Source: Hysterangium stoloniferum
Taxonomy: Eukaryota > Basidiomycota > Agaricomycetes > Hysterangiales > Hysterangiaceae
NCBI GenBank assembly: GCA_015178975.1
Contig: WHVD01000052.1
Coordinates: 310,001-374,000 of the forward strand
Reading direction: 5' to 3'
Length of the DNA: 64,000 nucleotides
In this document: one piece after another, positions 1 to 64,000 of the stretch
How the letters are laid out: each line of letters starts with the position of its first letter
How positions within the stretch are numbered: position 1 is the first letter of the stretch
Notes under the pieces: model-generated
Databases searched by the model: none
Seen by the model: only the letters and a program-made list of their open reading frames with translations
What the model was told of the DNA's origin: nothing
Position numbers and translations under genes: made by a program

Positions 1-207
1 GTATCGAGTGTCAGATTTCCTAGACTTACGAGCATGGAATTTTACAAAAAGGCAGACTACAAGTAGAGTAGACCTACATGCAAGTTGAAGGGGGAAATGA
101 GGGCAACCAACAAGCAAGAGCGGGCATATGGATGCAGCCCGTCAACTGGGCCGCTGACATAATATAATCCGACCCCACAAAACGCGTCAAGCAGATCTCC
201 CACCATC

Positions 208-1787
208 ATGCCACTCTTTTCTTGGTTTTCAAAGGCAAGTTTTTATGCACAAAAATGGCCTCATTATAAATACCCACAAACACTAACGCGCCAAATATCA
301 TAGACATCTCCGGCGGAAGACTACGAGCAAGTCCTCGCGTCAATCGCTCTCTCTATTCAGAAGCGGCAGACGCGGCTTTCAGAACTTCGTCTTCGAGAAC
401 GGAGAGCTACGCTCTTGGTTACGACGTGGACGTTTGCGGCGTGGGCGGGGTATGTTGCATTATGGTGGGCCGGCATTATTGGTGTTCGGGGACAGACGAT
501 GAGGAGCGTCGGTTGGGGGTTGCCCGTAGTCGTGGGGCCGGTCATGTGCGTAGGCTTGTGCTGTTTGGGGTTATATAGAGTCGAGTGCTGATGCGTGGTT
601 TCTTGATAGAATATTGTTCACGAGGAGGATTGTGCAGTTGTGGTATACGCAGAAAGGGAATGCGGAAGGTATATCCGTTTCGGTTATAATTAGACCTTTG
701 CTTGAATACTGACCTTTTCCTCTCTTCAGAGAAGACACTGAAGGAGCTTCTTGTCCAGCAACGGACTAAGATCGAGGAAATAAAGAAGAAGACAAATTAC
801 TATTCAACGAAGAGTCTTCTGGATCGATATGACGAAGGGCCTGCTTCTAAGGTATAACGTTACTACTCGCACCCGCACGATGCAAAGGCAAACGCCAGCT
901 GTTTTCCCTCCTTTCAGAGCAGGCAAGCCGCCTCCCAAGCCAGCCAAGCCAGTCCAAGGCGTGGCGCGCCGCAAGCCATCAACACACAAGGCCCTCCTTC
1001 CGCCACTGCCTCCGCTGTGCAGTTGCATCCGCAGACCCCTGTACGTGGCGGCCAACAGCCACCAGCTAACTCAAACATACTATATTCCCGTAAGCACAGC
1101 GCCGCTTTGCTCCTGTTTGACATCCCGGAATGGCTAATACACGCGGGCAGCAGCGCTGCCACCACTGCCCCCGCCGCAGAAACAATGGTACGATAAACTG
1201 GCCGATGCTCTTCTCGGAGACGACACAGCAAGCACGGGTGCATCGCCCTCGTCGCGCTACGCGTTGATTTGTGAGCGGTGCTTCTCGCACAACGGGTTGG
1301 TGAAGGAGGAGCAGTGGGAGGATGCCCGTGAGTCCTTTTTTTGTCTTTCAAGCGCCGAGCCACGCTTTTCTTGAAGGAGGCTGACGATTCGCCGTTCATG
1401 ACACCAGAATATTTGTGTCCGAAGTGTGGTCACTTTAACCAGTCTGCACGCGCGCGGAAGGCTTTGGCGTCCCCGACGACACCGCAATCTGCCGTTTCCG
1501 CTGCGAGTGCACTGTCTGTGGATCCTTCTTCGTCTGCATCTACGTCACTTGCACCCCAACCTTCCTCACCTGCACCACCTGCACCTGCACCCCCGGTTAC
1601 GCCTCAAGCACACGCCGCTGTGCCACGACATCTGGCGCATTTAGCGTCCCCGAATAGACCACACGAGAAATCGCCATTATCAGAGTCAACAGTGTTCGTT
1701 GAGAAATCGGATGCGGATGAGGATGACGCTGAGAGGCCTGATGTGGCTGTGGGAAACGATGCAGAGCGGATGGAGGTCGATTCGTGA
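208..1787 (+). CDS. LNP1: Lunapark family ER three-way-junction protein
   Basis: Lunapark proteins sit in the endoplasmic reticulum membrane and stabilise three-way tubule junctions, acting against atlastin/Sey1-type fusion GTPases. The model has seven exons (208-234, 304-545, 610-668, 730-851, 918-1089, 1151-1327, 1408-1787) that stay in frame and give 392 residues. An N-terminal MPLFSWFSK is followed by a charged helix (about 16-44), two hydrophobic segments (about 45-66 and 78-93), the family-typical KIEEIKKKTNYYSTKSLLDR stretch, a proline/alanine-rich linker, and a C4 zinc ribbon (C248, C251, C270, C273) in CERCFSHNG and CPKCGHFN. The tail is low-complexity and acidic. The start is the only ATG giving the lunapark N-terminus, in the context ACCATCATGC. 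Splice choices were fixed by reading frame and by restoring EDAQYLCPKC across the last intron. Recognition rests on the zinc ribbon plus the two-membrane-segment layout and is strong. Confidence 0.9.
235..303 (+). other. GC-AG intron in LNP1
   Basis: The first LNP1 intron begins AAG|GCAAGT rather than GT and ends in TAG, with an actaac branch-like motif at 281-286. Reading through it terminates quickly, while removing it joins codon 9 to a long conserved frame in phase 0. The strong AG|GCAAGT context is what functional GC donors normally show. Confidence 0.75.
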
Positions 1788-2074
1788 TGTAAGACTTGGG
1801 TAGGGATGGGTTGGCTTGGTTTGTTTTATTGTGTCGTTTTTTACTTTGTCGTTTTTTACTTTAGCCTAATTCGGTTTGTTTGCCTCGTGGTACTCTGGGT
1901 CTCCACCGTGTTCCGTATGTCATGTTTCAAAGGATTGGATTACAGTGTTTAAACAATGATTATATATATGTATATAACAGCGGCTGAGGCCTTTTCTTTT
2001 ACCATTCTCCAACGTTAAGAACGTACAATAAATATTTTCATCCTAGAGATCGAGCACCTAGTCGCTCCACGCAA
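1788..2074. other. Convergent 3' region between LNP1 and the membrane-protein gene
   Basis: This T-rich stretch separates two converging genes. An AATAAA is present at 2027-2032 on the plus strand, about 240 bases past the LNP1 stop, and is a plausible polyadenylation signal. A duplicated gtcgttttttactttgtcg motif lies near 1834-1860. No coding potential is seen. Confidence 0.5.
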
Positions 2075-3418
2075 CTATACCTCTCCAGCAGGCTGTGATT
2101 GTGATTCTGATGTACCCGTGTACACCACACTCTTTTCCTCCTTTACCTCTGAGCCCAGTCCTGGAGGGCCTGCCGGAGCACTCGACGAACCATTTGTTAT
2201 TGATAGATGCGCGTGGTGGTGTGTCGAGACGTCAGGCGTAGCCTGGGAGTGGGCGAACTGCAGATGGGTTGACTGACGGGCCGTCACGTCTTCGGTGATG
2301 GCGCTGCCCTGCGCGATCCGGAGGATGATGAGGAGCTGTGCGATTCCCTGGGCAAAAAAAAAAGTCACGTCTTAAGGTGCAGGTTGGAGACGTAGGGCAG
2401 CAGGCGGGCGTACCTGGACATGGATAATCCACAGGAAAATCAGGTTTTCCACATTGCTGTGCAGCGCGTAGGTGACGACGTAGATGATGCCGAATACGGT
2501 GTACAGGGCGGAGGACTCGACGACCATGGCCGCGACGGAGACGTAGACTTTGGCGTGCTCTTCGCCGAGAGCCAGGGTGATTTGCTTCCGCAGCACAAGC
2601 AGGCGGCCCGCGACGAGGATGGTGTATATGAAGTTGGTGGAGACGGAGATGATGAGAAATGCGAGTTGGAAGCCGATGCTGGTGAAGACGGCGCCGTGGG
2701 AGGATGAGACGAGCGTTAGGATGGCCATGACTGGGTGGTAAAATGTGGGCTTGAGCTCTTTGTTAAGCTCAATTAGGAAAATGCCACTCACTGATGTTCG
2801 CTAGAAGGAGGGAAGACATAAGTAGTACAACAAGGATGTGCCAGTTCCAGATAACAAAACAGCGGTGTATCTGATGAGCGTGAGTAAACGAGAGAGACAT
2901 GAAAATGACATATAATAAAGCGCACAAGCAGCATGTCCATTAGCCAGCTCATGATATAATAACTACGCCAATGATTAGTCTCGTCCTTGGACACGACAGC
3001 AACCAAACTGACCTGGTCAACGCCATCCTATTCTCCCAGAAACCCAGCTCATTGATGATCAAGCCCTCGGGACCCTGCGGGGAGTTCCGCAAATCGATCC
3101 AAATCATCTGACTATACTTTGCATTCGCCGCAACGCCAATGGTAGCCAGAGCGAACGTCGCGGCGATATATGCCAAGAGCAGCCAACGACTGCGCGTCTG
3201 GGCCTTGACGAGTTTGTGTTTTGGGCGTTGGAAGAGGGCGTGGACGCATTGGACCGTTAGCACGAAGAGTATCCCTGAAATATTCGTACACAACGGATTT
3301 CAACATTCGGCGGTTGACTGGTTTAAGTAGGCTCTTCACCGTATGATACCCCATCCAGCAGGATGCCGTTGAAGCGGGACCGTTCGAGCCATAGGTCTGT
3401 TGGTGCTGGTGCGGACAT
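2075..3418 (-). CDS. Multi-spanning membrane protein, basidiomycete family (paralogue 1)
   Basis: The six-exon minus-strand model is 3418-3340, 3274-3013, 2962-2926, 2870-2792, 2730-2414 and 2347-2075, giving 348 residues. The start MSAPAPTDLWLER matches MSTQASTDLWLER of the two tandem paralogues at 5672 and 10492. Exons 1, 3, 4 and 5 have identical lengths (79, 37, 79 and 317 nt) in all three genes and exon 2 is 262 against 268, which supports the splice model. About seven hydrophobic segments are visible: after SYG, in LLLAYIAATFALATIG, around SYYIMSW, in WHILVVLLMSSLLL, after FQLAFL, in the VVESSALYTVFGIIYVV stretch and at GIAQLLIILR. The tail after that is hydrophilic and Ser/Pro-rich. 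Agaricomycetes have many uncharacterised proteins of this layout. I assign no function; a receptor-like role is only a guess from topology. Confidence 0.85.
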
Positions 3419-3997
3419 TTAGGACGTGAACGAGGGTTGTATTGATTGAAAGACTCTGAGGCGCAGATCCTTCCCAAACACCGCAGGATCGCCGAGGTTC
3501 TGGAGAAGATTCGGCGAGAAGAGCGCATCCAATATGTCTATATTTGGCTCGGCTGTGAGATTGGGTTTGTTGTCACAGCCACGAGAATGTTGTAACGATG
3601 ACCAGTGGGGTACCTGAACTGCCTGCAGTCATATCAGGATGGGAAGGTATGCGCCAATGTGAGCAGGACACTTTGTTATACCGCGACGCTGGAGCGAGAT
3701 TGCCAGCTCAGTCGTACGGGTATCTCCGCGATTCCTTCTAATTGGGAAATATGTTTTTCAATCAGCATTTTAATTCAAGCGGCGCTCGAATGTAGGTTGA
3801 TGGCAACGAGGACGTGCGCTCAGCTAAATGAGCTCGTAAAGACAGTGTAGGTAAGGCACACCCTTGGCCATAGGTTGATCCCATCATACACAAGCTGATA
3901 TCTTTGTCCACAGATCGATCAATCAATCCACTTTGAATTCATTTGGCCGCCGCGACAGGCCTCAACCTCCTCTTCACCTTGAGATCTCATCCCCATC
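3419..3997. other. Divergent intergenic region
   Basis: This lies between the minus-strand membrane gene and the plus-strand DUF952 gene and probably holds both promoters. A minus-strand ATG at 3632 could splice onto the region upstream of 3418, but the result does not resemble the paralogues' N-termini, so I leave it out. Nothing else is recognised. Confidence 0.4.
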
Positions 3998-4402
3998 ATG
4001 GCTGAATCAAAGCCTACCTACATCTACAAGATCATCCCAGTGTCCGCCGCCCCACCAGACCCGCTCCCAGAGCTCCTCCCCATCAGCCAACTCGACCAAG
4101 TATCCGGATTCATCCATCTCTCCTCGGCCATCCAAGTCCCAAAAACCCTAAACCTCTTCTTCCCCGACGACGAACGCGTATACATCCTCCGAATCCCTTA
4201 CGACCGCGTCGAGAAAGACATCAGATGGGAAGATGCGACTGCTGCTGTACGCGGTGAATATGGCGCAGAAGGAATATATGCCCATTTGTATAATGGACTG
4301 CGCCTCGGTAGCAAGGAGGTTGATCTAGTTGCAGTGATGGAGAGAGAACCGGGCGGATGGGATTTGGCAGCGGAACGCGTCAAGGCCTGGCTTGTGTATT
4401 GA
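3998..4402 (+). CDS. DUF952 domain protein
   Basis: This is a single-exon gene of 134 residues, close to the usual length of the DUF952 family (about 100-130 residues), small cytosolic proteins of unknown function found in bacteria and fungi. It shows YIYKI near the N-terminus (8-12), the hallmark GFIHLSSAIQV at 37-47, a following TLNLFF strand, a central hydrophobic VYILRI strand, IRWED, and YAHLYNGLRLG near the C-terminus. These match the family's order of conserved blocks. No signal peptide or membrane segment is present. The start is the first ATG in frame and sits in ATCATGG. The function of the family is not established. Confidence 0.85.
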   Translation: MAESKPTYIYKIIPVSAAPPDPLPELLPISQLDQVSGFIHLSSAIQVPKTLNLFFPDDERVYILRIPYDRVEKDIRWEDATAAVRGEYGAEGIYAHLYNGLRLGSKEVDLVAVMEREPGGWDLAAERVKAWLVY

Positions 4403-5640
4403 GCTATGTGAAATTTCGCCAGATACAGGTTTCCGCCGTTGGAGTATTTGCAAACTTTTACTTACTCGATGACAGTTCAATTCAGAATCGTTTCATTACA
4501 ACGAGGTCAAATTGTCCCCCAGATGAGGTGTGGCTTCACATGTATTTATAGTGCAGCGAATACAGACAGAGGCTATCAAAAAAAAAATTGCACCGGATCC
4601 ATCGAAAATCCCTATTAACGGCCTCGTGACCATTGTTAATACAGTGCTACTGTAGTATATTTCCTGCATTCCCGTCGACCACTATTAATACAGTGCTGTT
4701 GTAGTATATTTGCTGCACTCCCGTCCTCGTGACTATTGTTAATACAGTGCTACTGTAGTATATTTGCCGCACTCCCCAACCCTAAAACCATAAGAAACGA
4801 TCTGCTGCACGCGCTCGAAAAGGGCCATCACCATGCTCAATTTCGTGAGATCCATCGCAACTTGCACATCACGCAGATAGCGCTTATCTCATTACGTAAT
4901 ATTCCCGACATAGTACAACTCAATACTGGTTGGAGGATTTTGGCACAAGGAGGTTGGGGCGTGAAATCCATAAATTTCTTTTTGACATTGGATGATTTTT
5001 CACCCACTCAGGTGGCAGTAGAGTGTTTTATTATGGTATGTGGATGGTCATGAACTGCGGGCAATTGCGGTTGGTCTCGGGCAGCGAGTACCGCACATCA
5101 CATGGAGTCTGTTCCGTTTGGTCTTTGAATTACCTCACGTCTCAAATATAAATCTTCCGTACCTCTGGTGACAGCTGAAAAAAAAAAACACTGCGTTAGT
5201 GAGTATTTCAAAAATTGCTCTTACATTGATCCTCCTGTCAGATGTATCATTCGGTTCATGACATCACCTGACACGCTGGCAATCTGATAAGCGAGCACCC
5301 AGGACCTGTCCACACTTTCACTCATTTCGTATCCCCTGCGATCAGCCTAAATCCCTTCCTGAATGTTTTAGCACCACCCAAACAACATGTGAGAAGCCTC
5401 TAGTTTTGGTACCTTACGATTCCATCAGCTCCAAGGGCTGCGACCCTATTGACCTCCACATTTGACGGCCGATGTCCCGAACAGCGGATTGATAGTTGGT
5501 TCGCAGGACCTAACAGCCGAGACATGAATTTAATGCCGGCGAAGCTGCCGTAGTGATGGGACATAACTACCTTGGCCTCGGTGATCAATTTTCACCCCCG
5601 AGGATATTTGACGCTGACGCTGCTCCCTGGTGTTTTTATA
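4403..5640. other. Intergenic stretch upstream of the tandem duplication
   Basis: Apart from a three-copy direct repeat near its left end, I see only short, unrelated open frames and no recognisable protein or RNA gene. The right boundary is the left edge of duplication unit A. Confidence 0.4.
4634..4780 (+). repeat. Three-copy direct repeat with a hairpin-forming core
   Basis: Copies begin near 4636, 4685 and 4739 and share ttaatacagtgct and gtagtatattt followed by gcactccc. Each core holds TACAGT, a 3-nt spacer and ACTGTA as an inverted repeat. The middle copy has changes that would still allow G-T pairing in the stem. Confidence 0.65.
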
Positions 5641-5671
5641 ATGTGGACGAGAGTACTTCTTGCGTCTAGCC

Positions 5672-7011
5672 ATGTCTACACAGGCTTCCACCGATTTATG
5701 GCTGGAGAGAGCACATTTTAGCGGGATTATCCTGGCCGCCGTGAGCTATGGTGAGACCGCCACGCTTGTCTCCTAGATCTATTATGGCACAACTAGCTCG
5801 CTATCCATCTAGGGGCCTTTGTCGTTCTTACCCTGCAGGCTCTAATGGCCATTTTCCGGACGCCAAAACGGAGGGTACCAAGGCAAATCACAAGATTCCT
5901 CCAGAGCCGGTTTGCCTTGTTGGCGTATCTTATTTCAACCCTCGTGCTCGCGACGGTCGGCGTCGCTGTAAACATTTACTATAGCCAGATCGTTTGGATA
6001 GACTCCAGGGGCTCGCAGAGACCTGAAACACTGATTTCAAATGGGCTGGCGTACTGGCAAAATGTGACCGCCTTGTCTTGGTATGGATGTCCTGCCTCCC
6101 CCAGATGATGTATGGCTTATTTCACCTTGATTAGTTATTATATGATGAGTTGGATCCTGGATGTGTTGCTGGTACTAGCTACATTTCTGCGCACATGAGC
6201 CAATTTTAAGCATTTGACTGTCTAGATCCATCGCTGTTTCGTTATATGGAACCGAAGCATCTATGTGGCTTTATTTATGTCCACTATGCTATTAGTAAAC
6301 CTCAGTGAGTGATAATCCCGTCGGCCATCGCGTTGCTGTCCAAGGGTGCTCAATAAACTTGTAGTAATGGGCATTTTGACTTTGGTCACCTCAACAAAAG
6401 GCATAGAGTTTGGCTTCATCAAATATCAACTAGGCTATCTCATCGTCTCCGTATCCACCACATTTCTTTATACGATTCTCATCGTCGGACGCCTGCTCCT
6501 CTTCAGACGGCAGGTTGTCTCAGTCTTCGGGAAGGATCACTCGAGTATCTACGTGTCCGTTGCCACAATGATCGTCGAATCGGCCGCTCCGTATTCTATC
6601 ATCTGCATGTTCTACGTGGTCACATTCGCAATCCACAGCAATGCCATCCACCTGGTCTTCTTGTGCATCACGCATGCGCAGGTGAGTTTCCGCGGCAATG
6701 TTGCGTCGTCCGAAAAGCAGCTAAACTCGTCTGTTGATCAAAAGGGCATAGCTCAGTTACCTATTATTATACGGGTTGCTGAGGGGAAAGCAATTAACAC
6801 CGATCTCCCGGGGAGATATCCTACAGATATTCACCTTGCGCCTATGTCTTTCTACCGGGCAGATGGTATGGCAGCCAGCCAGGAAGTACCTGCGCGTCAG
6901 GCATCTGAAACGGCGCAGGGTTCGACGGGGGAAAAAACCCTTGGAAAACCCTCGGTGGACAATGTCGATTCGCTGGCGGATTCATTGAGAAAGGAGGGAG
7001 GGGGAGTTTGA
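5672..7011 (+). CDS. Multi-spanning membrane protein, basidiomycete family (paralogue 2, unit A)
   Basis: The six exons are 5672-5750, 5813-6080, 6135-6171, 6226-6304, 6365-6681 and 6745-7011, giving 348 residues, the same length as paralogue 1. It begins MSTQASTDLWLERAHFSG. Hydrophobic segments lie at about 15-38, 59-81 and 117-130, then in the IWNRSIYVALFMSTMLLVNL stretch, in YQLGYLIVSVSTTFLYTILI, in the MIVESAAPYSIICMFYVV stretch and at GIAQLPIIIRV. The hydrophilic tail is Ser/Thr/Gly-rich. All splice sites are GT-AG and every exon stays open, so the gene looks intact. It is the 5' gene of unit A and has a near-identical copy 4820 bases downstream. Its function is unknown. Confidence 0.87.
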
Positions 7012-7477
7012 TTGATGAGACGGGAGTGAGTGGTTCATTATACGGCTATGCCATGGTTTCTATTATACCCCTTTCTGTACATTGTATCTCTCCGTAGTGG
7101 AGGATTCAAGCAATTTAAGCAATCACATAGAGTAATTGTTAATTTTAAACAACTCCCGAGAAGGCCTGCAGACTCTCCTGTTTCTTTCTGCAGCATCGAC
7201 AACCCCAGGATAGTATCTTCTGCGCGGATAGATGTATGGCTTTGCCACTGGTTAGTCGCTTGGTAGTGGCTTTGTACGACTGATCCAAAATTCGTTGCTC
7301 CTGATGCAGATGCGAGAGTAGTACCCTCGCTGTAAGAAGGGTAGCCAAAATGTCAAGGATTATCGATCGCAGAACCTGAACTCTGAGAAGCCCTGTCAAG
7401 GGAGGGCGTTAGCTCCGCCGTGTACGCGTAGGAAAGCTCGCTGCTCGGGAAGGCGGGTGTCCCAGCGTGTGCGCAGA

Positions 7478-7745
7478 TCTTCTTCTTTTTTGTGGAGGGT
7501 TTGGCATAAGTCTGGTCGTACAGCATAGCCGATATCCAAGCGTTATCAACTGGCTCTTGCCAGGACAGACTACAAGGAGGAATCCATGTATGTACACACT
7601 GCCCGACAGCTGGACAGGTAGTGTGATACCCCTGCCTGTAGCATGCAGCAGCAGAGCTCATTAAAACTCGACTAGGGTGGGATTCAAACCGCAGCAGACC
7701 TCACTGAAACTTGTCAGCAGGTAAGTGCTAAAGGCCCCCCTGCAG
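7478..7745 (-). mobile_element. tRNA-derived SINE-like element (unit A copy)
   Basis: Read on the minus strand, the element starts with a tRNA-like head containing GTGAGGTCTG and the B-box-like GGTTTGAATCC (consensus GGTTCGANTCC). It continues into an unrelated body with GTAGTCTGTCCTGGCAAGAG and ends in an A-rich tail, ACAAAAAAGAAGAAG. That head-body-tail layout is typical of pol III SINEs. The A box is poorly preserved, so the call rests on the B box, the tail and the second copy. Confidence 0.5.
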
Positions 7746-8353
7746 CCTGCTGCCCCATGTGTGCAGATCTCATTCGTTCAAGGATATTTTTATTTTTATT
7801 CTTATTAGTGCCGAAATACCGTGTCTATTAAAATGGTCTCCCTCTAAAATAAATGTCTTGTGGGGAGGTGGGTGGAAAGAATTAAATGAAGAGGATAATA
7901 TAATGTGGAAACAGTCATTGAATGATAGTTTGACAGGTAGGGAGAAAAAATGAAAATATTTATAGAAAAAATTATTTTTGGCAACATGATAGCCATTTAG
8001 TGGGCTCAAATTGCATGAACAGGGTTATTGAACAATATATCCTATTGCATGTGTGTATGTTGAAGCGAGTCATACCATTGGGAGGAAATTATGGACGTCG
8101 AATTATTAGCATAATATCCGTCCATTAGTTGTCGAAATATGTTAACTATGGCATGTAAGAATTAAATATACTAGATACAAGAATAATACTCAGTATTTCC
8201 ACGAAGGATGCCAATGACTGAAATGCACAATCTACGAAGCTCGCATTTATGCTAACTAAAAGGCCATCTTCAGGGAACAAAGAGCTTGTAAAGAATAATG
8301 AAATGTCAAATCGAATATGCCAGGGGTGTCTTGGCCCAAGAGGCTAGAGAAAC

Positions 8354-8370
8354 GGGGGGGGGGGGGGGGG
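8354..8370 (+). repeat. G17 homopolymer
   Basis: Seventeen consecutive G follow agaaac. The matching place in unit B (13103-13111) has only nine G, so the run has changed length since the duplication. Confidence 0.9.
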
Positions 8371-9479
8371 TGAAGGGAGAGCCTTTGCTCTTGACCCTGC
8401 ATGAGTTCCAGCTATACCCGAGAGAACAGGACTATGATACGCTTGTTATAACATAACAAACAGACGAAGTAAGATTGTTAGAGATCAAGACTAATGCGTG
8501 CTCGATATTTCTGGAGTCCATCAATAATATTTTTAGATAAATGAGATTATAATAAGTATTGTGTTTCACAACTATTTTGGCTTATCCAGAGAAGAGGACG
8601 ACAGTTTCCAAGTTATGTCATCTAATATCTTACGTATGTCTCACAGTTATTTCCTTCCGTCTGATTGTTCCGAATCCCCATAATTACTCATGGTTTGAAA
8701 TTGAGAGTTTACAGGTATAATCGTGTGAGTTAGCAAGTCTTCCTGCCTTCTTACTCAACCTTACCTTTAATTAAGCACCACATTACCCTTCAGCTAGGTG
8801 CCCCGCGGGCCTATTACAGGGCAGCGCACAGACGTTGTCTCTCTGTTTCAGAGTAGAAGGCACTTAAGTATCAGACGGGGTATTTTCAGGTTCCTTGCTC
8901 GCAGTAAATGCTCTGTCAGACCCCGTCAGGTATGTATTTATTTATGTTACTTGATTCCCAGCTTTTCGCCTGACAGACGTATAGTGTATCTCAGTATATT
9001 TTTGCTTCTAAAGTAGAATCTATCGAATCTACAATCGTTACAGAGTATGAATGAGCGAGAGAGACACCAGTAATGCTATTGCCACTGGACCGAGATTTAC
9101 CACAACAAGGGATTGGCACACTCCCACCGAGCCAATTCAGATCGTCAAACCGGAAATCAGTACAACCTGCACAAACGCAATCGAAGAATTAAGAAGTGGG
9201 AAAACATCCAAAACTGCCGCTACGGCTACGATTGCAACCAGTCCCAGTAGATCCAAGCAGTGCACAGAACGAGCGAAAGAAACCACTTTGCGCACATATA
9301 TCGAAATCTCGGAGCGAGAGAGTCCAAGTTTTGAGTTTGAAGCAGGAGAGGAAGAGAGAAGAACGAGTGGAGGAGAGAACGAAATCTCGACGACTGACAG
9401 ACAAAACAGGAAAGAGGATGGAGAACGATAACTGGAAAGTCAAAGCGAGCAAGGTCTATTGAGTCAGATTCTGAGAGTG

Positions 9480-10090
9480 ACGGGAGACACAGACACAAAC
9501 TTGACCCTTCGACACTCTACTGGGGGGAGTGGCAGAAGAATTTTTACCTTCTAAAATCTCCCCGGAGCTTCTCCTACGAAAATTCTCGCAAAACTATAAA
9601 ACAGTCGAGACTTCAATCCTTACCTCACTGAGACGACCCGAATTCCCCGACAGTGAGTGGGATAACATTTATACGGTGTAAACCCGTCGATTTCGGCAAA
9701 GTCCTATCAACCATGGTCGTCGTCGGGTCAGGCACAGACAAATCGAGCGAATCGTAAATATTGAACTCCACATCATCTGCAGTTCGGAAAATTACGAATC
9801 AATCTGAGTAGAGCATGGTTTGAAATAGATTCGCACGAGCAATCCTATTCATCTTTAAGCACCGCGCCAGCGAACTTGCCCTTTATAGTGGGCACATCAA
9901 CGAAATTATCGGGGCCCCTGCAAAACATCTCCACTATCGGATCCCCCTCTATGATCGAGCCATACGAACTCGATTCGGATACCGGAACGACATGCGATTG
10001 TCGAATATCAACAAATTTACAGAGCTGTATACAATGCATGTCAGTTCCATCAGATCAGAAGTGATCAGCAACCAAATCGGCTAGACTCCA
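9480..10090 (+). mobile_element. Fossil of a tyrosine-recombinase-type retroelement ORF (unit A copy)
   Basis: Translated pieces resemble an ORF common in Agaricomycetes repeat elements of the DIRS/Ngaro-like kind. Recognisable blocks are FPDSEWDNIYT, a KPVDF-type block, SGTDKSSES, and a later ELALYSGHI followed by PLYDRAIRTRFGYRNDMRL and KFTELYTMH. The copy is broken, with several interruptions, and no polymerase or recombinase part adjoins it. The family assignment is from memory of the motif order and is moderate. Confidence 0.5.
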
Positions 10091-10280
10091 GCAAATAGTA
10101 ATAAACAACCAACTGGTAAAATCGATGAACCGTGTAGACGTTGGAACAGCATCAATGTAAAGTTTCCGAGAAATTGTGTCAATACCGTCATGTCTGCAGC
10201 GGATGGTGTACCTTCAGTCTCGAAATATATTTAGGGTTGGTGCTTACCTGCTCAGGTGCCCGTCGCGATTTTTACCAAAC

Positions 10281-10367
10281 TGCGGTGCCACCGCAAACGA
10301 TTTGCCGATTAGTCGCTGGTTGAGCGACTAACCCTCAGTCGAGTTACCCACTTCGTATCGACTGAGG
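10281..10367 (+). other. Cluster of three perfect hairpins at the end of unit A
   Basis: Three adjacent stems can form: TGCGGT/ACCGCA (10281-10295), AGTCGCT/AGCGACT (10311-10329) and CCTCAGTCGA/TCGACTGAGG (10333-10342 with 10358-10367, 15-nt loop). All three are kept in unit B at 15410-15496. They lie just upstream of the unit B membrane gene. They could be terminal structure of the retroelement fossil or a regulatory element; I cannot tell which. Confidence 0.6.
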
Positions 10368-10491
10368 TATGTTACGAATATTAGTTCTTTCGTTATCTTT
10401 CACTTGCCCTTATGATAGATATCATATTTGTTATACGTATAACTTTTAATATGAGTCGATATGTGGACGAGAGTACTTCTTGCATCTAGCC

Positions 10492-11860
10492 ATGTCTACA
10501 CAGGCTTCCACCGATTTATGGCTGGAGAGAGCACATTTTAGCGGAATTATCCTGGCCGCTGTGAGCTATGGTGAGACCGCCACGCTTGTCTTCTAGATAT
10601 ATTATGGCACAACTAGCTCGCTCTCCATCTAGGGGCCTTTGTCGTTCTTACCCTGCAGGCTCTAATGGCCATTTTCCGGACGCCAAAACGGAGGGTATCG
10701 AGGCAAATCACAAGATCCCTCCAAAGCTGGTTTGCCCTGTCGGCATATCTTATTTCAACACTCGTGCTCGCGACGGTCGGCGTCGCTGTAAACATTTACT
10801 ATAGCCAGATCGTTTGGATAGACTCCCGGGGCTCGCAGAGACCTGAAACCTTGATTTCGAATGGGCTGGCGTACTGGCAAAATGTGACCGCCTTGTCTTG
10901 GTATGGATGTCCTGCCTCCCCCCCAGAAGATGTATGGCTTATTTCATCTTGATTAGCTATTATATGATGAGTTGGATCCTGGATGTGTTGCTGGTACTAG
11001 CGAAATTTCTGCGCACATGAGCCAATTTCAAACATTTGACTGTCTAGATCTATCGCTGTTTCGTTATATGGAACCGAAGCATCTATGTGGCTTTATTTAT
11101 GTCCACTATGCTATTAGTAAACCTCAGTGAGTGACAGTGCCGTCGCCCCTCGCGTTGCTGTCCAAGAGTGCTCAATAAACTTGTAGTAATGGGCATTTTG
11201 ACTTTGGTCACCTCAACAAAAGGCATAGAGTTTGGCTTCATCAAATATCAACTAGGCTATCTCATCGTCTCCGTATCCACAACATTTCTTTATACGATCC
11301 TCATCGTCGGACGCCTGCTCCTCTTCAGACGGCAGTTTGTCTCAGTTTTCGGGAAGGAACACTCGAGTATCTACGTGTCCGTTGCCACAATGATCGTCGA
11401 ATCGGCCGCTCCGTATTCTATCATCTGCATGTTCTATGTGGTCACATTCGCGATACATAGCAATGCCATCCACTTGGTCTTCTTGTGCATCACGCATGCG
11501 CAGGTGAGTTTCCGTGGCAATGTTGCATCGTCCGAAAAGAAGCTAAACCTGTCTGTTGATTAAAAGGGCATAGCTCAATTACCTATTATTATACGGGTTG
11601 TTGAGGGGAAAGCAATTAATACCGATCTCCCTGGGAGATCTTCTACAGATATTCACCTTACGCCTATGTCTTTCTACCAGGCAGATGGTATGGCAGCCAG
11701 CCAGGTAGTACCTGCGCGTCAGACATCTGAAACGGCACAGGGTTTGACGGGGGGAATAACCTTCGGAAAACCCTCGGTGGACAATATTGATTGGCTGGAG
11801 AATTCATTGAGAAAGGGGGGAGGGGGAGTGATTGATGAGACGGGAGTGAGTGGTTTATGA
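10492..11860 (+). CDS. Multi-spanning membrane protein, basidiomycete family (paralogue 3, unit B)
   Basis: The six exons are 10492-10570, 10633-10900, 10957-10993, 11048-11126, 11187-11503 and 11567-11860, giving 357 residues. The first five exons have the same lengths as in the unit A gene. The last exon is longer because a one-base difference near the end (gggagtttg in A, gggagtg in B) moves the stop and adds nine residues (ending ETGVSGL). Coding differences from unit A are scattered and mostly single bases. All splice sites are conserved, so both copies may be expressed. The hairpin cluster and the 3' end of unit A now form its upstream region, so its promoter context differs from copy A beyond the first 30 bases. 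Confidence 0.86.
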
Positions 11861-14214
11861 TACGGCTATGCTATGGCTTTTATTATACTCTTTCTGTACA
11901 TTGTATCTCTCCACAGTGGAGGATCCAAGCAATTTGACATAGAGGAATTATTAATTTTGAACGACGTCCGAGAAGGCCTGCAGACTCCCCTGTATCTTTT
12001 TGCAGCATCGACAGGATAGCATCTTCTGCGCCGATATATGTATGGCTATGCCATTTGTCAGTCGCTTGGTGGTGGCTTTGTACCACTACTAACGACCCGT
12101 CTAAAATTCGTTGCTCCTGATGCAGATGCGAGAGTACCCTCGCTGTAAGAACGGTAACCCAAATGTCCAGCATCATCGATCGCAGAACTTGAACTCTGAG
12201 AAGTCCTGTCAAGGGGAGGGCGTTAGCTCCGCCGTGTACGCGTAGGAAGGCTCGCTGGTCGAAAAGGCGGGTGTCCTAGCGTGTGCGCAGAGCTTCTTCT
12301 TTTTTGTGGAGGGTTTGATATAAGTCTGGAGGTACAGTATAACCGATATCCAGGACTCCGTTATCAACTCGCTCTTGCCAGGACAGACTACAAGGAGGGA
12401 ATACATGTATGTACACACTACCAGACAGCCGGGCAGGCAGTGTGGAACTCGCAGCCGAGCTCATTGAAACTCGACTAGGGTGGGATTCAAACCGCAGACC
12501 TCACTGCAACTTGTCACCAGTTAAAGCCCCCTGCAGCCTGCTGCCCTATGTGTACAGATCTTCTCATTCATCCAAGGTATTTTTATTTTTATTTTTATTA
12601 ATGTCTATTAAAATGGTCTCCTTCTAAAATAAATGTCTTGTGGGGAGGGTGGGTGGAAAGAATTAAATGAAGAGGATAATATAATGTGGAAAGTGTCAGT
12701 GAATGATAGCTTGACAGGTAGGGAGAAAAAATGAAGAAATTTATAGAAAGATTTATTTTTGGCAACATGATAGCTATTTAGCGGGCTCAAACTGGCATTA
12801 TCAGGGTTATTGAACAATATATCCCGTTGCATGTGTGTATGTAGAAGCGAGTCATGTACCATTGGGAGGAAATTATGGATGTCAAAATAAGAAAACTATG
12901 ACATGTAAGAATTAAATATACTAGATACAAGAATAATACTCAGTATTTCCACGAAGGGTGCCAATGACTGAAGTGCACAATCTACGAAGCTCGAATTTAT
13001 GCTAACTAAAAGACTGTTTTCAGGGACTAAAGAGCTTGTAAAGAATAATGAAATGGCAAATAGAATATGCTAGGGGTGTCCTGGCCTAAGAGGCTAGAGA
13101 ACGGGGGGGGGTGAAGGGAGAGCCTTGGTTCTTGACCAGGCTGCATGAGTTGCAGCTATAGAGAGAAGGGGACTAGGACACGCTTGTTATAACATGACAA
13201 ACAAACTAGATAAGATTGTTAGAGATCAAGACTAATGCGTGCTCGATATTTCTGGAGTCTATCAATAATATTCTTAGATATATAAGATTATAATAAGTAT
13301 TGTGTTTCACAACTATTTTTGCTTATCCAGGGAAGAGGACGATAGTTTTTTAAGCTATTTCATCTAATATCATTTCCTTACGTCTGATTGTTCCGAATCC
13401 CCATAATTACTCATGGTTTGAAATCGAGAGTTTACAGGTATAATTGTAGGAGTTAACAAGTCTTCCGTTGCCTTCTTACTCAACCTACCTTTAATTAAGC
13501 ACCACATTACCCTTCAGCTAGGCGCCCCGCGGGCCTATTACAAGGCAGCGCACAGACGTTGTCCCTCTGTTTCAGAGTAGAAGGCACTTAAGTATCAGAC
13601 GGGGTATTTTCAGGTTCCTTGCTCGCAGTAAATGCTCTGTCAGACCCCGTCAGGTATGTATTTATTTATGTTACTTGATTCCCAGCTTTTCGCCTGACAG
13701 ACGTATAGTGTATCTCAGTATATTTTTGCTTCTAAAGTAGAATCTATCGAATCTACAATCGTTACAGAGTATGAATGAGCGAGAGAGACACCAGTAATGC
13801 TATTGCCACTGGACCGAGATTTACCACAACAAGGGATTGGCACACTCCCACCGAGCCACTTCAGATCGTCAAACCGGAAATCAGTACAACCTGCACAAAC
13901 GCAATCGAAGAATTTAGAAGTGGGAAAACATCCAAAACTGCCGCTACGGCTACGATTGCAACCAGTCCCAGTAGATCCAAGCAGTGCACAGAACGAGCGA
14001 AAGAAACCACTTTGCGCACATGTATCGAAATCTCGGACCGAGAGAGTCCAAGTTTCAAGTTTGAAGCAGGAGAGGAAGAGGGGAGAACTAGTGGAGGAGA
14101 GAACGACTCTCGACGACTGATAGACAAAACAGGAAAGAGGATGGAGAACGATAACTGGAAAGTCAAAGCGAGCAAGGTCTATTGGGTCAGATTCTGATAG
14201 TGACGGAAGACACA
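11861..14214. other. Long AT-rich non-genic part of unit B
   Basis: This is the counterpart of 7012-9479, with a SINE-like copy (12292-12545) and a G9 run. The open frames at 13715-14278 on both strands have the same low-complexity character as in unit A, and I do not call them genes. Confidence 0.4.
12292..12545 (-). mobile_element. tRNA-derived SINE-like element (unit B copy)
   Basis: It has the same head (GCAGTGAGGTCTGC, GGTTTGAATCC), body and A-rich tail as the copy at 7478-7745. It was therefore present before the segmental duplication. Confidence 0.5.
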
Positions 14215-14422
14215 GACGCAAACTTGACCCCTCGACACTCCACTGGGAAATGGCAGAAGAATCTTTACCATCTAACATATCCCCGGAGGTTCTCCTACGA
14301 AATTTCTCGCGAAACTATAAAACGGTCGAGTCTTCAATCCTTACCTCACCGAGACAACCCGAATTTCCCGGTAGCGGGTGGGATAACATTTATACGGTGT
14401 AAACCCGTCGATTTAGGCAGTC

Positions 14423-14964
14423 CTATCAACCATGGTCGTCGTCGGGTCAGGCACAGACAAATCGAGCGAATCGGAAATATTGAACTCCACATCACCTGCA
14501 GTTCGGAAAATTACGAATCAATCTGAGTGGAGCTGGCACAACTAGCTCGCTCTCCATCTAGGGGCCTTTGTCGTTCTTACCTGCAGGCTCTAATGGCCAT
14601 TTTCGGACGCCAAAACGGAGGGTACCAAGGCAAGTCACAAGATTCCTCCAGAGCCTGTTGGCGTATCTTATGTCAACCCTCGTGCTCGCGACGGTCGGCG
14701 TCGCTGTAAACATTTACTATAGCCAGATCGTTTGGATAGACTCCAGGGGCTCGCAGAGACCTGAAACCCTGATTTCAAATGGGCTGGCGTACTGGCAAAA
14801 TGTGACCGCCTTGTCTTGGTATGGATGTCCTGCCTCCCCCAGATGATGTATGGCAAAGTCTTATCAACCATGGTAGTCGTCGGGTCAGGCACAGACAAAT
14901 CGAGCGAATCGTAAATATTGAACTCCACATCACCTGCAGTTCGGAAAATTACAAATCAATCTGA
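14423..14964 (+). repeat. Flank duplication bracketing the captured gene fragment
   Basis: About 110 bases (tcctatcaaccatgg to ctgagtggagc) occur both immediately before the gene fragment (14423-14533) and immediately after it (14855-14964). The downstream copy has aatcgtaaatat as in unit A, while the upstream one has aatcggaaatat. A ggc is shared by both partners at the right junction. Confidence 0.8.
14534..14854 (+). pseudogene. Captured fragment of the membrane-protein gene (exon 2 with intron edges)
   Basis: The fragment spans the end of intron 1, all of exon 2 and the start of intron 2 of the membrane gene, beginning at tggcacaact and ending at gatgatgtatggc. Diagnostic bases (gggtaccaagg, gactccagggg, cctcccccagatgatg) match the unit A gene and not the unit B gene. 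It lacks one C in ACCCTGCAG, one C in TTCCGGACG and about ten bases inside exon 2, so it cannot encode the family segment. No other exon is present. Confidence 0.88.
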
Positions 14965-15865
14965 GTGGAGCATGGTTTGAAATAGGTTCGCACGAGCGAT
15001 CCTATTCATCTTCAAGCACTGCGCCAGCGAACTTGCCCTGTATAGTGGGCACATCAACGAAACCATCGAGGCACTTGCAAAACATCTCCACTATCGGATC
15101 CCCCTCTATGATCGAGCCATACGAACTCGATTCGGATACCGGAACGACATGCGATTGTCGAATATCAACAAATTTACAGAGCTGTATACAATGCATGTCA
15201 GATCAGAAGTTATCAGGAACCAAATCGGCTAGACTCCAGCAAATAGTAATAAACAACCAACCGGTAAAAAAATCGTTGGAACAGCATCAATGTAAAGTTT
15301 CCGAGAAATTGTGTCAATACCGTCATGTCTGCAGCGGATGGTGTACCTTCAGTCTCAAAATATATATTTAGGGGTTGGTGCTTACCTGCTCAGGTGCCCG
15401 TCGCCAAACTGCGGTGCCACCGCAAACGATTTGCCGATTAGTCGCTGGTTGAGCGACTAACCCTCAGTCGAGTTACCCACTTCGTATCGACTGAGGTATG
15501 TTACGAATATTAGTTCTTTCGTTATCTTTTACTTGCCCCTTATGATAGATATTATATTTGTTATACGTATAACTTTTAATATGAGTCGATTCACCCACTT
15601 CGTATCGACTGAGATATTATATTTGTGATGCTGTGTGACAAAGTCAAAAACACAGCAAAGGAAAGTTCTGAGAGCGCCTATCATGGACACCACATTTGAC
15701 CCGTGTCCAGAATAGGCCATACGGCGTCCATCAGAGCTCAGCCTCGTTCGTGTCTTGAAGCCTCTTCACCACTGATACCCAGCAGCTGACAACCTGCAAC
15801 CTTTTCGTATATCCTTCTAATTCTGAACATATAGTTCTTGCCTTAACTAGGCATTTTTGCCAACC

Positions 15866-18398
15866 ATGGGGCCAAATCAGCAGAATGGAAATGAACCAGA
15901 GGCTTCTACTGTAGAAAAGCCAGGAGTATCATCTGCCCATCTTGCTGATGTGAGTTTTTTTTGAGAGCAATTGTATCATGTATTTGCGTCCGAGTAGGGC
16001 TACTCCCTACCATATCCATGAGACGACCATTTCTTGCCTTCACATAGCTTAAGAAGACTGATGCTCTGATCCAGAGACCAACTATACTCTCTCCAGATAC
16101 CCAAGCACGCACGCTCCCTGAAACGCCGGAGGCATCACTGATGCCTGAGAAAGAAAGTACTGGTTTTGGCAAAATCACCGCACCAACAAGGCCATGGGTG
16201 AGAATTTTACCAATTGCGTAGGGTTTGTCTTACAAGTGACTTCGTAGAGCCCTGTTACACTGAGACTATGGTTTGCGGCTTCATTGTTATCTTTCATGCT
16301 TCTCGGGGCAGCTGGGTTAGAGGTCGCACTTCATTTTTCCCAAAAAGACAATGGTGAATTTTTTCTTCTTTTTTGTGCATACCTTTTAAGACTTGCAATA
16401 GGATGGAAAGTTTCAAGTGCAGCCTCAGCTACCAATGGTATTTTGCACTATGTCTACGTCAGTTGGACAGATAAAATTATTCGATGCCACCTGATATAAT
16501 TCCATTAGACGTTACCTCCTGTTGCGGTGGCCATGATTGTCATTTCGCTTTGGGCTTGGACTGATGTAGACATTAAGAGGATGCAAGTGAGTGCTGGTCT
16601 GATGTGCGACCCTTTCAATATATTGAATATTCAACAGCCATACATTGATCTCGCATATGGAAATGCACCAGCGCAAAGATCGTTGTTACTCGATTATTCT
16701 AACAAGCATCCAATAATTGTATCGTTCTATGCGTACCGCCACAGTCATTTCGTAGTCGTTCTATCATCGCTTCTCGTTCTAGTGGGATTAGCAGTTCAGC
16801 CACTTGCTGCTTCGTTGTTCACTGTTAAAAATGTTTGGTGGAACGGACCCAGTTTGTCTTTCCTTTTTTTCTCTCATATTCACGCACTCTTGATTGACAA
16901 CACTTACCAGACCTCAATGTGACAAACCCAAGCACTCTCGGACTTTCATCCACGTTCAATAATATGACAGCTTTCTCAACGGTTTGTTTCATGCTGTGAC
17001 CAATTAATTTTCACTAACACTATGTTCTAAGGCCGCTGGTTTTGTCGCTTCCAAGGTGCTCTATGGTTTACAATCTCCAAATTTCATTGATCGCGATTGG
17101 GCAGTCGCGTCCATGGAAGTTCCAAGGGACGCCATCGCCAACGGAACCATGTTCGCGAATACTACCGCAGTTCAATCTACGGCAAACTGCAAAGCTGGCG
17201 ATACGGTAACGGTCCAGTCATCCATTCGAGTAATGTAATCTGACACCTCCCAGGGCACGATAACCAGCAATGCTACTGGCGTTGGATTTATCCTGGCCGG
17301 TACCTCTGATGGATGTACCGTAAATATTAGCCTACTTACTAATGCCTCTCTTCAATATGGAGTTGACGTTGCCATCTGCCCTAATGCACCGGCCGATCCC
17401 TTTAAACCCGCTGTATTTTGGACCTTGAATCAAGCTTCCCCATCCGATCCCCCCCAATTCGCACTCATTTATTGTAGACCGACGATTGCACTATATAATG
17501 TCGCTGCCCAAGTGGCCTTGCAAACTGGTAACTTGATCAATGCTACTAAAACGTCGAATTCTACTCAACCCAACAACATTACTGATCCCAATGGACTTAT
17601 GGGGGGCCGTGCTATGAACGGCGTCGCCTTTGATCTTACTAATGCAACCACGTATGTTGGACTATTTTGTTTCACTGAACTGTTTTTCTGATGAAAATTG
17701 TCGAAGTTTCGCGCAAAGCCGCGCACAAGTTGCAAAGACAGCACTCACTGCTGCCATCGTTCAGCAGGCGTCTAACTCTGACGGTGGGTTGCCAAATCAA
17801 ATCCAAACCGAAGGATTGATTGCAATCACTAATGATATTTACGTTCGTACATTGACTTCTTCATTTTGATGACAACACTAATCCAGACGGTATCAGGAAC
17901 TATACCTGTCACTCGTTGCGAAAGAAATCTACTTCGTTCCTGCCGACTCGATCTTGCAGGTAGCCACTAAGACATTCCAACCACGTGTCTTCCTTGTGTA
18001 TGTCCTAAGATATAATTTTTCCTGCAATTACTTACCGGATAACCAGCCCGCTCACCACTCACATTCTCGCCGGCGTTCTCGTCCTCATTGCCTTGTCCGC
18101 CGGTATAGTTCATGTCCTACACCACCATGCTAGAGACCTAGTTATTATCCCCCGTCAACCCGGAACTATAGCTTCCGCTGCCGCCTTCACAGCACGATCA
18201 AATATCGGAGACGTGATCGACGGCAACATCGATGAAAAGACACTTATTCGCGTATTGAAGGACAGGCGCTTTAGGATTGATAAATCTACCGGTAGGATTA
18301 TGATGGAGGGAGAAGAAGGATTTGAATATGGAGCTGCTGTGCCGATAGATCGACGAAAGAGCGTGCTCAGGCTTCTGAGTGGTGATACCCAGCGTTGA
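15866..18398 (+). CDS. DUF3433 domain membrane protein
   Basis: The twelve-exon model is 15866-15949, 16048-16197, 16248-16353, 16402-16457, 16509-16586, 16638-16851, 16911-16981, 17032-17205, 17254-17651, 17707-17842, 17897-17997 and 18047-18398; it stays in frame for 639 residues. DUF3433 proteins are large fungal membrane proteins of unknown function. Family marks here are EVALHFSQKDNG after the first membrane segment (about 83-103), a second segment in LPPVAVAMIVISLWAW, then PYIDLAY and RSLLLDYS (about 159-179), a third segment at about 196-218, YLSLVAKEIYFVP, and a last segment at about 525-547 (HILAGVLVLIALSAGIVH). The region between the third and last segments has many N-x-S/T sequons (NVT, NMT, NGT, NTT, NAT, NIS, NAS), as expected of a glycosylated non-cytosolic domain. 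The C-terminal tail is charged and probably cytosolic. Confidence 0.85.
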
Positions 18399-20010
18399 TT
18401 ATATTGCGTTTTTGGCTCTTCAAGTTGGGCTAAGTCTGTTTTCTCTGGTACATTTTTGAAACTATATATCTTTTTTTCTGGAAAGAAAATTACAACTTCA
18501 AGCTATGTAATTATACATTTTGTTCAGTATGAGTGTTGCATCACTGTCCTGAAGAGTCATCGTCTTTTATCCAACATAATCAGTCATACTGGTCCCGACT
18601 ACGAGTCACCCATATGATTCGGCCCTAATGATGTCTTAAAGTCTTGGCAAATTACAAATTAGTCCTGTAAGTCATCAATCCCCCACATTTATAATTAACG
18701 TTTCCTTCACATCCCATTCGTAAACCTCGGCGCAATCGAATGCTACGATTCCACAGAGCTGGAGAAAATCGTTGGATTGGTAGTGGCTTGGTGTAGGGGT
18801 AGTTAGAGCCATTTCAAAAACCGTGTGGTGGACTTCTTATGTTATGTGGATTACTACTATGTATAATACACAAAGTGTCCTTATATTTATTGGGGAGGAC
18901 CCAGCCCGACTAGATGATAACAACTGTGCACGATCCTAAAAATATGTTTATATGTCGTACAATTGCATGCGTTTTAAAAGTCCTGAACAAGTACTAAGGG
19001 TTATTGTGGTCACCGTGTCCAGTGTTTATGATCTTAGTTGAAGATTGAAACTATACGAAGTGTTAATGCATTTGAGTTCAACTCTTCAAATTATTCGAGC
19101 GCAAGAATGTCCAAAATGACTGTAACCTAGAGAAAATATTAAAGAGGGAGGGACTAGCTAGACAGGTGTTTGGGACGCTGCTGGTTTTGACTTAAATATT
19201 ACATAGCAGAGAACTGCCAATATTTTAGGTAAGGGACGTGACTTAAAATTGCTAAAACAATTTCAGTTATAAGGTGTATAATAAACAAGGGGGGCATAAT
19301 GGGTTCAAAGCATCTTTTGAGGTAAGTACTTCATCATTACAAAAATATCGAAACAAGGCACACAAGCCGTTTACGACGATTTTCCTGACTCCAATGAACG
19401 GGAGAAAGATAATACATCTCATGCAAATTATTCAAAACGAGTCTGTGGTTGAGCAGGGGACAAAGGGGTGGCCTGAATACCTTCCGCATGGGATTCTGGT
19501 TCCTCAATGGGTGCCTAATTATTGTGATGGCACCACTGGGTTCATGCCGTAATATTGGGAGAGTTATTAATTTTGGAATTAATATACTTAAGTGATATGT
19601 TCGTTATCTCGAGATGTGTTTTGAATCTCGCACCCCAATTGGCTCAGACTGTAGAGTTGTCAGAGTTGATGTGCTACGGCGGAAGCAGAAGATAGCCAAT
19701 CATTGCTGCTGAGGTTCAATATCAATTCTTAATCTCCGAAAAACCTCTAAAACTTAGGGAAAATTCAGAGCTTTCTTTCAAATTTTTGAAAATGTGCAGG
19801 AAATTTCATGTATTTTGAAGGATTCCCTGGCAATTTTCAAATCGAAACCACATAAGATTTTTGGGGCGTTCTCAGTTGCGGAATGTCGTGTAAACCCACT
19901 TGTTCTTTGCTAGCTCGGCTGAGGACCAAAACTCTCAGATTTGACTGGCAGCGCAAGTTGGGCTTTTTTAGGAGACGACTCACCTCATATACTTTACTAT
20001 CATCGCTATA
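18399..20010. other. Intergenic, no gene recognised
   Basis: AT-rich sequence between the DUF3433 gene and the convergent hydrolase gene. The longest open frame (19274-19552, 92 codons) has no recognisable motif and no splice partners, so I do not call it. Confidence 0.4.
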
Positions 20011-21428
20011 TCAAACCCCAACCCCAAATAGATCTGCAACGGAAAAGCCATTCTGCCAATTAGACATGTGACTATAAAGGCCGCCGATCTGTTCCTTTCG
20101 GACAAAATTCTCGAATGCCGTAGCCATAGTTTCAAATACGAGAGAAGCTGTAAATTCCAAATTTAAACTGTGTGAGCCGTTGGGCACTACTGTCTTCACG
20201 CAGAAAAAAAAGAAAGAAAAATGTTAAATGTGTAATGGCAAGCACTAGTGGCGTGAATTCAACATTACCACAGCAAAGTTCTCAGAATCAGGAAAATAAC
20301 TTGGTTCCTCGGCCTGGAGCTTCTCCTGAGTACAAGGTCCACCATATGGAAGGCACAAGGCTTTGTCAAATTCTCCGATAATCATGAGGACCGGGGCTTT
20401 GAACCCGTTAGCTGGTGCATATACAGCACTGATCTGTGGAAGCATCCATCTAGATCCGGTGTCCTTCGTTAATTCATCCATTTGAAGAACTTTGGGAGAA
20501 TATGATTCCGTGTCACCGTAGAAGAACGTCCGAAAATTGATGTCAGGGGAGGTAATATACCCGGGATCGAGACCTGAAAACCGTCCTGGGTCCACATCGC
20601 TAGCAGGCGTGGTCGGTGCAATAGGTTCATTAGTACTGAAAGTATATTAATGTAATTTTCTATCATAGGAAAAGAAACATACAGGAGTTCCCGCGGGTGA
20701 ACGAATCCTGTCAGGTGGAATGTAAGAGAAGTGTGAGTATCGAACATAAAACATACCAGTGAGCATGAGCCCATCGAACGGAGAGGATCCCCCCTCAGCG
20801 ACGGCGGCGTAGTTTAATATAACAGATCCGAGCGAATGTCCGATCCCAATCACTTTTTTATATGTTGTCTTATGGCCTGTAAGTAAAGAACTCACTCGAC
20901 CGCTCTTAAGATCCCTCGCCAAAGAAGAAGTGATATTCGCAGCGGTGGGGAGCTGACAATCTCGCGACATTTTGGGTCGCGATGTTCGCCCCGTGCCGAT
21001 AGTGTCGAAAGCAAACGAGGATATTCCTTGCCGGCATGAATACTCTACAAACGAGTAATTTTCATATCCGTTCCACTTAACATCCCAATATTTCGATGTG
21101 TATGTTAATCCGTGTACAAGCAACTGGATGGACCCTGGATGCAATCGAAGTTAGGTTAGGTATCCATTAATGATACATGTGACTAACCTTGGAATCGGTA
21201 GTCAATGTTAACTGGCTGGCAGAGTTCCCCATAGACATTGATATTAGTTTGTAGGTTGAAATCTGTAGAGCTAAGTCCGCGCGGAGTAGATGGATCAGAC
21301 GGGATTGTCACGTTGACGAATGTGGGAATGTATCCGAAGTTGCATCTGCATGGTGAAGCAGCCTGGGATGGATCTGTTGCTTTCACAGACAATACCAGCA
21401 GTAAAAAAAGGGGGTAAAGTGTTGTCAT
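20011..21428 (-). CDS. Secreted alpha/beta-hydrolase (paralogue 1)
   Basis: The five exons are 21428-21188, 21134-20757, 20707-20683, 20635-20269 and 20193-20011, giving 397 residues. The N-terminus MTTLYPLFLLLVLSVKATD looks like a signal peptide, so secretion or a vacuolar location is expected. After a conserved SPCRCNFGYIP stretch the hydrolase fold begins at IQLLVHG. The nucleophile elbow GIGHSLGS places Ser at about 181. FAFDTIGTGRTSRP precedes it, IIGEFD supplies a likely Asp at about 305, and NGSHSLNLEF a likely His at about 345, completing a catalytic triad. Substrate is unknown (ester or lipid hydrolysis is the family norm). A 25-nt microexon (20707-20683) joins FVHPREL to the next block. 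Exons 2, 3 and 4 have exactly the same lengths (378, 25, 367) as in the paralogue at 53492. The C-terminus runs past the paralogue by about 20 residues. Confidence 0.87.
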
Positions 21429-21560
21429 ATAGCCACAGAGTGGTAGAGATCGTTAAACAAGAGTACAGGGCGCACCACGTCAAGCCTAATTATATACTGT
21501 CCGAATTCAGAGAAATCGAGCTTGGCAGAAGGCACATGTCAAAGCGGAGTATTTCCAAGT

Positions 21561-22120
21561 CTTTCACCAATTCTCCCACAGTTTGGCGTGAACATTGAAT
21601 GCAAAAGTTTCTCAAGGTTGCGTAATAACCTCGGAGTAATTATCCTTCAAGTTGTCGTGGCCGATTTGTATGTGGTCTTATAGTATTGGTTACACTGGCC
21701 ATCACGCTTCAGACCTTCTGTCGGAGAATTCGGAGTGAAACGTCAGGTTGTCAAGAACTTAGTGACCAAAATTACTTGGTCATGACTTCGGGACAATAAA
21801 AATATACGTTATTCCGAAGAAATCCTCTGGTTGGTAGGTGTATTTTTTTTGGAAAAGGTGTCTTTCACCAATCCTCCCACAGTCTGACGTGAGCGTTGAT
21901 GCCGAATTTTCTCAAGGCTGCGTGATAATCTCTGAGTAATCATCTTTATCATGGCCTGCTCGTATGGGAAGAGTGAACCGTAGACTTACGTTACACTGAC
22001 TCTCAGGCTACAGACCTTCTTCTGGAGAATTCGGAGTAAAGTGTTAGGTTAAAGGGCTCAATAGAATATACGTTAATCGGAAGAAATGCTCCTGTTGGTA
22101 GGTGTATTTTTCTTGAAAAA
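21561..22120 (+). repeat. Diverged two-copy tandem repeat, period 301 bp
   Basis: Copy 1 (21561-21861) and copy 2 (21862-about 22120) both start ctttcaccaa and share tcccacagt, tctcaagg, cagaccttct, gagaattcggagt and ggttggtaggtgtattttt or close variants. There is no coding potential. It lies directly upstream of the hydrolase gene. Confidence 0.75.
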
Positions 22121-22237
22121 GAAAAGTTGGCTGTTTGCATTACGTAAGGCACGTGTTAGAATATCCGGGAATATAGCATGAAAATTGCCAACCTCATAGC
22201 TTCTTCAAATATTGACCAATCACCTCGGAACTGTGGG

Positions 22238-22701
22238 TATATATTCTAATACTATATCTATTGGATTATAATGTTACAATTCTAAAATTCGACCCGTAGC
22301 ACCATTTCCCAAAATCAGAGTCCGTTTGAGCTTGTGAACTCATTTGTGAGCAACTGCTGCACCAAACTGAATGAGCTCATAGTATTTAATTAGGAATGTA
22401 ATTTTATTGAAAAATGACCGCTCCCAGCCGTTGTGGTCCGAATACCAGCCATGGAGCTGTATGAGGCTGGTTTGTATGCAGCTACTGGCTTACATGCATT
22501 TAGACTGCAACAGCTGGGAGCAGTTATTAATTACTACCTAATTAAATCCCCGATAACGTATTACTGGTTAATTCTATTTGGTGCAGCGGTTAGCTCACGA
22601 ATGAGTTCGCAAGCTCAAATGGATTTCGATTTTGGGAAATACGGGTCGAATTTCGAGTTGTAACATGATAATGCATTAGATATATACTATTAATATATAA
22701 T
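22238..22701. mobile_element. Foldback MITE with arms of about 200 bp
   Basis: Nearly the whole element is an inverted repeat. The left arm (22238-22440) has tatatcta, atgttacaa, attcgacccgta, tttcccaaaatc, tttgagcttg, gctgcaccaaa, tttaattagg and gctcccagc. The right arm (22503-22701) has each of these in reverse complement and reverse order. Only about 60 bases at the centre do not pair. The arms are perhaps 80% alike. It has no coding capacity, and I saw no clear target-site duplication beyond a possible TA. Confidence 0.75.
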
Positions 22702-23009
22702 GTGTGTGTATAATTATAAGGTGATTTTTCAGCGGGCGCCTTACATAATGCAAACAGTTGTAATACTCGCCACACTCGGAAAACCAACTTTCCGACTCCA
22801 AATATCGTCTCCCAGTTAGTGTTTGACGGCTCCGGCGGGCCGGGCCGGGACGCAGTGAGCCGCCAAGTGCCCAAGTAGTCCAGCCTCTGTTGCGGAACCT
22901 GACTATGAGCAGAACTGTATGAGCGTTAGCTCTTCCGAATACGTAGGAAGACTTGCCGATCACAATAGTGGCGGCCTCTACCGCGGTGAGACAACGCCGC
23001 TTACTCAAC

Positions 23010-24100
23010 CCTAGGTACTGCTCTGATCCTCATATTCCCCTGTCGCGATGCAATTTGTTCGAAGGCTCTTATATAAGCTTTTTACGTCAAGGATTTCCAT
23101 TTTCCGTACAGGCGAACTATTTCTGGATTCACCCCCTTGTTCCAAAAAAACGAGGCACCACCAATACGAAAGAAGTGAACGAAAGTCCTTGCCTAGCCCC
23201 ATGCTCCTAGAATAGAATTTATCGATCTAGCGCTGCGTTCTTGACAATTGGCTGATGTCGCCTTTGTCATCTGGCCAACAGAATAAAGGATCCTCGGGTC
23301 CCGCTGGCACAATTCTTGCCAAATTGATAAGTGGGTCAATGGGGAAGACTTCTGGCTGATTTGTCAAGAAAACTGATTTGATGTTCCCGGCTTTGGCTGT
23401 TTTAGCAGATGGTAAATCCAATCTAGCATAACGTTTACCGTTGGTGTCATGGCTGATCAGAACATCCCGCTTCAGGTGTTTCCTACTATTGAAATGAGAT
23501 GGGCCTGGCACTGTGACCTCTCCGAAACGCATTAATGCGTAAGCAGCCACTACCCATATCTAAGCATCAAAGGTGTCATTCAAGTTCAGGGTTGTTTTAA
23601 GCGCGAATAAAATTTTTGACATTACTGGGGGAGGTCGCTTTCATGGACCCCTGTAAGTTCCTAGACCGCTTAATGACCGGTCAATCTTGCTTCTCTCGTC
23701 ATCTGATAATGACCAACTCTGTGCAATGTGTCATACTCGAATTGCCGACAAGTACTTTTTTTGTGACGCTGATAGAAATAGTTTCGAAAGGGGCTCTGGC
23801 CATCATATCTTCTCCAATACATGTGGGGCCCACAGTGCGAAAGAATGTGGCACTTCGGAGCGTGCTGGCAGACATTTTTGCCTCAAAAATAGAGAAATTG
23901 TTGCACAAAATATGGAATTTGCGCAAGCCTGACTCATAACCGCCTGCATCACGCAGGGATGGTTCTAAAGCAATTGAGGCGTTCAAGTTCAATACTGGGT
24001 ACGCGATTGTCGCTAGCAGTGGAGTGTTAAGAGTTTGCCATTTAAACAGTATTTCGTCTACTCTACAAGGTAGCCTAAGGACAGGAGGCGCCCGGTGCAA
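23010..24100 (-). mobile_element. Broken tyrosine-recombinase (YR) gene of a mobile element
   Basis: Read on the minus strand, short blocks match the tyrosine recombinases widespread in Agaricomycetes repeats. In order these are GYESGLRKFHILC (N-terminal domain), RPPPVMSKILFALK, AAYALMRFGEVTVPGPS (first catalytic Arg region), FPIDPLINL, then an RIGGAS-like box and a KWKS block near 23020-23200 from the C-terminal catalytic part. The copy is broken in several places and is not a functional gene. It probably belongs to a DIRS/Ngaro- or Crypton-like element. No polymerase region adjoins it, so the class is open. Confidence 0.6.
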
Positions 24101-24305
24101 ATGGCTAGAGGATGATGACTGTAAAGATGCGGCATAGGGTGTTGCAACCAGGACCAGTGCTACCATGATTGAATCCGATGTTCTAGGTGCCTGGGAATGC
24201 TCATCTCGGTGCATTTCTTCACGTTCAGAAAGCCTTTGAGGAAGTCGGAAACATCACCTCAAGATAGGGCAGGGCATCTCATATGTTGTCCCTTGAGGTG
24301 ATATA

Positions 24306-24906
24306 CAGTCAACTCCCTCATAACCCATACCCCTTGGGATAGGCCCAGAAGTATGTGTTATGAGGGAGTATGTGTTATGAGGGAGTATGGGTTATGAGGG
24401 AGTATGGGTTATGAGGGAGTATGGGTTATGAGGGAGTATGGGTTATGAGGGAGTATGGGTTATGAGGGAGTATGGGTTATGAGGGAGTATGGTATGGGTT
24501 ATGAGGGAGTATGGTTATGAGGGAGTATGGGTTATGAGGGAGTATGGGTATGGGTATGAGGGAGTATGGGTTATGAGGGAGTATGGGTTATGAGGGAGTA
24601 TGGGTTATGAGGGAGTATGGGTTATGAGGGAGTATGGGTTATGAGGGAGTATGGGTTATGAGGGAGTATGGTTATGAGGGAGTATGGGTTATGAGGGAGT
24701 ATGGGTTATGAGGGAGTATGGGTTATGAGGGAGTATGGGTTATGAGGGAGTATGGGTTATGAGGGAGTATGGGTTATGAGGGAGTATGGGAGTATGGGTT
24801 ATGAGGGAGGTATTAAAACCTGCTTAGCAAATTGGTTGCTCCATAATTGTATGGGTTATGAGGGAGTATGGGTTATCTGGGGTATGGGTTATGAGGGAGT
24901 CGACTG
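24306..24906. mobile_element. TA-flanked MITE (Tc1/mariner-pogo type ends) filled with a minisatellite
   Basis: The left end reads CAGTCAACTCCCTCATAACC and the right end, in reverse complement, CAGTCGACTCCCTCATAACC, each continuing into CATACCCC. Both ends are flanked by TA (24304-24305 and 24907-24908), the target duplication of Tc1/mariner and pogo-like transposases. No transposase is encoded. The interior is almost entirely a tandem array of a 17-bp unit identical to part of the terminal repeat. Confidence 0.8.
24360..24900 (+). repeat. 17-bp minisatellite derived from the MITE terminal repeat
   Basis: The unit GGGTTATGAGGGAGTAT is repeated roughly 30 times with a few short or variant units (for example gtgttatg at the left edge and truncated units near 24490 and 24545). 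The unit is the reverse complement of the terminal repeat's inner ATACTCCCTCATAACCC-like sequence. A 40-bp non-repeat spacer sits near 24810-24850. Confidence 0.9.
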
Positions 24907-25107
24907 TATTCAGTTCTCAACTGTATACATCAGTAACATGGTATTGGCACCTGGATGGTCTTGGACGCTCCATGAGCGCTGGAGGCATGGGAGGAGGTCG
25001 CCCATTCTGGCAGCGTCGTGGAGTGTCTGGGATTACGTCGGAATGGCTTTGGATGTCCCGGATGACACTGGATCATACTGCCTCGTGTGTCATCCACATC
25101 CTCCTAT

Positions 25108-25377
25108 GTTGTCCACAGACTTCCAGTGTTGTCCACAGACTTCCAGTGTTGTCCACAGACTTCCAGTGTTGTCCACAGACTTCCAGTGTTGTCCACAGAC
25201 TTCCAGTGTTGTCCACAGACTTCCAGTGTCGTCCACAGACTTCCAGTGTCGTCCACAGACTTCCAGTGTCGTCCACAGACTTCCAGTGTCGTCCACAGAC
25301 TTCCAGTGTCGTCCACAGACTTCCAGTGTCGTCCACAGACTTCCAGTGTCGTCCACAGACTTCCAGTGTCGTCCACA
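25108..25377 (+). repeat. 20-bp minisatellite, 13.5 copies, two variant blocks
   Basis: The unit GTTGTCCACAGACTTCCAGT is repeated in perfect register. Units 1-6 (25108-25227) have GTT and units 7-14 (25228-25377) have GTC, with no mixing, and the rest of the unit is invariant. Since 20 is not a multiple of three, the array opens reading frames in several phases on both strands; none is taken as a gene. Confidence 0.92.
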
Positions 25378-25766
25378 TGTCTTGTATATTGTTTATATAT
25401 TAATAAATTTTTCTTTTAATTGCCCCACTGTCCCAGTCAAATGGCTTTGAAAACTAATATTATTTAACTTTTTAAAAAGGTTGATTTTAAGTAATTCTAG
25501 ATGCTGCCGGCAGTAACAAACTATCACAGTACAATTTCACTGATTTGAAACCTAGACATAGACATACTAAGCATCCAAGTCATCGGCTGGAATTACACTG
25601 TCATTTTCACTGTCATCGCCCGAGTCCATGTCACTGGTGGATGATTCCCAATGCTCTGAATTGGATTGGTCACCATTATCCTGTGGCTGCATTCCCGTTG
25701 TTATAAACATCAACCGATCCGTTCCACGAAAATGGTGTAGGCATGCTTGAGTGCCTGGGTAAGTTG

Positions 25767-26317
25767 TCAGTTTTCTTCATAGAGGGCTGCAGTCGCCTCT
25801 ATGAAGTGCTGACTGATATTCTCAGCTAACTGGTGGGAGATGTCGGCCTCCTGGGCTTGCTTCCGTATGATACTCAAATCATACTCCATCTCCGTGCTGC
25901 GCTCTTGCAGAAACTTGACACACTCTTGAAGCTCGTCTCGCTGCGAGCAAATTTTTGTGAACACCTCCCTCACCTCTGTTATGGCACGGATGTCCCTCAT
26001 GCTGGCGAGACTTGAATACTATGAAGTAAGGTGAATAACGAAGATATTGCAACGCCATTACTCAGAACACTCACATTATTCATGGATGGATCTATTGTAG
26101 ATGGATCTTCCCCTCCTTGCAGCTCGGTGTGTAGTGCAGAATCACTGCTGCTGAACCCATCTGTGTTCAACACAGCCAACTCCACAAGTTGCCTTTCAGT
26201 TTCATACCAGACTATGTTGTCGTCATTTGGTAATGATCGCAATACTCTGGAGAAGTGAATCCTTTCATCTGTCATGGCTGGATTGTGCTGACTGACTTGT
26301 GTAGAGATGTGCAGCAT
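25767..26317 (-). CDS. Hypothetical coiled-coil protein, two exons (uncertain, perhaps decayed)
   Basis: Exon 1 (26317-26075) and exon 2 (26018-25767) join in phase 0 across a 56-nt GT-AG intron to give 164 residues. Exon 1 is polar (for example VLRSLPNDDNIVWYETERQL). Exon 2 is helical and charged (REVFTKICSQRDELQECV and following), with a heptad-like pattern suggesting a coiled coil. After the exon 2 stop the same frame stays open for 18 more codons (QLTQALKHAYTIFVERIG), and an acidic segment ending IPADDLDA lies at 25567-25692. The original gene may therefore have been longer and the stop at 25767-25769 recent. I do not recognise the family. It could be an accessory gene of the neighbouring repeats. 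Confidence 0.4.
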
Positions 26318-27419
26318 AGTGAATGACTTCAGTATCTTGTCGTTGTTGTTGGGTTGAGGTGAAGCTAGGGTGGCTGTTGGGAGCTGTTTGGAGGGCTGGT
26401 GAGTTGTTTTTTATTGCCACATATCTACGCAGTTTGAGGCAGCAGGGGTGAGCAAAAACAGTTCATTGCTGCCAACAAAATGGAGCAGAGGTGGTGGTGA
26501 TGGTGATAGACCTGTGAATGGCATTATGTAAATATAAAGAAAGGCAAAGAAAATTGAACATACTTGGGCTAACACTAGCTTGATTCATTTGGTGATCAGA
26601 AGAAAGTAACAAAAACAATGACAAAATAAAATGTAAGGATGGGTGAATTGAGAAAAGTACAAAAAAATTTTTCAATCGGAGTTTGAATGTGTTTGCAGTT
26701 AAGCTCCAAGTGCTGGAGTGTGCCGAAAGTATGTACAGGTGTTTGTGGACATGTTGTGTCATGTCTGATAATAGCTTTGTGAGTACATAGGAATATGTGA
26801 CGGAAAAGAATTTTTTCTATTCAAGACAGAATTATAAAACAGAATTATTTCTGGGAGAGGGAGACAACAGCTATCCTATCTAACTATAAGGCGAGCAGTG
26901 CTACCTAACTAGATATGGGGTGCGTGGGTACTACAGGTGCACCCATGCATGTGTCGCTTCCGTGTGTGCAGGAGGAGTTGGGACATAAGCACTACTCATG
27001 GAATATGCTGGAGCTGCCTGGATGCACTTCTGGAGTGCTGGAAGTGCCCGGACGCTCTTGGTGGAGGTCTAGACTAGTAAGCGTTCTTTGACGGCTCTCA
27101 AGCCATTTAGCGCCCAATACCATTTTACTGATGTACAGTTCATTGTCATTAATTTGTAAATATTTGTCAAGATCTTATTCATCTTTTTGTTACGAGACTG
27201 GACCTTGTTCATTACTGCTACGACTCTGGTGTTGTCTGACTTGCACGACCGTGATTGGTGCTGGCTTTGAAATATTCCCACATCAGGAAAACGGAACGGC
27301 ACGCTTGAACGGCCTCTAGTAAAGAATAGACTGTCTAGCTAGAACCATATTATTTATGCTGAATTCTATTTGTTAAGTTCAGAAAATCATCTAATATAAA
27401 TATGACATAATGGAAATAA

Positions 27420-27616
27420 TGTTAAGTTTTTGGTGGTGCTGTTCCTAGACCATATAACTTTCTGTTTGTCTGAGTAGGTGACAGTTAACTCGTTGTAAAC
27501 AGATGAGTACTACAATACATGACTCATCCTTCTTATATAGCCAGTAACTGCTTACTAATATCCCCATATAGTTCGATTTCTTGCCACTCACTTACCTGAA
27601 TTCCCAAAATCTAACA
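27420..27616 (-). repeat. Short LTR-like repeat, minus orientation
   Basis: On the minus strand it starts TGTTAGATTTTGGG and ends AACTTAACA (about 197 bp). It is directly preceded by a purine-rich GCTTGAGGGAGTG, as expected for a 3' LTR next to its polypurine tract. A similar 100-bp stretch (acagttaactcattg, aactttctgtttgtctgag) recurs at 44217-44360. Similar purine tract/TGTT junctions lie near 28137 and 28725, probably from related copies. Confidence 0.5.
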
Positions 27617-29290
27617 CACTCCCTCAAGCAAAAGGAGCTTACAGTAACCATAGCACTCCCTGAAACCTAAGATCCCTGATGTTACCTGCCTGAACTCCCT
27701 GAGATGATTGCAACAACCTTCAAATTGCTCTCAAATGTGCTCCTTGAACCCCAAGTATTTCCACATAGCTGTCCATCACTTTGACTCCCACTCCCAATCC
27801 AATTGCAAATCCTATCCTGGATATTACAGGTGATAATGGCAAGTGGCAATGTTTGATAGTGATCCAGGACAAACCTGCTGAATAGTAAAATGGTGATTCA
27901 GCTCTTCCAATGGGTGGGCAATGATAAATGCGGATTGTAAGGATTGTCACTATGTGAATGTAGGCATAAATGAGTGTCATAGTGAAAAGGTGATGTGTGA
28001 TAAGTAATAAAAATGATGTGTGATGTTGACAGTCAGTTTCTTGATACATGGTGATACATGGTGGTTATGTGGCAGCCTCATGGATGTGGACACCCTGACT
28101 ATCGCGACTCAAGTGCTAGTGCTCACAATACTCCAACACACCCCCTTGAGCATAGAGACTTGAAAATATATCATGCAGCATTGAGGTGCAAATGATACGA
28201 ACATGTGTGAGTTTGTGTGCTAGTGAGAAAGTCAATTGCCAGTTGTTGTCATCCTGTGTGATGCGCCTCAAAGTAAAATTCTTGATTTTCTTCTTCCAAT
28301 TTGTCAACCCATCACCAACACTCCCTCACCCATCCAGCTAATCACCCAGTTCATCACTCCCTCCAGTAGGGCTCTTCTGTCCCTCTGGCTCACAATGAGA
28401 CTGTGGTTGGCTACTACCTCAGTCATCCACTGGGTTTTCCCATGTGCCATACTTCCACATCCATCTCTATCACAACTGTTGTTGATTGCAATATTGGTGG
28501 TGCCTTAAAAAGGTGAGGACTTTGTTCAATGCCTCTGCAGGTCATTGTATGTTGAGTTGTCTCAATTTGAGGTCTCAATTGTTTGCAGTTCAGAGTGGTT
28601 AATGGGAGCCACCTGTGACATGTTTGACATAGACAGCAGTTCCTGGCTATTGCATACATGGCAGTCCTTGCATGTTGTGCCATGAGTCCTAATGCTTGCT
28701 ATCCCTTGCTATCCCAAATCTAATGCACTCCCTCAGCATGAGAGGATTGCAGTGACCATTCCCACTCCCTCAAATGAAGGATACATACCATCCAACTCTC
28801 CCCACAGTCTGATCCTTCTTACAGCAATTCCATCCTGATGCATGGCGGTTCTCCAAGACATAACAGTCATAGTGTACCCTCTGACAAAGACACCCTGTCT
28901 TTCCAGTTCATGATTGACCTGTTGGGTTGCCATCCTCAGGCTCAATGGCTCTAGGATCTTCAGCACCTCAGTCAGCCAGATCACTGCAGCATTATTGGAA
29001 GTGTATTCAAGATGCAGGATATTGCAGTAGTAAGCAAAAGGTCTTGTATAGTATGTGAGAATGACAATAAGAATGAGTGGTATGTGAAGAGTGAAGTCCA
29101 TGCAATAAAGGAACAATGGGATTTATGGAGGCAAATGGGAGGCATGTGATTTACAGTTATTTTCTTTTTGTTTGACAGGCTCCTTTGTTCCATAGACACA
29201 TATAAATACCCACAGGAAAGTAGGAATCCAATAACAGCTGATTCCCATATAATGTGTCAACTAAGATATTATATTTTAACATAATGACAA

Positions 29291-29480
29291 GTCACTAGTG
29301 GCCATAGAGCATCCAGCTCAAGCCAGGCTAGCTAGCAAACACCTGAGATAGCTATTATAGATCCACTCCACATTAAAAAATACCATTAAGTAAATGGCTG
29401 AGCTTGGCCTACTATACAAGCTAGCTAGGGTATGTATGCATTTCCCAATTTCCTGATGCAGCTGCAGTGCCATTCTCAAG
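29291..29480 (+). repeat. Dispersed repeat, inverted copy at 60120-60310
   Basis: Shared blocks include gagatagctattatagat, taagtaaat, agcttgg, tagctagctag and tttcccaatttcctgatg. They match the reverse complement of 60120-60310. No coding content is evident. Confidence 0.65.
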
Positions 29481-30737
29481 CCCAACTCTATCACTACCAC
29501 CTCTGCCCAACCAATGTTGCATGAGCACCTACTCTGAAGCCTGAAGCCCATTTCTATATGTCCAGTGATTGTCTACCACTACAGCCATCCCAATGTGTGA
29601 AGAGTGGTGGAAGTTCTAACCATTCTATATACAAAGAATATTGACCGTTTAGGTACAACATGAAGATGTATTGACTATTTAGTTCAATACGGTTGAGTGA
29701 AATAGCTATATAAAGTAGAGTAGAGAGTTAAAATGAATAAGGAAAATTGACTGTTAAGTATGATTCTGAATGACTGCTTGAGTGTAGAAGAGAGTAATGA
29801 GAGAGTCAAATAACAGAGTAGTGCAGATGTAGTCTGCGCGGATTGAGATAAAGGTAAAGTTTCAACTGGTACAGTTCGAAACTCTGATTGTGTAGATAGT
29901 TAAAGCCCATCTGTGACGGTCGAGACAATACCCCAATCACAACTTACAGGACACTAACTGGTGTCTGGGTAAGTTGTGGTTGTGGGGTAAAAAGTGTCTG
30001 AGTTCTAACTACCGGTGCTAGAATACATAAGTCTGGCACGTATGTGCCCACAAGAGTCAATGTACCAAATGCATAGGCCATCAAACTAAATATATGCATA
30101 TGATAAAATAGAGAGAAAATAGAAATAATAATGGAAATATAGTGTGGGCTCTTCTGGACTATATTTCGGAGTATATTTCACAGTATCTCTCACACAATGG
30201 ACATACTGGAATCATCCCACTAGCTGATATCTACCACTTCTGAAGCAGGGATTGGTAACTTGTTTGGTAGGTGTTTTAAAATATATTGTATCCATAGAAG
30301 ATCTGCTAAAGCAGCTGTGTGAGGAACTGACTTTGCTTGCTGTGAATGGAAACTGTTTGCAAAGGTTGAAATTGAGGGTAGAAAGGGCCAGATCCATGGG
30401 AAAATGGATAAGACATGAACCAGCTCCCTATGCAATTTCTCTGCCCCATTCACCATGAAATGTACTCTGTTCACTGACCACTGATGAATTAACTCAATGG
30501 TTATGTCAATTTCTTTGGACTACTATTGTTTTGGGAAGAGGCCCCATACACAACCTATGTATTTCTAGATAGCTAAAAATGGTCTGGATTTGGTCCAACT
30601 CCAAGGTACTCCAAGCAGAGCATTAGGGCTTAAAGTCTTCTTCTGGCTCCTGATTGGATGGTAGACAAATGGGTAAGAAACAATTTACCTGTTTGATTAG
30701 CCATCCAAATTTGGCTTTCTGATATAAGGCTAGCAAC

Positions 30738-31217
30738 TGTTAGGATCAGGAAACCCACTGGGCCCCAGATCCTATCCCATAGGCACTTGTTATCTTTTAC
30801 AGGATGACCCATCAACTGGATTCTGACCAGATATCCTGGATCCTCTAGATGCTTGAAGATCCTTTCCCCCAATCTGTTCCTGAGTCAGTTTGACTTGCAT
30901 TCATTTTTTTGTTATTGTGTTCCCTGTACTTGTTCCTATTTTCTATATAGTCTAGGATCTGTTTGTAATTACAATCCAATCAGAAAATCAACTTAGCATG
31001 TTGCTGTACAATGTGCGGCACATGAGTCTTTAGAGCTTGCATGATGCCACACATGATGCACACACATTGTGACATGTGACTCATGACAAACAAACAAAAC
31101 ACAACAAAAATAAAATATATGAGCCCTGACAGAAGCCAAGTCCTACCTGCTTCCAGAACATCCATGGGTTTTCTCCAGATATCTATCTGCCCATAAGCCC
31201 CAAGCTTAATATCAACA
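30738..31217 (+). repeat. LTR-like fragment related to the solo LTR at 34084
   Basis: It begins TGTTAGGATCAGG, ends ATATCAACA and shares tatatagtct, acaatccaatcagaaaatc and agaagccaagtcctacc with 34084-34920. An inverted related piece lies near 33410-33700. I see no target duplication at these edges, so the limits are approximate. Confidence 0.45.
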
Positions 31218-31598
31218 TATCAGCGATTCCTCTGAAAACTCCTGTACTTGACACTAAACCAAATATTACTGCTTGGTCAACATAGACTAAACCTTTCCAA
31301 TAGATACACTGTGCATTCTGTTGTTCTGGTCTTTATGGTATTATTCTGTATGTCACTGATATGCTAAATGTGGCCACCACACAGCATTCTAGTAACACCA
31401 AAATTAGTGCTGCTACTTCCACAAACATACCCTATTCTGTCAGAAAATTGTCAGAGTTTATCCTGCTGCTTATGTGTGAATTTAGTGGGTCTCCTTGATG
31501 TTGGATGAGCAAATGTTGACCTTGGATAAATTAACAATATCTTACTGATGACTAACAATCTCAGTAGTGACTGGTTCTTAATAGGACTACTCTTAATT

Positions 31599-31675
31599 GC
31601 CTGAGAGCTCAGGAGTTAAGAGCACTAGACATGTAATTCAGACATAGTGGTCACTGGTTCAAATCCAGCTTGGGC
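31599..31675 (+). repeat. tRNA-like sequence, probably a SINE head
   Basis: A cloverleaf can be sketched: acceptor GCCTGAG with CTTGGGC (two G-T pairs), a D arm GCTC/GAGC, an anticodon arm resembling tRNA-Thr(TGT), and a T arm CTGGTTCAAATCCAG whose GGTTCAAATCC is a good B box. The anticodon stem has a mismatch, position 33 is not T and one base is missing before the D arm. It is therefore not a functional tRNA gene but fits a tRNA-derived SINE. Confidence 0.4.
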
Positions 31676-31811
31676 CAATATTCTCACCCTACATACATAT
31701 GTATATAATGTAACACTTGAGGGTACATATAATAGATTCTGAATGAGCTGGAAGCTGTCTGAACTCAGCTCTTATATCAGACCTAATGGTAATGTTTGGA
31801 ATGGACCACTT

Positions 31812-32659
31812 TTTTAAGATCTAAGGTTAAATTAAGATCTAAGGTTAAATTAAGATCTAAGGTTAAATTAAGATCTAAGGTTAAATTAAGATCTAAGGTT
31901 AAATTAAGATCTAAGGTTAAATTAAGATCTAAGGTTAAATTAAGATTTAGGGTTAAAGACAAAGGGGAAGTGATGTTGGAGGACCAATGGGTATTTGTAC
32001 TCAACTGGGAAGACCAGTTAGTTCTACAAAACAAGTGGAGCTTGGCTTCAACTTATGTGTTGTGCCCTCACATGAACTGTTAGGGTGCTCTGGTATTTTG
32101 AGAAGAGCAAGTGGTATGATTTTGGACTGCAGACATTACTTATGTAGCTGAAATTAACTGGAAGGCTGAAATGCTAAGGGTTGTTGGAATAAGAGTCATA
32201 GCTGGCTGATGACATCTTCAAGAGAATGAGGAGAAAGCAAAGGGACTTCAACACAAAGGAGGGTAATATAAGTTGATATTAGAACTGAAGAACTATAGCA
32301 TACATGATAGAGTTTTCATACAAAGGTGTAATGGATGATCAGAAGGCTGATCAAGGAAGCAAGGAGTTGTGACAGGTCAAGGGAAGCAGGAAAGGAACAA
32401 GGATCAAACTAGAACTAAATGTGATGACACAGGTATTCTAAAGGTTGTGAGGTGGGAAATAATGGTTACATGTAGAACAGGTGATGGGAGAGCATTGGGA
32501 TGGTGATGGTATGGAATGACCCAAAGGGTAATCTTCAGAAAAACAGGTGTTGGGGTGCTGCAGGCAGTGACACCATGTCAGGGGTACCAATAGCATAGTG
32601 CTGGAGGGTTATGAGGGTAAGATCAAGTTGTGGGGGTCCAAATGGTAGGGATCCTAACA
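31812..32659 (-). mobile_element. Solo LTR (Ty3/gypsy-like), minus orientation, TSD CACTT
   Basis: On the minus strand it starts TGTTAGGATCCC and ends with a slightly worn TTAGATCTTAAAA (TTAACA in its relatives). CACTT flanks it at 31807-31811 and 32660-32664. It is about 100 bp longer than its relatives because an 18-bp minisatellite has grown inside it. No internal region is present. It is almost free of CpG. Confidence 0.75.
31816..31958 (+). repeat. 18-bp minisatellite inside the solo LTR
   Basis: Seven perfect copies of AAGATCTAAGGTTAAATT (31816-31941) and a diverged eighth. Other LTRs of the family have a single AAGATCTAA at this place. Confidence 0.92.
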
Positions 32660-34083
32660 CACTTAGTTATTGTAATTCCTCAGGTAAATAGTAACCTTTA
32701 GAGGGGCCACCTGCCTCTTGTTCACTCAAAGTTTGGGCTCTTTGATGAATATTTGTGATTTTCAAAAAAATAAGCATCCATTCTAAATGCCTGTCAATTC
32801 ATACAGTATATTGAACTTTCTATTAATCCTGATAAAGTGTATTACTAGTCCTGAACTATGTTATATTTACATAATATATGTACTTGCCACTTTGATTGAG
32901 TGGGATTACCACAACTCTCAGGTCAGAGCCACTTGCAGCTGCCTGTCCATGGCTATTCTCAAGGCAGATGGTGCAGGCATGGGTATTGGTGCAATTCCCC
33001 CCACTTGCATTGTGATCCCAAGGGCCAATTAAAACAGCACTGTTTGCTGCAGGAAGAGATGTGTGTGTGTTTGTTTCTGGAATTCTGTGCAATTGTTGTA
33101 ACAGCTTTGCTAGCAGAAGTGTGCTTTTATATGCAGTCTGCTGGAAAGTTCCCAGAAATTCCACACTGAAACAGTAGGATTTTACCCCTCTGTGAATGAT
33201 TTCTTTTGAGGTGCTCATTGGGGTGTTGATAGCACTTCTAAGGGATACAAGGGGTTTGTTAGGGTGAGGGGGACATTATTCACCCTTGCCAATTATAGAG
33301 CTATCCAATCCATGTAGAAATAATAGTTAAGACATTGGTATCCAGGGAGCTGTTAAGCTCAGGGTGTATGGGCAGATAGCCAGGATAACCTGCAGATGTT
33401 CTGGGAACAGGTAGGACTTGGCTTCAGCTTATGTGCTGTGCCCTTGCATGATTGTGTGGTCCAACTTCAGAGAGGAGAGTATGGGAAGGCCATGGGGTCC
33501 AGGAATACACAGTGGTCAAGAGTTGGGAAACCTGAGGGTTCCAATAACATCCTATGAGCCTTAGTTGGAGGGCCTGCAGGCTTTGAGAATATGCTGGTGC
33601 AAGTTGGGACAAACAAGTAGTTATCAAGCTGGGTAAATAGGTAGGAAACTAGGTGGATACTAAGTTGATTTTCTGATCAGATTGTACTGTAAGTGCAAAC
33701 AGATCCTAGAATATATAGAACTAATGATTATTGTACTACTAGTCTAGTGAGACAAAAAGATAAAAAGGGCAAACAAGAAATGATGCAGGGTTGACCATAC
33801 TAAGAATAAGGATTGAGATGGAATAGGAACAAGTACAGGGGACATAATAAATAAATAAATGAATCCATATCAAACAGACTCAGTGTTAAGATCTAAGTGG
33901 AATGAGGAGAGGAGGCTCTAAGTCAGGGGGCCAATGATGGAAATGTAGTGGAGCTTGGCTTCAACTTACATATGTGTTATGCCCTCACACAAACTGTTAG
34001 GGTGCTCCAATATTTCAAACAGAGCAGATAGTATGATAGGAATGAAGAGCAACACTTATCTCAATTGACCAGAGGGCTGAATT

Positions 34084-34920
34084 TGTTATGACCAGAAAAC
34101 CCGCCAGACTCCGGGCACTAACTTATATGCACCTGCACCCTGCACGCACCAGTTATCAGTTTACCAGAATTCCCGCCAGACTCCAGATGTCAGACCTGTC
34201 CATGCTCAACCTGGGTCACTTCATGTATCAGTCACTGGAATACCCACTGGAACCCGCTCGTGTCTATCTCTGACCCTGTCCCACATACCAGTCACTGGAC
34301 TCCACTTAGAAACCCTGTCCCACGTACCAGTCACTGGACTCCACTCAGAAAACCTGACAGCTTTCTAACTGAGCCCCATTCCCATTATGGTCAAATGACC
34401 TGTCACAATTCGGACTCCATTCCCACCCCATTCCCATTATGGTTTAACTACCTGTCACGCTTCAGACTCCACTCTGCTCCATTCCATTCCTAACACCAAA
34501 TCTGGTGTTTGCTTATCTCATTTCATGTTTGCTAGTTTAGATTTCATTATTACTGGATTTGGTATGTTATACATTTCACAGTCTATATAGTCTGGCAGAT
34601 GTTGTACATACAATCCAGTCAGAAAATCAGCTTAGATTCTCCCCAGTAATCTCAGTATATTTTCTGCTCTATTCTTCTCTTTGAAACACACTGCTCTTAC
34701 TCATCAGAGCCCACGGGCTCCAACCCATCTATCACTCAACCTCTGACTCATCACCGCCCAACCTCTCAACCTCCAACTACTCCCAGACTCCCCAGGATTT
34801 CCCATCCACCCATCTGAAATTGGACAACATGGTGCAGCCTATAAGCTGAAGCCAAGTCCTACCGGCTTTCCCATGGGTTTCTCTGGAAACCCTCTGATAA
34901 GCTCTGCATGCAACTCAACA
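34084..34920 (+). mobile_element. Solo LTR, plus orientation, TSD GAATT
   Basis: It starts TGTTATGACC, ends CTCAACA and is flanked by GAATT at 34079-34083 and 34921-34925. Its 3' part (cctataagctgaagccaag) resembles the LTR of the full-length gypsy element next to it, so it is an older relative. It contains diverged internal duplications (ccagtcactggactccact repeated near 34285-34345). Confidence 0.8.
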
Positions 34921-34950
34921 GAATTACTAAGAGTGGTAAGGTAAGGGGTT

Positions 34951-35674
34951 TGTTACGACCGTGTCACAACCCTATCGGCCCCGGGGTTATCGCCACTTAT
35001 CAACATTTTCAAGTCACCATCTTGGAAACCATCGGCCCCGAAGCTGACGTATGTTTTCGCGAAGATCAAACTCCATTTACGCCCACATCAAAATAACTCG
35101 TATTGTCTGGTCAAACTTTGATATGTCCCCTTTATTATGTTGATCCGTTCAATCTTATGTTTCACATATGTCTATCTATATTTGTAGTCCTTGAACTATT
35201 TCCTTTTATTGTAATCCCGCTCTCGGTTATCATCGGCCTCCAAACTAATCATAAACTTCCCGTTCCTAGTCAAGCTTATTGTTAATACCATTTTCCGCCC
35301 TTCTCCCCATTAATATTTTCTAGACGCCTGTTACTTGTATATGAACACGCTGTAGTTGTAGTTACTAGGGAATCAGAATATCGACTCAGAATACCCTCAT
35401 ACGCCTGTAATAGTCTCATACTAAGAATCCCCCCATCCGCCTCCGCGTGCGCTCGCCCACTCTTGGCCCCGACCCCTTGGCCCGACGCTCGACTTGTCCT
35501 TCGGTTCTGATCGGTATCTCGCCGAAAAGAGCTCTTTAGGATTAAGTCTTCGCCCGCCCAAAATCTAAGGACACCCTGCGGATATTTGCGAGGGCGCAGC
35601 ACATAAGCTGAAGCCAAGTCCTTCTGATTGGTTCCTGTCGGCCACCAACATTAGTCAGTTTTCAGTTCTTAACA
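34951..35674 (+). repeat. 5' LTR of the gypsy chromovirus
   Basis: It starts TGTTACGACC and ends GTTCTTAACA. GGGTT precedes it. Confidence 0.92.
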
Positions 35675-35841
35675 GTATATTCTGATTTCACACTCGCATT
35701 TTCCATTCAATTCTGCCTCCGAGAAGAAATGCCAAGCCAAGCGGCGAAGCAGAATCTTCCACTCTCAAGTCTCCTTTCCTGTATACAGCCCGAGCTACTC
35801 AGAGAACCCCACTACCAGAAACCTCCGAAGAATCTCGCTTT

Positions 35842-37008
35842 GTGGAGATTACCAGCGATGCTGAAGAAGTAACTGAAGCAACCGATCCCGAAGCAACTGA
35901 GGAGATTAATAATCAACCAGTTACGGAACACGAACCCGAGGATGGCAACCAACCTCAGGCTAGTGGCTCCAAGAAGTCCGCAAAAAAGAAACCGGCTCTC
36001 ACCCTGAAGAGACATGGGAATTGTTTTCAGGTACTCTAGGATCCCTTAACGAATTCCTTAGAAGCAATATCAAGGAAAAGGAACCTGGGCAAACCCGAGT
36101 CAACAAACCTGAGCCATTCACTGGCTCAAACCCGAAGAAATTGCCGACATTTCTTATGCAATGTCGATTCAACTTTCAGGACCGCCCGGCTGCATTCGCA
36201 ACGGATGACCGAAAGGTAAACTTTGCACTCTCATACCTTAAGGATTCCGCAGCAGCCTGGTTTGAACCCGCATTCTCTGGCCTCACCTCCGAAGACCCTG
36301 ATTGGCTTCACGATTGGGATGCCTTTGTCGAGGAACTCGAAACCAACTTCGGTCCCTACGACCAAACCGGCGATGCCGAAACCGCGCTTTCTAACCTCAA
36401 AATGAAAGACACTCAGCACATCACCGATTACATCGTCCAGTTCAACAACCTCGCCGCACGTTGCGACTGGGGGGATTCCGCCCTCCATTACCAGTTTTAC
36501 TCCGGCCTTCCATCTCGCCTCAAAGATGAAGTTTCTAAAGGAGAGACCGGCAAGCCGAAGACCCTCCCTCTCATGCGTCTGAAAGCCCAAAACGCAGACG
36601 CCCGATACTGGGAATGACGTTCGGAAATTAGTCGCGAAAACCCATCGGACAAGAAATTGTCGGACAATAAGAACACCAACAAGTCTGGTAATCAAAACAC
36701 CAACAACAGTGGCAACTCGACCTCCGATAAGAAGTCCAAAAACAAAGGGGCTAACGACAAAAAAAGGCAAGGGAAAACAGTCGAATAAGTCTCAAGACAA
36801 AGACAAACCCGACTTAACCGGCAAACTCGGCTCCGATGGCAAGCTCCTACCACAGGAAAAGCAACGCCGAATGAACAACAACCTTTGTTTGTTGTGCGCA
36901 GATCCTGGACACCGAGTCGCTGCATGCCCAAAAGCCACAAACGCCCAATCGGCCAATACAGCCACGACCTCACAACCGGCCAAGCCAGCTGAGTCGAAAA
37001 AAGATTAA
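35842..37008 (+). mobile_element. gag region of the gypsy fossil
   Basis: A capsid-like block (FALSYLKDSAAAWFEP, followed by a DWDAFVEELETNFGP block) is followed by a basic, lysine-rich stretch and a CCHC zinc knuckle (CLLCADPGHRVAAC). These are typical of Ty3/gypsy gag. The region is broken. Confidence 0.8.
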
Positions 37009-37025
37009 GCAACTCTCTGGATTCC

Positions 37026-40000
37026 GTGCATTTGGAGAGTTGTGTTGAATCTCCTCGCACAGCAGAAAATTGTCACCTTAACGCATCCGCCTTGTATGAT
37101 CCTAATTCTTTGTTCATAAACCTTACTTCGGAACCTCTCGGGAGCCTCACTTTTCGAGCTCTCATAGATTCAGGTTCAACCCATTGTTTTATAGATACAA
37201 GTTTTTCCCGAAAAAATCAGTTAAAAACCTATGCAATAGATCCAATTCCGCTCCGACTCTTTGATGGTACCTCAAACTCCGTAATCTCGCAAGCCTGCGA
37301 ACTCCGACTTCGGTTCCTATGTGGAACCTGTCAGACAGTTACATTTTTTGTAAGACAGTTGGACCCGAGTTGCTCCGTGGTTCTAGGACATAACTGGCTC
37401 ACCCGCTACAATCCATTGATTGACTGGGTATTGGGCAGTATTCATTTCCGAACCCCATCGGCACCCGATACGACTGGTCCGTTTCTGCCTGTTTCGGCAA
37501 ATATGGCCTCTACAGCACCTCCGGCCCAGTGGCAAATCCGAGCTCTCTGCCACCCGTCTCTCTAATAAACGCCACAGCTTTTATGAGAGCCATCAAGTTG
37601 GACGGCTCCCGAGCATTTACAGTCAATCTTAAAGTTGACGAAGTCACCGGTCGCTTTGCATCCCCGGTGGCTGAACCGATCGCAGATTTGGAAGGTGTTC
37701 CCAAAAAATACCATGAATTTGCAGATGTCTTCAGTAAACAAAAAGCAGATTGACTCGCCCCTCACAGGCCTTACGATTTGAAAATTGATATTGAAGATGG
37801 TTCACATCCGCCCCTAGGCCCGGTTTATCCTCTCTCGCAGTCCAAATTATCGGCTATCCGAGATTTCTTGGACAAACATTTGGCTATAGGTTTTATCCGA
37901 CCCTCAAAGTCTCCTTATGGAGCCCCTGTCCTATTCGTTCGGAAAAAAGATGGTTCCCTTTGACTTTGCGTTGACTTTCGAGGACTAAATGCGATCACTC
38001 GAAAAGACAAGTACCCATTACCACTAATCTCCGATTTACTCGATGCCCCTCGGAAGGCCCGAATCTATACAAAGATAGATCTCAAGCATGCCTATCATTT
38101 GGTTCGGATCGCCGAAGGTGACGAATGGAAAACGGCTTTTCGCACTCGCTATGGCTCCTTTGAATGGTTAGTAATGCCTTTCGGCCTCACCAACGCTCCA
38201 TCGGTCTTTCAACGTTTCATCAACGATGTTTTTTCCGGCCTCCTCGACGTTTTTGTCATTGTGTACTTAGATGACATCCTCATATTCTCCAAAGACCCTA
38301 CACTTCATGATGAACACGTTCGTGAAGTTCTCCAAAGACTCCGAAAACATGGTCTTTTTGCAAATGGTAAAAAATGTTCTTTTGATGTCGACACAGTTGA
38401 ATATTTAGGGTTTATGATGGGACCTGACGGTCTCCACATGGACAACTCTAAGATTCAAGTCATTCAAGATTGGCCGGAACCCCGAAAGGTTAAGGATATT
38501 CAATCCTTTTTAGGCTTCGCCAATTTTTATCGTCGTTTCATTCACAACTACTCACAAATTACCATTCCGCTCACTCATCTTACTTGTAAAGATGCCCCGT
38601 GGAATTTCTCCGAAGAATGCCGATCGGCATTCCAGGAATTGAAAAGTGCATTTACATCTGCCCCTATTTTGTCACATTGGAAGCCCGATGTTCAACTCAT
38701 CGTGGAAACTGATGCTTTGGACTATGCGCTTGCCTCGATATATTCCATTCTGGACACCGATGGTGAAGTACACCCAGTAGCTTTTCTGTCTCACACATTT
38801 TCGGCACCCGAACTCAACTATGACGTTCACGATAAGGAACTACTCGCAATATTTGAAGCTTTCAAGACATGGTGACATTATTTGGAAGGCTCGGCCCACC
38901 CGGTAGATGTTATTACAGACCACAAAAATTTAGTTTACTTTTCAACCACAAAAATTCTCACCCATCGACAAGCTCGATGGTCCGAATACCTCTCTGCTTT
39001 CAACATGGTAATTCGGTTCTGTCCCGGCCGCCTTGGTGGAAAACCCGACGCTATGACTAGATGATGGGAGATCTATCCTAAAGAGGGGAGTAGCGACTAC
39101 GCCACAGTTAATCCGCATAATTTCAAGCCTATGTTTTCATCGGAACAACTGTCCGCGTCTATCCGAGCCACTTACCTCATTCATCCAGTCTTGCGAAGTG
39201 TTATCCTTATGGATACCAAAAAATTACATCAAGACATTCTATCGGCAATTCCATTAGACCCAGTCACCAAAGCACACCTCGATAACCCATCCGACCCCGG
39301 TCAACCCCGATGGTCATTAGACTCACAAGGTTTCATTAGACTTGACAATCGCATTTATGTACCGGACTCCCACACCCTTCGGCTGCGAATCCTACAACAT
39401 AAGCACGACCACCCAATCTCGGGACATTTCAGCCTCAATAAAACCCTCTCACTCATTAGAAGAGAATATACATGGCCCGGCATCCGAGATTTCGTTAAGC
39501 ACTATTGTAAATCTTGTACTACGTGTTTACACTCTAAATCACAGCGACACAAACCATATGGCCTACTCAAACAATTACCAATACCGGAAAAACCTTGGAA
39601 CTCGATTTCTATGGATTTCATCGAGCACCTACCGGTATCCGAAGGTCACACAGCAATCCTAGTTGTTGTGGATCGGCTCACAAAGCAAAGTATTTTCATT
39701 CCAACATATGACACGATAACATCTGTACAGTTAGCTGAATTATTCGTCACCCATGTATTTTCCAAGCATGGTGTTCCGTCGCATGTCACATCCGATCACG
39801 GATCCGAGTTTGTCTCTCACTTCTTTAGGTCACTCGGGAAAGCACTAGACATGAAGCTACACTTCACTTCTGGCTATCACCCGGAAGGCGATGGCCAAAC
39901 TGAACGCATGAATCAAACCTTGGAACAATACATCCGTGTCTATTGCAACTATCAACAAGACAATTGGAAATCACTACTACCGCTAGCCGAATTCGCATAT

Positions 40001-40693
40001 AACAATGCACCAAATGCCACTACTGGCATCTCGCCTTTCTTCGCAAATAAAGGCTACAACCCCAACATCGCAATCCACCCGGAACGCGATCTCGCATCCC
40101 CCTGTGCTCAAGACTTTGTTATAAACCTTGACGAGCTACATCAAGAACTTCGTAAAACTATCGCAATGGCTCAAGAACGATACCAACGGTCTGCAGATAA
40201 GAACCGACTTCCGCCTCCTGACTTTAAGATCGGAGACCGAGTATTCGTTAAAGCCGAGTTTTTCAGAACTACTAGAGCTTCTAAGAAGCTCTCTGAAAGA
40301 TATTTAGGTCCTTTTGAAGTTATAGCACAAGCCGGCACACTTTCATGGACGCTTCGGCTCCCCGACAACATGCGTGCAGTGCACCCGGTATTTCATGTAT
40401 CTATGTTAGAACCTTGTGTTCCTAACAGTATACCGGATCACATACAACCACCACCTCCACCCATGATTATTGATGGGGAACCCGAATTTGAGATATCAGA
40501 GATTCTAGACTCAAAAATCGACAATCGCCGACACTCATGCAAATTACTTTATTTGGTCAAATGGGCTGGCTATGAAGGTACAGATGAAGAAACTTTATGG
40601 ATCCTAGCTACAGAGCTCGGTAATGCCTCGGAAATCGTTCTAGGGTTTCACCAAGCTTATCCGAACAAACCCGGTCCTCTCAATTCTTTATAA
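37026..40693 (+). mobile_element. pol region of the gypsy fossil (PR-RT-RH-INT-chromodomain)
   Basis: Visible blocks, in order, are an aspartic protease with ALIDSGSTHCFID (near 37160-37200), reverse transcriptase with VIVYLDDILIFSKD (near 38260), RNase H with an ETDALDYAL-type block (near 38710), an integrase zinc-binding HHCC region (near 39390-39540), a core with SDHGSEF (near 39800) and a chromodomain with YLVKWAGY (near 40550). The integrase-chromodomain portion is the longest open part. The region as a whole is broken. Confidence 0.88.
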
Positions 40694-40789
40694 GTCTATC
40701 ATGTGGTATCCGACCTTTTTCCGACTATGCCTTATGTTTTCACACTATGATTTGTTTGTTTTAAAGAAAAACTGATATATTTTTACTAT

Positions 40790-41776
40790 CTAAGTTTCTC
40801 CCTCTACAACTTCTCCCTCCTCCCCGGCCTCCAAACCCTCCCCCGCACCGACAGCCACCAATACCGCACCACTGACCTTTTCCGACACCCCAATCTCGTG
40901 CCCAATTCCATCACAACTCGAGACTTCCAAATACTGCTCAAGTTGACCACCGAGAGACTCGATAACACTGGTCTGTTTCTCCAGCCCAACGCCCAAGAGT
41001 CGCAATTGCTCGGTCATGAGCCCTTGTTGTCGCAACATCTCGAATCGGAACCGAGTCATCTCCGAGAAGTAGGTCTGCATAAGGCGGTTTTGCTCTTCTA
41101 GAGCATCGGCCTGTCGCTCCTGGAACGAACCATCGGCCCCCAGGAAAACACACCCAAGCTTCTGATCGGCGCACTCTTGACAAGTGCGGCCCCGACCATT
41201 GGCCTGGGGATGACAGGTTCGAACCCGTTTCGTGCACCGATTGCACTTAGGGTCATTTCCGGGCCCCACCTTGGGGGCCTGCTTTTGTTTCTATAGGAAA
41301 ATTATTTAGAAAAAAGTTTTTACTTAGGGAAACCGAACCCACCTTGGGGCTCGACGGCCCCGGTGCATCCTCCTCGTCCTCCTCTCCCTCTTCGTCATCA
41401 GACTCCGAAGGCGTCACAGCCTTGCGCTAACAAATATTGTCAGTAAGGTTCGCAAAAGATACCAGAGCCGACTTACCTTTCCCTCCCACTTCTTTTTCAC
41501 CGCCTCCTCCCATGCCCAATCGGCCTCCTGCTGCTTGTTCTTTGCAAGCACTGCTTCCCAGTGCTTGCGCGCGGCCTCTTCTGCCGCCTGTTTCTTCTCC
41601 TCAGCCTTGATGGCCGCCAACTCCTCCTTCTCCTTCCGCTCCTCCTCTTTACGCGCCCTTTTCTTCTGCTCAAGAATACGCCAACGCTCCTTCGCGTTCG
41701 CCGTACCACTCGGCACCGACATGGGCGCAACTGTTAACCTAACCGGGAAGGGTTTTGAACCCAAGCCTATGGTCAT
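40790..41776 (-). mobile_element. Antisense coding region inside the gypsy fossil, Zn2Cys6-like
   Basis: Between pol and the 3' LTR the minus strand holds two long open stretches (41414-41776 and 40790-41269), with a short acidic one between them, separated by intron-like gaps. The upstream part is a Lys/Glu/Ala-rich helical region. The downstream part has cysteines spaced C-x2-C-x6-C-x10-C-x2-C-x6-C (CNRC, RTC, RTC QEC, LGC), which fits the fungal Zn2Cys6 spacing, followed by a coiled-coil-like helix. It is part of the element, not a host gene. Its role is unknown; antisense ORFs at this position are known in some plant Ty3/gypsy elements. Confidence 0.55.
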
Positions 41777-41950
41777 GGTGGTTAAGGGAAGAGAAGTAAA
41801 ATTTCAAGCACCAGGACCCCTCGAATTTTTATATGTAAAATTTTGCCGAGTCACATGATGTTTTGACACACCCAGCCGTACCCGACAAGTTTTTACATAT
41901 GGGATCTAGATTTTCGGCCTCCTTGGGATTTCGGCCAAAAGGGGAGATAC

Positions 41951-42674
41951 TGTTACGACTGTGTCGCAACCCTATCGGCCCCAAGGTTATCGCCACTTAT
42001 CAACGTTTTCAAGTCACCATCTCGGAAACCATCGGCCCCGAAGCTGACGTATGTTTTCGCGAAGATCAAACTCCATTTACGCCCACATCAAAATAACTCG
42101 TATTGTCTGGTCAAACTTTGATATGTCCCCTTTATTATGTTGATCCGTTCAATCTTATGTTTCACATATGTCTATCTATATTTGTAGTCCTTGAACTATT
42201 TCCTTTTATCGTAATCCCACTCTCAGTTATCATCGGCCTCCGAACTAATCATAAACTTCCCGTTCCTAGTCAAGCTTATTGTTAATACCGTTTTCCGCCC
42301 TTCTCCCCATTAGTATTTTCTAGACGCCTGTTACTTGTATATGAACCCACTGTAGTTGTAGTTACTAGGGAATCAGAATATCGACTCAGAATACCCTCAT
42401 ACGCCTGTAATAGTCTCATACTAGGAATCCCCCCATCCGCCTCCGCGTGTGCTCGCCCACTCTCGGCCCCGACCCCTTGGCCTGACGCTCGACTTGTCCT
42501 TCAGTTCCAATCGGTATCTCGCCGAAAAGAGCTCTTTAGGATTAAGTCTTCGCCCGCCCAAAATCTAAGGACACCCTGCGGATATTTGCGAGGGCGCAGC
42601 ACATAAGCTGAAGCCAAGTCCTTCCGATCGGTCCCTGTCGGCCACCGACATTAGTCAGTTTTCAGTTCTTAACA
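41951..42674 (+). repeat. 3' LTR of the gypsy chromovirus
   Basis: Same length as the 5' LTR, starts TGTTACGACT and ends GTTCTTAACA, followed by GGGTT. Confidence 0.92.
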
Positions 42675-42852
42675 GGGTTGCAGTTTGCCAAAGACACCTT
42701 CAAGGGTATTAGAATAGGAGTAATAGGAGTAAGAACTAGAAGGGGGTAATCTAAGTCAATATTCAAACTGGAGAACTGTAGCATACATGGAAAGAGCCTT
42801 ATACTACAGTGAGACAGATGATTGGGGGGCTGATCCAAGAAGTGGGAGTGAT

Positions 42853-43593
42853 TGTTAAGATCTAATCCAAGGAGGGGGAAGGGGCTCTAGTCAGGGGGCC
42901 AATGATGAGAAATGAGCTAATTGGGGGGCCAACAATAGAGATCATACTAGTTGGGAGGTCTGACTCTATAAACATGGTGGAGCTTGGCTTCAACTTATGT
43001 GTTGCACCCTCATATGAACTGTTAGGATGCTCTGATATTTCAAACAGAATGGATAGTATGATAGAGATGAAGTTCAACACTTAGCTCAATTGGCCAGGGG
43101 ACTGAAATACTAAGGGTCATATGATAAGAGTTTGCAGCTTGCTGAGAACATCTTTAGGAGTATTGACAAAGGAGGAAAGGGACTGAAAAATAGTAGAGGG
43201 TAATCTAAGTTGATTTTTGAACTGAAGAACTGTAGTATACATGAAGAAGATTTTATACTATGACAAGATGGATGACTGGAGGGCTGATCAAGGAAGCAAA
43301 GGGTGAGATGGATCATCAGAAGCTGATGACAAGCCAGGGAGACTAAATGTAATATACCAAACAATATTAAAGAAGTCTGAGGTGGCAAGTGAGACATGTA
43401 AAGGGGGGACAGTGATGGGAGAGCAAACAGGATGGAGATAAAATGGAATGCTAGAAAATCAACTACTATAATGAACAAAGTGTCAGGGGCACCATGAGCA
43501 GCAATAACTTGGGCAGGGGTTCTGACAGTGAGACAACAAAAGATTTTGAGTCTAAAACAGGTCATGGGGGTCCAAAATGATGGGATTCTAACA
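42853..43593 (-). mobile_element. Solo LTR, minus orientation, TSD GTGAT
   Basis: Its plus-strand left end is TGTTAAGATCTAAT and its right end GGGATTCTAACA. GTGAT flanks it at 42848-42852 and 43594-43598. It belongs to the same family as the split LTR it sits in and as 31812-32659. About 741 bp, CpG-poor. Confidence 0.8.
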
Positions 43594-43881
43594 GTGATGA
43601 TGAGTTAAAAAGAAGTATAGGACAGGACAGGGATCCAAATGAGACTCAATACAATATAAAAAAGTATTCTAAAAAGGTATGAGGTGGCAAATGGGATGTA
43701 TACATGGAAATGGTGACAGGGGAGCAAATGGGATGGAAGGCTAAGGGCTAAGCTACAAAGAAACAAGTGTCAGGGGTGCTGCAAGCAGCAATACCATGAG
43801 CAGGGGTACTGATAGCAGGATCCCAGAGGCTTATGAGACTAAAACAGGTTGTGGGGGTCCAAAACAATAGGGATCCTAACA

Positions 43882-44360
43882 CTCAGGGACAGATCAGTGT
43901 AGGTTTGTTACTAGGAATGTACCTAATAACCTGTGTGCAATAGTCAAGTCATGATGATGGTTACTAACACAGTCATTCAAATAACCAGTCTATAACCAAA
44001 GACATTCAGAGTGTAAGGCTAAAGATTGGTCCTAGATGATGTAGATGTAGATGTATTCAAAAGGCTGATGTAAGCCTAATGCATAGAAGAACTTCAACAG
44101 AAAGGGATACTGCAATATCCCTAACTGGTTGTAGGAGTGAGAGTAAGAGTAAGACTTAAGCCTCTGACTTAAGAATGAGCTTTGCAATGAGATGTAATGA
44201 AATTGCTGTTAATTTTCATGGTGCTATTCTTAGACTGCATAACTTTCTGTTTGTCTGAGCAGGTGACAGTTAACTCATTGAACAGATGAGGACTATAACA
44301 CAAATCTCATCTATATACGGAGGCTAGGGAGTCTACATAATGGGTGTAGACATTCCCAAA
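43882..44360. other. End of the CpG-depleted block
   Basis: Degraded repeat sequence. Positions 44217-44360 match the LTR-like repeat at 27420-27616 in the same orientation, which raises the possibility that one old element once spanned both, though no matching target duplication was seen. Confidence 0.45.
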
Positions 44361-45135
44361 TCCCTGATATGGATCAAAGGAAAACGTTCCGGGGTGGAGG
44401 GAAGGGGTGAATGGCTGGAACCGTCGCTCAGCTCTCGCTGTCGCCAGTCCGAGCCGTAGTCGTTTATATCCTACCCCGGCGGCATGGACACCGATCCCGG
44501 TGCACTTGAATTCTTCTGTGATGACTGTACCCTCTCCAGGCCCTTAAGGCTCATATTACGAATTGTCACGGCCATTATCCCGCGCGATTCATATACTTTT
44601 GTTCGCCACTCTAATTTTTTAATAAGGTTTGTAAAGTAGATATAATGCTACAGGATCATGCAAGAGAAAGTGTGTATTAATGGGTGGTTACATATGATAC
44701 AAACAGGTTGAGATCTTGACCAACATTCATAGTTGGATAAAAAGCTTAACGTGCGTGACTCACATTCTTTCAGTCTTTAGCAAATAAGAAGTGGCTGGGG
44801 GTCTACAGCAGAAGTGTTAGCTGTTGGATTTCGAGCATCATCCAAGCTCATGTTCCTTTGTTCTCTTTCCCTATTGTTCCATTATCCCCCCCTTTTTACA
44901 TTCCAATTGCCTTCCCATGTAGCTTTCTATTTCTCTTAGGGTTTATATACGTAGCTACATGCGAATATAGCTCCCTGCGTGATTGCGAGGGTCTTCTGCT
45001 ACCCGAGTACGTGATAGAGACACGCGTATTTCAACATTGGCCCCATGTGATTTCACTAGATTTGGCAGGACATATGCAATAACTCTGGTCTTTACTAAAA
45101 AACCGCCTTCCACCCCCCAGAACCATCCCAAAACC
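44361..45135. other. Host-like intergenic stretch
   Basis: CpG returns here. Only short open frames are present (for example one starting MDTDPGALEFFCDDC near 44484) and none is recognisable. Confidence 0.35.
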
Positions 45136-45520
45136 ATGAAGCACAAGCCATCAACCCGCGATGATACCTTTTACTTTGTAACATTCTTAGTAAGTCTTTG
45201 ATCAAGTGTAAGGATCAAGTATCTTGTACTGAATCAATCATAAATAGGTTGGGGATAGGCTCTTCAGAGTCCCCAATGCATGTTTATAGAAAGCTTACCG
45301 ATTTCGCCGCGATGTTTTCGGACCCTCGGGGCTCCAATGGAGTGCGCCTTGAAGAAGATCCTGAGGCATTCAAGGACATACTGAAGCCACTCTATCCACT
45401 GTGATATGCCCTTTTTTTTTTATGACGTGTCTTCTTGAGCCAAAATGCAGCAAACCGCTCCTACAGATGAATGGCTATTGATCTTCCATCTGGCCAAGAA
45501 GTAGGATAGGGACAACATCA
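45136..45520 (+). pseudogene. BTB/POZ domain gene, decayed
   Basis: Exon 1 (45136-45189) encodes STRDDTFYFVTFL and splices at a good GTAAGT to 45248, giving VGDRLFRVP, the core start of many agaricomycete BTB domains. The frame then slips by one base (near 45270-45275) and continues with MHVYRKLTDFAAMFSDP, then FKDILKPLYPL, all BTB-like. Further on, TDEWLLIFHLAKK (45457-45500) resembles the helix that follows the BTB domain but ends in a stop. With at least one frameshift and one stop it is most likely a pseudogene; a sequencing error could explain the first lesion. BTB proteins usually mediate protein-protein contacts. Confidence 0.6.
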
Positions 45521-46008
45521 TCGTTTTGACAGTGAACAATGTGTAGGACAAGGAAAACGTCAAACAACTGGTTGCTGTATTTAGAGTCAGAGAGACACAT
45601 CATCCCGAAATAGGGCATATTAGTGGATAAAGTAACCTTAACAAGGTTTTGAACCCCTGAGGATCCACTTGCTCAAGCCGCACTGGATTCTTGTCACTTT
45701 GGCTCTCGGAGAGTCATTGGAGCCCTGGGGGAGCGAAAACATCGCCGAAAAAATCGGTCAACTTTCTGCCAGTACGTATTTAGCTGGTGCCTGGGATCAT
45801 CCATACCTGCTGTGCATGGTAATTAGTCTCTCCCATGGGAACATGGTGTATATAGGTTAGGATACCATCATTAATGTGCTTTCTAGACCATTCACTTCAC
45901 TTGCTCAAAGATTACCTCCCATATTCGCAAGTGGACGTTGACGACAACTCTTCACAGGCCACGGTGTGAAAGAACTCTGCTCCATACTTATAGCTGCCAT
46001 TTGACAGC

Positions 46009-46200
46009 TTTAAAAGGGTGATCTTGCCTGGCGTTTTCAACATTTGATTTTGGGCCAAATTCTGCAAGGATTATTACAAATTTGTTTTACAATGAAATTT
46101 TTTCATTTTTTGGTCTGAAATCAAATGTTGACAAAATCCGGTGGATTATCATACTTTTTCGGCTGTTTTGTCGCCAAGAAGCCTTTTAAATACGGGCTGT
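46009..46200. mobile_element. Small inverted-repeat (MITE-like) element
   Basis: TCAACATTTGATTT near 46039 is repeated as AAATCAAATGTTGA near 46120. Outward of these, tttaaaaggg and cttgcctggcg pair with cgccaagaag and ccttttaaa. The loop is AT-rich. Arms are imperfect and unequal in length, and no target duplication was found. Confidence 0.4.
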
Positions 46201-48574
46201 GATACCGACATAATTGGAACAAGTGGTCGCTGAAATGTGAGCTAAAAGATAGACCCTGCTAACTGATCATGGTTTTTAAATCACAAAAAATTTCAGAACA
46301 CAAGAATAATGCTGTATCAATTGGCTCTGTATTTATAACGAATGACACGATAGATTTCCGCAACTGATTGCCCTAGGGCAATTTAAAGTCTGTTCTGGTA
46401 ATCTTCCGGGTCAATAGCTCACATTAACCATCCGAACCGATCGTGTACAACCGTCTTAGTGTTGACGAATATACTCGAGTCCTATCAACGCCCGGACTGA
46501 GACCTAGTGAGGCTGTGATTGACGGCAGCCCTTCGATTCTCGAGGTGCTGTACATCCTACTTTTAATATGTATGCAGTCTGGTTTTTCTCATATTATCCT
46601 CTATCCTCTAAAATCCTCGACTTGCGATCCTACTTCATGGAAACAGTACAGCCGCATACTTCACAGTCCAAGCCGCGTAAGGCAGGGAGACACAGCCCAG
46701 GCGGTCGGTTTACCAAGAGAAATGCGCCATACCAACGCGTCTCTTTTCTGTTCTGGACGTGATGCACTTGAATCCCAAGAGATATTTTTCACCGTATTCC
46801 CCTTGGTTCTGCCAAATCGCTTTCAATCGAGGTGGCGAGACTAGGTTGGCTCGCATATATGGCGTGCTTGGCACAACAAGCCGTGAGGACACAGCCGATG
46901 AGCTAGAGCTATGCATCCGTAATAGTGAGGTTATCCAACGGCGCCTTGTAAACCAACCGCAGTATTTGTTTCAAAGGCAAAAATTCCTCGCCGGATTTGG
47001 ATTTTAGGCTTAAGCCAGAGCCCCCCCCTTTTGGGGACTGCACAGCATTCGGTCAATTCGGGCGATTGGCGTTCAGCTCGTGACTTTAGGTTTGGCAGAG
47101 ATCAAGATCACCAAAGTGGACCTACCTTCGTCTGTTACTTCTCACCTGGCACAGCACGTGCTTTCCTCCGCCATCCCGCAGGGTCCGGATGGCACTGGTT
47201 CCTGGGACGGAATAGGCTGGCAATTATTCTTTGGGCGGGGTTAATTTGTCTCAGGGAACTGCTCCGCTCTTTCAGTATTCTTCAACAATGACTCATGGAC
47301 GGTGTTGTGCGCTGTTTGGCTCCCGCCATTGCCAAAGTTCGATGGACGCCCTCTGTCATTTGCCCCCCTATATGCGTCCTGAGCGGGCCTTTGGGCGGGC
47401 ATTACCGCCTCGAGGAGGGTTCTTATCTGTAGAATCCACAAACCTAGTGCCCGATTCTGCCGGGGGGCCGAAATTTTTACCGTAGAGATACGTACATGTT
47501 CTTCAAATTGACAAACCGATTTACCCCGGAGTGCTTCCGATTTGTTACGGATTTTTTTGGGTAGGAGATGACGTTTTTTACTGGAATATGCCTTGGGGCC
47601 TGTCTCACTTCTCACCCTGCCCTCGGACGGTCGCCATCCACTCCACCCCTCGTCAGACTCGGAACTACTATCAAATCCTCGAGGTAGAAGTAAAATCTTT
47701 CGAAGGGAATGCATGTAGCACAGCATCGCACTCATTTCGCACTCATTAGGAGATTAATTTGCAATGCAGACTTGCTGAGTGACATCACGATTGACCCGTT
47801 CTTTGCTAAAGTTTCGTGTCAGACGTTCCTCGATTTTTCGCCGATGACGTCATCATCTACTGCTATCGGGTCTCGACAGTCCTTTTTTTAGCTCACTATC
47901 AACGCCAGATGCACAGAGAACCCACTCCACCATATGTTAACCCTATTTTCAATATTCACAGCATAAATACCGAATATTATTCTACATCATAATGTCATCC
48001 GGCCAAATTCTTACGCGGCCCATATAATTAAGTGGACCATTCGGATCAAAGCCATTCGGGCGATGCCGGTGGTAAGGCTCGCAGTTGTCTGTCTGCACGC
48101 AGGGCCAAATGCCAAGTTTAACCTTGGAATGCCCAAGTCGTGTTTGCAACGAGGCAGGCCGCACATTGCTGCAGATAGTTTGAGCCTGAACCCCACCGTG
48201 GCGATTGCCTTGGAGCAGAAGTCCTTAAAAATGATGAATATTTTCTGATCCTTACATTGTTTGACACGGGGTCGAAGGCATGCATCTGCACGTTTTTCCC
48301 GGCGTTACTCAATAGCACTTGTTGGCGATGCCTGGGACACGCAGACGCTGACATGACACATGACACATGGCATACAAATAATTATTATTTGGAGAAATCA
48401 TAAGGCAGTAGGATAAGGCTGATAGTGGATACAAACTACGGATAGGTGCAATAATTGTGAACGAGTCATAGGGATACACATCAATACAGTCCAGAAATCC
48501 CCACAACATCTCCAGGACATTCAGTGATGGGGGCTAGTCCAAGGGCGTTCCAACGCCCACGGAAGTATAACGGA
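46201..48574. other. Long stretch without a recognised gene
   Basis: It has host-like composition and several overlapping open frames (46443-46844, 46759-47007, 47031-47291 on plus; 47241-47735 on minus), none of which shows a motif I know or splices into a convincing model. It may contain a decayed or fast-evolving gene. Confidence 0.3.
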
Positions 48575-49297
48575 TCAGGAGCCTGCCCAAAACTTAACCG
48601 TCTTCTCTCCTTGTCTGAGATGCAACACCCATTCGTCGCGCGACCGTCCCGGGCTCAAGCCCTGGAAGACGGTGTCCTTCGCCAGCCAATCAATGCGGCG
48701 CAGGCCGTTGCTGGACTCGTGTTCGCGGTCGCGGTGGGTCTGCTGGCGCTTGCAGCGACGGAGCCACGACTGTCGGACGCGCTCCCTGACGTCCGCAGGG
48801 GCACCCTCCCACTCCGGCCGTGTGACGTGTCGTCGCAGCTCGTAGTAGATGGCCGCAAAGACGTCGCCGACAGTCACCACGCCACTGTGGTCGGCGGGAT
48901 CGACGTCAATCGGCCAGGGCAAGAGGCTGCACTTGAGTCGGAGGAAGGGCAGCGGCGGGGACGTCGCCGGCCTCGCGCGGTCGCGCGGCGAGAGGTTGTT
49001 GTCGTAGGACGAATTCAGCCGCTGGATGATCTGCGAGGGTGGCAGCGAGACGTCGAATTGGGTCACGAGGTTGGACGCGTGCGAGTGGAACGCGAGGAGT
49101 GGGTCGATGCTGACGCTGGAGCTTGCGTAGCGTGGCTGGGAGGATGGTGTGGAGGTTGAGCTGGTCGCGAGCACGGGCGACGAGGGGTAAGCTGCGTCGC
49201 GATGATCTCGCGAGGTGGTGTAGTACGATGGAGATTTCGTTGTCGCACGTCTGGAAGACGAGGTGTAGTATGAGGTATCGGTGTGGTGGCGCGACAT
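48575..49297 (-). CDS. DUF6699 domain protein
   Basis: This is an intronless gene of 240 residues. The first about 55 residues are Ser/Thr/Tyr-rich and low-complexity, then a domain typical of agaricomycete DUF6699 proteins follows: IDPLLAFHSH, FDVSLPPSQIIQRL, CSLLPWPIDVDP, VTVGDVFAAIYYELRRHVT, a basic helix with Arg pairs (RQSWLRRCKRQ) and RRIDWLAKDTVFQGL near the end. No signal peptide or membrane segment is seen, so it is probably cytosolic or nuclear. Function unknown; the family is strongly expanded in mushrooms and relatives. A long open frame on the opposite strand (48524-49159) is a shadow of this GC-rich gene. Confidence 0.85.
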   Translation of the reverse strand: MSRHHTDTSYYTSSSRRATTKSPSYYTTSRDHRDAAYPSSPVLATSSTSTPSSQPRYASSSVSIDPLLAFHSHASNLVTQFDVSLPPSQIIQRLNSSYDNNLSPRDRARPATSPPLPFLRLKCSLLPWPIDVDPADHSGVVTVGDVFAAIYYELRRHVTRPEWEGAPADVRERVRQSWLRRCKRQQTHRDREHESSNGLRRIDWLAKDTVFQGLSPGRSRDEWVLHLRQGEKTVKFWAGS

Positions 49298-52029
49298 TGT
49301 AGGAACTTGGGGGGAAGTGAGACAAAAAAAGGTCAGCCCTTTATACGGGGCCAGATAAAGAAATGGCCCAAGATACGAAGGAATCTGAGATACATGTCGG
49401 CAACTATGAACAAATGAAACAAGTCAGGTGTAACAGGACAACGCGGAGTTGGAGTGAACAGCCCCGGAGCAACCAAGCAGTCGGAGTGTAAAATTAAACC
49501 ATCCGGCGTCTACTTCTTGTTGCCCGTAGGTATTGCTCATATGGCTTGCACGCACATGTCTGATACAATAGGCTCAAACAGAGTTCGGAACGTCGGGGGC
49601 CTGGCATTGCAGTGCATACCCTGCAGCACAGCATTGAGAGTCACTTTCTAAAGAGCGCTCTTTTTAGGTCAAGATTCGCCATGTCCTATGACTCTTGATT
49701 TGCTTACCATAAATTATTAAAATACAGGATAAATACCGAATCGAGATCAGCGATGCCTCGCATATCTGGTGGATTTGTTATTGCTTGTCCGTGATTCGCA
49801 CGCGCTGAATATCTTGAATGCTTGGGCCGTCGCATCGCATACGCGCATCAACAATCCCCGCCAAGAGCTAGGTCAGAATGTATTTACAGTAAAATATGCA
49901 ACTGCATTGTGTCCAGGGCCGCGTCCCGTAGCGTAGATTGCGCCGGTCACTCTCAGTGCTGACGCGGACAAACCAACCACTCCTCGCGGAGGTCGATTTG
50001 ATATATCTCGACCTTTTCAAATTGATTCCTCCGAGCTTCGAGATAACTTTAAATAGCCCACTGTCGTCCAGATAAGGACGATGTTTGACAGTTAGCCTTC
50101 GGCGATTTGCCGCCGGCATCCCAAGTAAAGATATATATAACAAACCCTGTGTGCGAGCGTTCTCACGATCGAACAAGGTCAATGTGTGTTGTGATAGAGC
50201 ACCTTGTACTCTAGTTTCCTGCGGGACGGCGTAGTCATGCCGATTGGTGTTGCTATTAATCGCCCTTTACGCCTTTGAGAGGAACATGATCCATGATCAA
50301 GCCGAGACAACCTATTTTGACAACTGTCGAACGAGACATATGCATCGCTTTGAGGCCCCCTTTCTCTACGACGTATCCATGTCTTCTGACGAGAATACTT
50401 TTTCCGGCAGACGGTACCTGCCAGGCCCTATCTCGGGTCCCTGCTTATATTCCAATCGTAAACTCCCAAAAACCCTAGTCATTAATAGTTGTACTAGCAT
50501 TGACTCGTTCGTCGGTATATTAATAATACAAAGTAGACAGGTCCGAGTGCAACGGGTGCACTGCCACCACCGACAATCACCTTAATTTAAATAGCCTTCC
50601 GCCCATGAGGCTACCTACTTTCTATTGGTTGGTGACAATGTAATAATCCTCCTTGCCTGTGTTGGTGATATATGAACGCAAAGTCGTTCGGGCCGTGTGC
50701 CACCCATACTGGAGGTTGGCACTGAGCAGCCTCTCCTATGGACACGCGCAGCAGTGGATATGGCTGCAATGACTCCCCCGTATGACCCGAACTAGTGCCC
50801 TCCCTCGGCGCGCGCGCGGCCGAACAAAGGTGCCACACTCTGCGCACGCACACTTGATACACGTTTGTGTCCTCCATTTCAACGAAGCTTATTCGCCCAA
50901 TTTTGCAGTGCCAACACATATCGCGGTTCTCCAACCCCTCTATATGGATCTTGGATCATGGCACTTGCTGGGAATATTCCAAAGGGCGGCCAGGACAGAA
51001 GCAAGAGTGTCTGATAGAAGGCCTAAGACGTCATGTGAGATTGTCAGTAAACAAGCAGATCATATCAAATCAGCACCCCTCTTATGGGAACGGTGGTAGA
51101 ATCGCATCAGACAATCAGGCCTGTTAGCCAAGTGCGGCTTCTCCGGCTGTTATAGTAAATCGGTCATCTCCCCTAACCAACAGAGTTCGATGGACACCCG
51201 GGAGATGCCATGCCACTATCATATATGGAGGTCGTACTCTGTGATCACGACTATCAATGATATATGTGTGCGATGGACGGTCTATAATCGTATAATCCTA
51301 TCTTTTGTGTATTTCTGTACGTATCAGTGGAAAGCAGTGCTTCTGAGGCGAGTCACACAGTCCGTTCCTTCCAGCTCAGAGTCGATCGGTTGGTGTGGTG
51401 TTGGCAGGCTAGTTTGCTTTCTCAACGCCAAATTGACGCAATGGCCCCTCAGAATGACGTGTAATAATGTTGGCGAAGCTGGTCTGGAGTCTGGATATTG
51501 TGAATGGAGCTGCTGCCCTGCCTACAAATAAGGGAATACTTAATTCATGACATCACCGCCTTGTAGTGTCAGCTCATTAAGATATTACTTGGCTTTATGC
51601 TATACTATCCAAAACTATAAGTGAAATACGAGGGATATGAAGAAATGCGGTTCAACTCTCCGATACCTACGGGTATTCGATGACATCCTTCTGTTCTCCC
51701 CAACTTACCAAATAGTACCTCCGCTAATTGCTCGAAGAACTCTTCTTTGGGAAAATTTTCAAGTTCATTTGAAATGACGTCCAGTGTCCATATGTCCGTC
51801 TATCTCATTAATAGGAGTGATGTTTTCTAAATGCCCTGATTTACTTCGAATCTCGGGCTCAAAGTTTGTTGCGCCAGCCGCCGCCAATGATGATCGTCGT
51901 AGAACTGGCTGAACATTACGTCATGTATATGCACACTCCCATTTTAACATATTCATAAATGACTGGTGGCACATTATGAATTATAATCTCCCCCGGTCGT
52001 CTAACAAAATTGAATGTAATACAACAAAA
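49298..52029. other. Long stretch without a recognised gene
   Basis: It has host-like CpG content and many short open frames (longest about 113 codons, at 50244-50585 and 51190-51531) with no motifs. No tRNA or rRNA was seen. Confidence 0.35.
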
Positions 52030-53257
52030 CGTAACGGTATTTGGCAAAACATTGACGCAAAACAATGTTACAACGGAATTCATGAAAAACGATTCGATGA
52101 CCAGTGCAATAAATACTCTATCCAGATTATGCTAGAAACCCTCTTGTAGACTCTGCCAAGAGTATCTTATTTTATGTACCGCTAAAAAGACGTATACTTC
52201 CAAAAACGCTTATGTAAAGCAATATTAAAAAATATGACCTATTGTATCCATTTTGGGAAGTACCTTTACATTCCTAAAGCCCTTATATGACATACTCAAA
52301 AATAAATTTAATAATTGGATTCTCTGGTGCATCAAATGAGTCCTTTAGTAAACGGGATTATGCAAGGGCAGTACAAAAGGTGTAACAATTTTCTTAAATT
52401 TGGGTGTGGATAGCTTTGCAGACAATCCTCGCAGAATTTCAAGTTTTGGAAACACTGTGTACTGCCTTGAGTCCATTTCTCAAATGACTTATTTCATTGT
52501 ACTGTAAGGGAGTGTAACTCCCTATACTGTAATTTGGTAATACTTGGTCCCATTGTTGTCCACTAGTATTGTATATTATGTACATGTGGATTTTGAATAA
52601 AGTAGTGGTTTGTTCCCTCCACCACTCATTCTAGTATCTATCTGTGTCTGATGGTGTTTGGGAAAACATTGACGCAAAACAATGGTACAACGAAATTCAT
52701 GAAAGAAGATTTGATGACCTAAATATTCTATCAAAATAGTCTTCAAATTATGTTAGAAACTGTCTTGTAGACCCTGCCAAGAGTATCTTATTTTATGTAC
52801 TGCTAAAGACGTACTTTCAAAAAACGCTTATGTAAAACAATACCAAAAAATATGACCTTTGTATCCATTTTGGAAGTACCTTTGCATTCCTAAAGTCTTT
52901 ATATGACATGCTCAAAAAATAAATTTAGTAATTGGATTTTATGGTACATCAAATGAGTCCTTTAGTAAACGAGATTATGCAAGGGCAGTACAAAATGTGT
53001 AACAATTTTTTAAATGTGGATAGCTTTGCAGACAATCCTTGCAGAATTTCAAGTTTTGGAAACAGTAACACTGTGTACTGCCTTGAGCCCATTTCTCAAA
53101 TGACCTATTTTGTTGAGTGTAACTCCCTATGCTGTGATTTGGTAATATTTGGTCCCATTGTTGTCCACTAGTATATATTATGTACATGTGGATTTTTGAA
53201 TAAAGTAGTGGTTTGTTCCTCCCCACCGCTCATTCCAGTATCTGTCTGCGTCTGCAG
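52030..53257 (+). repeat. Two-copy tandem duplication, period about 617 bp
   Basis: Copy 1 (52030-52646) and copy 2 (52647-about 53257) share gaaaacattgacgcaaaaca, ctgccaagagtatcttattt, tcaaatgagtcctttagtaa, ttcaagttttggaaaca and gaataaagtagtggtttgtt with few changes. There is no coding capacity. Copy 2 ends about 235 bases before the hydrolase start codon, so the array may contribute to that gene's promoter region. Confidence 0.85.
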
Positions 53258-53491
53258 ATTTTAGTTTTACAGTACCCTAAGATACCAGAGCTGAATATAT
53301 TCTCAAGTACATCACATAAGGACACCTCTAGCAATCTGATTAATTTACTTCCCTCGCCCGCGCAGAATTCGCAGACAATAACCGCAACGCGAGTTCCCAA
53401 CGCGCCTATCATTAATATCTAACCAGATGGAGTCAATTCATTGTTCCAAATATGTCCAGTCTTACGATCAGACTTCATCCTCAGAATAATA

Positions 53492-54897
53492 ATGCCCAAG
53501 GTCTCCAGATTCCTGCTAGCGATGGCTGTCATCGGCCGGGCTGCTGTTGCCATTACAAAATTAGATGTTCATTATAGCAGCAGCGAGCCCGGTCCGCATG
53601 CCTGCTCGTGCAGCGCAGGATTTGTGCCGGTGCCCATCGATGTCTGGATTCCAAGCGATCCCACCAATCCAGCCGGGCTCAATACGAGTGACAATCGTCG
53701 CCTCCACACGACCTTTGACATCTTCGGCAAACTGTGCCAGCCCGTTTCCAACCATCCCAAGTTCGCCCGTGCGTAGTCTATACCTCAGCCCCATAAACGG
53801 CGTCTGCATCTGCGTGTGTCCTGCAGATGCCATTCAGCTGCTGCTGCACGGCCAGTCGTACAGCTCGCAATACTGGGACATCGAGTGGAATGGCTTCCAG
53901 AACTATTCGTATGCCGCCGCGTCGTGCAGCCGCGGCCTCTCCTCGTTCCTGTACGACAACACGGGCGCAGGGCGATCCACGCGGCCCGAGAACGCGACTG
54001 ACTGCCAGATGCCCACGGCGAGCGGCGTGTTGTCGGCCGTAACGCGCGATCTGAAGAGCGGGAGGATCAGCCGGCTTCTGACCGGCCGCAGTGTCGCATA
54101 CGAGCGCGTCGTGGGCATCGGCCACTCGCTGGGCTCGGTCGTCATGAATTTCGCCGCGATTAGGGAGGGAGAGGCGTCTTTGTTTGATGCGCTTGTCTTG
54201 ACAGGTATGCACGATGACCACTGTGATCCTTCATAGCCGGCGGGCAGGCACGGTCTTACTTATCCGTCCAGGACACCTGCATGACCCGCACTTTCTGTGA
54301 GTGAGGGCAGTCCCTTGGGCAGCCTGTCGACTGGTTTACTCACCCGCCTCGCACTAGTCTCGGGTCGCCCATCGCCACAGTCCCCGCGAGTGAAGCCGTT
54401 CCGGGGAGGTTTGCGGGGCTCGATCCGGGGTACATCACCACCCCCAACATATCTGCGCGCGCGCTCTTCTATGGTCCTTCACCCACCGCATACTCACCCG
54501 CCGTTCTTCAGCTGGATGAATTAACGAAGGATGCCGGCTCGCGATTCATATCGATTCAAGATCGCTTTGTGTACGCGCCAGCGTATGGATTCAGCGCTCC
54601 TGTTGTGGGGATAATCGGGCAGTTTGACCAGGTCCACTGTATCCCCAATGGTGGACCCTGCAATCAAAGTGAATTGGAAGCCTCAGAAGCCGCATTCTAT
54701 CCTGACGCACGGAGTTTTCAGATGGTAACGTGACGTCCAAACCGCCGTCGATTCTCACTTGGTCTGATGCGCCATTTCAGATCGTTGTGGAGGGTTCTGG
54801 ACATGACATAAACCTTGAGTTTCCGGCGGGCGAGGTATTTCAAACGATGATATCGCTATTTGAGCGATTTGCATCGCAAGAACCGAAGAAGTTTTGA
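53492..54897 (+). CDS. Secreted alpha/beta-hydrolase (paralogue 2)
   Basis: The five exons are 53492-53768, 53827-54204, 54272-54296, 54358-54724 and 54781-54897, giving 387 residues. The start MPKVSRFLLAMAVIGRAAVA is a good signal peptide. The order of motifs follows paralogue 1: ACSCSAGF, IQLLLHGQSYSSQYWD, FLYDNTGAGRSTRP, GIGHSLGS with Ser at about 193, IIGQFD with Asp at about 317, and EGSGHDINLEF with His at about 357. Exons 2-4 have the same lengths as in paralogue 1, including the 25-nt microexon (GHLHDPHFL). It is much more GC-rich than the minus-strand copy and lacks its extra C-terminal tail. Upstream lies the 617-bp tandem duplication. Substrate unknown. Confidence 0.9.
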
Positions 54898-57800
54898 ACT
54901 GTTCATTTCTACCAACATTATGACATCCTGCGAGTTTCGTTACATTTGAGCTTTGGAAGAGATCGGAGAGTCCCGATGACAGACGTTGGCGAGTTGCATG
55001 TAAATTACGAGCGTATCTTTGACCCTGAATTTCATATCAAAGTTCGCCTAGGCTAACAAGGTATGGATCTTTGAATACTACATAGACCCGAGCGATGCAT
55101 TAGGACTTTGTGTCCTTTCCGAATAAGGAAGAACGCCTGTCAAAGTTCATAGGCAATTACTGGTAGATAGAATGGAGGCAGCCTCGATACACGTGTATAT
55201 GGAGCTTAACCCAAAAAGCAGTTGCAATATGTAGTTGTAAGCGGTTGATGAAGCACGCAGTTTTGTTGCGCTCCTCGTGGTCATACTGTGTTAGCACATG
55301 GTATATTTGATTGTCTAGTATATTTAAACAGCGATACATGTAGTTTTCTCACCCCTTCGAACATGGATACTCGCAACCAAACGGAGTTTTCGCAATAACC
55401 TTAATCAGTAGTATGCACCCGCCATGATAGGATTTAATTGCCGGGCTTGCAATTGTCGCCGCCGATCCCGATCCTTATCTTCTACCCCGCACTGACGCAC
55501 GAGACCTGGTATATGAACTGTCCTCGGGGCCTGAATCTTACAAAACCGGACCAGAGCTGTGATTTTTGGCCATTCTGATTGATTCTGATCCTCAAGGGCG
55601 AGGATCGCAGCACCGCTTGTTATCGATGGGTTAGTTCATGCCCACACTGATAGTTCCCGCATTGTCCGTTAGTCACACGCCCTGCATGAACGTTCATGGG
55701 CGATGCTCATTTGTAACCACCTGGCTGCAAGATCATTCCGTTCTTGGCTTGCCTGAATCGCGAAATGCCACTTAGTTGCTGGTTCCAAGCCGACTGAAAC
55801 AGAGGGTAATAATGCTAAAGGACCGTGTCCAGCAAGTATGTTCGGATCAATATTTGAGACCATTTATTACCCGGCTACCACTGGGAAGTATCTCGGAGCG
55901 GAGGGCTTTGTCGACCTTTTGAGGCCACCATTTCAAATGGTGTGACATAATCATATGCTTGTGGAGTCCCACTCGGTTCCGACCCACTCCGGCTTGTGAC
56001 ACCAGGCGGGGTGTGAAGTCACTGCATGGTATAATTACTATGTAGGGTTAAGTAACTGCGGAAGTCACGCAATCACGGAGCCAGCAGCCAGCGATCTAAA
56101 CAAGACACGATGATGTTTTCTAGACAACCCCGGGCCCGTCGATCACTGCATAAATATTCTCCAACTCAATACGAAACGTATAAGCGGGATACATGACTCG
56201 GATGATAAATGCCAAGGATACTGCTGCGAAAAAAATATTTTGATATATGGCTACGGTGCCCTGTTTGGCCATAACAGCGCGTGACATATGCGCTGTGCAC
56301 AATGATTACCGAATATATTGTCGCCTTCCTTGGCTGCGCCCAGTAGTAAGTATACTGGTCCTGGTGGCCCATCACCAGCCCAGCCCACGGGTCCTTTATA
56401 AACTTTGCCGGCTTTCGCTTCTCGCATGGTCCTTCGAAACGTGTCCGAGTGACTATGAGCGCGATTGACGTCATTTGCAATTGAAACTTGGTACATGATC
56501 TTACTCTCACGATTTAATGTATGCTCAAGGTATGCAGATTCCTGATTGCAGATTAAGGTTCAAACATGTGAGACACTGGCATCGGAAATTTGGGCACTAA
56601 CTCCTATGCTTCTCACCACCGCCTTACCGATTTGGCCGCGGATATCAACGTCACTTGATTTACGTTATTTTAGCCTACCCCGCATTAACGCCCACACGGC
56701 ATGATAAACGTGGTGTAAACGTGTTGCCCATAAATGGTACAGTCGCCGAATCTGGTGCACAACCGCTAAGATTGAGTTGCTAATCGGATGTTGTTGTTTG
56801 CTGCCCCCTATTTCACCAAAAGTCCTAATGTGTATCCCGCAAAATTTATCAGTAATTATGTAAGGAAGAATTAACACCATTGCACGCTGCCATCAACTCT
56901 GAAATGCACTGGTAATCAGTGTTACGCATTTAGATTCAGCGCATTAGAGCGTGTGCTGACACCAGAATTCGATCCACCAAGATTCAGTTAAGGAAAGTAA
57001 CACATTCGCACCTTTTTGCACATTTAATCAGCCCGTAATGCGGTAAAACACACTGTTATTAGAGTAATATACATTTCAATACATAATGAAGACAAGCCAA
57101 TATTTGCTAATAGCCTCCACGGATGGCTCGTGCATGAAAAAAAAAGAAAAAAAAAAGAGATGAGAACGCGGTCGCTGCTGGTGAAGTGTGGTGCACAAAT
57201 GTAGTGTCTGTACCAGATAACCTATCCATAAGACTCCCGAGGCGAGCACAAACAACGCAGGGCAGATTGCTGCAGGACTGGTGGTGGGGCAAAGAACTAT
57301 CCTGTGAATGCTCACGATCCGATCTAACGCGCAGCGAGTTGGGTGACAGATGCCCTCACTAAAAAACGAGCCAAGGCGATAACCTAAAGGGTGACTTTCG
57401 GCGACAAGCAACAAGTTGGTGCAGGCGACGGCGGCTGTTCAGCGGAGACGAGGAGGTGAAGCTTTCTCCGTGAACGTCTATGAACACAGCGGTGGGTCAG
57501 GTGCAGACCTCCTGGTGCTCATGGATTGGCAAGAGACGTGCCGGAGATGGTTGTGCCTTACGAGGTACCAGAGACCTCCAGGTTGGGGGCATGGGGCTAC
57601 GCAGCTGTGGGGCGAACAGTCACTAATCCACACGGGGCTTTGGGAGAAGAAATATGGTGGATTCATGGCCAAGACAGACCCTACGTGCTGTACTCAGGAG
57701 CGGGAGCGGCAGAACAGAGTGTAAAGATGGCGATAACGCGGATGGGGGAAGAAATAGCATATTATCCTTACAACTCAAGAAGCCTATCGTGTACTTGAGC

Positions 57801-59850
57801 ATGGAAAGTTAGGTGTGAGAGGGGAACCATGGAGCCAAGATCCAGAGCGGATGGCTACATAAACATGACGACAAAATCCATTGAGCGTGACTTTGTGGTT
57901 CCCAACACGAGTCGCATAACATGTTCATAAGCAGCATTTTATCGGGTGGCGGATACGAGTCAAGGTGGGTTTGCACACGGCCGATGATCCAAACCCCCAA
58001 GACCGACCAGTCATGATACAGGGTACCTGCGTCGCCGCCTTATTTGCCATGATGTCCGTCAATGACATGACTACGCCACTCATCGAAAAGGACGATATTG
58101 TGTCTCGATGTGTCGTCGTGGGGAATGGATGGGAAGGTGATGGATTGTGTAGAAGTCAAAATTAGAATAAAAGGGAATAAAACGGTCAATGGGAAGAACA
58201 GATCATGGTAATTGAGAAGGACGGAGACGGCACATGTTGAGGAACCAAAATACAACGGAGAGCTCACACGCTTATGGGCGTTGTGTACGAAATATCATAA
58301 TATATGCGTGAAGATAATGTCGTTATGACACCTGAAAACATGAAAACGAATAAAATGCTCACAATATTACCAAAATGGTGTTTATTGGTCTTGGTTGGCC
58401 TGGAAGTAAAGCGTCCAGTGTGACAATGGCAACAAAGTGGTATTCGGTAAAAAAGGTCTCGTGCATGCCTTAGATGATATCAAAATACTTGAAAGCTGGT
58501 ACACCGTGACGGCGGAGAGAAAATCATGCGACACGCAGCTAGTTGACTCCATTGATAGATACTAGTCAGTAGATGTAAGCTATTCATGCCTCGATTGCCA
58601 CTTCACGGCCAGTATATTTCTTCGCCGAGGCCTTCATTTGTCGCAGCAACCCCATCATTATCCTCCCGTCAACAGCTACTCCTGTTGCGGATTCAAGGGT
58701 TACTTGGCTGGAGGGGGGAGTATAGCTTCAAAATTTCATGAGATTCGTAAGGCGCTTGTTCGGCCCTACAGTGTGGTATTGTGGGAGGTAGTGGGAGCGT
58801 GGCATGTGCGACATTCTGACAGACATGACAGATGGTGGATAGGCACGCGCAGCCGTAGGCGGACCATCGACGATGAAGCCAGAAGTGAAATCACTGCAAC
58901 CCGACGGCGATCCACAATCCTAGCACGCATATCGGGGGAGGGGGGAGATGGTGTGGAGGACGACCAAAAAAATACAGGTACAAAGGGTGAAGGGTGGATG
59001 AAGGGAAGGGGCGAAACGTAATGCGTTGTGGTTAATGGGGGTCAGATAGATGGCGTTAGAACCTTGATACCATGCTGCTCTGGAGTTGGGAGCTGAAGAG
59101 ATATCGTGAGGGCTACAACTGGAGGCCTACATGGCCCAAGGAGAGGAATATCATGCGATCAGCAATTTGTATGGACGAAACGGAATACGCTGAGAAATGC
59201 AGACGGGCAAACATCAAATAAATGGATACGAAGATCGACACACGTCACTCGGAATGCTCCTTCAGAATCCCAAGACTGCCAGTCATACATCATGACAATT
59301 GCCACCGGGACCCTCACGATGCCAGTGAACATCCAAGGTTCCCCACATTTTTGGCAAACATAAACAATATCTTCGGTCAGCACACAGCTCAGTTGGAATA
59401 TTCGAATGGACTACACGATGCAGTGCTGTGTTGAAGACGTCACAGGTCGACGTGTCATCTCTCTACAATCCATCCTTGAAGCTATTGGAAGAAATAACTT
59501 GAAATTTAGGTTGCTGCATCTTGTTTTATATAAAGGAAGGCTATGTACGACTATCACGCATCCATTGGTAGTCAATCAAACAAGAGAGACGAGATGAAAG
59601 GCTGCTGTCTAATGCAGCCTTACATTGGCATCGGTCCAGACATTGATAGGACCAAACTGTATTCCTCGAGAACGGCGAGTACGATACACGATGATGACGG
59701 TAAGTAAAACGATATGAAAAAACTACTATGCGCGTCTGTGATAACGTAATCAGTATGTCGTAAGCCACCAGGCTTACACGAGACATTGTATGGTCATGCA
59801 GAAAATTTTATTTCGCGACACGCTTTGCCTAGGAACAATACAACTACTCC
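54898..59850. other. Long stretch without a recognised gene
   Basis: About 5 kb of host-like composition. Open frames of 60-127 codons occur on both strands (for example 57416-57724, 57526-57798, 58638-59021 and 59159-59383 minus) but show no domain, signal peptide or splice continuity I can defend. A poly-A/AG run lies at 57138-57160. Confidence 0.35.
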
Positions 59851-60119
59851 AGTGGGTTTCTTTTATTTATGGGGAATACTTATTAAATTATGGCTAGAAA
59901 CGTCTGATCACATTTCTTGCCCACGGCTAAGGTGGCATTATTCTTAAATTTGTAGGTGTTTAATTTCGAACTACTATGTTTTGAGTTCAAACTGGGCTGT
60001 GTGTGTGCATAGGCTTTGATTCATGCCAATCAATGCAACAGACCTCACCTTCCTCATCACGAGGAATAATCCTCTCCATGAATGGTATACTGTTCTTTGG
60101 GACCCCACACCAAGGGACA

Positions 60120-60310
60120 GCTGTTGCCCTCTCTCATCAGGAAATTGGGAAATCTGTAAATACTCTAGCTAGCTAGTAAAGTAGTCCAAGCTTGGCTATT
60201 TACTTAACAGTATTTTTTTAACATCAAGTTGGTCTATAATAGCTATCTCAGCTGTCTGCTAGCTATCTTGGCTTTGGCTAGGTGCTCTAGGATCACTAGG
60301 AAGACTTGTC
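60120..60310 (-). repeat. Dispersed repeat, inverted copy of 29291-29480
   Basis: Its reverse complement carries gagatagctattatagac, gttaagtaaat, tagctagctag and tttcccaatttcctgatg, matching the left copy. Confidence 0.65.
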
Positions 60311-60731
60311 ATTATTTCCATTATTTCATTTTATATTGGATTATTTTCTTAACAAATAGATAGAATTAAATATGGTTAATTATATTGAGTTATTTCTAGT
60401 TAAGTACAAAATGGGCAGGATACAGAAATGGTATGTACATATAAATATACATGGACAGCTGGTCATTGGCTACCAAGGGAAAATCAAATAAATAAATAAA
60501 ATGAGCTATAAACAACTTTCACACTCCCAGTAACAAAACAACCATTATAGTTGGCTGTCAGGAAGACATGTAGTGTCTGTTGTTTTAAAAAATATAGCCC
60601 AATGAAGAAGACAACAGCAACCATGATGTGTCTTGCTACACAAGCAGGGATGGTAATGTGGCAAGCAAAAATAAGAAAGGAAAAAGGAAAATCAGTATAC
60701 TGTAGGTAGAAGTAAGGATAAGAGTGTTGGA

Positions 60732-62595
60732 ATATGAGGAATCATCGATTAGTATGACCTCATACCTTATCTTATAACTGCTTAGGTTATCACCAGTTCA
60801 TGGATTTCCGTGATATTATTATTAGTTTAGTGATGGAGTTCTGAGTTCCTTGTCCTGTGACTGAGCACAGACCCATACACTAACCCTGTAATATAGTATA
60901 TAGTTAGCCCCAGTTGAGGAGTAGAAACCTCAACTGGAAGCCTAGTTATAGCATCAGTTTATTTCTACACCGCTCTACTTAAGTCGCAGTTTCTGCCCTA
61001 CATAGAGAGTCATTCAACTTGCTCCCCAGGCTTGCAGTTTATTTTAACAAAGAGGACCAAGGCAGATACAATGTATGGAGGCAGAGACAGTGGTATAGAG
61101 GTGGAGGCAGGAACATGTAGAGGTTAAGGCAGAAAAGAGTGTGTAGAGGTGAAGGTCCAGGATACCAGGATACAAGTGTGTATAGTGTTGGTTGTAGGGA
61201 GAGAGAAAGGATAAGGTTACAGAGAGAAAGGTGATGAGAGCATGAAGGTAAAGCAAGCAAGGCCACTCCACTATAAGTATGTCACAGATTGTTTGAACCA
61301 TGACTGGTGGTCACACTCATGCCCACCTTTGTGTTGAGATAGACTTGAGTGCCCAAGCTTACATCAAGCCTACATGACAATGCTAAGCAATACTGCCCTA
61401 CTTTATGTCAAGTTAACATGACCATACCAAGCCATTTTATACCTTAGATATGTATACCACTATTGTATTTCTTTTTTTCATATAGCCGAAACCTATTTAG
61501 CTACCACAGTAGCAGCCTTATACCTCAGTCAAACCACTCTTACATGTTGACTGAGTACATTATTATCTCAGTTACAGTCAGCTCACTAAAAATGTATCAT
61601 ATCATATTTGTTGTTACAGGTAATAAATATAGTCGAACCACTCTTACATGTCAACTGAGCATATTTGTTACAGGTCATGGGCCCCACACAAAACTGCTAA
61701 TTAAAAAAAAAAAAGTATCCTAGAATTAACCACAAAAGTTTGACTGACACCAAACCCCAAAACCCAAAACCATTGACCAACCCAGAACCCCCAATAGACT
61801 GACAAGATCTGACTGACCCTAAACCCTAAACTCACCCCTACTTGTACTAAAATGTCCACACAGCCCACACTATTCATGCTGCCATCAGAAGACCATTTCG
61901 ATGGAAGCAACTGGCTCACCTGGCAGAATACCATTTGGTCTGCTACAGGTGCATGAGGTGTCCAAGGATACAGTACCTGGATGGGACCATACAGATCCCT
62001 TCCCCCATCAACTGCAATATCATGGCTATGCTGACAAGCTACTGGGGATCCAAGAACCCCTCACTGAGGAATGGGAACAACACAATGCATATCATATGCA
62101 AAGGCAATGATCGACCTGATTGTGAAAAATCCCATTGGTCACAGTATCCAACTCACAGACACCACACATGAGGCATGGTCTGCACTAAAAAAAATCCACA
62201 GTATGTTGTCTGACATAGGTTTGTTAAACACTGATAATGAACTTCATGCAATCAAACATACTGACGGTGTGGATATTTTAAACCATTTTTCACAATTGTG
62301 GGAATGATGGGCAAAGGTCAATGCACAAGGAGGAAAAATGATGACTCGACCTTTCATATAATCATCACCACCTCAATGCCCAAGGAGTGGGACCTAGCCA
62401 TTGGGATACTTTTCTCACTGAAAACATCACATGAAGTAATTGCAAACCTCAACTTACATGATACAACACTTGCTCGACACAGATAACAAACACCACAATC
62501 ATCACAAGCTGTCACAACAACCAGACCCAACTGATCAACTGACATTTGCTCCAACCTGAACTGCAAGCATGTAGGGCACACCATTGACAAGTATT
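60732..62595 (+). mobile_element. Ty1/copia element, 5' part, broken
   Basis: A TGTTGGAATATGAGG start at 60732 is typical of copia LTRs. The LTR appears to end near 61670, where CAGGTCATGGGCCCC follows, close to a primer-binding site complementary to the anticodon half of initiator tRNA-Met. The gag region (about 61852-62595) shows FDGSNWLTWQNTIW, a THEAWSALKKIHS block and a zinc knuckle start (CSNLNCKHVGHTIDKYW). It is broken in several places, and no pol region is recognised before the window ends. LTR limits are approximate. Confidence 0.65.
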
Positions 62596-64000
62596 GGATT
62601 AATTGAATGCTTGTACTTGATTAATTCAATAAACTTAGGTATGGACCTTGAATAATCTATGTAAGTGTTGGCAGGATTTCAGTAAGGATACTTATTAGGT
62701 TTATTATGTATTTAATAAGCCTAGGAGGATATCTGAAAACTATTAAGTATACCAAATTCTAATATACTCTAAAGGTCATTTAAACATCTGGGATGTGATT
62801 CAAACATAATTTGGTTTTAAAAAGTTTTAAAAAGTTTTAAACTCTCTCATACATTACAAACTAAAGAATCTTTCCGGACACAAGTAGACAATAAAAAAAA
62901 TTAGTAGTTTGAAACACTAATACTTTTAAAAAATAGATACCTTTAAATAGTCCATTCCATGCATATGTATATCATTGGCACCTCTAAATACATATGTATT
63001 ACTTCGGAATGGATCTGTTAATCTAAACAGATTTCTACTTGATTCAACATACCCAGAATATATAGGGGGTTTTACTTAATAAAGACAGCTGTGGTATGAA
63101 AAATTTCCAATAATATTTTACATATTTTACATGGAAATAACTTCATTACAACTTTTAAAAAACAAAGTACTAATAAAAGTATTAGTAGGCATCTGTAAAA
63201 GGAAGGAAATTATATACAATGGAATTTGTTAAATAACTATGGGTTGTATAAGATGTAATATGGAGAACTATTTCTGATGGTTGTTTTTTGATGATATAAT
63301 TGTTTCAGAATAGATATCACTATTTAAAGATGGAGTTTTGTAAAAATAAGACTTTATTAGTAAATATTTGAGATTATAGTAATTATAAACACCCTCCCTA
63401 AGGGGTAGCTGTGAGGCTGCCATCTAGGTATGGTGTTCCATTTTCCTGATGATTTCTACAATGAGCATGTCACATTTGCCATGAACAGTGACAGAGATAG
63501 GGCCACTAGAATATCTAGCTACAAGATATAGGCTACTTAAATTCCTTCATTCTATGGGCCATTTAGGCACCCCTTCCCAACTCCCTGATGCTGCCTCCCA
63601 AATGTTGCATGTGCTTCTGCCAGCTGATGAAGATACCTGCCCATAAATTATTATGAAACTTGGGAACCAATTCAGAGATGTTGGAAATATAGTTATCTCA
63701 GTACAATGGGATTAATGCTCATTTCAGCACAAAGTTTCTTTATAAAGCATATGAAACTAGCCTGCATGATGGCACATCTATGTTAGCACTATTTGGTTGG
63801 TACCTGCTCACACAGAGTACCAAAGTCCTCTGCTTGTGTTTTAGCTGAGGTTCAGTTGGGGCTTCTCTCTCTAGTTCAGTCATATTGAAGAGACAGTACA
63901 GTATAGTTGAGGCTGGTGTAACAAAGCACTGATCAGGATGTCTTTCTCTTATTCTCATGTCCAACAGGAAGTTCTCTGTCACAACTGTCACAGTCACAAC

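Follow-up and report, generated by a model that had tools for sequence, protein, structure and literature searches.

In-place growth of a 17-bp minisatellite inside a short pogo-type MITE of Hysterangium stoloniferum

How does a short transposable element come to be filled with tandem copies of a sequence that resembles its own terminus? The question is raised by a 601-bp terminal-inverted-repeat (TIR) element at positions 24306-24906 of a 64,000-nucleotide stretch of the Hysterangium stoloniferum genome (contig WHVD01000052.1, positions 310,001 to 374,000), which is referred to here as the window. Comparison with related elements of the same genome makes it very probable that the left pair of 17-bp units (iterons) of a 177-bp pogo-type MITE grew in place to about 26 units, mainly by slippage and with unequal exchange as a likely contributor.

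Anatomy of the element and composition of its array

The element is flanked by TA on both sides, and its terminal arms (24303-24333 and 24879-24909, 31 nt each) are 97% complementary. The array unit matches the inner part of the TIR, its reverse complement being found at 24314-24330 (Table 1). About 30 units are present in total, namely about 26 in the array, three at the right end and one in inverted orientation in the left TIR. The original prediction of a MITE whose ends and TA duplication are intact and which carries about 30 copies of a TIR-like 17-bp unit was thus borne out. It had also described the interior as consisting of the array; this holds for the bulk of the units, but a 20-nt loop and a 40-bp core remain on either side of them, as in the related short copies described below.

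Table 1. Features of the element and of the neighbouring array, with positions in the window
Feature	Position	Strand	Basis
Left TA target-site duplication	24304..24305	.	Empty-site dinucleotide TA in L122 and L124, TG in L123
Left TIR with one inverted 17-bp unit (24314-24330)	24306..24333	+	Arm complementarity, unit matches
Loop of 20 nt between inverted TIR unit and array	24331..24350	+	Layout common to siblings and transposase-bearing elements
Array of about 26 units of 17 bp	24351..24808	+	Usual sibling has two units
Non-repeated core of 40 bp	24809..24848	+	Common to siblings
Right end with three tandem units (24849; 24866, of 16 bp; 24882), the last inside the right TIR	24849..24906	+	
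Right TA target-site duplication	24907..24908	.	
20-bp array of 13 units, in another repeat starting at about 24928; outside the MITE	25107..25377	+	TRF, relatives

The units of the array are arranged head-to-tail. Of the 26, 21 are perfect copies of GTATGGGTTATGAGGGA and two carry a T at position 6; a further two (at 24509 and 24666) are 16 bp long, and the remaining one is an irregular block of 22 bp. Partial units, 5 and 8 bp long, come on top of this count and break at GTATG and GGG matches. TRF reports 25.5 copies of 17 bp with 94% matches and 5% indels. When the window was searched with the 18-mer CTCCCTCATAACCCATAC at up to three mismatches, all 26 matches fell inside the element, against 0.08 expected by chance and none of 100 shuffles reaching 26, so that a chance origin of the unit matches is excluded. 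The units are homogeneous, variation inside the array being limited to insertions and deletions, and blocks of exactly six perfect units occur three times. The array's left edge is a T-type unit, of which there are now two, and a G-type unit lies beside the core, which is the order seen in the siblings. An error of assembly or sequencing that distorted the array length or the irregular units is very unlikely: tandem arrays are error-prone and misreading could account for the single bases missing from GGG runs, but the presence of two unit types in sibling order together with several irregular units within the array argues against it.

Insertion site and sibling elements

The search covered the whole genome (111 Mb in 554 contigs). 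The left flank has 39 other matches of 63-71% identity, and all three paralogous sites examined (L122, L123 and L124) run from the left to the right flank without the element, L122 reading GAGGCGACATATTCAGTCCTCAAC. These empty sites support an insertion of the element, with TA as its target. Flank homology is clear for about another 20 bp to the right, up to the start of a different repeat.

Matches to the 17-bp unit with up to two mismatches number at least 88 on the forward and at least 107 on the reverse strand, about 25 of them in the window array, compared to 20 and 43 for the same pattern read backwards. The terminus (up to three mismatches) was found at least 89 and at least 80 times, with 5 and 7 matches for the controls. 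Use of the short element L012 as a query gave 71 matches among the best 40 of 82 candidates scored, several per locus. Four siblings (L012, L028, L024 and L032) measure 177 bp and one (L011) 176 bp, and all five are bounded by TA on both sides; L021, also of 177 bp, has GA on its left side. With TIRs, a TA duplication and empty sites, and with several short copies that have no room for a transposase gene, the window element is a MITE.

Sibling ends and interior are those of the window element, save that two tandem units stand in place of 26. When its array is reduced to a single T-type and a single G-type unit, the window element agrees with L012 at 172 of 177 positions of an ungapped alignment, with L028 at 171/177, with L024 and L032 at 173/177 each and with L011 at 170/176. 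Array variation by insertion and deletion only, set against these 4-6 differing sites, suggests recent growth or homogenisation.

Array length was compared between copies with the same termini, as proposed in the original prediction. Among 22 scorable sibling loci, which were drawn from the search matches and represent part of the family, 19 hold two units, two hold one (L029 and L047) and one holds four (L015). The comparison took in 36 loci and gave 30 rows. Automatic unit numbers proved unreliable for siblings, and the segments themselves were read instead, a length of 19 nt being counted as one unit, 31-50 nt as two and 74 nt as four. Five rows without a core (L013, L016, L024 at 314, L076 and L086) were left out. 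So were L018, which lacks the MITE hairpin, L019, whose array region contains a foreign insertion, and the second of the L048 rows. The counted loci include the degenerate L036 (31 nt) and L048 with a 13-nt insertion; L079, outside the 22-locus count, has two units. The comparison is within one genome, in which steps between 4 and 26 units were not seen.

Two siblings deserve separate mention. L015 (130-380) carries four diverged units in place of two and represents an intermediate array. L016 (310-397) is an 87-bp version of the MITE in which two units directly abut the right terminus, as if the core had been lost by deletion between units.

Since the siblings combine these ends and this interior with two units, an ancestral pair of iterons was the seed from which the array expanded in place. 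A different interior in the siblings would have spoken for insertion of an unrelated array, and this was not encountered. That a ready-made array was inserted, or that it was produced by rolling-circle replication from the TIR, is extremely improbable: the seed pair lies at the same place in the siblings, on which ground insertion of an unrelated array was rejected, and three tandem units with up to three mismatches match the genome 14 times, always in the window array. Free arrays of this kind outside the element were therefore not found in the genome at this threshold, which diverged arrays such as that of L015 escape. No evidence of rolling replication was seen, and the proposed start of growth at the TIR itself is not supported, the seed being the two-unit tandem that already stood behind the TIR, in the MITE family as well as in its transposase-bearing relatives.

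Transposase-bearing relatives and the role of the units

The transposase domain DDE_1 (PF03184) matches at 79 places in the genome. Among 20 loci listed, seven (L049-L055) are mutually 96.5-99.0% identical elements, 2598-2624 bp long, whose ends are recognisable and share the plan of the MITE: TIR, loop and two tandem units at the same offsets. In L049, taken as representative, units lie at -57, -40 and -24 from the right end, with further ones at -110, -134 and -160. The same end plan, with differences, is found in L059 (2551 bp), L063 (1953 bp), L065 (2431 bp) and L069 (5197 bp); at the cut-off used, L059 and L065 showed no second left unit, and L065 neither the -24 unit nor the inverted one. 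All 11 full-length elements have TA at both ends. One of them, the 5.2-kb L069 (335-5532), combines related ends and separate DDE_1 pieces with a 19-bp array of its own of 8.3 copies.

A domain search identified HTH_Tnp_Tc5 (E 1e-07; tested on L049 only) and DDE_1 (E 1.2e-39) in L049, on two ORFs in different frames that may be separated by an intron or a frameshift. The second and third D, which are presumed to be catalytic, are separated by 30 residues. TA duplications, DDE_1, HTH_Tnp_Tc5, the 30-residue D spacing and a length of about 2.6 kb are all shared with the pogo superfamily, so that by domain content and layout these elements fit that group, as far as the accessible part of its description goes (PMC7386202); that part makes no mention of the multi-iteron ends seen here. 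Agreement of the MITE ends with those of the 11 full-length elements ranges from 56/76 to 68/82 positions at the left end and from 68/95 to 78/91 at the right, none being identical. These elements are thus relatives and not the direct parent, and a parent with identical ends was not found among the 11 compared.

Several features make it plausible that the 17-bp units are transposase-binding sites. The relatives encode HTH_Tnp_Tc5 along with DDE_1, and the units are better conserved than the spacers. Right-end units plus terminus of the MITE agree with L049, L059, L063 and L065 at 49, 56, 48 and 47 of 58 positions, respectively, and the adjacent right spacer at 22, 22, 20 and 23 of 37. On the left side, agreement with the same four elements is 29-30/34 in the iterons and 22-25/28 in the TIR, against 6-13/17 in the loop and 8-13/16 in the stretch beyond. 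The higher conservation could also stem from homogenisation among units.

Growth of the array, other arrays and known systems

The neighbourhood of the element holds a second expanded array, which belongs to another repeat (Table 1). In 20 relatives of that repeat, the 20-bp unit is absent from two, in which the segment may simply be missing, and present once in twelve, twice in five and three times in one. Compared with these counts of 0-3, the 13 units in the window indicate growth in place here too, so that expansion occurred in two unrelated repeats about 300 bp from each other. Two of the relatives, L111 (1086-1235) and L112 (373-459), contain 19-bp arrays of a different unit (7.9 and 4.6 copies), so that array growth in this repeat family is not confined to a single site.

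Elsewhere in the window, an 18-bp array of 8 units (31814-31957) lies at the edge of another dispersed repeat, for which 49 other rows were listed; of three relatives examined, a single unit is present in one and, at the cut-off used, no unit in the other two. A Ty3-type retrotransposon occupies 36021-40693, with gag, protease, RT/RNase H, integrase and a weak chromodomain match on separate ORFs; a DUF6699 match was found besides, and a plasmid search with window positions 38000-41000 yielded nothing.

In 185,977 bases of other loci, a sample that is biased toward the families studied and partly overlapping, 12 arrays were detected (period of at least 8, at least 4 copies). Five of the 12 have at least 8 copies, ten have periods of 16-21, one is the sibling L015 and two lie in relatives of the neighbouring repeat. 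Of all arrays seen, that of the MITE is the richest in copies; it is part of a general array-growing tendency in the sampled loci. Because the neighbouring unrelated repeat expanded alike, no TIR-specific or transposase-specific cause is needed.

This bears on a transposase-induced origin, in which double-strand-break repair at excision would have copied the iterons many times. The near-identity of the seven transposase-bearing copies suggests recent activity of such elements, but growth of the neighbouring array outside the element and retention of two units in 19 of the 22 siblings render this route very unlikely. Growth driven by G-quadruplexes was also considered. Non-overlapping motifs (G3, loops of 1-7) on the G-rich strand number 12 in the window element and one in L012. 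The neighbouring array has no motif on either strand, for which reason G-quadruplexes were rejected as a common cause. Loops of 5-6 nt would in addition be weak drivers of instability.

The internal structure of the array separates slippage from unequal sister exchange or gene conversion poorly. Slippage is expected to leave partial units that stop at microhomologies, and those of 5 and 8 bp do so; the three six-unit blocks are better explained by unequal exchange, which suggests that slippage was accompanied by some exchange. These blocks and the two 16-bp variants resemble multi-unit duplications, the units are homogeneous and the 87-bp L016 resembles a loss between units, so that growth mainly through exchange or conversion is possible, if rather doubtful in view of the microhomologies.

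The following account of growth from the iteron pair is very probable. A 177-bp non-autonomous MITE keeps both ends of a TA-targeting transposon of the pogo superfamily, and with them the 17-bp iterons, of which a tandem pair lies behind the left TIR and a set of three at the right end; they probably serve as transposase-binding sites. In one copy, the left pair expanded in place to about 26 units, most likely by ordinary minisatellite dynamics, with replication slippage predominating and unequal exchange probably contributing. The long array itself, we infer, has no present function. It is decidedly unlikely, though conceivable, that it is a nascent satellite akin to CENP-B boxes, in which about 26 putative iterons for a pogo-type (CENP-B-related) transposase, gathered in one element, would soak up transposase or seed local chromatin, and that the two unrelated arrays about 300 bp apart mark a cis-acting expansion hotspot. 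The Pfam search of the L049 ORFs gave no CENP-B_N match at E up to 0.05, and a sequence search of both ORFs against solved structures returned unrelated proteins only (best E 0.24 and 0.12), thus providing no structural tie to CENP-B.

One-, two- and four-unit siblings, two-unit transposase-bearing relatives and empty sites share a single genome, so that they offer a clean before-and-after case in which one can follow directly how iterons of a transposon end gave birth to a minisatellite. By this example, tandem iterons at the ends of transposons would offer arrays a ready-made seed. Growth requires no new mechanism and follows a known route from transposons to minisatellites.

Arrays born inside MITEs or TIRs are established, according to the accessible parts of the respective reports, by Tetris TIR-220 (PMC4079207), Xstir and miDNA4 (PMC9659126, PMC12628747) and BrickBuilt (PMC4596501). 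The window array is likewise a MITE-derived minisatellite, its unit coming from the element and being amplified inside it. In Tetris of Drosophila virilis, as far as that account reaches, the tandem unit likewise has sequence in common with the terminal domain and is present in varying number within the element, and the authors suggest that tandem units provide extra transposase sites; Tetris differs in being a foldback element with a 220-bp unit and longer satellite arrays, whereas here a 17-bp unit expanded in one copy of a pogo-type MITE (PMC4079207). Xstir (from the Xmix MITE) and miDNA4 of Xenopus are similar in that tandem repeats grow inside a MITE. The source of Xstir is a TIR according to a review table and miDNA4 is a Tc1/mariner MITE; as far as the two reviews go, both arrays are lineage-wide, in contrast to the one copy found here beside siblings still in the two-unit state (PMC9659126, PMC12628747). 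The BrickBuilt MITE of Porphyromonas gingivalis resembles the present case in its 23-nt minisatellite, whose unit number varies between strains, and differs in being bacterial, in its IS5-type TIRs and in its 19 copies; the available portion of that study does not describe a derivation of the 23-nt unit from the TIR (PMC4596501). In a search of the open-access literature, no listed title dealt with a minisatellite in a fungal MITE of pogo type. The present case is marked by the pogo-type MITE as host of the array, the 17-bp unit, the restriction of the expansion to one copy and the two-unit state that is still present beside it.
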